From Trametes villosa (taxonomy: Eukaryota > Basidiomycota > Agaricomycetes > Polyporales > Polyporaceae), in contig PUDQ02000049.1 of NCBI GenBank assembly GCA_002964805.2, positions 62,001 to 126,000 on the forward strand: DNA of 64,000 nucleotides. Reading direction: 5' to 3'. Below are positions 1-64,000 of the stretch, one piece after another. The first letter of the stretch is position 1, and each line of letters begins with the position of its first letter. Below the pieces are notes generated by a model. That model made no database searches. It saw only the letters and a program-made list of their open reading frames with translations, and was not told the DNA's origin. The position numbers and the translations under genes are program-made.

Positions 1-503
1 TAATTGTTTCTATGGGTCTATACACTCTGGTCACAGGGCAAGGGTGGGTTTGTTACCTTATGAAGCAAGGCCTGTGGAGCCTGTTCTGCCCAGGCCTTTG
101 GGCAGTAGAGAAATTGCAGGGCTGGCAGCTTCTACTAGCGCTAAATGGACTTAGCCATATCTCACATTTGGGTGCTGATTGTGAGGGAGGAAAAGGCACC
201 AAGAGCCTGTCTTCAAATTGTGATAAAACCCCTTTAGCACAATAACTAGAGGGTATGAAGCCACAGAAACAATCACATCAGGTATCCCTTGACCACTGGT
301 GTATTATGCTCCATGGAGAAAGAATATACACCATTTATTGAGGAGACCACTGTGTAAACAGCAGTTTATTGCTTTTTGCCTGTGTGAATGAGGTATTGAT
401 AATCTCAAGGGGGAAAGTGGTGTTGCCGTGTCACAACCACACCCCCATATAATGTGCAGCCATACCCAGGGTCTAATGAGGTTGGAGTGATCAATTCAAA
501 TTG
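1..503 (+). repeat. HLF repeat fragment (Helitron-like non-coding family)
   Basis: A+T-rich non-coding sequence matching parts of the HLF repeat copies at 5.7-6.2 kb and 11.3-11.75 kb, for example the stretch with 'cttctactagcgctaaatgg' and the one ending 'attcaaattg'. It is interrupted at 504 by a MITE and resumes at 1161-1235, where an L1 LTR cuts it off. The short open frames inside are not conserved between copies and are not genes. Confidence 0.7.
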
Positions 504-1160
504 CAGCTGGCCATGGGACGACCCATGAGTGACCTGGATCCTTACTTGTGGGGCAAGGCATTTCAAAAGGCTTGACCCAGACTTGCACAAGTCGGATGAC
601 CAGAAGACTTGGATCCGCAGGTCAGGGTCCGGGTCACTGCAGGTCAAGTCAGGAAAGATTGTTACCCACATGTCAGGTCACAGGTCAACAGGTCATCTCA
701 TTAAACACAGCACCCTGAGGTCTTCAAATGCAATGAGGCCAATGTGTAGCACCTTTAGCATGATTATATCTCAAATCAAACCATTTATAAGAGCTCTAAC
801 ACCCTCTATACAAGCAATAATCACATAGTCAAGAATGTGCTCACAGGCTGTGGGGTGCTTCTGTGGCTATATTTAGCTTATATAAACTGAGTTATCTACC
901 AATCATTTAACAGACCAGTTTTTATATAGTATAGAGCATGGTCAATGTCATATTCCATGCACTTTCTTACATATAAAATCCTGATTTGGTATGACCTGGC
1001 ATAACCTGTGGATGACCCATGACCCACCATAACCTGTGGGAAAACTTAAGGGCTGACCCAGACTTTGCTTGACCTGGATCCATGGGCCAATGACCCACAG
1101 GTTATTTTACAGGTAATTCATGGGTCAACTTATTGGTCACCTTGGCTCAGACCTATCCTT
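504..1160. mobile_element. 657-bp MITE-like insertion with target duplication
   Basis: The segment interrupts an HLF repeat. AATTCAAATTG stands directly before it (493-503) and again at its end (1161-1171), and HLF copies elsewhere run through this point without interruption. The ends carry subterminal inverted copies of GACCCATGA(G/A)T(G/T)ACCTG, and the interior is rich in short 'aggtca/tgacc' words. It has no coding capacity. The target duplication is 8 to 11 bp, depending on how many matching bases were there by chance, which would suit a hAT-type element. The superfamily is inferred. Confidence 0.65.
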
Positions 1161-1235
1161 AATTCAAATTGACTGTACACTGCTGTACAGGCTGAGTAAG
1201 TGATTTAAGTGTCCTTCTAATGCAGTATGGTAGAG
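1161..1235 (+). repeat. HLF repeat fragment, continuation
   Basis: Continues the HLF repeat interrupted at 504 ('gactgtacactgctgtacag', compare 6145-6165 and 11715-11735). It ends abruptly where the L1 LTR begins. Confidence 0.65.
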
Positions 1236-1890
1236 TGTTAGGGCCGTGTGGGCTTTAAGTCTGGAATTGGTCGGAGTTGACAGCTCCAAAGGGCGGGAAA
1301 GCAGACCCGGGGCTTCAGAGGTTGGACTTGTTGGACGTAGCGGAGCAGAAGTCCAAACAGAGGCCCACACAAGGGAGGACTTCAGCGAAGCTATTAGCAA
1401 CGCCAGAGACCCTTGCCCCTTGTCCTCAGATTTCAGAGGTGGACAGGTCCAATGCCTAGATATCCAACGCCAGAATGTCAGACTTACAAGACTAGGAAGG
1501 TTGGAGCTACCGGACAACGAGCGGAGGAAGTGGAATGAATGGATTCAGGGGGAAGAGCGTACTGGTCAACAAGATATCCAAACTCATTAGCTACAACATA
1601 CCAGCTACATATATAAGGACTATGAGCTAATTGTTATGCCACAATAATAAGAACGGACTGATAAGGAAGGTAAAAAGCAGAATAAGGTCGGAAGTTGGGG
1701 AAGACAATAAGGCTATTGTTCCAATTGGAATAGAAGCAGAAAAGCGGAGTAAGTAAGTGTGAAACATTGGACAAGTGAAGTTAAGTCCAATAAGTGCAGA
1801 GTAAGCAGAGTTAGGTCCAATAAGTGTGGACTTAGCAGACCAAAAGTAGAGTTTAGTCCGCAGGTGTCGGAGGTTGCACGGGGCATAACA
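1236..1890 (+). mobile_element. L1-family LTR, diverged copy
   Basis: Starts TGTTAGGGCCGTG and ends GGGGCATAACA, giving the TG...CA ends of an LTR. Its sequence matches the L1 copies at 39312-40031 (opposite strand) and 63589-64000 along its length, including the internal word 'gctattagcaacgcc'. No internal retrotransposon domain follows, and the flanks (TAGAG / GTTAT) do not form a target duplication. It is therefore a decayed solo LTR or the end of a rearranged element. It is clearly more diverged than the other two copies. Confidence 0.75.
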
Positions 1891-2340
1891 GTTATCTACG
1901 GTAATGTCTCTAAAGGACGAAGACAATAGCTTATTGTATATGGGCTTCCCTATTTTAGACTTTCTTCCTCTTAAGGTATTTGTTATTGTCTTGCCAGAAC
2001 AATTAGATTACTTCTATAAATATGTGCCTGGATGTGGATTTTTCCTCAGTTTGTATATCCCATTGTATAGCATCTGATCAGCACTCCATCTACCTCCTCT
2101 GCATCCCTTGTCCGCCCTCACCTCCTGCCTCCGTCCGCTCCCTTGTCCAGAGTCAAGGACACCACCTTAGACTTGTGGTGTTGCTAATAGCTTCGCTGAA
2201 GTCCTTACCTGGTGTGCTCGCTGCCGTGAAGACGACTAGATGTCCTGTTTTTTTTCCATATTTTTCCGCATTTTCCTTGCTTTTCTACGGCCATTCTACA
2301 TTACTTAGCACGTGCTGGACTTAGAGTTAGAGTAGATAGA
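1891..2340 (-). repeat. Truncated L2-family LTR fragment
   Basis: Parallels 2711-3090: both contain 'agacaatagcttattgta', 'agaacaattagattacttc' and 'ttgctaatagc(t/c)tcgc(t/c)gaagtcctta' in the same order. The remainder up to 2340 is T-rich and unrecognised. The piece directly abuts the L1 LTR, which suggests L1 inserted into an older L2 copy whose other half is lost. Confidence 0.55.
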
Positions 2341-2436
2341 TCACATGACTCATCACCTGACCCCTACCTGCAGGTTGAGTGCATTGTGCGCACAGACCAC
2401 CTCTACATTTGTACATATTTGGCTCCCCTTGCTTAG

Positions 2437-2445
2437 TATATAAAG
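2437..2445 (+). promoter_or_regulatory. TATA-box-like motif
   Basis: TATATAAAG in a stretch (2341-2520) that looks like LTR or promoter sequence and continues after the L2 solo LTR at 3197-3350. The phrase 'ttggtctttgggctagat' occurs on both sides of that LTR (about 2483 and 3214). No gene is recognisable downstream. Confidence 0.35.
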
Positions 2446-2526
2446 ACCCCCTGTAGCGACCCTAGCCCTCATCTTGACCTCTTGGTCTTTGGGCTAGATA
2501 AGCCTTGTTTTGTATTCGCTCTTATG

Positions 2527-3190
2527 TGTTACATCCCGTGCGCCACCTCCGAAGGTTCGGACCTCATGTCCGCCCAGTTCCGCTCGTGTCCGCTCGTGTC
2601 CGCTCATGTCCGCCGTACGTCCGCTCTAGTCCGCTACATACTTACCATGTCCGCCATGTCCGCCATGTCCGCTCAGGTCCGCTCATGCCCGATACTTACT
2701 CCGCTCCTTATCTACGGTATTGACTCGGAAGGACAAAGACAATAGCTTATTGTATTCGGACTTCCCTCTTTCGGACTTCCTTCCTTTTACGTCGCTCCTT
2801 ATTGTTTCGCCAGAACAATTAGATTACTTCTATAAATACTCGCCTGGATGTAGACTATTCCTCAGTTCGTATATCTCGTTGTAAAGCGTCTTATCCGCAC
2901 TCAATCTACTTCCTCCACCCTCCCTTCCTCTTGTCCGATCTCCTCCGCTCGTCCGCTCGTCCGACCTCCGACCTCCGACCTCCACCTGTACCCTTGTCCG
3001 AAGTCAAGGACCCGACTTAGACTCGAGGCGTTGCTAATAGCCTCGCCGAAGTCCTTACCTTGTGCGTTCGCCCCGAGTCCAGGTCCGACCTGACCCCCGA
3101 CTCCGACCTCCGATCCCCGACCTCCGCTCTCCGAGGTCCGACCCCGAAGTCCGATCCCGACTCGGCCCCCCGATCCGCACGGTCGTAACA
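2527..3190 (-). mobile_element. Solo LTR of the L2 family
   Basis: Runs from TGTTACATCCCGTGCG to CGCACGGTCGTAACA. Read on the minus strand it starts TGTTACGACCGTGCGG, close to the L1 start TGTTAGGGCCGTGCGG. It is flanked by CTTATG on both sides (2521-2526 and 3191-3196), so it is a precise insertion whose internal part was lost by LTR recombination. The middle is built of degenerate 'gtccgct' words. There is no coding sequence. Confidence 0.8.
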
Positions 3191-3588
3191 CTTATGTTCT
3201 GAATGTTCACTTGGTCTTTGGGCTAGATTCGCCATGAGAACCTAAGCTCAGGTGTTGAGAGACCTTCGTCCTTCACCCCAGGGTTAGATCGTGTTAGTTT
3301 TCTTTAGTTGTGCGTAGTTCCTCGTCGTGCCGGGCCTAGCTCCGCAACAGAACTACCAGTCAACCTGTTGTAGCAAGTATGGGGACAGAGAATGCATCAC
3401 AGTGCACCTTAGCTTAATAAACCACAGTGCATAAACGAGATCGTGCGCATATCCGGAACTCCTGCTCCCCCCACTCCCCCCGCTCTCCCCCAGCAAGCGC
3501 TGGTCATTAGACACCCGCCTCCAGGGCCTGTGGGTGCGGGTCTGTTGCGTTGTGTCTCTTGATTCTTGTACATACTGCGTAGTCCAGG

Positions 3589-4660
3589 ATGATCTCAATA
3601 CACACTCTCGTCAACGCACTATCCTCGGCACCCATGGCCATGGCAGTCTCATTCAGTACTTTGCTGAGCTTTATCCGTCTCTGCGACATCCTCCACCCAG
3701 TCATTCTTCACCGGTTACCTTTGGATAGGGACATTCACAACACTCCCTCTGTGCTTCCACCACACATTGTCTCCTTCGTTAGCCATCGTGTGGGCCTTCT
3801 GGAGGAGATCACTGGCCAGCTCTGGAATGCACTTGGGGTATGGATATTGACTATGGGGCAGTCGCTCACCAGCGACAGCGATGAGCCTCTGCCCAGCGAC
3901 AATAGAGAGATGCACAAGTGGCTCATATGTACGTACCTAACATATGTATGCAATGTCTTATCATAACAATTGACAAGCTGAGAACATGATTTATCCTGAG
4001 GTTCGCACTTGCATCAATCCACATTGCACGGCGCACGGTCAAACACTGTGCCTGTACAACCTCCCAACACTCGTACAGGTGTTCACACTTGACCGGGGGG
4101 CATATGATGCCTTCAGTGTCTGTTTATAATGCAAGGGCAAGTCATGCACACCATCTACGGGATTCGACTGACGTTCTTTCCAGTGTGCAAGACACTTTAC
4201 TACCCCAACTATGTTGTCTATGATGACATTCACCAGTACTATGCAGGCATACCGGACTTTATCCAAGTCTCGGAGCACAAGTGCATCGCCCGTCAAGTCC
4301 TCGAGCACTTCACCACGTTGTCCGTTCTCTCCTGGACCTCAGCTACGAATGCCGCCCATATATACCACAAGTCCTTGTCAAAGCTTGAGGGCGACAACCG
4401 CCTGGAGCCGCGCTTTCGCCTGCGCACCTCTCACACCTGGGATGGTTTCGTCTTACTTGCCCTTCTCCACGACATTCAGGACCATGGCGGTGTGTTAGAT
4501 GTTCCTCACCTTGGCCACCAGAAGGATTGATTCACCGAGGTGATGCAGCGCCGGAACAACCGCATCTGCGCTTCCGGTCAACCGGAGTACGCACACTGGT
4601 GCAATAAGTGTGTGCGACGCTTTGATGACCCGGACGGTGTAACACGTACACTATATAATT
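3589..4660 (+). pseudogene. KDZ transposase N-terminal region, broken (CxC5-type cysteine cluster)
   Basis: Pieces in different frames read like the N-terminus of basidiomycete Kyakuja-Dileera-Zisupton transposase proteins. Positions 3589-3925 give a helical region with 'VLPPHIVSFVSHRVGL'. Positions 3985-4120 give a cysteine pair 'CINPHC'. Positions 4129-4527 give the typical 'YYAGIPDFIQVSEHKCIAR' and 'SWTSATNAAHIY' block, ending 'HQKD' before a TGA at 4528. The reading continues past that stop with two more cysteines ('HWCNKC') to about 4640. A frame change near 4,130, this stop and the absent catalytic part make it a dead fragment. An HLF repeat truncates it at about 4,659. Family assignment is from memory of the KDZ-associated cysteine clusters. 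Confidence 0.7.
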
Positions 4661-6960
4661 ACAATTGATGAGGAACAAAGAAATTGTTTCTTATGGGGTG
4701 AGCTCCCAGCCAAAATGTGTGACACCAAGTCAACCCTGTGGGAAAATATTTTCAATCTCAGCTAACAAATCGTTAGATTTGAAATAAGCGCTGTATAGAA
4801 CTTCCACATACAAACTTGGGGTTAGGGTCCCAATCCATTAGAAACTCTAGGGTTAGAGACTAGATCATGCACACAGCCACTCTGACTGCTGTGCTAGCCT
4901 TGCTCTAATGCTCATCAGTGGGTGCCTGTGTAACCCTAGGTGGCACAGCATGGGCAGTCACTGTGCCAACCACTGTTCAAAGCAGCAGAGGGTGCTAACA
5001 ATGCTTCTATGAGGGGTATACACATTGCTTGTACCTTGAAAGTAGGATAGTGATAGTATGCAATGTTACCCTATGTTAACCTATGTTGCCCTTTGTTGCA
5101 GCCATACTTCATTGGTGTACATTGTCAGCCAAGTGCAAGTCTTCAATAGGCATGTCTGCATGCCTCAGTACACAGATCTAGTGTGGGTACCCAAGGGCAA
5201 GTGCCTTGCTCAGTCATAGTTTGTTGCTGTATAGGCTATGGTGCACTATACTCAATTGTTGTGAATGTTGCAATAGCTTGGTTGATAGCTGTGTTAAACT
5301 GCTTAACATTATATGCTTACATATACCATAATCTTGACAACTTAGTATTGAGAGTAATCTCTCTCTAGGTGCCACAGGCCCCTATTACACAATGAACAGC
5401 CTGGCCTAATCATGGAGCATGAGGGGGTCAGGCTATGACACTATACCATCACACAGTGGAGCTCTAGAGGAGCTTCATAAGGGTATATAATGCATGCAAT
5501 TTAGATATACACTGGAGGAGGTATAAGCAAAACAGTGGCCACCATGGCTTTCAATAGATACTGTCAAACAGTATTTTTCTGAATATTGTGCATTGTCACA
5601 TGCAATGCCATGGTTTCTCAGAACCATTAGATAGCCCTCAAAATTCCTATCTAACAGTATACACCACTTGTTATTTGAATAGAAAATGAGCGCGCTATGG
5701 TAGAAATACCGCGAAAAGCACCCATTTTTCAAGAAAATTTGGCCAAGGCCCTTGGGCGCGGGTAGAAGTCCATCCCAGTGACTTCTACTAGTGCCAAACG
5801 GACTTAGCCACATCTTATGTTTGGGTGCTTATTTTGCGTGAGAAAAGGGCTTCAAGAGCTCTGCTTCAAAATGTAGTAAAACTGCTTCAGCACAGTAAAT
5901 AGAGGGTATAGAGCCACAGAGACAATCACATCAGGTCACCCTTGACCATAGGTATATTATGGGGCAAAGATATACAACATTTAGTAAGGAGACTACTGTG
6001 TAAACAGTGATTTACTGCTTTTTTTGCTGGGTGAATAAGACATTAATGGTTTAAAGGGACAGAGGGGTGTTGTATCACAATTACACCCCTGGATACTTTC
6101 CAGACCTAAGCAGGGTCTAATGATATCATAGTAATCAGTTCAAATTGACTGTACACTACTGTACAGGCTGAGTAAGTAATTAATGTGTCCTTCTAATAAG
6201 GTTTCATAGAGGTGATGATGAACATTAATATATGTCAATACCCCCATGTTATAGAGCTCATGAACACCTTTCTAACGGTATATAACACATGCCATTTGGA
6301 CCAAGACTGGAGGAGCAGTGGTCAAAAGAACTAAAGCAGGGGGCTATAATGTAAGCTGTGGCTGAGAACAAACAGGTACAAAGCTGATGGCCGCACGGCA
6401 TGACATAAGCTTTGGTTATGTTTGGCTTCCAATGCAAATCCTCTCACAAATACTTCATTTCCAGCCCCCGGATAGTCCAAATAGTATGAATGTCATATCA
6501 CCAGAAAGCTATGAGTAAGTAGAATCCAATGGTGCACAAATTGAAATGTAATGATCACTCTAGTACTGATCAGTAAGGCAACAAATGCTCATTAGTGCCA
6601 CAATTCAGCCACATCCAGCTTCCATGGCTCATATCTTAGTGTGATGCACACAAACCCCCCAAGTATTATATACAATTGGATTCAGCTCTTCATTCCCTAT
6701 TCAATGGGATACACTATATGCTACAACAGTAACCACAGGCTGCATTAACACTCAAATTGTGCTCAAAATGGTAGCAGTGTATGGTAAAATAAGTTGTCCA
6801 GTGTTTTCAGCATGATATCAAGGCACAGCCAATAAAACACCTCCTGTGGTGTGCTAGGAAGACAAATGCTGTGGTGTTACACTCTGTTGAATGTATTATA
6901 TCAAGAGGAAAAGAGGGGCATTGATGTGGTCTAGCCAAAGGGAGCTTATCTCAAGCTGAT
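4659..6960 (+). repeat. HLF repeat copy (non-autonomous Helitron-like), 3' incomplete
   Basis: Begins TTACAATTGATGAGGAAC, like the copies at 10397 and 25873 (TTACGATTGATGAGGAAC), and follows them module by module: 'ttatggggtgagctccc', 'cactctgactgct', 'gtggccaccatggctttc', 'ggccaaggcccttg'. The right part decays around 6.9 kb and the conserved 3' terminus is missing. There is no gene. Confidence 0.7.
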
Positions 6961-7364
6961 AAGACTGATCCCACGGGGCTCCTGCCATATACATCAGGCC
7001 CCGGAGGCTTCACCGGGGGAGAATTACGGCATAGGCCAGATACGGAACTTAATGCAATACACTCCAGGCCATCTGATGGTACATGATGCAATACACTCCA
7101 GGCCATCTGATGGTACATGATGCATCAGAACTGCAACAGCTGCTGCCACAACGCGAGTGGCGAGCCTGCCCATGCAGACGAGGCTGCAAACAACAACAAC
7201 TGCGACACAATGGGCACAGCAACATAGACCCTCGAGAGACCCTCGAGGACAAGGACTAGACCAGGCGCCACGGGCACAATGTGCACGGGACACGCAAATG
7301 GGGAGACAGGTGTGTGAATGACCGCGACCTGACAAGCACAATGCCGGAGGCCTTGAGCACGGAT
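6961..7364. other. Unassigned stretch with a 34-bp tandem duplication
   Basis: A 34-bp unit beginning 'atgcaatacactccaggcca' is repeated twice, at 7052-7085 and 7086-7119. The rest is GC-richer unique sequence with overlapping open frames on the minus strand (7024-7419) that match nothing I recognise. I see no supported gene. Confidence 0.4.
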
Positions 7365-8545
7365 CAGCAGCTGTGGTAGTTCTGTTATAATACGAACCAT
7401 CAAATGGCCCAGAGCGCATTACATTAGGAACCCCTTAATATGTTCCCCCGCCGAAAGGCCCGGTCACCTGCTTAATGGGGCCAGTTCCGGCGGGTGGCTG
7501 CTTATCAGCCCCCGGACTCTTATCTCTCGTTGATAACAAGCTAATCTCATCTTTCCCAGGCTCCCGGACATGCAGATAGCGCGGGAACTCAGGCGCTTTG
7601 ACTCTCGGCTGGGCACCACCCTGATTAGGCAGGCTCACCTCTCACTAAGGCTGCACATAGGTCGATCCGTAGGTGATCTGGATCTGTACCTATAGGTAAT
7701 GGGAGATCATGAGCTATGATCTGGAACTGGGGTTGATCTGTCTTCTAGGTACCTGTGACCTAGTGATCTGTACCTAGTACCTACAGGTCGACCTATACAT
7801 GGTCTGTTTTGTGAATGCTGTACCAAGTTCGGGTCATAATAAGTCTCATACAATGTCTAAACACATTATGACAGCACAATAAGGTCTATATATAGCTTGG
7901 GTGCATACCACCAATCCACATGCCTTGAGATTTACAACTTTTGAGGCCAGATATTATGATTTTGCACCATCATTTGAGATTAAGTGAGTGGATGTATCCT
8001 ACAAACAGATCATGTAGGTCAATTAACCGGATCACAAGCCTTGATCCAGAGCTGGAGTCGATCTGCCATCTAGGTACCTGAACCTAGTTGACCTGAACCT
8101 ACAGGTTAATTTGCGGATCAGATCGGGTCGACCTATGCAGTGACCTGAACCTATGTGCAGCCTTACCTCTCACCTCTCCCTGGGTAGCTCTCTTCTTTGA
8201 TATCTCGCTCGTCTCTGGCCCGATTTGCCTGGCAAGTGGCTCTACTGGTTCGCATTGAATAGGTCTACCAGGATCTGCAAACACGGAGGCAATGTGGTAA
8301 GTACTGACATTGTTACGCTAGGTGCAACTAGCCCACATAGGGCGACGTGATCTGTGTGATAGCTCGCCCATTTTGCGTCGCCCCGAGGCGCGTGTGGGCT
8401 CCCCAGAAAGCGGCTGAAAAGGGCTTTCTGGCAAGCCCAGGCGGGCGCAAATTGACCCAGTGGTTGGGGTTCTGTGCTGCGCCCATCTAGGGCAGAAGCA
8501 CAGGCTCTCCTCCCTGGGTCAGATCTCGCTCAATTCTGCATGCAT
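7365..8545 (+). mobile_element. Truncated foldback-family arm, split by a hAT-type MITE
   Basis: Starts CAGCAGCTGTGGTAGTTCT, as does the foldback element at 47251, and follows its left arm: 'agcccagagcgcattacatta', 'ctgcttatcagccc', 'tctcggctggg', 'gattaggcagg'. After the MITE it continues with 'gcaagtggctc', 'tgtgggctccccagaaagcgg' and 'atctagggcagaagcacag'. Only one arm is present. It is non-coding and more diverged than the 47.3-kb copy. Confidence 0.7.
7646..8165. mobile_element. hAT-type MITE, copy 1 (520 bp)
   Basis: Terminal inverted repeat TAAGGCTGCACATAGGT at both ends and an 8-bp target duplication CCTCTCAC (7638-7645 and 8166-8173). A second copy lies at 54833-55360 with a different 8-bp duplication. 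The interior is full of 'acctagtgatctg' and 'ggtcgaccta' words and has no open frame of note. The 8-bp duplication and TIR type are those of hAT elements. The mobilising transposase is not in this window. Confidence 0.9.
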
Positions 8546-9287
8546 ATGGTTCAAACCTGGTATTTCCCCCTAAAACACTACTGGCACCCTCCAACCATAG
8601 ATATTTCATGTGGTTGTTAGCAGGAATAGCCCAACAAGATTGTCATATTGCTTTACTATCTCTACTATCAGTCAGAGCTCATGACTACCTTAATGAAAGG
8701 ACTTTCTCATATACATTCTATCTGCAAGACTACTGTGGCAACAGGAGTTAGATATATTGACTCAATCTGTACAGCAGGTGATCCAACACTACTGATAGTT
8801 TTCAGGCCAAGGACCATGGTTGGGATAATTAGTGTCTACCATGGGATGGCTATCAAAAAGCTGAACCCTGATGACATATATCACTCTGGAGGTTAGTGCA
8901 TGAAGTACTAAGAGGTCAGCTAGAGAAACTGGCTGTGGCTGAACTGTGACACTAATAGGAAATTGTAGCACTGTTAGGCAGTGCTGTAGTAGATGTTGTG
9001 ATAGTAGTCTGCGGGAGCGAGCATATAGTCGGACCTGCCTGTATCTACACTTTCCCACGGCTCTTCATCATCTTTCACCATGACCTCGAGCGTCGCTCGG
9101 TCGCTTTCACTACAGTAAACATCACACCTCAGTTTTTACACAGTGTGATCCTACTCATAGATAGCTTCCTGCTAACACTGGCTTGATTTGATTTGGACCA
9201 CCAGGGCTAGAGATACAAAGGAGTTTATAGGATGAGCCTGCGTTCCCTGCCATTAGCTTTGGCCTTGTTTGTTTTCAGCCACACCTG
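8546..9287 (-). repeat. HLF repeat fragments, inverted
   Basis: The reverse complement matches the right third of full HLF copies, for example 'agtgtgatcctactcatag' with 12850-12870. Boundaries are blurred. There is no gene, only short chance open frames. Confidence 0.5.
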
Positions 9288-10396
9288 AACGGAAGTACGG
9301 GCGACAGCCTGTGTCCTCCGGGCCCTCGGGAATCTCAGGAATCCAAGCCTCGGGGGCCGGGGAGTACTCCCTTAGGAACGGGTAAGCGCGGAAGCAAGTC
9401 TCGTGGTCCTTTGGGTCCTGTGGCCAGAGGATGTACACCAGGATGTTGGCCCGGATCATGCAGGGAACATGATTTACCCAGCATGTTGTGCTGTCGTTGT
9501 GGAAGTCCGGGATGGGGTAGACCAATGTACCGACACGCTTCCGGGGGGAAAGGTCAGCGATGGGCTACGCATGCAGCTGGTCGATCCAGGCTTGCAGGAT
9601 GTTAGCCCGAATGAGCTCCTTGACCCAGCGCAGGAGTTCAGTGTCGTTGTTCTTGGTCTCGTTGTGCTTGGTCGTGAGCACGATGGCCAAAGAGCAGCAC
9701 ACAGCGAGGAAGGTGAGCGCATCTCTGGTTTTGAAAGCCACGGATCGGGTGTGGGACGCGCTGGGGTAAAACTGCGTGAGGTTGAACTTGGAGGGGCTTA
9801 GCCAGTAGATGTCAACCCCACAAGGTCTCTCCGGATTGTGGATGGCCTCGTTGGAGTTGAGGAGGGTGCTCTGAACCTTGTCCAGGTTACACGCCAGCTG
9901 CAACCACAGCATGATCAGGTCCTCCACGAGGCACCAACCCTGATCTGTTTTCTCTACCTGCAGTTTCTCAGAGTTGACCATCAGACACGTGAAGAACGTG
10001 CTCTCTTTAATGAACTGACGGTGAAGATAGGCCATTTCTGGAGCTCTGCTCGTCCCGTGGAGTGGTTTGCGCATCTTGCGGGCATGCATATTCTTGTTGG
10101 GGTCCCAGACCGGGTATCCAGGGAGGTGTTGGGTGGAGGACGGGTGGAGGACGGTGTAGGTGTTTTCCATGTACCAGTAATGCCAGATGGGGCTGAGTCG
10201 CAGGTCTAGAGTTAGTACGATCTTGTGAATGCAAGGGCTGGTCAGTATTCTCACATCGGACCGCTGTATGGCTGCTTCGACATGGTGAGGTAAAGAATGG
10301 GCGAGGAACGCTGCATGGAAGGCTAAGACGAAAAACAGTGAGATGCTTGCGTTCGCACGGGAGCGTGCCCGTGCATAACCATCAACAGTCTGCGTA
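9288..10396 (-). pseudogene. Fragment of an expanded basidiomycete gene family of unknown function, copy 1
   Basis: Read on the minus strand from the HLF edge, the frame runs through 'LAFHAAFLAHSLPHHVEAA', 'WHYWYMENTYTVLHPSS', 'LPGYPVWDPNKNMHARK' and, after a TAG at 9565-9567, 'PIPDFHNDSTTCWVNHVPCM' and 'ANILVYILWPQDP'. I recognise this as a family with many uncharacterised members in Agaricomycetes but know no function. The TAG stands where the family usually has tryptophan, so TGG to TAG is likely. The 5' part is cut by HLF at about 10,397. The 3' part ends at the duplication edge (9288) and is replaced by unrelated sequence. The same TAG in copy 2 shows it arose before the duplication. Confidence 0.7.
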
Positions 10397-13300
10397 TTAC
10401 GATTGATGAGGAACAAAGAAATCGTTTCTTATGGGGTGAGCTCCCAGCCAACTCGCGTCACAGAAAGTTGACCCCGTGGGAAAATATTTTCAATCTCAGC
10501 TAATAAATCATTAGTTCTCAAATAAGCGCCACATACAACTTTCACATACAAACATAGGGTTAGGGTCACAAGCCATTAGAAACTCTCGAGTTAGAGGCTA
10601 GATTATGCACACAGCCACTCTGACTGCTTGCTAGCCTTGCTCTAATGCCCATTGCTGGGCGCCTGTGTAACCCTAGGTCGCACAGCATGCGCAGTCACTT
10701 TCTATGTATACTGCTGTCTACTAGAAGGTGAGCATGCTCACAAGGCTTCTATGGTGTCAAACACATTGATTATACTTTGTGTGCTTGGCAATGATAGTGA
10801 TATGACATTATCTTATGCTGAGATTAAATAGCCATTCTTCACTATCATACTTCAGGCATGATACATTGAGGTGTGGGCATGCTACAACAACTCAATTGGT
10901 AACTATACCAACATTGAAAACTGTGTTTTCATATATACTGAGGTCTCTATCAGTATTATACTCAATGCTTCTCTAACTGCTCATTGAATATCAAGAAATA
11001 TGAGTTTGCATCATCAACAGCTCAGCTGAGATGATGTACTCTGATCAGATAGAGCTTCAAGCAGCTTACTAATGATATGTGACACATGCATATTGAATAC
11101 AAATTGGAGGAGCTGTGGACAAAAAGGTGGCCATCATGGCTTTTATGGAGCACTTTCGAGCAGTTTCTTTTTTTGCTGATTACTGGACATTGTCCCCATC
11201 ATTGTTATCATTGCATACCTCCATTAGATAGCCCTCAAAAATGCTGTCCTAATGGTATACTGTGCTTGCAGGTTGAACAGAAACTGGACAAGTGTGGCTA
11301 AAACACTGCCAAAAAGTGCCTATTTTTCAAAAACAAATCTGGCCAAGGCCCTTGAGCGCTAGTGGAAGTCCATCCCAGAAACTTCTACTAGCACTGAATG
11401 GACTTAGCCTGATTTTGTCTTTTGTGCACTTATTTGCCGGTAGAAAAATCTCAAGGACACTTGCTTCAAATTGTAGTCAAACTGCTTTAGTGCAATGAGT
11501 TAAGTGTATAAGGGCACAGAAACAATCACATCAGGTAGCCCTTGACCATAAGTGTATTATAGAGCAAAGATATACACTATTTGGTAAGGAGACTACTGTG
11601 TAAACAGCGATTTACTGGTTTGAAGGGACAGAGGGATGCTTGTATCACAGCTATACCCCTCAGCACTTTCCAGACCTAAGCAGGGTCTAATGAGACTGTA
11701 GTGATCAGTTCAAATTGACTGTACACTGCTGTGCAGGGTTAATAAGTGGCTCATGTCCTCTTATAATGAAGTGTTACAGGAGAGATGATGGGTAATTGAT
11801 ACATGTCAATACCCCCATGTTGTAGAGCTCAGAAGCACCTTTTTAACGGTATATAACACATGTCATTTGGAACAGAACTGGAGGAGCAGTGGCCAAAAGA
11901 ACCAGAGGAGGGGGTAATATTGTAAGCTGTGGCTGAGAACAAATAAAGCCAAAGCTGATGGCAGGGAACACGGAATCCGTGTTCCCTGCCAGGTTCCCTG
12001 CCATCAGATCTGGTCTTGTTTGGCTCTTCGCACAAATAATTTCATTTTGGGCCACTGGATAGTTCAATTACCATGTATTATATGTCATCAGAAAGCTATA
12101 AGTGAGTAAAATCCAATGGTGAACAAATCAGGATGTAATACCGACTCTAGTACTTGTAAATAGGGCAGCAAATCCCCATTAGTGCCACAATTCAGCCACA
12201 TTCAGCTTCTATGGCTCGTATTTCAGTATTATATGCACAAACCCTCAAATTGTTATGAACCATTAGACACTTTTTGTTCGCGATATAGACGGGTGGTGCA
12301 ATGCAATTAATAAGCTGGAGCAGTCCAGATCGGGGAGGTTTGGTGGAGCGACGGAGCGTTCGTGCCCAGCGCGTGTGCGAGTGAAGCCGCACGAGGCGCC
12401 CATCGCCAGCCAACGACGGCGCAGAATTTCGCCCGTCACTGTGCTACGGGCATTTTGGAGCGTTTGGAGCAGATCTCGGCAACACCCACTCGATGCAGCC
12501 ATCAGCCCCACACAATCCGGTTCAATATTGCAAACAAAAAGTGTCTATTGGATTCAGTTTTTCAGCCTCTGTTCAATGAGCTATGCTATATGTTGTTTAA
12601 GTAACTACAGGCCACACAAGTAATCAAATGATGCTCAAAATGGCAGCAGTACAATGGTTCAGTCAATGGAATGCCTCCTGTGGTGTGCTAAGCAGACAAA
12701 ATCTTGAGCTTGTCACTTTCCATTCTATGCATAAATTAGAGAAGGAGGGACAACAAAGTAGCCTGTGGCTCATAACATAAATCCCTTTGTAACTCTGGCC
12801 CTGGTAGCCCAAATGACATGAAACAAGTGTTAGCAGGAAACTGTCTATGAGTAGGATCACACTGTCAAAAAAGCCAGTTGTAATACCAACTACAGCAGTC
12901 TCTAACAGTGCTGCAATTCCCCATCAGTGCCACAGCCCAGCCACATCCAGCTTCTAGAGTTTTATATGTCATCAGAATCAGCTTTCCAAGACCTATCTAA
13001 TGGTACATACTGGATATTCCAAACATGGTTATAGGCTTTCAAACTACTGGCAGTGTTGGATTACCTGCTACACAGAAAAAGTGCATATATTCAACTTTTG
13101 TTGATATGCTGATTGAGTGTGGCTGCAGATAAAATCTATACAAACATGCCTCTCCATTCAAGTAGGCAATTACTATGCTACTACTAACAGTAGAGGTAGT
13201 TAAGCAAGTTAATGACAATCTGATAGCAGATTGTCAATTGCTCAGATCTACAACTGCTGATCTCACTTGCTGCATCTGATGGTAAACAGCCTACTTTTTT

Positions 13301-13972
13301 TGCTACATTGGGCAAATTTTCTGTCTTGTCAGGTTGTTTCTACTGATAAACTTTCTATGGTATATAAATGCAAGCAGGATGGCTTGGAAAATGGGTAAGT
13401 CAGCATAATGAGCAAGAAATTAGGTCAAATTATCACAGAAAGCCTCAGTTGTTACCTCCACACAAATTGCTCTGGTATCAACTTGTATTCAATGGTGAAC
13501 ACCATGATATATGGAGATATGATTGTTATCAGGGTGTTCATTCATTAGTTAGCAGGGTTGAAATACTTCTTGAATCAACTACAGAAAAATCAAATCAGCT
13601 AGTAGCATTTTTGTAGGAGCTATCCTCTAATAAAACAGTTGCTACAAAGTGATATGTATACTTACTCAATTAGGGAAGTTTCCGGTGTACATTGCTTGCC
13701 CTGCATGTAAGATATTGAGCACTTCTAGTACTTTTTAGCAAATAGCTTTTGGGCTTGCTACATACCAAGCGTAGGCAGGTGAAAACTATCATGGTGTTGT
13801 CAGTTAATTTTGAATTTTGACATATGGGGGTACATCAAGCCCCTTTGTTGAAGCCACACAGTGAGTGCCCTTTGATAGCTATTCAGTGTAATCAAAGGTG
13901 TTCATAAATGATCACAATTCTCTGCAAAACCTCATCAATCGGACACACCAGTATTGGCCCTCTTCCCCCAAG
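10397..13972 (+). mobile_element. Full-length HLF element, copy 1 (non-autonomous Helitron-like)
   Basis: About 3.58 kb, A+T-rich, non-coding. The left end is TTACGATTGATGAGGAAC. The right end is CCTCATCAATCGG followed about 25 bases later by GGCCCTCTTCCCCCAAG, after which the flanking base is T. The 3' terminus matches that of the coding Helitron at 21003-21045. ATTGATGAGG near the left end and CCTCATCAAT near the right end are inverted copies. The flanks are A on the left and T on the right, as for Helitron insertion into AT. Internal open frames of 60-80 codons show no family features. Confidence 0.65.
11960..11990. repeat. 31-bp near-perfect palindrome (15-bp arms)
   Basis: GGCAGGGAACACGGA, one central A, then its exact reverse complement. 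A further partial copy 'ggttccctgccatcag' follows and 'aagctgatggcagggaac' precedes. A single-arm relative, 'ttccctgccatcagctttgg', occurs at about 23260, so the palindrome arose by local inverted duplication within HLF. It is duplicated at 27436-27466. Confidence 0.9.
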
Positions 13973-14514
13973 TCTTAGATAAGCATGTTGAACTTGCATC
14001 TCCGTGTGCTCCTCGTTCTTACCTCTCCCCACCACCACTGCCCTCATGAAACTGCCCCATACCTTGTCATTCTCACTGCTATATAAGCCTTCTGGCCCAG
14101 TGCCAATGGTTGATGTACTACAGCACTATCACACCTATTGGCCTAAGCACAGTGCTGGAGCTCCGTGATAGCTGTCCACAGGTCTCCCTATCCCGAGGTG
14201 TGGGTATACTCATCTCCACCGCTAGTGACTGCTGCTGATAATCTTGAAAAGGTCTGATGGGCAGCCCCTCTAGCAGGGGCCCAACCTTATGGTTGCCCAA
14301 AGTCCTGGTACCACATTGTGGTGAGGTTTTTGGGGGCACCCCCATGACAAGCCCCCTAAGTTACAAAGAAAGCCAGATATATAAGCATGAGGTTCTTGGG
14401 GGCACCTCCAGAACAAGCCCCCTAAGTACAAGTCAGCTTTGCAGTCGAGACGTAGCTATATGCTATAAACCAGAGTTCAAATCAGTCCAGACATTGGCCA
14501 GGCTGGTGAGAGTT
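13973..14514 (+). promoter_or_regulatory. Helitron upstream region with TATA-like motif and 66-bp direct repeat
   Basis: Contains 'ctatataagcc' at about 14081 and a 66-bp-period direct repeat starting at 14323 and 14389 ('gaggttnttgggggcacc' with 'aagccccctaagt'). It precedes the Helitron coding region and probably holds its 5' end and promoter. The 5' terminus itself (TC) cannot be fixed from this single copy. Confidence 0.4.
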
Positions 14515-17500
14515 ATGTCTCAGCGCGGTAATTACCTTCAACATGATTTCCGTGTCATACTGCATAAATGCTTGGCCCACCATGCCCTGTCTGGCTTGGC
14601 CAAGAAATACTGCTTATCCGTGCAACAGGCACCTTTACGGGATACGTTGAAGGGAGGTGCAGCTGCTCACAAGGGCAGATCTGCTCATGTGTGGCTAGCT
14701 ACTGAGCTCAATGACTTTGTCTGCAGGAACACCCTACAATCAGATGATGATACTAAATATGTGTTTCGAAGCTACATACCAAACTCAATGGTTAGTAACT
14801 ATAGCGGCGTAGATAGTTTACTTGTTGCGGATATCCCTATCCCCACTCTAGTGACCAAGTTATCCAAGCAACATCTTTGGTACGTGGCACAATCCCACCA
14901 TTTGATGCATATATCCCAGCGCAAAAGCAAGGAATCGACTGTCACTGAGCTCATAAAACACACATGTGTGCAGCATGTTTGCTTGTTTGTTCCATCTAAG
15001 AAGCCCAAGACCCCCTTGGTGAGAAATCAACAATACAGGGATAACCGCAAGTCATCGCAAGCTGAGAAATTGCGCAGATTCCCTCCACCACATGTTACTC
15101 CGGGGAGGTTGTCAAAGGCTTCTCAAAAGATTGTTCTGACTTCCAGGAGTCTGCTTGTGCGGTGTGTGCACAGCTTGTACAACAAAAGCTCCTGACACCA
15201 ATTAGCAAGGAAGACTTTCATCAAAGCCTATTGATGTCTGATAATCTTGTGACAAGAAAAGAGCGGAGAGCCACTAATGACCCAACTGCTGATATCCCTG
15301 GCCCAATTTTGCTTCCTAATTGTGAGGTTATCTGCATTTCATGCTTGACTAGTTTGAAGGATGGTCATATGCCCCCAGACAGTCTTGTAAATGGCCTTCG
15401 GATTGGGGAAATACCACCCCAACTACAAAACCTGAGCTTCACTGAAAAAATGCTCATAGCACGTGTCAAACACAACCACTGCATTGTCAAGGTACATATG
15501 TCAGGCATGTCAAAGCTTCGGGCCAATGTTGTGAGCCATTCGCTCCCAATGCCCAAGATATATTCTGTACTGCCACCTAAATGTGAAGAGCTAAGTGAGG
15601 TGTTGGCCTTCTTATATCTGGGACCCAACCAACCAACGGCAAAGGAATACAACCGCACACCAATGTTGGTCCGGCGTAACAAAGTGGCAAATGCGCTAGA
15701 GTGGCTCAAGCTCAATCATGCAGACTATGCAGACCTTCAGATCTCCTATGAGAATATCAACTCATATCCAGAAGATGAACCACCAGTGATCGTAAACTAC
15801 TCTAGAAGCATGGAATCTAATCAAGACCCAGAGGCTACCGCTGTAAATGCATCTGAAGAGGACGAGGGTGCAGATGACGGTGACTGCCCCTTTGTTGTCC
15901 ACGGGCTGACTGGAGCAAGTCTGGAGCACATGGGAAAGGTTAGGCCGTATGAGATCACTGCACGTGCCATAGAACACTTCAAGTCAGGGGGAAAGGTGCT
16001 TGGGATAGGTCAGTCGGCCGAGCCAGAGAGCCTGTACCACAATCCCCAGCTGTATCCTCAGATGTTCCCCTGGTTGTTCCCATATGGCCTGGGTGGTCTC
16101 AATAATTCTGCAACCGGATGCAGGCCAGTGTCTGAAGAGCGCAGAAAGCAGCAGCTGTTAATGTACCATGATAAGCGCTTTCAGCTAGAGCCTTTATTTC
16201 CACTAGTTGCACTCAACCATGAGCAGATTAAAAAATCCACCACTGCAGGATATTTGTTGGCAGACAAGAACAAGTTTGGTGACATTGCCAACAGGCTGCT
16301 CAATATCAAGGACTCCACCCTAAGTGATATTATTCAGAGGCTGAGTACTGGCTCCATGAAGCCATAAACCGAGGATGAGAAGGCCTGTTTCAAGATATTG
16401 AATGATCTGGATCATGTCAATTACAAGGTCCAAGGGTCCATTACAAGCAAAAAGTATATGCGCAATGAAATATGGTCCCTCGTGTCATATCTGGGTGCTC
16501 CCTCGTGGTTTGTCACCTTTGCCCCTGCTGATGTCAAGCACCCCATTGCATTATATTTTGCTGATACCAATCAGAAATTTGTGCCTGCCTTCAGGGATAA
16601 AAATGAGCGCCTGCATTTGATAGCCAATAACCCTGTAGCAGGTGCTCGCTTTTTTAAGATGATGGTGGACCTGTTCATCAAGCATGTCCTCGGTGTAGGG
16701 CTAGACGGACCAGGCTTATATGGCGAGACATCTGGATATTATGGGACTGTAGAGCAGCAGGGCCGGCTGACTTTGCACATGCACATGCTAATCTGGATCA
16801 AAAATTCACTGACCCCGCAGGAGATACGTGATAAAATCATTGACCCCAGCTCAGAAGGCCATGGTGGAGTATCTGGAAAGTGTGCACATGGGAGAATTCA
16901 TCACTGGGAGCATGGAAAGTGTGAGACAGAATATTTCTGATGAGGAGCATAAAAATCCTACCAGAACTTCCCCTACAGAGACACTGCCTGAAGCGCCGCC
17001 CAAGAGATGTGACCACCCACCAAAAACAGAATGCATCAAGTGTCAGAGACACAAGTCATGGTGGGACAGGTTCAGGCAGACTGTAGATGAGATATTGTAC
17101 CTGTCCAACAGACACACCTGCCATGCATCATCCAAGAAAGACAAGGCTGATCTGGGAAGGTCTGACAAGCCTGACTTTGACAACCGTGGCTGCACTGATA
17201 AAAATGGCAACTGCAAGGCCCGCTTCCCCAGGGAGACCCGCCCAGAAACTATAGCGGACCCTAGTACGGGTGCACTGCTGATGAAAAAGGGTGAAGCCTG
17301 GCTTAATACATTCACGCCTGCAGTGACATATCTGATGCGCAGCAACACTGATGTCACCAGCCTGCTCTCAGGCACTGCCATTAAATCTGTCATAGCCTAT
17401 GTGGCGGATTATACCACAAAAACCCCACTCAAGACGCATGTGATGTTTCAGTCCATTCAGCAGGTGTTTGAGCGGAATGTGGAGCTACTAGGAAGTCAAA

Positions 17501-20500
17501 AGTCTACCAAGGAGAAGGCTCGTTCATTAATCACTAAAATAGTAAACTCCCTGACAGCCTGCTCTGAAATTGGGGGACCCATGGCAGCCATGTACCTGCT
17601 CAAGCATCCCGACCATTACAAGAGCCACAGGTTCCGTACATGCTTCTGGAAGGGATATGTGTACAAGGTGATGCGCGCATGGGAGGACTCTACCAAGATT
17701 ACCGAGGAGGGCACTACTAAGGTGATGCTTGGCCAGGCAGGGAATGGGGAGACCACCAGGCGGATTATTGCTCTTTCTCCTGTGCAAGATTATATATGGC
17801 GCCCCACAGAGTATGAAGACATGTCGCTGTATGATTGGGTCCGGCTGGCAGAGAAGCAGCGCATCAGTAGCCGCAAGAAGGGCCCTAAGCTTGAGGAATA
17901 TCCTGAACAAGAAGATGTAGACTCTGAGTTTGAGGACAACTATAATGTCAATGAAGATGCTGAGCTCAAGGGTGCAGGACTGCCTGAAGAAGAGGAAGAA
18001 GAATCAGAGGATGAACTTTTGCTGACCAAGGCTTCTAATCAGCGCCTACAGGAAGACGCAGCCCCTAGTCCTAAGAAAGCTAATCCCCGATCCAAATATG
18101 TTAGGTTTCATGAAAACCATCCGCAGTATGAGACACACCATGTCAAGCTTCCGGATGAGTCAGAGGCATTTGTTCCCAACTTCATTGGGGGTTCACTTCC
18201 ACGCCGGGATGCAGGCAACCGGGAGCAGTACTGCATGACCATGCTCACACTCTTCAAGCCGTGGCGGGCGGGGCAGGATTTGAGGCCTAGTCAGGATGTG
18301 CTCTGGGATGATGTATTCAACGGATATCCATTCACTGAGAGGCAGAAGGAGGTCATGAAGTTTTTCCATATCAAGTATGAGTGCAATGATGCCAGGGACG
18401 ACTTTTCCGCAGCACGCAAAAAGGGTGCAAAGACCGGCAGCTCGCCTTTCAACTTGGATAATGCCACCCTCGATGACATGGACACCCAGTATTATAATGA
18501 TGATGGTGAACTGAATATCAGTGAAATTGAAGCCATGGTCCTGCGTGCTAATGACTGGACAGAGCTGAGCAACGCAGAAATCAGCAGGCGGACACAAATG
18601 GCCCAGGCAGAACAAATTATTCAGGGCTCTGGCTGGCTAGACCCCATGAAAGAAAAGGCAGCAGCTGACCTGCCCTCACGGTTCCAAAGCAAGGAAGACA
18701 TGAGCTCAGCTGACTGGAAGAGTATTCTTGCCAGCATGCGCCAGGAAATATTGGATGCCCGGGATGCACAGGCTGCTCTGAAGAAACCTGCTAATGCAAA
18801 TAATTCCCTGCCTACCAACACAGAAGTCGACGAGGTCAAGGTGATTGACAAGTCATACTATATGAGCAAAGCATTCAGAGCAAAGGACCAGGAGGCACAG
18901 GCACTCATTGACACCACTGCCAGGGAATTCAGCCTCAACGAAGCGCAGGAGCGCGCCTTCCGTATTGTGGCCAACCATGCTGTAGATTCCAATGGTGAGC
19001 ATCTTAAGATGTATCTTGGGGGCATGGCAGGCACTGGAAAGTCCCAGGTCATCAAAGCCCTCACGCACTTTTTTGCTGCACGCCAGGAAAGCTACCGGTT
19101 TATGTGCATGGCACCCACTGGGTCTGCTGCTGCCCTGATCGGAGGCTCTACATACCACTCAATGCTGGGTCTCAGGCAGAACAGCTCCTCAGACTCTGTT
19201 GCCACCTTGCTGCAAGTGCGTGCGCGCCTCCAAAATGTTGAGTATATGTTTATTGATGAGATCAGCATGGTTGACTGCGGCAGTGTATATACCATCTGCG
19301 CAAAAATGTGTGCAGCACTCAAAAATAATGGAGCACCGTTTGGGGGCATCAATATGATTTTTGCAGGGGACTTTGCCCAGCTGCCCCCCGCCATGAGTGG
19401 CAATGCATCATATTCACACAAGGTTGGCCGAGTCATCCACCGCACCCACAGCCATGCGCAGCAGCAAGCCTCTATTGGCAAGGCACTGTGGCACCAGTTT
19501 ACCACCGTGGTCATATTGAGAGAAAACATGCGGCAGCGGTCCCAGGGTGTGAATGATGCCAAGCTCAGAACAGCGCTGGAAAATCTCAGATATAAATCCT
19601 GCACACCTGAGGACATCCAGCTTCTCCAATCTCGTGTTGCAGGCCGTGGTCCAGGGAGACCCAAACTAAACCAGCCATGCTTCCGCAATGTGTCCATCAT
19701 CACAGCCTGGAATACCCACAGGGACAAGATCAATGAGCTGGGCTGCGAGCGGTTTGCAAGGGAAAATGGCCAGCCCCTGACTGCGTTTTATTCCATTGAC
19801 AAGCTGTCTGCCAGCAATGACGATGAAGCAACTAAAAAGCAGAGGAGGCAGACTATGAATCCCAGGTGCTCTACCAATATTCTGAGCCCTGAACTCCAGG
19901 ACTGTCTGTGGAATCTCTCACATACCCTGACAGACCACCTGCCTGGCAAGCTCACGCTGTGTGTTGGGATGCCAGTGATGATTAAAATCAATGAAGCGAC
20001 AGAGTGCTGCGTGACCAATGGTGTGGAGGGAGTGGTGGTAGGCTGGAAGTCCAGACCCATCAGCGAAGACAAGGAGACACTGGAGACATTATTTGTCAAG
20101 CTCACTGCTGCACCCACTCCGGTGAAACTGGAAGGACTCCCAGAAAATGTAGTGCCCATCAGCCATCAGTCACGCAAGATCAGATGCAAGATGCCCAATG
20201 GAAATTTTCTGTCCATCTCCCGGGACCAGGTGTCTGTGATTCCCAACTTTGCCATGACAGACTTTGGTTCCCAGGGGCGCACCCGGCCGCACAATGTGTG
20301 TGATTTACAGAATTGCCGCTCGCATCAGTCAATATATACATGCCTGTCCCGGGGATCCACATACAATGGGACTTTTATTGTGCAGCCCTTTGACCCACGG
20401 AAGCTGACTGGAGGAATAGCAGGAAGTCTGCGTCAGGAGTTCAGGGAGCTTGAACTGCTGGATGAATTAACCAAACTGCGCTACCTGGGCAAAATTTCAC

Positions 20501-20928
20501 CTGCAGTCACTGGCATCACACGCAATGAATCTGGAAAAACAGCTTGTACAAGGGAGGGTCATACAAGGGCCAGAGTATTACTGCCTGGATGGGCGCCATC
20601 TTCAACCAGAAGACAAGCCAGATATGCCCGCAGTGTGAGCGGCCATTGCACCAGTACATAAAATGTGAGACTGCCCCTGCTTTCGTGGCATTCAATATCC
20701 ACAATGTCAAGGCAGATATCTAGATATAGGCTGTGTGGGTTAATTTACTTTGGCAAGTTTCACTTTACATGCTGTGTAGTGGACAAACATGATGATGTAT
20801 GGTTCCATGATGGGATTAAAACTGGGACTAGTCTGGTAGCCGAGGGAAATATTATCAACCTCGATTCTAACTTGCTCCAGAAAGCAGGAAAGAGGCGGGT
20901 AAGTGTTCTTCTGTATACCAAGTTGTGA
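14515..20928 (+). pseudogene. Helitron Rep/helicase gene, decayed
   Basis: One long fungal Helitron reading broken into pieces. 15110-15560 gives a DUF6570-like N-terminal block (CxxC 'CAVCAQLV', 'PNCEVICISC', 'LLIARVKHN' type). 16398-16850 is the Rep domain with HUH motif HMH at 16776-16784. The Y2 motif (YVADY) has tyrosines at 17398 and 17410. 18900-20480 is a PIF1-like SF1 helicase with Walker A GMAGTGKS near 19021, Walker B FIDEISMVD near 19250 and 'NMIFAGDFAQLPP'. A C-terminal cysteine-rich part ends with 'YFGKFHFTCCVVDKHDDVWF' (20740-20925). Lesions: frame change near 15105, TAA at 16365-16367, frame change near 16850, frame change near 20530, stop at 20721 with frame change. The first ATG is uncertain (14515 is the best guess). 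The function was rolling-circle transposition; it cannot be active in cis. Confidence 0.85.
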
Positions 20929-21002
20929 ATATCATTTCACTGTCCAAGCGACATAAAAACAATGTATTATGATCAAACATTATATTAATAATAAACTTCA
21001 CT

Positions 21003-21045
21003 CCTCATCAATTGTACCTGCCGGAAAAGGCCCTCTCCCCCCAAG
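21003..21045 (+). other. 3' terminus of the Helitron
   Basis: CCTCATCAATTGTACC, then GGCCCTCTCCCCCCAAG, then flanking T. Position for position this corresponds to the HLF 3' ends at 13972, 24096 and 29447, only about 75 bases after the last Helitron coding sequence. The next base begins a copia fragment. Confidence 0.7.
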
Positions 21046-22005
21046 TGTACAGTTCCTCGTCAAGGTCGCCGTTGATGAAGGCATGAGAGATGTTCATGGA
21101 GCGCATATGGAGGTCCTGGAGCGCTGCCTGAGCGAGGATGAGGCGGATGGAGGACATGCGGATGGTGGGGGCGAAGATCTCCGTGTACTCCAAGCCTGGG
21201 CGCTGGGAGAAGCCCTTGGCAACAAGGCGGGCCTTGTAGCGCTCGATGGAGCCGTCTGCCTTGCGCTTCAAGCGGAAGACCCACTTGCAGCCAATCGCCC
21301 GCTTGCCCGGGGGAAGTGCAGTGACTTCCCATGTGCCGTTGGAGCAATGCGCCGCCAGCTCCTCGTCCATCGCCTTGCGCCACTCGTCCGCGTCAGGACG
21401 GCGCATGGCCTCCTCGTACGTCAAGGGCTCAGCCTCGGAAACAAAGAGTGCACACTCCTCATCATCATCGAGCTCAGAACAAGCAAAGATGAAGTTGACA
21501 GCTTCCTCGATGTCCTCATCCTCATCCTCAGAGTCTGCAATCACGGGCGTGGTCTCGCGGGCATGCCAGATGGACCCTGACGCAACGGATATGGCTCCAT
21601 GCCCGACCGCTTGAGGCCAGGGAAGAACTGCTCATCAGCTCAGCGTGTTCACTGATGACAGTGCGCTTCGTCGTGGGGTTGTAGAACTTCCAGCCCTTGT
21701 AGCCCTCCGGGTACCCAATGAAGACGCGTTTCTCCATGTGAGGAGACAGGCCTTGTCGCTTGTCACGCTGGACGTGGACGTAGGCCGTGCAGCCCCAAAC
21801 ACGGAGGTGGGACACGTCCAGTTTGCGACCATACCAGAGCTTGTAGGGTGGAGCATCTGGGCAGGCAGAGGAGTACAAGCGGTTGAGCACATGGACCAGC
21901 AAGAGGACGGCCTCTCCCCAGAACGTCTGAGGGAGTAGTCCTGACTCTGCCCGCATGGCTGTAACCCTGTCCAACAGCATCCGGTTGGGGGTGACTCTTG
22001 AAGGA
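21046..22005 (-). pseudogene. Ty1/copia pol fragment (integrase C-terminal part and reverse transcriptase N-terminal part)
   Basis: Minus strand. From about 22005 the frame reads the end of a copia integrase ('NRMLLDRVTAMRAESGLLPQ', 'FWGEAVLLLVHVLNRL', 'VWGCTAYVHVQRDKR', 'VFIGYPEGYKGWKFY'). After a frame change between 21610 and 21540 comes the RVT_2 start ('EWRKAMDEELAAHCSNGTW', 'CKWVFRLKRKADGSIERYK', 'NISHAFINGDLDEELY'). It stops at the Helitron 3' end, before the catalytic aspartate pair. No LTR, gag or RNase H is present. It is a dead fragment, possibly severed by the Helitron insertion. Confidence 0.85.
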
Positions 22006-22250
22006 AGATCAGAGCGCAGATGGGGCTGGATTGCAAGCAGAGAGCAGGGAGTTGAGCAAGGGCAGTTAGAGCCGCAGGGCTCATAACCTGTTAGAGCTTG
22101 ATACTGCTGAGAGCGAAAGGCTGGGGTTCAAGTTGACAGACAACACACTGGGGTCTAAGGTGAGCTGCTGAATATATTGCATGAAGAACAACCTATATCT
22201 CACATATACAAGCAAGAACTGAGCATGTGCGCATCACCTTGTACACATAT
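22006..22250. other. Unassigned sequence
   Basis: Sequence between the copia fragment and the next HLF piece. The minus-strand open frame that continues to 22084 is in a different frame from the integrase. I recognise nothing in it. Confidence 0.3.
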
Positions 22251-24096
22251 CCCTTCCGAGGTTAGGGTCCTATCCCATTAGATACTCTAGGGCTAGAGAC
22301 TCGATTGTGCACGTAGCCACTCTGACTGCTTGCTAACCTTGCTCTAATGCTCACTGCTGTGCACCGGTGTGACCCTAGGTGGCACAGCAGGGGCAGCCGC
22401 TCCCCAACCCACTGTTTAAAGCCACAGGGCATGCCAACAATGCTTCTTCAGGGGTCAAACATGTTCATTATCCCTTCTGAGCATCACAATGCTAGTGAAA
22501 TGGCATCATCCCATTCTGAGATTAGGTAGCCATTTGTCACCACTGTGCATTGGTTCTGGGTTGAGTATATGCTCCTAGTACTCAAAAACAATAACATGAA
22601 GGCTCAAAACAACACTGGCTTTTCACCTACTTCTGAATGTATCTTGCTGCTGGGGTGTAGAGTCTTTTTTTTTGACATATAGAGGCATTTCAAGGTTCTT
22701 TTAACATTGACACCACCCGCCAATGCACAACAATAGCCCTTGAGTGCACTGAAGGGGGTATGTGAGTACTGTTGACACATGATAGAAATCTTGTGCATTA
22801 TCCCATCAATTGGACATGCCAGTATTGGCCACTGCTTAGTCCAAATATCATGTATTATATGTCATCAGAAAGCTATGAGTGAGTGGAATCCAATGGTCTA
22901 GAAGCTGGAATATAATACTCCCTCCAGTACTGAGAAAAAAGGCATGAAATCCTCATTAGTACCCCAATTCAGCCAGATTCAGCTCCTATGGCTCATATCT
23001 CAGTACCATGTGCACAAACCCCCCAGGTATCACATGTCACTGGATTCAACTTTTCAATTCCTATTTGATGGGATAAGCGATCTGTTGTAAGGGTGATCAC
23101 AGGCTGCATAAACATTCAAATTGTACTCAAAATGGCAGCAGTATATCGTATAATCAATTTTTACAGGGTTTTCAGCATGATATCATAGCCCAGTCAATGA
23201 AACACCTCCTGTGGTGTGCTACGCAGACGAGTTCTGAGGTGTTACACTGATTTTGACTTCCCTGCCATCAGCTTTGGCCTTGTTTGGCTCATCCCATAAA
23301 CTCCTTGGTATCTCTAGCCCTGGTAGTCCAAATGAAATGAAATCAGTGTTAGCAGGAAGCTATCTATGAGTAGGATCACACTGTGTAAAAAAGTGAGGTG
23401 TGATGTCCACTACAGCACTGTCTAACAGTGCTCCAGTTCCCCATCAGTGCCACAGCTCAGCCACATTTAGTTTCTCTGGCTAATATCTTATTACTTCATG
23501 CACCAACCCCCAGAGTGTTATATGCCATATCTATCTAATGGTAGACACTAGTTATCCCTGTCATAGGCCTGAAAACCATTAGTAGTGTTGGATCACCCTC
23601 TATATAGCCTGAGATCAAGTCCATATCTCCAACTCCGGTTGATATAACATGTATTCTTGTATAATGCACATAGACAGAAAGGTCTTGCATCAAAGCAGTG
23701 ATCAGCTACTAGCAATAGTTGAGCTAGCAATTTCGGTCAGTCAATGACAACCTTACAGCTGTTTATAATCAAGGCACTACTCAATTGTCGTTCCCCTCAG
23801 TGGATCGTATATATATCACAGCCTGGGTTGTTTGCTATGTTGAGCCAATTTTCAGCTCTGTTGGGCTGCTTCCACTAATACCCATCCATGGTTTGAGAAT
23901 ACTAGCAAAATGGCTTAGAAACATCAGCATGATAAACAAGAAAATAAGCAGACTCAAATCCAAATATTGCTGTCAGATTTATACATTATAGTGATGTATA
24001 GTGACTATTATGTGCACTGAGGTGTTCATAAATGATAGAAATGCTCTGCAACACCTCATCAATCGGATATGCCAGTATTGGCCCTCTTCCCCCAAG
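22251..24096 (+). repeat. HLF copies, truncated and internally deleted
   Basis: 22251-22838 has the HLF left-part modules ('ggttagggtcctatcccatt', 'actctgactgcttgct') and then a 3'-end-like 'ccatcaattggacatgccag', so it looks like an internally deleted copy. From 22840 the middle and right modules resume ('atgtcatcagaaagctatga', 'agtaggatcacactgtgt') and end in CCTCATCAATCGGATATGCC followed by GCCCTCTTCCCCCAAG at 24096 and flanking T. No gene is visible. Confidence 0.65.
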
Positions 24097-25872
24097 TGAG
24101 GCTAACGTCTCCTCAGCGCGGCCACTGGACGAAGCTTGCGCGCCTTGGGAAGGCAGCGTGGGGACACAGGGACACAGTTGGAGGACTCCAGGGGTGTACG
24201 TTTGCGGCAAGTTGAATTCGTCGTTGGACTCCTCATAGGGGTCGCGGGGAGCATTGCTAGGAGCCAACCTCTTGCAGATATCCCATTCGTCCCTCCAGCT
24301 ATTGTAGCGCTTGTGGGACTGGGGATGCACTCCCCAGAGCTCTCCGAACACTGCCGGTTTGACGTACGAGCGAAAGTCCAGCTCTTGGTACTTGGAGGGT
24401 TCCGTTGGGTCAATGTCGCCGATGGTGGTCCAGTATAAACTATTGTAGGAAGTGTGGGACGGGCGAACATTGCAGCCTTCCTTTCCCTCTCGAGCCATTG
24501 ATCCTGCTGAATCTGTGTCTCTTCCAGTGCTTTGTGCACGTTCTGCACCTGCCTCCGTGTCATGAATGCCTTGAACCTCTCACCTGGCTGCTGCCCATGA
24601 CCATGCATGGGTTGTCGTTGAGGCTCGGAGGTGTTGCCCCCAGGGTGTCCACCATCAGGCTCCTGTCCTCGCCTGTCCTCCGCATCGCTCCTGCGCAGCC
24701 AAGCATAGGGGTCCACCCCGCCCTCGAAGCAGCCGGCAGGAGGCGGCCCCGGGTAGCCAGACCAACGGAAGTACGGGCGACAGCCTGTGTCCTCCGGGCC
24801 CTCGGGAATCTCAGGAATCCAAGCCTCGGGGGCCGGGGAGTACTCCCTTAGGAACGGGTAAGCGCGGAAGCAAGTCTCGTGGTCCTTTGGGTCCTGTGGC
24901 CAGAGGATGTACACCAGGATGTTGGCCCGGATCATGCAGGGAACATGATTTACCCAGCATGTTGTGCTGTCGTTGTGGAAGTCCGGGATGGGGTAGACCA
25001 ATGTACCGACACGCTTCCGGGGGGAAAGGTCAGCGATGGGCTACGCATGCAGCTGGTCGATCCAGGCTTGCAGGATGTTAGCCCGAATGAGCTCCTTGAC
25101 CCAGCGCAGGAGTTCAGTGTCGTTGTTCTTGGTCTCGTTGTGCTTGGTCGTGAGCACGATGGCCAAAGAGCAGCACACAGCGAGGAAGGTGAGCGCATCT
25201 CTGGTTTTGAAAGCCACGGATCGGGTGTGGGACGCGCTGGGGTAAAACTGCGTGAGGTTGAACTTGGAGGGGCTTAGCCAGTAGATGTCAACCCCACAAG
25301 GTCTCTCCGGATTGTGGATGGCCTCGTTGGAGTTGAGGAGGGTGCTCTGAACCTTGTCCAGGTTACACGCCAGCTGCAACCACAGCATGATCAGGTCCTC
25401 CACGAGGCACCAACCCTGATCTGTTTTCTCTACCTGCAGTTTCTCAGAGTTGACCATCAGACACGTGAAGAACGTGCTCTCTTTAATGAACTGACGGTGA
25501 AGATAGGCCATTTCTGGAGCTCTGCTCGTCCCGTGGAGTGGTTTGCGCATCTTGCGGGCATGCATATTCTTGTTGGGGTCCCAGACCGGGTATCCAGGGA
25601 GGTGTTGGGTGGAGGACGGGTGGAGGACGGTGTAGGTGTTTTCCATGTACCAGTAATGCCAGATGGGGCTGAGTCGCAGGTCTAGAGTTAGTACGATCTT
25701 GTGAATGCAAGGGCTGGTCAGTATTCTCACATCGGACCGCTGTATGGCTGCTTCGACATGGTGAGGTAAAGAATGGGCGAGGAACGCTGCATGGAAGGCT
25801 AAGACGAAAAACAGTGAGATGCTTGCGTTCGCACGGGAGCGTGCCCGTGCATAACCATCAACAGTCTGCGTA
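24097..25872 (-). pseudogene. Expanded basidiomycete gene family fragment, copy 2 (longer)
   Basis: Minus strand. Identical to copy 1 over 24764-25872, including the TAG at 25041-25043, but extends a further 670 bp: 'WSGYPGPPPAGCFEGGVDPY', a Q/E-rich linker, then in another frame 'NSLYWTTIGDIDPTEPSKYQ' and 'AVFGELWGVHPQSHKRYNSW', and an acidic 'DPYEESNDEFNLPQ'. The frame change lies near 24,490. Both ends abut HLF elements (24096 and 25873), so the fragment is sandwiched between two copies. The function is unknown and both stop and frameshift argue against expression as one protein. Confidence 0.7.
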
Positions 25873-28800
25873 TTACGATTGATGAGGAACAAAGAAATCG
25901 TTTCTTATGGGGTGAGCTCCCAGCCAACTCGCGTCACAGAAAGTTGACCCCGTGGGAAAATATTTTCAATCTCAGCTAATAAATCATTAGTTCTCAAATA
26001 AGCGCCACATACAACTTTCACATACAAACATAGGGTTAGGGTCACAAGCCATTAGAAACTCTCGAGTTAGAGGCTAGATTATGCACACAGCCACTCTGAC
26101 TGCTTGCTAGCCTTGCTCTAATGCCCATTGCTGGGCGCCTGTGTAACCCTAGGTCGCACAGCATGCGCAGTCACTTTCTATGTATACTGCTGTCTACTAG
26201 AAGGTGAGCATGCTCACAAGGCTTCTATGGTGTCAAACACATTGATTATACTTTGTGTGCTTGGCAATGATAGTGATATGACATTATCTTATGCTGAGAT
26301 TAAATAGCCATTCTTCACTATCATACTTCAGGCATGATACATTGAGGTGTGGGCATGCTACAACAACTCAATTGGTAACTATACCAACATTGAAAACTGT
26401 GTTTTCATATATACTGAGGTCTCTATCAGTATTATACTCAATGCTTCTCTAACTGCTCATTGAATATCAAGAAATATGAGTTTGCATCATCAACAGCTCA
26501 GCTGAGATGATGTACTCTGATCAGATAGAGCTTCAAGCAGCTTACTAATGATATGTGACACATGCATATTGAATACAAATTGGAGGAGCTGTGGACAAAA
26601 AGGTGGCCATCATGGCTTTTATGGAGCACTTTCGAGCAGTTTCTTTTTTTGCTGATTACTGGACATTGTCCCCATCATTGTTATCATTGCATACCTCCAT
26701 TAGATAGCCCTCAAAAATGCTGTCCTAATGGTATACTGTGCTTGCAGGTTGAACAGAAACTGGACAAGTGTGGCTAAAACACTGCCAAAAAGTGCCTATT
26801 TTTCAAAAACAAATCTGGCCAAGGCCCTTGAGCGCTAGTGGAAGTCCATCCCAGAAACTTCTACTAGCACTGAATGGACTTAGCCTGATTTTGTCTTTTG
26901 TGCACTTATTTGCCGGTAGAAAAATCTCAAGGACACTTGCTTCAAATTGTAGTCAAACTGCTTTAGTGCAATGAGTTAAGTGTATAAGGGCACAGAAACA
27001 ATCACATCAGGTAGCCCTTGACCATAAGTGTATTATAGAGCAAAGATATACACTATTTGGTAAGGAGACTACTGTGTAAACAGCGATTTACTGGTTTGAA
27101 GGGACAGAGGGATGCTTGTATCACAGCTATACCCCTCAGCACTTTCCAGACCTAAGCAGGGTCTAATGAGACTGTAGTGATCAGTTCAAATTGACTGTAC
27201 ACTGCTGTGCAGGGTTAATAAGTGGCTCATGTCCTCTTATAATGAAGTGTTACAGGAGAGATGATGGGTAATTGATACATGTCAATACCCCCATGTTGTA
27301 GAGCTCAGAAGCACCTTTTTAACGGTATATAACACATGTCATTTGGAACAGAACTGGAGGAGCAGTGGCCAAAAGAACCAGAGGAGGGGGTAATATTGTA
27401 AGCTGTGGCTGAGAACAAATAAAGCCAAAGCTGATGGCAGGGAACACGGAATCCGTGTTCCCTGCCAGGTTCCCTGCCATCAGATCTGGTCTTGTTTGGC
27501 TCTTCGCACAAATAATTTCATTTTGGGCCACTGGATAGTTCAATTACCATGTATTATATGTCATCAGAAAGCTATAAGTGAGTAAAATCCAATGGTGAAC
27601 AAATCAGGATGTAATACCGACTCTAGTACTTGTAAATAGGGCAGCAAATCCCCATTAGTGCCACAATTCAGCCACATTCAGCTTCTATGGCTCGTATTTC
27701 AGTATTATATGCACAAACCCTCAAATTGTTATGAACCATTAGACACTTTTTGTTCGCGATATAGACGGGTGGTGCAATGCAATTAATAAGCTGGAGCAGT
27801 CCAGATCGGGGAGGTTTGGTGGAGCGACGGAGCGTTCGTGCCCAGCGCGTGTGCGAGTGAAGCCGCACGAGGCGCCCATCGCCAGCCAACGACGGCGCAG
27901 AATTTCGCCCGTCACTGTGCTACGGGCATTTTGGAGCGTTTGGAGCAGATCTCGGCAACACCCACTCGATGCAGCCATCAGCCCCACACAATCCGGTTCA
28001 ATATTGCAAACAAAAAGTGTCTATTGGATTCAGTTTTTCAGCCTCTGTTCAATGAGCTATGCTATATGTTGTTTAAGTAACTACAGGCCACACAAGTAAT
28101 CAAATGATGCTCAAAATGGCAGCAGTACAATGGTTCAGTCAATGGAATGCCTCCTGTGGTGTGCTAAGCAGACAAAATCTTGAGCTTGTCACTTTCCATT
28201 CTATGCATAAATTAGAGAAGGAGGGACAACAAAGTAGCCTGTGGCTCATAACATAAATCCCTTTGTAACTCTGGCCCTGGTAGCCCAAATGACATGAAAC
28301 AAGTGTTAGCAGGAAACTGTCTATGAGTAGGATCACACTGTCAAAAAAGCCAGTTGTAATACCAACTACAGCAGTCTCTAACAGTGCTGCAATTCCCCAT
28401 CAGTGCCACAGCCCAGCCACATCCAGCTTCTAGAGTTTTATATGTCATCAGAATCAGCTTTCCAAGACCTATCTAATGGTACATACTGGATATTCCAAAC
28501 ATGGTTATAGGCTTTCAAACTACTGGCAGTGTTGGATTACCTGCTACACAGAAAAAGTGCATATATTCAACTTTTGTTGATATGCTGATTGAGTGTGGCT
28601 GCAGATAAAATCTATACAAACATGCCTCTCCATTCAAGTAGGCAATTACTATGCTACTACTAACAGTAGAGGTAGTTAAGCAAGTTAATGACAATCTGAT
28701 AGCAGATTGTCAATTGCTCAGATCTACAACTGCTGATCTCACTTGCTGCATCTGATGGTAAACAGCCTACTTTTTTTGCTACATTGGGCAAATTTTCTGT

Positions 28801-29447
28801 CTTGTCAGGTTGTTTCTACTGATAAACTTTCTATGGTATATAAATGCAAGCAGGATGGCTTGGAAAATGGGTAAGTCAGCATAATGAGCAAGAAATTAGG
28901 TCAAATTATCACAGAAAGCCTCAGTTGTTACCTCCACACAAATTGCTCTGGTATCAACTTGTATTCAATGGTGAACACCATGATATATGGAGATATGATT
29001 GTTATCAGGGTGTTCATTCATTAGTTAGCAGGGTTGAAATACTTCTTGAATCAACTACAGAAAAATCAAATCAGCTAGTAGCATTTTTGTAGGAGCTATC
29101 CTCTAATAAAACAGTTGCTACAAAGTGATATGTATACTTACTCAATTAGGGAAGTTTCCGGTGTACATTGCTTGCCCTGCATGTAAGATATTGAGCACTT
29201 CTAGTACTTTTTAGCAAATAGCTTTTGGGCTTGCTACATACCAAGCGTAGGCAGGTGAAAACTATCATGGTGTTGTCAGTTAATTTTGAATTTTGACATA
29301 TGGGGGTACATCAAGCCCCTTTGTTGAAGCCACACAGTGAGTGCCCTTTGATAGCTATTCAGTGTAATCAAAGGTGTTCATAAATGATCACAATTCTCTG
29401 CAAAACCTCATCAATCGGACACACCAGTATTGGCCCTCTCCCCCCAA
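24764..29447. repeat. Large direct duplication, copy 2 (4,684 bp)
   Basis: Partner of 9288-13971, offset 15,476. The left edge falls inside the pseudogene reading, which continues to the left here but not in copy 1. The right edge is the HLF terminus (CCCCCCAA, then T). Confidence 0.95.
25873..29447 (+). mobile_element. Full-length HLF element, copy 2
   Basis: Same as the element at 10397-13972 with identical modules and the same palindrome (27436-27466). The last base of the terminus differs: AA then T instead of AAG then T. Confidence 0.65.
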
Positions 29448-30062
29448 TTGCAAATACACCGGTGTCGAACAAAGAGCGCGTGGAATGGCAGAAGAGTGTC
29501 AGAGTTGGTATACGTGGCACAGGAGCAGGAGACGAGCGTACATGCACGTAGAGGCGAAACAAAGTCCCGGCTGGGCTCATGGTGGGTCTCTCTGGTTGAT
29601 CGATGTCAATGGGTCCTTTCAGGTGGTGGCACGCCTGCACGGTGATACAACACCATATGAGTGGCTCGGAGGGGCAGAGTCGCGGGGAACGAGAGGAATG
29701 CGTCTGTATGGGTAACCACCCATACAAACGCGCGGCCGAGATGATGGTCGGGGGGATGAGGGACGCCAGTGAGTCTCCAAGGAGTACCTAGGGATGAGGA
29801 GGCCCAACTGCGGCAATAGCCATGGAGGGGTGTGGGTGGGGATGAGGACAAGGAGACGGTGGAGGACAAGAGAGAGAGATGCGGGCAAAAACGCGAAGTC
29901 CAGAGCGCCCACATGCACAGCCACCATGTGAAGTTCGGCTCCGCGTGCGGCATCATCTGCGTCTCTCTCTCTTGTCCTCCACCGTCTCCTTGTCCTCATC
30001 CCCACCCACACCCCTCCGTGGCTATTGCCGCAGTTGGGCCTCCTCATCCCTAGGTACTCCTT
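29448..30062. repeat. Region with 101-bp-arm inverted repeat
   Basis: 29779-29879 and 29962-30062 are reverse complements over 101 bp with one mismatch seen (catgg versus cgtgg), separated by 82 bp. The arms contain 'aaggagtacctagggatgag' and '(ag)n' near the loop. A transcript would fold into a long hairpin. The sequence before the arms (29448-29778) is GC-richer than HLF and has long overlapping open frames on both strands, partly caused by the palindrome. I recognise no protein. Confidence 0.85.
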
Positions 30063-30063
30063 A

Positions 30064-30364
30064 AACCTGAGCACTGGAGGCTCCTGGGTCAGCTGTGACT
30101 GAAACACTACGCTGTATTTGTGCGGATTCACAGAACACAAGAAATGGTGCAACCTGTAAGTCCATGAATACTGAGGTAGAGTGATTATAAAATATGTTGG
30201 TAGCTTCCATACAGTTGTATGTATGCACTCACTGGGTGTCCAGATATTCTGAGGTCCAAACCTGCTCTTGGTGTGGCTCACAGTCAGCGCATGAATTTCT
30301 GCAGGAGAAAAATTGCAGTAAACAGCTAGCCAGAGCTGACCCAGGAGCCTCCAGTGCTCAGGTT
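30064..30364. mobile_element. 301-bp MITE with 31-bp terminal inverted repeats, TA target
   Basis: AACCTGAGCACTGGAGGCTC and the following 11 bases are exactly inverted at the right end (30334-30364). TA flanks both sides (30062-30063 and 30365-30366). TA duplication and size suggest a Tc1/mariner-type non-autonomous element. It begins within two bases of the 101-bp inverted repeat. Confidence 0.8.
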
Positions 30365-30366
30365 TA

Positions 30367-31350
30367 TTACCATAGTTTAGGCCTATATCAAAGGTATTTA
30401 TCACACTTGGAATGAAGTGTGGCGGTCATGTATTCACCATTCTAGAGAGCCAACAAGCTGCAATCCTCTGCGCGCGGGGTGACAATTTTGTAAATTACTC
30501 ATTGCAACAGGAGTCCTTTCTGGCAACTCTGACACATTTTTGTAGAGAGTCCTGGGGCGCTATCTGTCATGCATATCTGTTTACTGCCAGGTACGGTTCT
30601 GTCCCAGTATGCTACAAATTGTGCGCAGGTGCTAGCCAACTCTTTTATACCCCTTGATCTGCAGACATTGCTACAAAAATTGTAGCATATGCAGAGATGA
30701 CACTACCCTACTATATAGTACTATCTAGGGTGCCATATATACTTTGGATCCAGAAAGACACCCCACAGTATCCAGGGACCAGAACAGACAGTAAAATTTG
30801 ACCCCCTAGAAAGTGGTCTCCAGCACTTTTGCTCAGAATTTCTGGGAAAGAGCCTATGGATTTTCCTGGTGTTTGTTGTTTTGCATACAGCATGTACTAC
30901 ACTCTCTATACCTCCTGATATCCCGTCTGTAGTCTACAGTAAACAGGTGCTACAGACCAAAATAGGCACCGGAGGGGGGGTGGGGAGATACTTTTGGCCG
31001 TCACTGTACTATACAGTGCTGTCATTTTGAGCACAATTTGAGCATTTATGCACCCTGTGATTATCTTTGTAACATACAGCATGGCCTATTGCATAAGGTT
31101 CAAAACTTTGAATCCAATGGTATATAATACCTGGGGGGTTTGTGCACATTATACTGTGATATAAGCTATAGAAGCTGAAAGTGGCTGAATTGTGGCACTA
31201 ATGGGCATTTGTTGCCCTATTTATGGGTGCTGTGATAATTAGCACATCACCATTTGTGCACCATTGGATTCTGTTCATCCATAGCTTTCTAATGACATAT
31301 GATTTTCAATATTTGGACTACCTGGGAACCAGATATGAAGTCATCTGTGG
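30367..31350 (-). repeat. Non-coding stretch, right part inverted HLF
   Basis: 31000-31340 is the reverse complement of an HLF middle segment ('gtgctgtgataattagcaca', 'tccatagctttctaatgaca' against 6490-6800). 30367-30990 shows no recognisable gene. An open frame at 30412-30657 (81 codons) has no known features. Confidence 0.45.
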
Positions 31351-31375
31351 TGTGAGCCAAACAAGTACAAGGCGG

Positions 31376-31411
31376 GAGGCACGCCGACGCGGATTCGCAT
31401 CGGCGTGCCTC
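31376..31411. repeat. Strong hairpin, 16-bp arms, 4-base loop
   Basis: GAGGCACGCCGACGCG (31376-31391), loop GATT, then CGCATCGGCGTGCCTC (31396-31411). There is one mismatched pair (C/A). It lies just upstream of the ATG of the small gene remnant. Confidence 0.85.
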
Positions 31412-31426
31412 AAGACGGCTACCGCA

Positions 31427-31721
31427 ATGAGCCAGGCACTCCGCACTCCCAGGGAGGACCTCATCCTCAATGTGGAGATGTGGGTGCGCAGCCGGCTCCC
31501 GGTACGAGGCACGCGCGCGTGATCGTCTTCTTTCTCTCACACATGTTTTGCAGAATGCCTTGCCACCGCAAGACGACAACTGGGACTCGGGCGGATCCAA
31601 CGATGGCCTCAATGATAAGGGTGAACTCAAGGATGCAGCCGCCTAGGAGGATGAGCTGCTCTCTGAGTTCCCGGACCTCCTGACAGTCTCTGACAGTTCT
31701 GATTTGGGCCCCGGGGAGTAG
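31427..31721 (+). pseudogene. Unidentified gene remnant with one intron
   Basis: An ATG at 31427 opens 'MSQALRTPREDLILNVEMWV', followed by a plausible 50-nt intron (GTACGAG ... TTTTGCAG) and a second exon 'NALPPQDDNWDSGGSND'. An in-frame TAG near 31642 precedes an acidic tail 'EDELLSEFPDLLTVSDSSD' ending at 31721. Acidic D/S-rich tails of this type are common at the C-termini of basidiomycete transposase-associated proteins, but I cannot name a family. Confidence 0.4.
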
Positions 31722-32219
31722 GTGTAGGTCTCACTACTTGTTAGAACATGTATGTATAATGTACAATGACCAAAATTGTGCGCTGCCTGATTGTTTGGTC
31801 TGCATGCCCGCACTTTCCACCGTAAAATAATCCTCTCTCTGGTCTCGAACCCATGCACGCACCCGTACCCATAGCACCCGCGGGAGCTGGTGTCTAGATG
31901 CCACCTGCTGCTGAGCCGCGGGTTCTTGGGTGTGGGTACCAGGCAGTGTCAAGCACCAAATTGGATTGGTACTAGGACAGGTCTCAGAGACCAGGGCAAA
32001 TTCCGTGATCAGCTAGACCATGACGAGCAGGCAGGTGACCACGGGAGTGTACCCACACCATTCACAACCCAGGGACACTCAAAAGGCACTGTCAATACAC
32101 CAATACCCTGGTTTAAACCATCAAACAGCAACTAAATACTGCCCCAAGAAGAATATTCTACCAATTCCCGTACACACCACTAATAATCTGTCAACCACTG
32201 CTAGGGCCTTTGTCCTATC

Positions 32220-33102
32220 ATACTCTACTCCCAGAGACTCCCCACAGAGAGTTCCGGAAGGTTCTGGAAAGTTCTAGTAGGTTCTAGTATATTCTGGTCA
32301 TGATGGAGGAAAAAAAGGTTCGGAATATGCTCGAATATTCCGGAAGCTTCCAGAAAGATCCGGGACCTTCTACCACATTCCAGTAGCTAGGAAGGGTCAT
32401 GGGTTGATACTTTGGGGTGGACGGAAGACTAGAGAATCTACCGGAACCACCCGGAATATCCTGGAATATTCCATATCCCACTCATGGTGCCCCAACATAC
32501 TCAGATAGGCAGAGAGAAAGTGCTAGAACATTCTAAGAGGTCCCATATGGACCCCATGACCAGTAGCCACAGTTTCCTAGTATGAATGTATTTGCGTAGT
32601 CAGCGGCCCTTCAGAAAGGTATATAAGCCAGCCTGAAGGAGCCCCCCTAATAAGAACCCCAGTTTAGAACACACTCAGAAGCAGACAGCAGCAAACAGCC
32701 TACTTAGACATATTCCCATAAGACCAGCAAGAGCAGGGAGATTTGTAAGTAGCTTAGTCAGCAGGCGAGAAGATCAGCAAGTATTAGGTAAGGAGAGGAT
32801 CAATCAGGCAAGTCCTAGATCCTCTATGTCAGCACAGTAAGAGAACACATGTATGTCGCTGTAGGCAAGGCAAATGTCTGCCCGATTTCACATTGTGAGT
32901 GCGGGAAAGTCAGTAAAGTGCTCTAGGAGAGCACTAAGCAGCAGACGGCTCTAGGGGGGCCACAGGAAGTAACTCTTGGAGAGTTACCGCAGACGACTCA
33001 TGGAGAGTCCCAGTAGCAGGCTCTAGGAGAGCATTGCACAGTAGTACGGCTCTTGGAGAGTCCTGTAGCACCATCAACTCTCCGTTCGATGACATGCAAT
33101 CA
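32220..33102 (+). repeat. LTR/leader-like region with TATA box and hairpin array
   Basis: 32235-32480 is rich in repeated 'gttctggaa' and 'gaatattcc' words. 'TATATAAG' at 32620-32627 is followed by A-rich 'aagcagacagcagcaaacag' leader-like sequence, then by six small hairpins. No gag or pol follows, because at 33103 the sequence is interrupted by the DUF6698/Plavaka element. Similar hairpins resume at 41773. It is probably the LTR and leader of an otherwise missing retroelement. Confidence 0.45.
32917..33062 (+). repeat. Array of six hairpins with a shared CTCT(A/T)GGAGAG core
   Basis: Units at 32917-32935, about 32947-32961, 32969-32987, 32995-33009, 33020-33032 and 33048-33062. Each is a CTC(T/A) ... 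GAG core around AGG or TGG. The outer stem bases differ between units but stay complementary: AGTG/CACT, GTAA/TTAC, G/C, GA/TC, and GGC/GTC or wobble pairs. The spacers share 'cagtagca'-like words. Confidence 0.75.
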
Positions 33103-33704
33103 CATCACCAAAAGTGCACGCCGGCATGCAGAAGCATGCAGACATATGCATAATCTGCATCCGCCTGCATGCTCCGCATGCCAGGTTAGGGTATACAGTT
33201 GGCGAGCAACGAAGCACTCAACGTCTACAGAACTCGCACCGAACCACAGACGCCGCAGCTGAAGCTCATATTGGCGGCGAGTGGCTATAATATGCCTCCT
33301 TGGGCGGCTTATGCAGACCTCTGCAAGGCCCGCCAGATAGCTGATATATTCTGCCAATTTTGTACAATATATTTGCAATTGGAATCATACACATCAAGAT
33401 GGAAGAGGAACTCTGCATTGAATGGCGTGTATTGGTACAACACATGGTGATACAGTAATAACAATATCTATCAGTACTCAGGCAGGCTGGCGACGATGGT
33501 CTTCGCCGAGTCCGAGCCTACCGGGAGGGGACACATCAGTTAGTAACATTTGGGACAAGGATCATGCACCCGAGCCGAGAGAGCGAGCGAGCGAGTTGAA
33601 GTGCAAGGCAGAGCAAAACAGCGAGCAAAACAGCAGTATGGCAGCAGAGCAGGAGGCAGGAGGGCAAACGAGTCCGTGGAAGTCGCCATCCTGTGGCAGC
33701 GGTC

Positions 33705-35665
33705 TCATGGGTCAACCGGAATCTTCGGCGGAGGCTGCACTCGGCGATGAGCGCGACTGCGAACTTTCCCTGCGTTGAAAGTCAGCGTACTGATGGAATA
33801 GTGCGTGGGACGTAAATAAGAGTACCCCTTGCGCGCCGCTGCTGCTGCCGCTCGACGAGCCTTTCGTTCGGCCCTCTGACAGTGTTCGAGGCGGTCCGCC
33901 GCTGACTCCTTTTGAGGGCCCTTGCGCTTGTCTTGGACAGGGGCAGCTATGCCATACACCCGGCTACATTAGGCATTAGTTAGGCAATGCAAGGGAACGC
34001 GCTGGCACGTACCTGTTCCACCACGCGAGCGTGTCTTTACACCACTCGGAATCCATGTCGTCGAATAGCTTGAGAATTTGTGTGTAGTACTCGAGGTTGT
34101 TGAATTCACCGACATCGTCGAGGACACGAAATTTGTCCTGGCTGCTCAGCGCAAACCGCATCTGTACCCGCAGGGTCTGTGTTAGCATACTCCTAAGCGG
34201 GACAATGAAAGCATACCAGGACTGCAATGTATGCGATCGTGCGCGGATGCACGCGGTTGATCTTGTACGTATGCGAGATGGGTTGCTTGCCTGCAGTTGC
34301 ACCTCCGTAGGTGCCTGGAACGAATGCGGACGAGTGTCCGGTCCACACACGCTTGAAGCCCTACGCAAGTTTGTAAGGATGCACGATTGATACGAGGCAC
34401 GCACACGGTGGAAGACATACCGCAAGCATTAGTGAGCTTCGCAGGAGCCTGATGTGCTCCTTGTCTTCACCACGCTCAGCAAGCTTCGGGTCATACAGGT
34501 ACGAGGGATATTGCCCCGCCGTAATCTCGATGGCTCCCGAGAATACACTCTGACAAAATCTGATAACACGGATAGTCAGCAAGCATATCGACACTGGAGA
34601 GGGAGACAAACTTCTCGGAATCAAAGTCAAAGTCGTCAATGAGCTCTTGAGGGCACAGGAGACGGGCAGTATATGTGTTGTTCCAGCCCGCAGGTGCTTC
34701 GCGAGCTGTGAGGGGGCCTCCGCATAGCCTACAGTTGGTTGTATGCCCTCAGTCTGCATTATCGTCATGATGTCTCTGCACAGCGTGCCAGAGTCGTCTC
34801 CACGCGCAGCATGGGCAAAGTGGTCGACCTGCAATGAGAGGTACAATCAGTAATCGTCCAGGGCCGTTTGCAGACACTCACAAAGGCGCTGTAGATGACG
34901 AGCTGATCGTTATCGAGGAGATCCAGGTCCGTCTTGAGCTCGGGCATGATGTCGAGGATAGCATGATATTGGTAGAGGTACTTGCGCTTCTGTGCCTTCG
35001 CGCGAATCCTTGCGTCTTTTGCAGCTTGGGCGGCCTCGTCGAGTTCCTCCGAGTCGTCATCCTCGTCTTCAGACTCTTCGTCATCTGAGAAGTCGATGTC
35101 GTCGGGGATGGCGTGCTTCTGGCCGAAGACGAGCGCGTCATGAGTGTTGATGAAGAGATGAGCCATATGGCCAACGAGCCGAGCAGCCATGCGGAGAGGG
35201 GTGATTTCCTCGGAGACCCTGCCAAACATGTAAGATACGTGCATATATGCGCACATATACTCACTTTGAAGAGCTTATGTTGTGCTCCATCTTGGTGATA
35301 ATCTTGCCTAGCTTCTTCTGATGCTTGCGTGAGCATTTTTCGGCATCGCAATCCACCGCCGCGCTTCTGCAGTGTTTGCCCTTTGCGGGCTCTGTGGCAC
35401 TAAGCTCCTGTCCGCCTATATGTGGGCTAGTCGCGGCAGAAGGGCCTTCAGGCACATGGTCCGAGGTGCTGGTGGTCGAGTTCTCGGAGCCCGCAAGTAT
35501 GGAAGGCGGCGGCAGACGCGGTTCTTCGACGTGCGCGTCAGGTGTGGGCGGGTTTCGGAGAGGTGGGATCGAGCGCGGCGGAGCTTGCGGTTGTAGGGTG
35601 GACTTGTCTTTCTTCTTACTACGCTTATCCTTTTTGTTCTGCTTGCTGCTCTTGTCTTTGGGCAT
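33705..35665 (-). CDS. DUF6698-type protein, multi-exon, one apparent frameshift
   Basis: Minus strand, ATG at 35665-35663. Exon 1 is a K-rich then P/S-rich N-terminus ('MPKDKSSKQNKKDKRSKKKD'). GT...AG introns of about 45-60 nt: 35264-35219; near 34880-34830 (after 'LVIYSAF'); near 34590-34550; near 34428-34375; near 34205-34160; near 34015-33970. Conserved blocks: 'ARLVGHMAHLFINTHDALVF', an acidic 'DEESEDEDDDSEELDE' stretch, 'RTIAYIAV...RFALSSQDKF' and 'ILKLFDDMDSEWCKDTLAWW', which I associate with DUF6698, a large family of unknown function in Agaricomycetes. Near 34,700 the frame must shift by one to reach the 'GWNNTYTARLLCPQELIDDF' block, so this copy may be broken. Its neighbour, divergent across about 270 bp, is the Plavaka-type transposase. 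Confidence 0.65.
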
Positions 35666-35943
35666 GGTAGGCGGAGGAGGAGGAAGAGGAGTGGTGAAGG
35701 AAATCAAGACGCGTGAGAGCGGCCAAATTGAATCCCAGAAAATGGTCACGTGGCCACGTCGATCGTCTGCTGGGACTGTATAGCAGCTCTTGACAGCTCC
35801 AGATTCATCGGCACTCCCTATGTTCTGCCACCATCTACTACATATGCTGCTGAACTGCCTGGGCTGTGGAGCATCGTTTCCAGAGACTTGAGCTTTAGCT
35901 ACACACAAGTCTTGTTTCTGTACTGTATAGCAGCCCGATGTAG
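35666..35943. promoter_or_regulatory. Short shared upstream region between the divergent genes
   Basis: Separates the ATG of the DUF6698-type gene from the first recognisable exon of the transposase. 'actgtatagcag' is repeated at about 35776 and 35923. An N-terminal exon or zinc-finger exon of the transposase may be hidden here, but I could not identify it. Confidence 0.35.
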
Positions 35944-38900
35944 GCTCCCAAGTCGCGAAACAAAAGGCAAAGGACAACGCGCAACAATCTGAGCGCCGCA
36001 AACGCAAGCATGAGGCCCGTGAAGCGCAAGAAAAAATACTTATAGATGAACCGGTGAGTATCGATCATCTAGTCAGCGCTATACTCATTCTTTCACAGTA
36101 CTATGCTGCACCGGAGGCATTAGATGAGCCGCACGCGCCTGCACCGCCTGAGCCCGAGCCGCATCGTAGCCGTGCCGGCCACGCGCGCAGGATTCCGCAG
36201 AAGTTCCAGGACCTCCTTCCGACGAGCTACGCTGGGCTTCCAGCACATGTCCTCGCTGCTCACCCTCTGCCTCCTCCCGCTCCCTGGATTCCTACTCCGG
36301 GTCCAGAGCCACTCCTGTTGCCGCCACCTGCCCTCAAATATCCACCGCCTCCTGCTCAGAATGTCCCGGCGCCTTCGAGTGAGCCATCGCAAGAGCCGTC
36401 ATCACAGAAGCCACTTGAGTACCGTACCAAACCTGACGCATTCAGGCTATATCGAGTGTACTCATACAAGCCGCAGCGGGACCCCCACAACACGACCTGG
36501 GAAGTGACCTGCAATGAGAGTGTTCCTCACGTCCCCTCTGCATCGAAAGACGGTAGTGATGGCCCCAGGTCCCTTGCGAAGCCTGGCAGATACTCTCCAC
36601 CCGTCCCATATGCGCCCTTCCCCAACCTCTCCACCTTCGACCTCCTCTTTTGGCAGTCCAACGGATCTAATGTTAAGTCAAACGAGCAAATGAACGAGCT
36701 CGCGCGGGTTATGCAGCAGCCCGGCTTCGACCCGTCAATGCTGCGCGTGAGGCGCAACACCTCGACACTTACACTGAGGACGCAGAAGGCTCCGCGCTCT
36801 CTGCTTGCGACGGCTGGATCAAAGGATCTGTAAAGATCCGCCTCCCGAAGGAGAAGAAGTGCTACGCATCCGAGGAAGATGCCCCGATGTTCACCGTCGA
36901 TGGTGTCTACTACCGTCCCCTCGACGCGGTCCTCCAAAACGCGTACCAGCAACCGTGTGTCAAGGACTGGGATCTGGTCCCATATAAACTAATGTGGCTC
37001 CCCCCGGACACGCCGAGCGTCACCAGCAACACTACAACGCCTACCAGCTCGCGGAGTCCCAGCCCTTTCCCTCTCGCAGCACTCGCATCCCCATCCTGCT
37101 CGGAGTCGGACTCATCCTCCTCCTCTGCGACTAGGTCCACATCGAGCGCTCTCCCTGGCATCCGGGTGCGCCGGGAGACCTTCGACTCGGACGCCATGCT
37201 TGAGGATGATGCTGAGATGCGACAGCGGCCTCGCGAAGCGGGTGATCCCAGCGACCTTGAGTATATTATCGCGCCTATCCTGATCTGGACGGATTCGACT
37301 CACCCGACAAGCTTTGGTGCTGCGTCTCTGTGGCCTGGCTATGCATACTTTGGCTCGCAAAGCAAGTACACTTGCGGGAAGCCCTCCGCCTTCGCTGCTC
37401 ACCATATTGCTTATATACCCTCGGTATGTAACATTTGGCTACTTTCTAAATCGACGCTCATGATAAGCAATCTGTGTTCGACAGCTGCCTGACAAGATGC
37501 AAGACTTCTACATCAAGATATATGGCGAGCCAGCCACGGCTGAGATCCTCACTTTCATGAAGTGTGAGCTCATGCAGGCAGTGTGGCTCCTCCTTCTCGA
37601 CGACTGATTCATGTTCATTTACGTCCACGGGCTCGCAATGCTCTGTGGCGACGAACTTCGTCGCCGTCTCTTCCCTCGGTTGAACGTCCACGCCGCCGAC
37701 TACCCAGAAAAGTGAGTACCTGTTGAATGGGCGATCTAGGTGAGGTTAACAGACCTCAGTCTTCAGGATACTACAAGCCTGCTTGAAGTACTTCGCGAGG
37801 TGCCCGTGCCCTCGCTGCCGGATCAACAAGGACAAAATCATCGAGATGGGAACCCGTAACGACCTGTACCGGCGTAACCATGTTCGCGTCGACAACGATG
37901 ACCTACAGTGGCGCATACAGCTCACACGGCGATGGATCTTTGAGGAGGGGTTGTCCCTAAAGGGCGTCTACATCAAACGGGTACTCGACCCACTTTCCCT
38001 TACCCCCACACGTGTGAGTTGCACACTCCTCAGGTGCCCGTGATGACCGCAACTAATACGTTCTCACAGAATGCCTTTTTGGTTCGCCTGCGCGAATACG
38101 GTTTCAACTTCTACTCGCTCTATGTGCCTGATCTCATGCACGAGATTGAGCTCGGCATATGGAAGGCACTCTTCTCGCACATCCTGAGGATTCTGTACAT
38201 GGCAGGAGGAGATACCATACAAGAGCTCAACCGTCGGTGAGTAGGGATATTCGTTACACAAATGCATGTGCATCTATACTAACGTGTTCACCCATAGGTT
38301 CCGCCAGATCCCGTCATTTGGATGTATCCGCCGGTTCTGCGACAACGTTGCGGATCAGCGCAAGCTGGCAGCGCGTGACTACGAGAACAACATGCGGGTA
38401 CGTCTGTGCCCACCGCCGTGCACATCCTTGCAAATGCTGATTTCCACAATGTCCTAGACCTCATTACCTGTTCTGGAGGCTTTGCTCGAACCCAAAGATG
38501 ACAAGATCATCGCGAACATGGTTTTCGACCTCAACTACTGGCATTGTCTAGCCAAGCTCCGAGCCATCACCGACCCGCACATCCTCAACCTCGAAAACCA
38601 CGCGATCGAAGTAGGTCGCGATGTACGGAAGTTCTCAAAGGTTACGTGCATCAAGTACGTTACCGTCGACCTTCCAAAGGAGGCAGCAGCTGGCGGGCGA
38701 CGCAAGGCGGCACTTTCAAAGAAGACTGGCAAGGTCACGGTCGGCAAGTCAACGGAGCCACGCCAACGCCGTGTCTTCAACATGAACACGTACAAGTTTC
38801 ATGCCCTACGCGACTATCCCGCTAGCATCCGCCACCACGCAACCACTGATAACTGGTCCACCCAGACGGTGAGTCTTTCCCATCTGCATTTCGGCCGGGT

Positions 38901-41275
38901 GCACCGTGACACTAATGTGGACACCGTTACAGGGAGAGCTCGAACTCCGACAAGTCAAACGTTGCTACGCACGCACAAACAAAAACAAGCAAGAGCTTCA
39001 GATCGCCCAGCACACATGGCGCGCGGAGAAGCTTCGTATCATCAAGGCGCGGGTTGACGTCTACTGGCTGAAGCTCGCAAAGGCACACAGTAGCGAGGGC
39101 GAGGTGGGAGAGGCCTCTCAAGCAGCATCACCCAGCAGTGTTGCCACCGCCGCAGCGCACATCGGGGACGACACTCCCACAACAGAGGTAGACAACATAC
39201 TAGCGTACGCCAACCTGTGGGACCGCTATCACATCGCCGAGTCTCAACGTGACAGCAATGACATTACCGCTTGGGTTTTGGAGAACGCTGATGACCCCGC
39301 ATTCAAGGTACTGTTGCGCCCCGTGCGACCTCTGACACCTGCGGACTCAACTCCGCTTTGGTCCGCTCTTACTCCGCTTTTACTCCGCTTTTGGTCCGCT
39401 AAGTCCGCTCTTATCGGACTTAACTCCACTTACTCTGCACTTATCGGACTTAACTCCGCTTGTCCGACTTTTGGACTTACTTACTCCGCTTTTCCACTTC
39501 TATTCCGATCAGAACAATAGTCTTATTGTCTTCCCCGAGTTCGGACCTTATTCCGCTTTTACCTTCCTTATTAGTCCGCTCTTATTGTTGTGGCATAACA
39601 ATTGGCTCGTAGTCTATATATACGTAGCTGGTATGTTGTAGCTACTCAGTTCGGATATCTCGTTACACCATCCCATTCCTCTATACACTCATTCTACTTC
39701 TCTCTGCTTCCTCCGCTCGTCGTCCGGTAGCTCCAACCTTCCTATTCTGGTAAGTCCGACATTCCGGTGTCGGACCTCCGGACATCGGACCTGTCCACCT
39801 CCGAAATCTGAGGACAAGTGGCAAGGGTCTCTGGCGTTGCTAATAGCTTCGCTGAAGTCCTCCCTTGTGTGGGCCTCCGTTCGGACCTCCGCTCCGCTAC
39901 GTCCGACAAGTCCGACCTCCGAAGCCCAGGTCCGCTTTCCCGCACCATTGGAGTTCAGAGCTCCGCTTTCCCGTGCTTCGGAGCTGTCAACTCTGACCAG
40001 TTCCGGACTTAAAGCCCGCACGGCCCTAACAGGTACGCCCTATGCAGAGTTACGCGAATGGCAGCGCCTACACTAACACAATTGATTTGCATGTCAGGAG
40101 TTTGTGCCGCACCTTCGCGCCCATCTTCGCCTGCGTCTAGCTGCAGAATACAGCCTGGGCAATCCTTCTGCCCCTTCGCCTCCTCTCATCGCAGGTAATC
40201 GCCTCTACCACCACTGCATCCTCCGAGTCAACTATACAACATACGATGTCCGTAGAGCGCAGGACGTGATCAATCCACGCTCACGTGCCAACATCATGCT
40301 CCTCTCGCCACTGGACAACCCTGCAGGCGACTCCTTGTCGGATGGCAACTCATCGACTGAGAATGCCGCCCACCCGTTTCTGTATGCACGCGTAATCGGG
40401 ATTTTCCACGTCAACGTTCATCCTCCGACATGCCCTACAGCAGCGCCTGAGCGCGTCGATGTGCTGTGGGTCCGCTGGCTCACCGTAGACCAATTGTACA
40501 CAGGTGGCACCAGCACAAAACACCTCCACCGCGTCCAATTCATTGGGGACACGGGAGATGACGACTTGCCAGTGTTCGGCTTTGTCGACCCTTGCGACGT
40601 CGTGCGCGGTGCCCATCTGATCCCCACGTTTGCCCACAAGTGGACGAAGGATCTCCTTGGACCGTCTGCTGGAGCTCGAATAGGCCCGGAGTACTCGGAT
40701 CTACCGGAAGGCGAGGAGCACAGCGACTTCCGGTACTACTACGTCAATATGTATGTGCCTATAGACATGAGTCGGACATCACGCCGCAAGTTTACTGACG
40801 ACATTATTGTCTTAAGTTTGCAGACCGTGACATCTTCCTCCGCTACCATGGTGGTGGCATTGGGCATGCCATCTTGGGGGGTCATCACGCAGATGTCTCC
40901 CTCAAAGACGACGACATCAATGCAGGCTCAAGCGATGATGACGACAGCCTTGGAGATGTTGAAGACGACCCCAGCTGCGCTGATGCAGGCACAGAGGCTG
41001 ATCTTCTAGAGCTGGCTGGCCGCTCTCGGGGAGTTTTTCGAGCTGCCCGCGCCGCCGAGGATGATGAGGGCGAACAGGATGCAGACAATGACTATGCTGA
41101 TGACGAGGACGAGGAAGATGATGAGGACGAGGACAATGTGCTTGCAGAGGACGAGCGGGCGGAGGAGGCTAAAGGAGAACCTGAGGATGACGAGGATGAG
41201 GATGATGACGAGGATGAGGGTGGTATTGACTTCGCAGGCGACGAGTACGATGAGGAGGGCTTCGCGCCACTATGA
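35944..41275 (+). pseudogene. Plavaka/CACTA-superfamily transposase, decayed
   Basis: Many exons. The first visible exon is a K/R/E-rich helix ending at 36053 (intron 36054-36098). Then come a proline-rich segment, 'FDLLFWQSNGSNVKSNEQMN' and, after a frame change near 36,748, 'GVYYRPLDAVLQNAYQQPCV' and 'EDDAEMRQRPREAGDPSDLE'. The core follows: 'HGLAMLCGDELRRRLFPRL', 'CPCPRCRINKDKI', 'FNFYSLYVPDLMHEIELGIW' and 'FGCIRRFCDNVADQRKLAAR'. The C-terminal domain (40098-41275) has 'NRLYHHCILRVNYTTYDVRR', an intron near 40751-40822 and a long D/E-rich tail. Lesions: the frame change and a TGA at 37605-37607. The core matches what I know of Plavaka-type (CACTA-like) basidiomycete transposases. The intron at 39308-40097 contains a solo LTR. 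Confidence 0.7.
39312..40031 (-). mobile_element. Solo L1 LTR inside a transposase intron
   Basis: 720 bp, minus-strand orientation (starts TGTTAGGGCCGTGCGG at 40031). Perfect 5-bp target duplication GGTAC at 39307-39311 and 40032-40036. It is closely similar to the L1 LTR at 63589. The interior has repeated 'actccgct' words. The target site is the splice donor AAG|GTAC of an intron whose acceptor is at 40097. Confidence 0.95.
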
Positions 41276-41772
41276 GAGCGCAGCGAATGAATGCCCGAGT
41301 CTTTCGCGCTGCGTGCGGCGATCTACTGCTCACTGTCTCTGTACCCGAGTGCCCTGAGACATAGCCTCTCACTGTAACTTAAATATATCTGTCAATATTC
41401 GTCCGCAGGACAATTTCTTGTCATTTAATGATAGGTACGAGTCTGCTACGCATCATGGTATGCTTCATTGTTCTTGCTAATTTATGCCTCAAGCCACAGC
41501 CCGATGTCTTGAGGGGCAGGCCGCAAGCGCCTGTTTGTGTGTTAGGCGCCCTTTCGACCACACTGTGCCGGGGGTGGTTTGCATACATATACACAACTAT
41601 ATCCCGTGTTGCTACTATATACATATGTTGCATTCTCCGGCGGTTACTGTATATCTCAGCCGCACGACCCAAGATTCCACATACTTATGCACACGCTCAC
41701 CCAGCGGGCAACACCCTGCAGACCCTGCCGGCGCTTGCAGACGCCTGCAATGGTCCCGCACTTTTGCTGATG

Positions 41773-41870
41773 ATGGTTCGTGGAGAACCTCAGTAGTAGA
41801 CTCTAGGAGAGTCCCTGTCAATGGCTGGTGCTGCCCTTGGCTCAGACAGTAACTCACGCGAGTCCTTCTC
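41773..41870 (+). repeat. Second part of the hairpin array
   Basis: GGTTC(gtgga)GAACC at about 41776-41790, GACTCT(agg)AGAGTC at 41799-41813, and ACTC(acgc)GAGT near 41852. They are of the same design as the array at 32917-33062, with the same 'cagtagtag' spacer type. Confidence 0.55.
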
Positions 41871-42573
41871 TGCTGCCCTCCTCCCAAACTTCGTTGGCAC
41901 CACACAAAAATGTCGCACCATCATCAAGCACATTCAGGCGTAAGAGTCTGTTGGAGTTCAGTGAGAGGTTGTGCAGGATCAGTGGGAGCATGGGTGGACA
42001 TTGGACTTTGTGGTTCATTTTTTGTTTGTTTGCTTGCACATCTGTGGACTCCCCCCGTTGTGGTCTTTCAGCGAGTGGGAGTGTTGGACGGAGTGTGGGG
42101 TGCCTCTGCCCTTACTTGGGGTTCTGGGGGCCACAGTGTCTGGTGTCCTCCCCTGGGTGCCAGCTCGTTGCTGTGCTGTAGCTACAGACTCTTTTTATAC
42201 CGCTATCTACTGCTCTACCCACTTGCTTGCTAGTCTGCCGGCTTGTTGCTCAAAATCTCTCTGAAATCTCTATCAACTTAGTGCACCAGTTTCCGACAGG
42301 AGGTTATAACGAGGCATCCGGGACCTCATTTGGCACCCAGATGGAGTGTCTCGCTTTGTCGTGCCCTGCAGTAGATTCCCTTAACACAGAGGGAAGAAGG
42401 ATCCGGACTTTGCATATTTGAATTGACTGTGGGAAGAGCTTGTAAGACACTGGAAGTGTTTCCATGTACAGGTTTACGTCCCCCATACACGTATGCTACA
42501 CATGGAGCAAGTTGAATGTGTGATGGTCAGCAAATTTATTTACAAAGGAACTGTTGAAACAGTTCAAAGAAGT
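41871..42573. other. No recognisable feature
   Basis: T- and G-rich sequence with overlapping open frames on the plus strand that share no motif with any family I know. Confidence 0.3.
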
Positions 42574-43079
42574 CTACTCATTCTTGTCTACTTTGACCTT
42601 CATTGTGTTGTTGCTGACTCTGATGAGGTGTGCAGCGTGGATGATCGTATCCAGGTGGATGACGGATGTCAGGGGTGTGCTGTTCTCGTGATATTGTGGG
42701 TGCACAACCCACATCCTAGTTCCCTCATCTAGCTCTCCCCCTGCTCTCCCCCTTCTCAAGAATACCAGTGCACAAGCTTGCACAGGTAGAGTGTTCTCCT
42801 GTGGCAGACACTGAAGAACAGCTGCACACATGCAACATCCATACTGAGAAGGCCTTTGAGGGTTGAGTTGTGATTGATGAACACGCAATCATAGCATGAT
42901 GCAATGCCTCTCCACATAGGCATGGCATGAAAAAGCTCATGGCGGAGTCCAGACATGTTTGAGGGGTCACTGGGGGTGTGGAGGCCTGCATGAGCTGAGT
43001 TGAAGATGTAGATACGCTCGGTGTAAAGGACGGGGCATGCCTCAAGAGGGAGTTGAGCTGATAGAGAAGAAATTGTCAA
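42574..43079 (-). pseudogene. Transposase C-terminal domain fragment (Plavaka-associated type)
   Basis: Minus strand. 43079-42756 reads 'VLYTERIYIFNSAHAGLHTP', 'SDPSNMSGLRHELFHAMPMW' and 'YDCVFINHN', then 'VQLFFSVCHRRTLYLCKLVH'. After a frame change near 42755 it continues 'DEGTRMWVVHPQ' and 'VIHLDTIIHAAHLIRV'. This order is that of a domain common at the C-terminus of basidiomycete Plavaka-type transposase proteins and is equivalent in position to the C-terminal domain at 40098-41009. The catalytic part is absent. Confidence 0.6.
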
Positions 43080-43355
43080 AGAAACTCATGAAGCTCCGGA
43101 TGGTTGACCTGGGTGCCAAGTGCAGTCACATTGCATGGGTAGCCCTTTTCTAAATTTCACAAGGAGCAGCGATTAGCTAAGATGGGCAGGAAGAGCCGGA
43201 CATGTATGTACACCGTGTCAACAACATGGTCACGGTGCATAGCAAGTCTTCACCACTATAAACAGCCTGGAGTCGCAGCCATGGGTGTTGGGCATCCTTG
43301 CCAACTGGTGCAGCTGTTCTTGGGTCACCAATGTTAGGGAATGGCACGGGTGGAC
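43080..43355. other. Flank of the gypsy insertion, nothing recognised
   Basis: Non-coding as far as I can see. It ends with TGGAC (43351-43355), the left target duplication of the gypsy element. Confidence 0.4.
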
Positions 43356-43643
43356 TGTTAAACTCACGGGTGTTGGGCACTTCTGATGCCTGCAGTCTCC
43401 TAGTACTCTGGTCCGGGCTCTATTAGGGCTTGGTGTACCCGGGAGATGGTGGGGCAGTTGTAGAAGGCTGCCCTCACCAGACGCGCGGGTTCCGAATACC
43501 CGCGCGTCGTACACGTCTATCTAATACATGATATCTACGCGGTATCTTATCCTAGCGCAACTAGCGCTAGGTACAGCTCGCGACATAGCGCAACTAGCGC
43601 TATGTCCTGCAATAACCCGTAACGACCGCGGAGGGTCGTTACA
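43356..43643 (-). repeat. 3' LTR of the gypsy element
   Basis: 288 bp, from TGTAACGACC (at 43643, minus) to TTTAACA. It contains a terminal hairpin GTAACGACC/GGTCGTTAC, a GACGCGCGGGT/ACCCGCGCGTC hairpin and a direct repeat of TAGCGCAACTAGCGCTA. 97.2% identical to the 5' LTR by direct comparison. Confidence 0.97.
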
Positions 43644-43656
43644 CTCTCCCCCTCTA
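43644..43656 (-). other. Polypurine tract
   Basis: AGAGGGGGAGAG on the minus strand, immediately upstream of the 3' LTR. This is the expected plus-strand primer site. Confidence 0.85.
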
Positions 43657-44113
43657 GACCCGTTGTACGGGTCTACAATAGAATATTATAATAAAAGGAA
43701 CAACTGCTGATATTCACAGTCATAGCACTATATGATACAAAGAGTTGCGCATAGTGCGTGCGCAACTCATATATACAATGAGTCAGTGAGCCAAGTAGGC
43801 TCACGGTGTGGTCACAGCAGTGCAGTGGGATATATACACGACTGCAGATAGTAGCAGTCATACCACTACACTACCATGATATGGTAATGTTTTTGTTTTT
43901 GGGTTATGGATGCGCGCACCGTGGGGTGCGGCTATGTACATTAGTACCGCAGCTATGGCGGACGAACCGATCAATTTTGACGCAGATCGGTTGCGTTATG
44001 CCCGAGGAGACGATAATATTGTCTCCTACAGGGACTGCAAATAGTTGCAGTCATACAGTCATGGTATACGACGAGTGCATGACGGTTGCACTCGAAGGTT
44101 TGTTATTAGACAC

Positions 44114-46687
44114 CTACGCGGTGTCGTCGTGGGGCGATGACGGGGTGAGAGGGGAGGATCCCTGCTCACCCGTCACGTTCTCGCTCTCGTCGTGCCTGTC
44201 GCTAGTAGCGGCAGGCGGTTGGGAAGGTCCAGCGCCGGGTGCCTCCTGCACGTCCTCCATCACGCAAGCGGGGGAGTACGGCGGAGGTGGGACTCCGTCA
44301 TCGGGATGGGTACCCGCCACTGCGTGTGACGGGGTCGAGGCAATGCTCGACGGTTCGGCGACCGCAGTTATGGCAGTCGCGGTGGTGGTGGTGGACGTGT
44401 CGGTCATGTCGACGTCTTCGGTGGTAACGGCAGGCGCCTCAGGCGCCTGCGGGGGTGCGGGTGCGGGTGCGGGTGCTGGTGCGGGTGCGGGCGCGGGTGC
44501 AGGTGCAGGTGCGGGCGCGTTGGGGGGTGGTAGTGGGCCGCCTGTAGCGACCGGTCCCAGGTCCCGCGAACTGGGCACGACACCGACATCGAGGGTCGAA
44601 TTCAGGCCGCCATCCATTTGAGGAAGCAGCGACCGAAGGTCGCGCCCGTTCCGCTCGTTGCGGCACAGTCTCGCGAGCGGCAGAAACCGCTCCGCAGCCG
44701 TAGGGGTAAGGCCGCGCGCCGCAAACCAGCGCGCTAGATGGAACAACGTCGTGCTTGCGACGTCGTTGGGGTAGGGGCCCGGGTGGTAGCTAGTACCTAC
44801 GGGGTACTGCCCCTGCTCTACCACGTAACGGTAGAGCCCCGGCACTGAGAAGAGCCAGTGGGCGAGGGTCACCCAGTGCCCTCGCGGCCCCAGTGGCATG
44901 CCGCGCGGCAGCATCGCTCGAATGGCAACGTGGTATTCCACGCTGCGCGTTGTAGGAAGCCCATTTGGCTTCCGCTCCATCCACAGAGGGATACAGCGTT
45001 CATCAACGCCGTACCAGGCCTGCCACACAGCAGGCGGGTCACTGAAGCTCGGCTGGTTTGGGGCCGGCGCCGTGTGCTGGGCACGCAGCTTCAGCTTGAC
45101 CTCCCGCCACTCAGCGGGCGTCCGCTTGCGCGAGAGGGTTGACGACGGCGGCGGCAGGTGCGCCGTCGACGCGTGCTCGAGTCCAGGGGGAGTGTTTCCC
45201 CGGGAGTCGGCTCGTTGAACCGCCGCAATCAGCGGCGGTGGCGCCTCTCGACGCTACAACGATTGTAGCTGGTTGAGGCCAGCCACTCCGGTGTACTCCA
45301 AGCGGGAGTTCACTTGACCAATTAGGTCACGGATGCGGTGAGCCGCCTCACCCGTATCACGGCGAGCAGCCATGATAATGTTGTTGGCGTCCGCGACGGA
45401 CACCGGCACGTAGTTGTACCAGTGCCCCGCGAGACGCGGGTCCGAATCGGTGGGGAGGGCCAACAGGTGGTACGGCCACCCGGGGACCCTCGCCACATCC
45501 GTCGCTGGTTGCGGCGGAGGTTGCGTGCCAAACAGCGTGCCCTGACCCGGAGCATGTGCCGGGCCAGTGTCGCGACGAGCACGATGATACCGGTTTCGAG
45601 AGACGAGTCTCTCAATCCACCTCTCGTCGATATCGTCGTCCTCGTCGCTCGTCGCGTTCTCCCAGTCCACCATAGGGTGGTCCCGGTCCGCGGATGTCGA
45701 CGAGGTCGGCATCGCCGTCGAGTTCGACGGTCCTGCCACATTTGGTGTTGTCATCTGCGACGCTCCAGTCCTCGATGGTCCTGCCCCGCTGGGCAGCGAC
45801 ACGATTGGCATCAAGCTGGGCCCAGCGGACGGCGCTGAGCTCCTTGATGTCGATGCGAACGACCTATCGTTCACAGTATCCCTCCTCCGAGGGCTGAGTT
45901 CCCTCGGGTCGCGTCGTCGTTCGTCGCGCGGAGGCGACACCCTCCTGTGCCGAGCCCGACTGAGCTCAGCCTCCAACTGCAAGTGCACTTCATCACGCTC
46001 CTGCTCGTACCCGTCGCGCTCCTGGCGAGCGGCCTCGCACTCACTCCGGTACCTGTCCCGGATCGACTTCGTCTCATCGACGAGCTCCTTCATCTTCTGG
46101 AGCTTCGCCTCGAGCTCCGCAATTCGATCGCGGCTCCTCCCCTCCTCCACCCTCTGGTGCTCCTCGAAGTGCCGCCAGAACCGCTGCTGCAGTTCTGACT
46201 GGACGCACGTCTGCGCGTCCCGGAACGTCGAGTCTGACGCCGCCGAGTTGTAGTGGCGGACAAAGTCCGCGCACACAGCGCAGTTGTCGCTGTGCGCGAC
46301 CAACAAATGTTGGCCCGCTACGGGCGCCCAGGTCATGCTCGAGAAGGGCATGAGGGGGATGCCACCAGTCTGTGGCATCGGCGCGCTCGAACTGGGCGCG
46401 CTCTGGAATGCAGGACCCGCTTGATGTGGGAACTGGAAGCCGCCACCATACGGAAATCCGTAGGCGGGCATGCCCTGCGAGAAGGCATGCGGGAACTGCT
46501 GGGGGTGGGTTACCCCCGGCATGGACGAGAACGCGGGAGCTGCCGCTTGTTGCGGCAGCAGGAATTGCGAGGGTTGGGGGAAGGGGATATTTTGTTGTTG
46601 AGGGGCCGCTGGTTGCGACCCCTGTTGCTCCGAGGCTTGCTGCCCGGAGCCGCTGGCTTGTGCGTTGTCTTGCGGGGCGTCGTTCAT
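44114..46687 (-). pseudogene. Additional 3' frame of the gypsy element (about 857 codons, one internal TAG)
   Basis: Minus strand, one frame from 46687 to 44114, interrupted only by TAG at 45254-45256. The N-terminal part is Q/P/S-rich ('MNDAPQDNAQASGSGQQASE', 'PHAFSQGMPAYGFPYGGGF'). A coiled-coil block of about 80 residues ('DRIAELEAKLQKMKELVDET' onward, E/R/K-rich) is followed by an S/R-rich linker and 'DHPMVDWENATSDEDDDIDE'. The later part has 'RTPAEWREVKLKLRAQHTA', 'VWQAWYGVDERCIPLWMERK', 'HWVTLAHWLFSVPGLYRYVV', an (AP)n run of about 20 residues and an acidic tail. It sits after pol and before the polypurine tract, where envelope or accessory genes lie in some gypsy elements, but I see no signal peptide or membrane segment. 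It may be a gag-like or capsid-accessory product. The function is unknown. Confidence 0.65.
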
Positions 46688-46935
46688 GGCGCGGGCGTCG
46701 TTGTTGGTGGTGGTGGTGATGTGGCAGAGGTCGGTTATGACCCTGCACTCGCGAGGTCGCCGTCTTAAAGCGCCGGCGGAGTCCGAACGTGTCGGTGGCT
46801 GCCTCGCGCACGCGAGCCTGCATGTGACGTACTACTTCACGGTCACGCGCTCTCTGCGCGTGCTCTGTCCTTTCACCACGACTACCCACTCGGGTAGTCT
46901 TGACCACGAAGCACATGTTGCGCTTCGTACATCCG

Positions 46936-47243
46936 CTAAGTCTTGGCGGATGTTTTCTTGGGCAACGCGCGCCAAGAGGATACGCCCATTAGACGACAAT
47001 ATTCGTCTAATGCTACGAGCTCCTTGCAGTGCTCGTAAGGTTCCCAGGTGTGGTCCCCCATCGTCCAACGCACGTGGAACTGGCACTTGTTGCCATTTCA
47101 CTCGTGGCCGATAATCTCTTCCACCAACCATTCGGTGGAGTCTTCATTGCCGAAGTCGTAATACGACTTCGCCTCACAATGCGGGAATACCGCATCGTCG
47201 TTTGGCTCATAGTGTCGTAATAGCGACGCGTGGAACCGAGGGT
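46936..47243 (-). pseudogene. pol: gypsy pol C-terminus: integrase tail and chromodomain
   Basis: Minus strand, continuing the integrase after the foldback insertion: 'HPRFHASLLRHYEPNDDAVF', then the chromodomain 'STEWLVEEIIGHE', a TGA at 47098-47100 where the family has tryptophan, and 'NGNKCQFHVRWTMGDHTWEP'. The frame ends with TAG at 46936-46938. Chromodomains of this type target integration to modified histones. The stop would remove its second half. Confidence 0.85.
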
Positions 47244-47250
47244 GTATCCT

Positions 47251-49867
47251 CAGCAGCTGTGGTAGTTCTATTATAACATGGTCCGTCTAATAGCCCAGAG
47301 CGCATTACATTATAAACCGTACGCCTTTTATTATAACATTTTCCGGCCCTCCCGCCCTATTAGCAGCCCGGGCACCTGCCTAATACGGCCGGTTTTGGCG
47401 GATGGCTGCTTATCAGCCCGGGCCCTTCTTATCTCCTGTAGATAGTACTCTTATCTCATCAATCCGAGCTCCCGGCCACCGCGGTGGCGCGGGAATACGA
47501 GCACTTTGGCTCTCGGCTGGGAACCACCCCGATTAGGCAGGTTCTGCTCTTCCCTCCTCCCTTGGGCCGCTCTCTAGCTTCATATCTCACTCGGTTTTCA
47601 TCCGAATTGCCTCGCAAGTGGCTCATTCAATTCACAGCAACAGGGGCTACATTTCGCTCCAATAGCGCAAGTTGATCCGGTACGTACTCATCCTGATATA
47701 GCATGTACAGATGAACCCACTGGGGCGACGCGATCCGGGCGATATCTCGCCCATTTCGCGTCTCACCGGGGCGCGTGTGGGCTCCCCAGAAAGCGGCTAA
47801 ACAGGGCTTTCCGGCGAGCCTATGCACGTGCGGAACCGGCCCAGCGGATGTGATTCTGCGCTCTGCCCATCCAGGGCAGGAGCACAGATTCACCTCCCGG
47901 GCTGTACATCGCTTAATTCGCATCAGATGCGGCTTGAAATTTGTACAGCCTCCCAAAACTCGATGGGCATTCGCTCATTTAACTTTCCAGCCCAGCTAAA
48001 GCATCTAGAAAACCCCAGAAAGCGTCATTCTGGGGCCTTGCCCCTGGGCGACGGTTTCCTCGATATCTCGAGCATACGACCACGCGCCGCCACCGCACGC
48101 ATATCCCCGGAAAGCTGCGCTCAGCCGCTTTCCGTAGATATGCTTGCTGTGGCAATCCGACCGCTCGTTGTCGTGCAGTCCCTTGTCCCCCTCCCCATGC
48201 TACTCTCCCCCCTCCCCTCCCTTTCCTTCTCTCAGATACCATTCTATCAGCAAGGTAACTAATGCCTGGGTATTTTCCATTGTTTATGTATATGCCTGGA
48301 CTGCCCCCACATGTACAGGCTCCTACAATACTACCCAAATGTACAATATTGTTGTTCTGGCACCCTGAGTGCCCCATATATCACCCTATAGTCGGTGATG
48401 GCAGCCATGGGTAAATCAACTGATAATCATGCTGTATGCTACTACTGTACACCTGTCCAGGACATTAAGAATGATGGGAAACGGTCAGAAACTCGCAGAG
48501 ATATGTATTTTACACCAGCTGATGGGCTCCCTACAGTGCTGTACTGTATGCAAGCCCAGGGCAGCCGCCAAGACCGTCTTAAGACGGCCTGTGGCTGAGC
48601 CCTCCCCGAGAAGATATTGCCATAGCTTCACCACCGAAGCTCCTATTCCTTAGCTTTTTTGTACATACGTAGCCATAATGTATACCTACCGAGATCTGCG
48701 CTCAACACGCTTATCGGGCGCGGGACGGGTCGAGGATGGCATTGCCTACCTGGAGAGGCCTGGAGGCACTGATAAGGCCGGGAACCTGGGAGAAGGGGTT
48801 AGTATACTGATCGCATGGTACTAAGCCATTCTGCTACGTATTGCGAGGGAGTGACAGCTTGAATCAAGCGAAACGGGTAGGATTTGGGTGAGTAGTGGCT
48901 AGGTGAAGGGGGTAGGGGGGTGGGGAAAGGCATGTGGCAACTGCAACGGTTCCTGCGGTCGGACCACGACGAAAAGCATACCGACGGAAAGCTGCGTTTA
49001 GCAGCTTTCTGGGGATATGCGTTTCGTGGCGGTGCGCGTCCGCGTTCGCGGGATATCGGGAAAACGGCCGTCCTGGGGCCAGACCCCAGCTTGAGGCTGT
49101 CTGGCGCTTTTGGGTTGTTTTACCTGGGCTGGAAAGCCAGATGAGCGGATGCCCATCGATTAATAGGGGCATGTACAAAGTTCAAGCCGCATCCGATGCG
49201 AATTGAGCAATGTACGGCCCGGGAGGTGATTCTGTGCTCCTGCCCTGGATGGGCGGAGCACAGAACACGAACCACTGGGCAGAATTGCGCGCGCGTGGGC
49301 TCGCCGGAAAGCCCTGCTCGGCCGCCTTCTGGGGAGCCCCAACACGCCCCGGTGCGACGCAAAACGGGCGAGATATCGCCTGGATTGCGTCGCCTGAGTG
49401 GGCCTATTTGTACACAGTGTAGCGGCGTTAGTAGGCACCGTATTGGTTCGGGCCATTGGAGTGTATTGAAGCCCTTTGTAATGCGAACAAATAGAGCCAC
49501 TTGCCAGGCGAATCGGCCACGGAACGAGCGAGATACGAGGGCAGCAAGCTGCCCAAGAGAGGTGGGATGAAGGGAACCTGCCTAATCGGGGCAGTTCCCA
49601 GCCGAGAGCCAAAGCGCCCAGATTCCCGCGCCACCGGAGTGGCCGGGAGCTCGGATTAATGAGATAAGAGTACTATCTACAGGAGATAAGAAGAGCCCGG
49701 GCTGATAAGCAGCCATCCGCCAAAACCGGCTGTATTAGGCAGGTGCCCGGGCTGCTAATAGGGCGGGAGGGCTGGAAAATGTTATAATAAAAGGCGTACG
49801 GTTTATAATGTAATGCGCTCTGGGCTATTAGACGGACCATGTTATAATAGAACTACCACAGCTTGTG
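47251..49867. mobile_element. Foldback-type element with arms of about 0.9 kb (2,617 bp)
   Basis: Left end CAGCAGCTGTGGTAGTTC. The right end read inward is CACAAGCTGTGGTAGTTC. The two arms (47251 to about 48140; 49867 down to about 48960) stay aligned as inverted repeats for about 0.9 kb with scattered differences and surround about 0.8 kb of unique sequence. Flanking GTATCCT (47244-47250 and 49868-49874) gives a 7-bp target duplication, or 8 bp with one mismatch. The arms hold open frames on both strands but no transposase. A single-arm relative lies at 7365-8545. It splits gypsy pol between integrase and chromodomain. Confidence 0.85.
48141..48959. other. Unique centre of the foldback element
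   Basis: No gene recognised. Open frames at 48144-48368 and 48395-48598 are short and featureless. Confidence 0.4.
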
Positions 49868-49874
49868 GTATCCT

Positions 49875-51914
49875 TCGATTCCGGAGTTCTTCTGGTAACT
49901 CCAGTACGTAGTTTGACGTACTGGGTATGCTTTCGATTATAGCATACGGTCCGATGTATTTAGGCACGAGCTTTCGTGCTCGGCCCTTAGGTATCGACAA
50001 ATTCTTTGTCGATAGGTATACCTTGTCCCCGACTTCAAAGTCGGGTTCGGCTTGCCTATGCTTATTCGCATAGTGTGTCTGGCGCACTCGCGCCTCGATG
50101 ATGGCATCGTGCGCCATCTCCAGGTTCGCCTTGGCTCTGAGTGCGAACTCTCGCACTCCTCGAAACGGAGTGTCCGTTCCGATTCCGTTCATAGAACGCG
50201 GGAGATACCCGTAGTTCAACTCGAACGGAGCGAACCCTGTGGTAGAACTTACCGCAGAGTTGATAGCGAACTCCGCTATCGGTAGCTTCTCATACCAGTC
50301 CAACTGGTCAGGAGCTACCAGTGCACAGAGTATCTGCGACACTGAGCGTATACTACACTCAGATAATCCATCCGTCTGTGGATGGAATGACGTAGACATA
50401 AGCAGCTTCGCCCCCATAAGGCGATGCGGCTCCTTCCAGAACTTGGAAGTGAACTTCGAGTCTCTATGAGAGACTATGGAGTCCGGTAGCCCGTGTAGAT
50501 GGACTACTTCCCTGAAGTAGACCAGCACCAGGTCTGACGCTGTGTCGGTTGTCTTGATGGGTATGAGGTGTACCATCGAGGTCAACCGACAGACTACAAT
50601 CCATATGTAGTCGTATCCGTGCGAGGGCGGAAACGGACCGAAGAAATCCATGGACATAGACGTCCATGGCACCGTAGGTATCGGTAGCGAATGTAACAGC
50701 CCTATAGGGGGCTGTGTACTTATTTTCGTGGTGTGGCACACGCCGCACGAAATGCAGAATACCAAAACCACTTGCGCACGTACTCTGACGTGCGCTGAGG
50801 TCCAAGGTGTCCAAGCGCGCTATGCGCTTGGTCTAACACGAGCTCTTGTAGTGCTCGTTTCCGATACAGACCACGAGGTATGCATAGTACCTCGTCGCCT
50901 TCGCGGTTCTTGGTGTATATCACACCCTCGCGCATTACGAATGCGCGATGCTGAGTAGGCCGTTCCAGTATTTTCTGGAACGTCTGGTCATTAACATAAC
51001 CTGACTTGACGGCTTTCAGAAAGCCGTCGTCTCCCTCTACCCAGACACGCAATGAGGGACCCGCAGAGAGCGAGTCCGACAGCGTCACATTGTCGCTGTC
51101 CGTGGGCGCTGCAGTTACCGAAACAGGTGCATGTGCAGCGTAACGAGCCGATTCTACGACTCGTTCCTCTATTGGTTCTTGCACGCGTGCAGCGTGCGTG
51201 TTTTCTGCTTCTAGCTGTGCGAGTTTCCGCGCAGATCGACGCAGGACTCGAGCTGCGCGTAGCTCGATGAGTCGGGAGAAGGGGAGATCATCCCCTTCAG
51301 GATCTAGCCGCAAGTCGGCGTTAACATAGTCGAAATCTTCGGCTAGTTCCTCTATGTCGTCGTGTTCGAAGTAGCGGGACAAACAATCCGCTACTTTGTT
51401 CAATTTACCTGGAATATAGGTAATCGTCTTGTTGAACCTCGACAAGAATTTGTACCACCGTATCTGACGGTGGTTAGGACGCTCGAGTCCCTCAAGGAAC
51501 TCGAGAGCTCTATGGTCAGTGACTATATTGAGTGTTCGTCCTATGAGCTTGTCCTCCCATTTGAACAAGCCTTCCATGATAGCGAGCGCTTCTTGCTCGT
51601 AGGTGCGATACACCCGTTGTGCGGACGTAAATTTCTTTGACAGGAACCCGGCTGGTCTGCAAGTTTGCCAGTCGGGTCCTTGCCCGTATAATGCTCTGAG
51701 TCCATACACGGACGCGTCACAGATCAACCAAATGGGATCTGTGGAAGCCGGATCTATCGGCTTCAGTATGGGCACCTTACACGCGAGTGCTTTGATAGAC
51801 TCAAAGCACTTGTCATGCAGTGCGTGCCATACGAACGGACGGTCGTTATGGACCATGTCCGATAACGGCGATGTATACGCCGTTACATCTGGCATAAAAT
51901 GTGCCAGATAGTTC
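49875..51914 (-). pseudogene. pol: gypsy pol: end of RT, RNase H, integrase core
   Basis: Minus strand, resuming after the nested transposon with the RT thumb region ('NYLAHFMPDVTAYTSPLSDM'), RNase H ('WLICDASVYGLRALYGQG', 'TYEQEALAIMEGLFKWEDKL', 'NIVTDHRALEFLEGL'), an H2C2-type linker ('ALGHLGPQRTSEYVRKWFWY', then 'CISCGVC') and the integrase core ('SMDFFGPFPPSHGYDYIWIV', 'STSFHPQTDGLSECSIRSVS'). A frame change lies near 50,755. The middle catalytic aspartate of the DDE triad is replaced by histidine ('IVSHRDSKF', codon CAT at 50466-50468). It ends '(R)NRRIP' where the foldback element was inserted. Confidence 0.92.
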
Positions 51915-51922
51915 ACTAGTCC

Positions 51923-52120
51923 TGGTCTCGTACCCTGACTTTGTAACTCGCACCCCGCCACTGCAAATACACGTCTGGGGCATTCCCACCGTGCCACCCC
52001 CCATGCCAGAAGGCGCCCGCAAAGCGCTCGTGTTCCTGAGCCGGGACAGCGGTGGCGAGATCGCGGTGGAGCGATGGGTTCCGGATATGGTAGCTACGCG
52101 CTCGCGCATTTCGACCGTCG
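51923..52120. repeat. Left 198-bp terminal inverted repeat
   Basis: Exact reverse complement of 58771-58968 except one base (CCCTGACT versus CCCCGACT near the tip). It probably holds transposase-binding sites and the promoter of the DUF6589-type gene. Confidence 0.97.
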
Positions 52121-52226
52121 CACCGTGGCGGCGTATCGTGCATGCCAGCATGTATAGCAGCACGTGTGAATAATGAGGAGGGGGAGAAATCGATAAGAAT
52201 TTTTCTATTCACCGTGCTCTACAACC

Positions 52227-55200
52227 ATGACAACCTGGGATGAGAATCGACCACGTTGGAGAACATACCAACAAGCCGAAGTGCGGAGAACAGCTCTGTT
52301 CACCAATGACGAAGGATCCGAGTCGAGTGCGGATGAAAGGGAGGGTGCCGAAGATGGGTATGGCCCTGGAGAGGAGGAGGACTCCGAAGATGGACTTGAG
52401 GAGGACGAGGACAGCGGGGAGACAAACGGGTGTCCCGTTCTAGAGGATGAGTACTCGGATGCTGGAGATGGTACTGTGCCAAGCGAAGGGACACTGCCAG
52501 GGAGTGATGCATCTGGTCAGCACACAACACTGCGAGAGTGCATGCAACAGAGCTCAGATAAGCTAACGTACCACTTTGGCAGAGTCAGCTCATAGCCGTC
52601 TGGCAGCGTCGGTCACGCGCGTCCTCAACGTGATTTCAGATGAAGGCTTGACGGTCGGACGCTTCCTAGAAGCATTCAGTTGGGGAGATGCGAGCTGTAC
52701 TGCCGACAAGCGGATTGGGAACGCACGTACCCGATTCATGCAAGGCAAGGAGCTCCCGCGCCTATTGAAGACGTGGTGGAAACCGCCGCGGTCCTCGAAG
52801 TCCCACAAGTCACGGCCAAAGGGCGGGCACGACGCGCTTCAGGCTTTTGCAAAGGCGGCGGTGGTGGAGACTGTCGAGAAAGAGTTACGAGCCATCGAGC
52901 CGTTGCTTCGCTCCACAGACGACGCTCTCTCGAAGGATGACCTAGTGCGTCTTCGTATCAACGAGCTCGAGGACGAGATGCACCTCCAATCCCCGATGCT
53001 TTGGTCAGTCCTAGAGAGTGTTTGCATAACACCTCGTCAGCGACGGGACCAAGTTAAGAAGGACCCTAGCAAGGTAAGAACACTTGCCTCTTGGTCGAGT
53101 GAGTTGTAAAGTAATTGTACTGTGGTTATCATGCAGGTTATCTTGAACATTATCTCCTCAATCACGTACGTCCGCTCGCAATACTGCAACCGGCTTCAGC
53201 GCATCCTCGCGGTCTACTTCAAGTTCAAGGGACTTACCGCGAAGGGATGCGACACCCTGCACGCCCTCGGCATTACCATGAGCTCCAAGTGGACTACGAA
53301 CGCTGTCGCGAAGATCTCGGACGAGACCATGAAGGAGGTCGAGGTGTTGATCGACAAACACGCATCCCTTCTGTCCTACGACAACGTCTATATGTCGTTT
53401 CGGGTCTTCTCACAGCGCATTGAGAAGAAGGACTCACCGGCGGCCGGGACCGCTGCCACCGTCTACATCAAGAAGGACACGAATCCTCCAGGACCTGAGC
53501 TCAATCGCACCCTCCAGGAGAAGAGACGGGTGGGGATGGAGGATCCGATCACTGCCCTAGACGTGGTGGAGCTTGCGGAGAAGAGCGAGGCGGACATCAC
53601 CCGGTTCAAGGTGTTCCACGTCCTGCAGGCACTCCTACAATCGGAGGACTTCGATTTCGAGTCATATGCCCACCGCAAGAGTGAGCTCTTCAAACCTCCC
53701 ACTCCTGTAGATGAACTCCCTTGCGGCCCCGACCACATCACACTTCAGTACATGCTCGGAACACTTCCGACACCCGAAGCAACTTACGAGGACAACGACA
53801 AGGTTCTTGCGGAGCTCATCAAGCAACTGGGATGCAAGAGTGTGGCTGATCTGCAAAAGATAAGCCTCGAGTGCATCCTGTTCGTCGTAGGGGACCAGCT
53901 CACCGTGGACCGAATCCGCGGCCTGCAACAGCTTCTGTGTCAAGAACGGAACTCGTATGAGCGCCTCAATGTCGTCCTCCCTGTCTTTGGGTGGCTCCAT
54001 TTCCAGATGGCGTTCGCGAAGTCTCTACACAAGCAATACTTGGGCACGGACGCGGGAGCGGGACTGAAACACGTGTTTACCATGCTGCAGCGAAAGGGCC
54101 TCAACAAGCGTGCTACCCAGGGTCCCTTCCACGACAATCTCGAGCATGCGCTGTACGACGTCTTGCAAGCGCACCTGCAGGTCTGCTGGAAAACGGCCAG
54201 CGGTGTGGCTCAGCTCAAGGACCTTAGAATGAGGACACCAGAGGAGCTTACCGTTTTGGCGAAGGAGATCGTCGAGGGGTATGCATCGACGCAAGCGATG
54301 ACCAATCTTCAGCATGCCGAGCACGTTGACAAGGTCCTGGTTCAGCAGACCATGTTCCTCCGCGACGTCCTCCTCTATGTGGTCCTGGATCGTGCGATCA
54401 GATATGGCAACGTGGGCCTGATGGAAGGAGCTCTACCTCATACACTGCTGCGCTTCGCCGGTGGAAGGAACTCAAACTACACGACAGAGTGCCTCGAGTT
54501 GCTTCAGGGACTCCATAGGGAGTGGCCGCCCGATGTCCGGTATGTGCCTGCACGTAATGTAACACGGATGTAACACTGACGTCGGGCACTGCAGTGACTA
54601 CTTACGGAGGCACTGTTGGTTAAGCAACACGACGGGCAAACGCGACGGGTTTACAGCCATTGATCGTGCCCAAGAGGCTCGCATCAAGGACATCAAGGTA
54701 GCTATCTAGAAGTATCACAGATATGAGTATGATCTCAAACCATTGAGCTAGGTCACTCACCGTTCACAAGGCCCGAACGTCGACTGGGCCTACCTGAAGA
54801 AGCTGCATCCAGCGATACCTGTCATTCAAGCGTAAGGCTGCACATAGGTCGATCCGTAGGTGATCTGGATCTGTACCTATAGGTAATGGGAGATCATGAG
54901 CTATGATCTGGAACTGGGGTTGATCTGCCTTCTAGGTACCTGTGACCTAGTGATCTGTATCTAGTACCTACAGGTCGACCTATACATGGTCTGTTTTGTG
55001 TATGCTGTACCAAGTTTGGGTCATAATAAGTCTCATACAATGTCTAAACACATTACGACAGTACAATGAGGTCTATATATAGCTTGGGTGCATACCACCA
55101 ACCCACCAACCCACATGCCTTGAGATTTACAACTTTTGAGGCCAGATAGTATGATTTTGCACCTTCATTTGAGGTTGAGTGAGTGAATGTACCCTACAAA

Positions 55201-55722
55201 CAGATCATGTAGGTCAATTAACCAGATCACAAGCCTTGATCCAGAGCTGGAGTTGATCTGCCATCTAGGTACCTGAACCTAGTTGACCTGAACCTACAGG
55301 TCAATTTGCGGGTCAGATCGGGTCGACCTATGCAGTGACCTGAACTTATGTGCAGCCTTATTCAAGCGGTGTCTCACCACGTCGAGGATCAGTTCAAAAC
55401 CTGGACCCGCTATTCGCGTCACACCAGCCCACGGGACGCTAAAGGGATCAAATTGCTCTTCGAAACATACAGCGCGGTGAAGCTACATGAACGGGACCCT
55501 AACGGCCGGAAAATCGAGCGGGAGTCAGAACAGACATCGGACATATACAACCTTGGCTTACAGACCTTGGGAAGACCCATGGCGCGCTGGATCAATGCCC
55601 GATGCCTGCCGCGCGCTACAACAGAGGAGTGGGATACGGATGGACAGGGAGGTAGTGAAGGAACAGACAGTGATGAGGAGGCTAGAATGGACGTCGATGA
55701 AAACTCCTCGGATGAGGAGTGA
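52227..55722 (+). pseudogene. DUF6589-type putative transposase, interrupted by a MITE
   Basis: Exons 52227-52515, 52583-53073, 53137-54539, 54595-54697 and 54752-55722 (with MITE plus one target copy 54833-55368), all joined by GT...AG introns in frame, would give about 906 residues. The N-terminus is acidic. The DUF6589 core has 'CNRLQRILAVYFKFKGLTAK', 'SYDNVYMSFRVFSQRIEKKD', 'ILFVVGDQLTVDRIRGL', 'VFGWLHFQMAFAKSLHKQYL', 'LRRHCWLSNTTGKRDGFTAI' followed by 'DRAQEARIKDI', and an acidic D/S tail. The conserved DN, GDQ and QE positions could be a DDE-type RNase H active site; this is my inference. Apart from the MITE I see no lesion. The MITE adds stops, so the present copy is broken unless it excises. 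Confidence 0.8.
54833..55360. mobile_element. hAT-type MITE, copy 2 (528 bp)
   Basis: TIR TAAGGCTGCACATAGGT at the left; the right end reads TAAGGCTGCACATAAGT. 8-bp target duplication TTCAAGCG at 54825-54832 and 55361-55368. Closely similar to copy 1 at 7646-8165. It sits in the last exon of the DUF6589-type gene, between the codons for 'PVIQA' and 'VSHHVEDQF'. Confidence 0.95.
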
Positions 55723-58707
55723 GATCCGGGTTCAGCGCTGTAGACATCGAGTTCGCATGGACAGGCGGTTGAGGGTGTTCGGGGAGGCGAGCTGTTGTTT
55801 CCAGACAGTTAGACAAGCGGTCACTCAAACTCGAATACAAACATACCTTCCGAGCATGGCTGAGGGTTGTTGCTAGGGCCACGGAGGAGATGTGCAAAGA
55901 GCGAAGATGGGAGGCTTGATGTGGCAGGTACAAGAGGCATGGATTCGACTGGCAGCGCGTTAAGATCACGAGCAGAGGCCATGGGGTGCGCGTGTAAGGC
56001 CGTAGATGGCATGATACCAGGTGCACCGCCTGCAGCCGCGGCGGCAGACTCAGGGTACGGATGCCGTGTTGCTCCACGGCGCAGGATGAATAGCGAATCC
56101 TCCTGGTCAATCTCTCCCTAGACAACACCGCGTCAATGTCTACCCGTGCGCACAAACGCAGACAGCGTACCTGTCTGGTCAAGGGGGAACACCTGTCGGC
56201 TGCTTCTAATGCTCCATCCAGAGGGCCGCGGCGGCGCGGTCGTGGTTGCACGCGCTGCTGATGAACGTCCTTATCGTGCCGGCCATACTCGTGCCCTGCC
56301 GGAGCTCCGATGGATGTCGACGGGCCAGGGAGTGGGCTATAGATGGGGTGGTGCGCAGGGATGGAGAGGGGAACCGGGATATTCTCTTGTTCCTCCGGGC
56401 GCGTTGTCGAAGATCGAGGGCGCGATGCCTTTGCCAGCGCGGTTCGAGCAAGCGCTGCAGCAGTATACCTGGCATCCACAGCCCGCAAGACGTCGAGAAC
56501 TCCGGCGCCATGCCGAGCAGCAAAGATCCAAGGGGGGTCGACGAGCTTGGCAGTGATGTCGGCGACGGTCGAGAGTGTGGCGTCATGAACGAGAGACGCG
56601 ATCATCTTGTCGGACAGCAAACCTGCTTCGCTGAAGGATGTCCTCTTATACCGTACGCGGATCGTGCGCAATTGCCAGTCGCGCAGCGCGGACAGGGCGG
56701 CCTTGCGGTGCTCCCCTGTACGCACCAGACGTACCGGTGCACCCTGGACAGGGTGACTATGGGCGGGGACTCCATGCTCCGCGGTAGGCCTCATGGCGGC
56801 TGGAGGGGATGTGGTATGATCGGCGCCTGAGCGTGTGCTCGTGTTGCAGTGCCGTTTGTTGGATACCAGGATGCCGGAAGACGGGGAACGGGCTCGCTTG
56901 TTCGAGGGTGTGGAGGGGCCTGCCAGGCTGGGTGGAGGGAGCGAGGGAAGAGATGCTTTGGCCGGCGGCGCCGCATGGGACAGCAGAGAAGCTGCATGGC
57001 ATCTGTCACAACAGTGGCTTCTTGATATCTCTAGAGATCCCATATACGGACATTACAGCATTAATATAGATCCCGGAGTAACATCAGAACTGATAGAGCT
57101 AGACGAACCCGTGTTCTGCGCGTGACGCAATGGATTGTTGAAGTATTCATCGGCAGCCTCGCGCCTGCAGCCGTCCGCGTTCAACCAGATGCGCAGGGCG
57201 CTCTCGACCCTTTTCCGGTACTCGGGCGGCGTCACTGCGGCGTTTGCATTACCTACTTCGGACTGCTTCTTATGATTCGGCGTGGTCTTCTTCGCCTGCT
57301 CCCTGGGTTCCTTTCTGCGAATGATTTGAAAGGCCGACTTCTCCACCAACAAGGTAGCCCGTGCCCTCATGTTTGGTGATCGACCCGCTCTCCCCGCACG
57401 CTGTATCCACGTTGTCAGAGACGTCGGCGCCCCAAACTGGATGACATGAGCTATATCCGGGATATCTGCCCCCTGGAGAGTTGCCTTAGCTTCCGGCCTC
57501 CGAGATCTAATGTGGAAGAATGAACGCACCATGCCGACGGCCTCCGTTGCAACTAAGATTCTGACCGTCCCCTCCGTGAACCGCCGCATAACACTTCGCC
57601 GCTTGCGTTTCCGGCGATAGGCGTGGAGGAATTCAATGGGCCGGTGCCCTGTGAACGGGACATGCAGCTGCTCAGATCGATATCACCAAGCGAATAGAGT
57701 TGTGTTCCGGGAATTCGAGAATACGATGGTTTTGGGGATGTCGGCGGGCCGGGTCACACTGCGGAGCGGGAGTACTTGATCCAACGCCGCATAGTCCCGC
57801 CCATTCTCCATCAGAGCGACCTCCTGACAGATGTTCGAGCGGTCGTTCCCTAGGTTGAGATAGAAAGACGAGGCCGGGTCAATCTGCAAGCTCGTTTCGA
57901 CCTCTTCGAGGACAGGCGGAGCCATCGTCGCGGAGAGTGCTGCTATGGGCGCCCTGCAAGGTATGAATGTTCTCAGCTTACTGAGCTCCGCATAATCGGG
58001 GCGGAAGTCGCCTCCCCACTGCGAGATACAGTGGGCCTCATCGACTATGAACCCCGAGAGACCCCGTTCCAAGCCCACACCACGCAAGACGTCCCGCACC
58101 TCCGCGTGTCTGAGGCACATCTCCGGGCCCAGGAAGAGCGCGCGGTATGTAGCTGCCGAGATTGCCTATGGTAATGAGAGTGTTTTCTGAGCAAAATCGT
58201 CAGCAACGTACACGCCCGACGCACCTTGCCGAGCTGCTTGGTCCACGTGTCTTGATTGAGCGGTTTTGCTGCTACCCCGAGTTTATTGAACCTAGCGGAC
58301 TGATAGAATGTTATTACACATCCCACCTGTCTGTAAACAGGATTTGAACACACCTGATCGTGTTGAAGGGCTTTTAGAGGCGAGATAATCGCCGTAGTTT
58401 TCCGGGAGTTCTGAGGCAGCAAAAGCGGCAGCAAGTAAGGGATTGTCTTGCCCGAACCAGTGCCGGCGATAACAAGACAGTCTAGCCCTAGTAGTAGAGC
58501 CTCGGCGACGTCGAGCTGCCAAGGATACGGTGTTTTTCCGCCAGTAGCACGCTTGAAGTTCTCGACCATGAGACTGCGTGTAGTAGACGAGCTGTAGCCA
58601 GCAGACAAGGCGGCCTTTTGGCGAGCGTTCTCGAGATTTGTTTGACCCAGGCGCTGTCGTTTGTTGTTGGCAAGAGCCTTCCTGATGTAAGACTCCGAGT
58701 GCGGCAT
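55682..58707 (-). CDS. RecQ-like DEAH helicase of the transposon
   Basis: Minus strand, ATG at 58707-58705, about seven exons with 20-60 nt introns. SF2 motifs in order: I 'VIAGTGSGKTIPYLLPLLL'; Ia 'IISPLKALQHDQ'; II 'GFIVDEAHCISQWGGDFRPD'; III 'ALSATMAPPVLEEVE'; IV 'KTIVFSNSRNTTLFAW'; V 'ILVATEAVGM' spliced to 'GADIPDIAHVIQFG'; VI 'WIQRAGRAGRSPN'. The RecQ zinc-binding part follows ('WLNADGCRREAADEYFNNP', then after an intron 'HCCDRCHAA'), then a C-terminal domain ('AGLLSDKMIASLVHDATLST', 'GVLDVLRAVDARYTAAAL') like that of other basidiomycete RecQ-type helicases. The open frame runs to 55682, overlapping the tail of the opposite gene by about 40 bp; the real end may be earlier through splicing. 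I see no stop or frameshift that introns do not explain. Likely role: unwinding or end processing during transposition. Confidence 0.82.
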
Positions 58708-58770
58708 GTTTTACGAGGAAGCGTACACAAAGGTCGGCGTAGTACGACACAGAGTCGCGTCGCGACGCGC

Positions 58771-58968
58771 CGACGGTCGAAATGCGCGAGCGCGTAGCTA
58801 CCATATCCGGAACCCATCGCTCCACCGCGATCTCGCCACCGCTGTCCCGGCTCAGGAACACGAGCGCTTTGCGGGCGCCTTCTGGCATGGGGGGTGGCAC
58901 GGTGGGAATGCCCCAGACGTGTATTTGCAGTGGCGGGGTGCGAGTTACAAAGTCGGGGTACGAGACCA
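58771..58968. repeat. Right 198-bp terminal inverted repeat
   Basis: Partner of 51923-52120 with one mismatch. It is adjacent to the helicase start codon and probably holds its promoter. Confidence 0.97.
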
Positions 58969-58976
58969 ACTAGTCC

Positions 58977-60107
58977 GAGGAACCGCTGCACCTTGTTATA
59001 CGAGCGAGGTGTCCGCCAGTTCCTGATACGGCTCATCTTGTCCGTATCGGCGTGTAGTCCCTTGTCATCTATTCGGTGACCGAGGCAATCCAAGTCTTTG
59101 GAGTATAAGTCGCACTTGCTGCGGCTTAGGAAAAGCTTCGCCTATCGAAGCTTTTCGAACACTATCCTTAAGTGTTCTTCATGCTCCTCCTTGGAGTCCG
59201 AAAATACGAAAATGTCGTCCAAATATACATGGACGAACCTTCCGATACAGTCACGAAATATGGCTGTCATGAGACGTTGGAACGTGGACGGGGCGTTGGT
59301 GTCGCCGTGTTGCATGACCTCGCTCACGAACGTCCCGTAAGGCGTCGCAAACGCGGTCTTCCACACGTCCTCCGCAACTATGCGGATCTGTTCGTAGGCG
59401 TCGGACAGATCAATCTTCGAGCGATACTTCGCTCGAGCAACGTCCATCCGGATCTGGTCTTGATCCGGAAACGGTGTCAGGTCGTGCACCGTGTTCTGGT
59501 TTCGTTGTCGCGCATCGAGTACGGTGCGCAGCTTGCCATTCTTCTTGGCAACGCATAGCAGGGGCGCTGCTTGCGTGACCGTTACCGGTCGCCACCAGCC
59601 TGCCTTTACATAGTGATTGATTTTCGCTATGAGTTCTGGCTTCACCACGTCCGCGCAACGTGGGAGATGATAGCGATATTTCTTCGCTTCATCGATGAGC
59701 GGGATATGGTGGTTGATCTCCCGGAACGGTGGGAGATGCTCCAGCGCGGGACGTATAATGTCCTCGGTGGCCGCATACCAGCGGTCACGAAGAGCTTTCA
59801 GCTCCTCCTCTTCCTCGTCTATGACGAACCCAGCGTGGGTTCGTCGGATCTGTTCGTCTTCCCACTGCTCCTTGGCTATCTTGTCCAAAAGCTCATTGAT
59901 GCCGTATGGGTCCTCGTACCCATACTTGTCCCTTCTAGGACCTCGCGACGATTGCATCGTCGGAATGAATTTTTCGCCAATGTTTGGCGGCGAGCTATCT
60001 TTGGCTCGCCCTTGGTGTCGTTCAGGAATCTTAACGGTTTCTACACCGTTCCCTCCCCCTCCTGACGACCCTCCGGACTTGTCGTAACGAGAGTGGGGAG
60101 GTTCCAC
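58977..60107 (-). pseudogene. pol: gypsy pol: reverse transcriptase N-terminal part
   Basis: Minus strand, ATG at 60107. N-terminal leader with 'KFIPTMQSSRGPRRDKYGYE', then RT blocks 'PLIDEAKKYRYHLPRCADVV', 'KNGKLRTVLDARQRNQNTV', 'RSKIDLSDAYEQIRI', 'FATPYGTFVSEVMQHGDTNA' and the catalytic 'HVYLDDIFVFSD' (YLDD at about 59213-59224). An in-frame TAG at 59142-59144 ('FEKLR' then 'AKLFLSRSKCDL') is followed by 'DCLGHRIDDKGLHADTDKMS' and 'VQRFLGL', where the nested transposon was inserted. The sequence continues at 51914. It starts in another frame 25 bp after the gag-protease stop. Confidence 0.93.
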
Positions 60108-60131
60108 TCTTGTGGAACTTGCTACGTTGTC

Positions 60132-63100
60132 CTACTGCTTAGGTTTAGCAGTACCTTCGAATCGAAATCGAGGAACCCATTTCTTGGGTTCGGGTTTCGC
60201 AGTCATCGAAACCTCGGGATCGAACAACGGCAAACTCTTGCCGTTGATTACTACCGTACCTGCATGGAAGTCTAGGATTACTCCATGCTTCCTGCAGAAC
60301 GTAGTTCCCAACACGACATCGTACTTGTCGATGTCTACTACGTCAAAATATTGCGTAGTATTCACAGAGCCCACCTTGAGCTCTGCTTGCGCACCATAAT
60401 TGATGCGCGTCTTGCTGCCCTTGGTTCCCAATTGCAGCCCTACGGGCTGCGCCAGATCGATACGATCTGTGCGACTCAAATATGCCAACTCTGGCGTAAT
60501 CGAATCGGTCGTGCAGCCCGAGTCGAATAAGGCCAGAGCTGTGACCTTATTGATTGTGATCTCAGCGCATAACGTGCGCTGGGCCTGGAGCGTGCGCACA
60601 GGTTGCGCCACGGGATCATCTATACGACGTATCTTATTGTCGTATAGCCAGGCCTGCTTGTACCCTCGCGTGAGTGCAACAGCCATGGTGTGTAACCGAA
60701 GAGGCTCAGCTTCGGCCTCTTCTAGCGGTGCAATACACATCGCGATGAAGTATTCATCTGCATCTCCCTCTCCAGGAGATGCGTAATGATCCTCGTCAGG
60801 ATCATACTGAGATCCTTCCAGACCATAGTCTGACAACGGATATTCTCCGTAGTCGTCTGGGTTATCCGCAAGAGCCTCGGGTTCAGGCTCTTGATCCTCA
60901 GGATGAGTTGCTGCATTATCGTCGGCAACATCTTGCTGTGTAGACGGCTCGTTGCCGTCGTCCGACGTGTCGTCAATGACACGCTGAGCGAACATCCGCT
61001 GTACTGTAGCGGATTTCTTCCCATAGTTGGGACATTTCGCGTCGCTCGCGAAGTGGCCTATTTGACCACAGGAATAGCACTTAAGAGGTGCTTTCTGAGT
61101 TTTATCAATCCGCGCAGTTGACGCGGATTGCTGCACCGTGCCAGACTGACGCGGTACCGAACCACCTCGCACATCTGTCGAAGGGCGTTTAAAGCCAATA
61201 GTAGCTTTATGTGTAGTACTGGTAGTATTACGGGAAGCCGAAGCCGTTGGCTTCCTAATTACATTACGCACTCCTCGCTGCGGGCGTGCCTCTACCGTAG
61301 GCTTAGCACTGGTGTTCGGTATAGTATGTGCTCGCGAAGGTTCGCGAGCTAATTTCCGAAGCCGCATAGCGCGCGACTTCTGCTCAATATCTTGAGCAAC
61401 TTGGTACAATTGTGCCAAGTCGTGTTCTTGAGGTGACATACCGTTCACAACGGTAAGTAGGTACTCGATGTCTTCGGGTAACGCCTCAATGAACTTCCTA
61501 CGCAATTGGAAGGGCGTAGGCTTTTCCCACATCCGTTCGGATATGTACAGCAGCTTCTCATATAGAGCTGCGACCCCTCTGTCACTGGAGCGGTAAACCA
61601 GCGAAGCATATTGTTGCTCCGCCAGCAGATTCAAATCCTTATGGATGAATCTGCGATAGAGGGCTATTACAGCCTCCTCGAATATCCAGTCGCGCTTATT
61701 GCGCGACGGAGACTGTATAGTGTTGTAGAACCACGTAGCGGCATCACCGCTAAGTGCAGTGCCCAATATTCGGACACGGTCACGGTCCATCCTAGGACCC
61801 GTGATCCTCAACGTGTTGAAGTACTCGAGGAGGCCTCGCAGCCATACCTCGAGTGCATCGAGATCGTCTTTCCCCTCGTACGTTTTGGGTGGCGCAAGTT
61901 TCGCCACCTTCAAGTACGCAGGGGGATCTCCCTCTGGAGGTGATCCGACCATCTCATCTATCATCCGTACGAGACGGCTGATCGTTACACCATCACGAGG
62001 CCCTACTACAGGCCCCGTGTATGCCAGCGGTTCAGTAGTTTCTGCTGGCTGCATAGGAGGTAATCCTCCGTAATATGCAGATGCTCCCATTGAGCGTCGA
62101 GGGTGTTTCCAGTCCCATAGTCCAGGCGGCCGTTCTTGACGGTACGCGGGTCCTTGGGACGCAGACATAGGCTCAGCGGGATAATCGCTGGGTGAGGATG
62201 GAATTGGCTGCGCGACGTGCGCAGCCCTAGTCGAGCCTTGCGGATGATCGAATGCCACGTTCCGAGTAGGAACGGTAGTCTGCGCATCGCCAGTTCAGCG
62301 GGCTGATGAGGACGGCGGCAGTTGGGCCGTCGTGTGCGGTGGATCATACAGCCCCGCACGACTCAGTCGTTCAATCCGGCCAGCGACGATACGCTGGCGA
62401 GGATCTAATAGTGCATCCTCTACTTCGCAATCATCCGCGAAGTTCTCCATTTGCGGATCAGCAGCTGAGCTGATATGTGTGTCTATGGTTGCCCTTGTCA
62501 TAGGCAACTCGTCGCTTTCATCCTCACCAGCCACGATAGGCTGATGAATGTGGTGCCCTGCATCGGCATCCTCACTTACCGCTATAGCGCGAGCGGTAAG
62601 GTCCTCCTTGTCTTCTTCGTCCATTAGGTGACCTAGGCCTAATTCCGCTAGTGCGGACTGCAGAGCGAGATTCGTCTCGTTCTCTGCCTCGAGTATCTGC
62701 TTCTGCAGCAGACGGAATCGTTTCTTCGATTCCCAAACTACCATGCGCAACGGCGCAAGGTTCAGTGTCGGTGCCGCCGGCACTGACGAGCTCGCGGCCA
62801 ACTGCTGCGAGCGTCCTTCACGCAGATCCTGCCAGTCTTGCCCAATGTTGGCAAGACTCTGACTGTTAAGCGAGCTCGCAGCGGAGCCCGATCGTCGTGA
62901 CGGGCCTGCTTGATCTGAAGCCGGTCATCCAGCATGCACGCTGGCAGTCGCACGACCCCTAGTAGGGTTCGTGGTGTCGTCTAAGCCGCCGGATACCACT
63001 GATTGTGGTATTGAAGGTCCACCCTCGCCCTCTGCAGACCGAGGGAGTGACGTGGCGGGTTGACCCGCGCCGAACTCAGCGCGGGGGGGTTGGTTCGAGG

Positions 63101-63161
63101 TAGAAGTCGAGGCCCGCGGAGTTCGCGGGTCCGTGGGGTTGTTTGAGCTGTGGTGGCTCAT
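60132..63161 (-). pseudogene. gag: gypsy gag-protease frame with two internal TGA codons
   Basis: Minus strand, a single frame from ATG at 63161 to the stop at 60132 (about 1,009 codons), broken by TGA at 62925-62927 and at 62295-62297. Order: S/P-rich N-terminus ('MSHHSSNNPTDPRTPRASTS'), helix ('WESKKRFRLLQKQILEAENE'), retrotransposon-gag capsid ('DDLDALEVWLRGLLEYFNTL', 'GTALSGDAATWFYNTI', 'FIEALPEDIEYLLTVVNGMS'), basic linker, zinc knuckle 'CYSCGQIGHFASDAKC' (CX2CX4HX6C, spacing longer than CCHC), acidic spacer, and retropepsin with 'ALALFDSGCTTDSI' and 'YDVVLGTTFCRKHGVILDF'. Both stops fit CGA to TGA changes at CpG. The last part (from ATG 62258) is still open and would give a 708-residue gag-protease. 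Confidence 0.9.
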
Positions 63162-63265
63162 TCTTGCTGGATGCGGATGGGGGTTGCTAGGGGATTAGAG
63201 TTCGATGACGTGGTTGCACGTCGAGCCCCAAATCGGGCGATTATAACACGGTAAGAGTAAAAAAG

Positions 63266-63553
63266 TGTAAAACTCATGGGTGTCGGGCACTTCTGATGCC
63301 CGCAGTCTCCTAGTACTCTGGTCCGGGCTCTATTAGGGCTCGGTGTACTCGGGAGATGGTGGGGCAGTTGTAGAAGGCTGCCCTCACCAGACGCGCGGGT
63401 TCCGAATACCCGCGCGTTGTACGCGTCTATCTAATACATGATATCTACGCGGTATCTTATCCTAGCGCAACTAGCGCTAGGTACAGCTCGCGACATAGCG
63501 CAACTAGCGCTATGTCCTGCAATAACCCGTAACGACCGCGGAGGGTCGTTACA
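63266..63553 (-). repeat. 5' LTR of the gypsy element
   Basis: 288 bp, TGTAACGACC (at 63553, minus) to TTTTACA. It is followed by target duplication TGGAC at 63554-63558 on the outside and an A/T-rich leader 63162-63265 on the inside. I could not identify a clear tRNA primer site. Confidence 0.97.
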
Positions 63554-63558
63554 TGGAC

Positions 63559-63588
63559 CCATGGGTGCCAGTGGCCTAACCCGCACCC
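63559..63588. other. Short spacer between gypsy and L1
   Basis: Thirty bases of host sequence between the gypsy target duplication and the start of the L1 LTR. Confidence 0.5.
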
Positions 63589-64000
63589 TGTTAGGGCCGT
63601 GCGGGCTTTAAGTCCGGAACTGGTCGGAGTTGACAGCTCCGAAGCACGGGAAAGCGGAGCTCCGAACTCCGAAGGTGCGGGAAAGCGGACCTGGGCTTTG
63701 GAGGTCGGACTTGTCGGATGTAGCGGAGCGGAGGTCCGAACGGAGGCCCACACAAGGGAGGACTTTAGCGAAGCTATTAGCAACGCCAGAGACCCTTGCC
63801 ACTTGTCCTCAGATTTTGGAGGTGGACAGGTCCGATGTCCGGAGGTCCGACACCGGAATGTCGGACTTACCGGACTAGGAAGGTTGGAGCTACCGGACGA
63901 TGAGCGGAGGAAGCAGAGAGAAGTAGAATGAGTGTATAGAGGAATGGGATGGTGTAACGAGATATCCGAACTGAGTAGCTACAACATACCAGCTACGTAT
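63589..64000 (+). mobile_element. L1-family LTR, cut by the window end
   Basis: Starts TGTTAGGGCCGTGCGGGC and follows the 39312-40031 copy (opposite orientation) closely for all 412 bases seen. The window ends about 300 bp short of the expected LTR end, so I cannot tell whether it is a solo LTR or the start of a full element. Confidence 0.9.

Follow-up and report, generated by a model that had tools for sequence, protein, structure and literature searches.

The element at positions 51923-58968 (7,046 bp) of the window, by which we mean the whole stretch of 64,000 nucleotides of Trametes villosa DNA analysed here, is very probably a decayed copy of a two-gene DNA transposon of Agaricomycetes. 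Such a transposon would be of the cut-and-paste type, with a DUF6589 protein as its DDE transposase and a RecQ-like helicase as its own second gene. Helicase-bearing fungal transposons are already known as AcademH and KolobokH, while our literature search found no paper naming DUF6589.

Ends, target site and copies of the element

Both the 198-bp terminal inverted repeats with one mismatch and the exact 8-bp target duplication had been read from the DNA in the original prediction, and both readings hold (Table 1); the sole mismatch between the repeats lies at position 14. Within the terminal repeat (51923-51956, and likewise at the right end) there are two similar stretches, CTCGTACCC and CTCGCACCCC, starting from positions 5 and 25, which are possible tandem binding sites of the transposase.

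The element has inserted into the reverse transcriptase region of a Gypsy-type retroelement, whose frame reads through once the flanks are joined without the element and one copy of the duplication. A genome search with 200 bases of these joined flanks returned 35 rows in total, including the two flanks themselves and one half-match. Twenty-four other places align along the full 200 bases at 96-99%, a further seven match at 75-78% and one matches partially at 73%. The 24 places represent this Gypsy target in its empty state, not excision footprints. The host retroelement itself is located around 50720-60107; judged by the 200 bases compared, it has at least 24 other occurrences at 96-99%, which suggests that it expanded recently.

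When the 46.7-Mb genome was searched with the 198-bp repeat, five places matched, a lower bound: the two ends of the window element, the two ends of a second copy on C10 and a single end on C1. Copy 2 (C10:1626479-1632902, 6,424 bp) has identical 198-bp repeats, its own 8-bp duplication GGCGTGTG, and both genes open (DUF6589 of 913 residues, helicase of about 790). The lone end at C1:5307624 (L005, L008) is diverged, matching over about 107 bases at 87-88%, and the 9 kb of surrounding sequence that were read showed no partner end. The element might instead move by a copy-out or copy-and-paste route, with the helicase as a replication helper, and a self-encoded helicase together with 16 DUF6589 loci in one genome would fit such a route. 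Against this, the search with the 198-bp repeat yielded no more than two complete copies and one lone end, again as lower bounds. We regard replicative movement as quite unlikely and keep to the cut-and-paste reading.

Copy 2 and the window element are 74-76% identical in their coding regions and 90-91% in their repeats (about 90% for the left repeat of the window), and the synonymous distance between them is about 1 to 1.5. The repeats are thus better conserved than silent sites, which hints at a function of the repeats over their full length; gene conversion could also be the cause.

Table 1. Features of the transposon in the window (positions of the window; rows are those of the protein comparisons).
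Feature	Position	Strand	Remarks
Left target site duplication	51915..51922	.	ACTAGTCC, exact 8 bp
Right target site duplication	58969..58976	.	ACTAGTCC, exact 8 bp
Left terminal inverted repeat	51923..52120	+	198 bp; 197/198 identical to right repeat
Right terminal inverted repeat	58771..58968	-	198 bp
DUF6589 gene, candidate DDE transposase	52227..55722	+	PF20231 match; comparison with copy 2
DUF6589 modelled exons	52227-52503, 52583-53073, 53137-54539, 54595-54697, 54752-55722	+	last exon interrupted
Conserved D codon, first candidate catalytic residue	53380..53382	+	SYDN; D in 48/50 rows
Conserved D codon, second candidate catalytic residue	53893..53895	+	GDQLT; D in 49/50 rows
Two conserved E codons, 54487-54489 and 54496-54498	54487..54498	+	E in 49/51 and 47/51 rows
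Lesion: 528-bp repeat insert in last DUF6589 exon	54833..55360	.	short inverted ends
RecQ-like helicase gene	55682..58707	-	DEAD and Helicase_C matches; comparison with copy 2
Helicase modelled exons	58707-58354, 58299-58225, 58165-57530, 57472-57083, 57028-55682	-	
Lesion: in-frame TGA in helicase	57683..57685	-	sense codon there in copy 2

The two genes, their lesions and their selection

Exons of both genes were modelled, without transcripts, from the comparison with copy 2 and from GT..AG limits; the first intron of DUF6589 is the least certain limit, with many alternative choices. The plus-strand open frame matches PF20231 (DUF6589) at E 1.2e-88 over residues 141-475, confirming the assignment that had been proposed for it, and at E up to 1 hmmscan gave nothing else apart from a weak UBA_6 match.

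The element had been described as complete and its helicase as free of visible lesions, and neither description stands. A 528-bp repeat with ends TAAGGCTGCACATA interrupts the last DUF6589 exon; it is flanked by its own 8-bp duplication TTCAAGCG (54825-54832 and 55361-55368) and occurs in the genome in 16 other full-length or near-full-length copies at 94-96%. The same repeat also occurs elsewhere in the window, at 7646-8165 (C49:69646-70165). A donor and acceptor pair (GT..AG) at the ends of the insert could remove most of it in frame, adding four residues, so that this lesion is likely, not certain, to be inactivating. The in-frame TGA of the helicase alone is clear-cut. The window copy has probably lost the capacity for autonomous movement but, with its ends intact, could still be mobilised in trans.

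Both genes are under purifying selection between the window element and copy 2. The dN/dS ratios, which are rough because pS is near saturation, are 0.082 for exons 2-6 of DUF6589 (bootstrap 0.057-0.109) and 0.113 for the helicase core (0.081-0.146), and higher for the acidic first exon of DUF6589 (0.240; 0.159-0.608) and the helicase tail (0.255; 0.186-0.357).

The predicted fold of DUF6589 resembles that of DDE transposases, the best fold matches of the models being the hAT (Hermes) and P element transposases, at 6-11% identity in the fold alignments. Two aspartates and two glutamates are conserved as candidate catalytic residues (Table 1); both glutamates fall in a helix after a helical insertion of the predicted structure, and either may be the third catalytic residue. 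Judging from this predicted transposase-type fold and the conserved D, D and E, a DDE transposase is a likely function for DUF6589, in keeping with the expectation that the element would give this uncharacterised family a role. A comparison of the DUF6589 profile with PDB chains by sequence gave no match at E up to 1. We rejected a viral link: none of 72 pattern matches was confirmed when viral contigs were scanned with the DUF6589 alignment, and the best fold match among viral proteins was to a Pandoravirus protein of hAT type (E 1.3e-3).

The helicase of copy 2 matches DEAD (1.5e-20) and Helicase_C (3.3e-20) in Pfam, with a further sub-threshold match to a Cas3-like C-terminal model, and its best PDB sequences are RecQ, WRN and BLM. 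As had been predicted, the helicase of the window element has the SF2 motifs and the RecQ zinc cysteines, and fungal relatives keep them. The Walker K is found in 67/68 rows of this comparison, motif II D, E and H in 71/71, 70/71 and 71/71, motif III S, A and T in 65/71, 71/71 and 72/72, and motif VI Q and three R in 72/72, 71/72, 71/72 and 71/72. The RecQ loop is equally constant (W 69/69, F 70/70, R 69/70, Y 70/70), and of the zinc-region cysteines the first occurs in 69/70 rows and the others in 51/57, 46/51 and 46/47.

While the SF2 motifs, the RecQ-type loop and the four cysteines are shared with cellular RecQ helicases (RecQ, WRN, BLM, RECQ5), the protein differs from them in several respects. 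It matches recQ_fam at 1.4e-56, but its 192.3 bits are below the curated cut-off of 219.8; the copy 2 helicase has no match to RQC, HRDC or the Pfam RecQ zinc model; and its tail is long and weakly conserved. The transposon-type helicases also take a branch of their own in a quick tree of 69 rows, composed of 51 of the 71 fungal helicases described below with copy 2, 16 other RecQ matches of that search and one RecQ-like fragment of the T. villosa genome. The fungal set (52 rows) lies on one side of a branch with SH-aLRT 91, and the nearest row outside it, P0231, has a long branch.

Pairing of the two genes in the genome and in other species

A genome search with DUF6589 returned 32 rows, grouped into 16 loci, and a search with the helicase 50 rows, grouped into 33 loci. 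At 13 of the 16 DUF6589 loci a helicase row lies no more than 5 kb away, versus 0.1 loci expected; two of these partners are weak (C1:3260088 with 23%, E 1.6e-6, and C10:3148258 with E 7.8e-5). Eight of the pairs are convergent and five divergent, and the three loci without a nearby helicase are C3:2925811, C1:4726352 and C14:822838.

Four elements hold both genes in one unit, and target duplications mark insertions at several places. Besides the window element and copy 2, these are C34:188029-194178, with ends TAGTCTCGT (11 of the 12 first bases alike) and a 9-bp duplication ACGCGCGCG, itself a simple repeat, and C3:3364841-3371052, with ends CAGGCTCCTACCC, a 9-bp duplication CTCCGAGAC and stops in the DUF6589 frame. 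For the latter, the limits C3:3364941-3370949 were replaced by the wider ones, where a duplication exists. The window element and copy 2 thus differ from these two sister elements in the length of the duplication (8 against 9 bp), which varies between families.

Element ends were also sought at the divergent loci on C43 (both), at C25:49255 and C3:3753778, and at C27, and none were found; the only candidate seen on C2 matched at 9/12 and was not trusted. C43 holds two divergent DUF6589-helicase units with equal scores (39939-41714 and 48142-49917), 8,203 bp apart, which are either a tandem duplication or an assembly repeat. A further element, C16:635718-637878 (2.2 kb; L058, L062), carries the helicase only, between TAG-type ends and a 9-bp duplication AGTACGGAC; if it transposed in its present form, it was mobilised in trans.

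Short relatives with the same ends are also present. Allowing one mismatch at most, the shared-end pattern occurs 55 times forward and 52 times in reverse in the genome, and about half of these matches may be due to chance, since the reversed pattern gives 29 and 24. Counting by eye among the places listed gave 15 inverted pairs with a spacing below 1 kb, versus 0.06 expected. The flanks were read for nine of these 15 and showed five exact duplications (one of 8 and four of 9 bases); by eye, three others have 8/9 bases alike, and the one on C134 has an 8-base repeat displaced by five bases. Exact duplications have 8 bases at TGG-type ends (the window element, copy 2 and a short element on C58) and 9 at TAG-type ends, an exception being a 60-bp TGG-type element on C3 that has 9 with one mismatch.

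Outside T. villosa, two overlapping DUF6589 protein searches gave 91 and 97 matches. The closest proteins to the DUF6589 of copy 2 come from polypore fungi (64% in Ganoderma, 62% in Polyporus), and the matches with names belong to Agaricomycetes only, among roughly 8,000 candidates sharing most words. The helicase protein search gave 325 matches, of which the best 120 were considered; 71 of those listed are fungal (P0157-P0227), one of them from a metagenome contig. As many as 25 of these 71 share a contig with a DUF6589 match (same species and a contig equal in size), versus about 1.8 expected if DUF6589 matches were random on 50-Mb genomes. Eleven of the 25 pairs are on contigs of no more than 100 kb, and seven on contigs of more than 1 Mb, a size at which a common contig is no evidence of proximity. 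Five pairs have adjacent locus tags: EVJ58_g2763/2764, EVJ58_g5445/5446, EUX98_g4409/4410, EUX98_g4512/4513 and NLJ89_g10340/10341. Protein distances of DUF6589 and helicase are correlated across the 25 pairs (r = 0.72; 0 of 5000 permutations as high), a part of which could be caused by shared host phylogeny, and in 15 of the pairs the nearest neighbour is common to both proteins. Since a contig with DUF6589 is seen for 25 of the 71 only, the term "transposon helicase" is extended to the rest by inference.

It might be supposed that the helicase is a host gene captured between the repeats, with no part in transposition: RecQ genes are common cellular genes, and 3 of the 16 DUF6589 loci have no helicase nearby. 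Such a passenger, however, is at odds with the purifying selection on the helicase between copies, its pairing with DUF6589 in many species, the separate branch of the fungal helicases (SH-aLRT 91, 52 rows) apart from other RecQ rows and the catalytic motifs, which almost all of the rows compared (up to 72) retain. We consider capture very unlikely, and a helicase belonging to the transposon is the reading we retain. Overall, the original prediction of two convergent genes within one mobile unit is borne out by a second copy with perfect repeats and its own duplication, by the empty sites, and by the repeated co-occurrence of the two genes in this genome and in related ones.

Relation to known transposons and proposed mechanism

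The helicase-bearing Academ lineage had been named as the nearest known relative. AcademH, of the Academ superfamily of fungi and animals, is a DNA transposon reported to encode a helicase and to have 9- or 10-bp duplications (PMC10045372). Its copy number is low in Basidiomycota, Ascomycota and Mucoromycota (PMC10799480), and DEAD and recQ_fam domains are found in Academ copies of fungi (PMC6416283). It is likely that our element is a member of this lineage and that DUF6589 is the Pfam name of the AcademH transposase, with only the link between the names being new. Such a kinship is plausible in view of the helicase domains and the 9-bp duplications of the C34 and C3:3364841 sister families, yet the exact 8-bp duplications of the window element, copy 2 and one short relative differ from the 9 or 10 bp reported. 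Because this family departs in this way, and Academ was compared by description, we do not file it as a member; AcademH-like is probably the fitting term. The helicase of our element is a separate convergent gene.

KolobokH, as described in PMC9587614, is a fungal DDE transposon with a Kolobok transposase that likewise carries a RecQ helicase. Kolobok, according to the same source, duplicates TTAA and has RR..YY ends, whereas our duplications (ACTAGTCC, GGCGTGTG, ACGCGCGCG, CTCCGAGAC) are of 8-9 bp and not TTAA, and the ends begin with TGG, TAG or CAG. We rejected membership in KolobokH as extremely unlikely, and an AcademH-like element is what we continue to see here.

The models of DUF6589 are closest in predicted fold to the hAT and P element transposases, whose Pfam families did not match the open frame of DUF6589 at E up to 1. 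P elements duplicate 8 bp, as the window family does, and we know of no hAT or P element that carries a helicase. An 8-bp duplication is also named for hAT in PMC12730594, and a G-x-x-H of DUF6589 (H in 49/50 rows) may correspond to the C/DxxH motif given in PMC9587614.

We infer catalysis by DUF6589, a cut-and-paste route and a step performed by the helicase, which together might proceed as follows. The DUF6589 transposase would bind and pair the long conserved 198-bp inverted repeats, excise the element and join it to the target with an 8-bp stagger (9 bp in the sister families). The RecQ-like helicase, kept by selection, may act on DNA during or after cutting, either unwinding strands at the ends or helping to repair the gap in the donor or the target. 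The movement of P elements relies on the host BLM helicase for repair, which is the model for the role suggested here. We hold the case for a direct helicase role in movement or its repair to be evenly balanced.

It is tempting to go further and to suppose that DUF6589-RecQ elements form a superfamily of their own, apart from Academ and spread through Agaricomycetes, in which a self-encoded RecQ-type helicase is the obligate partner of a DDE transposase on ends of about 200 bp. We think this unlikely; if true, the large DUF6589 family would prove to be an unrecognised reservoir of transposases and of host genes derived from them. As it stands, DUF6589, a fungal Pfam family of unknown function, gains a function that can be tested, and the two genes, long defined ends, empty targets and short same-end relatives offer a system for asking why some DDE transposons carry a RecQ-type helicase.
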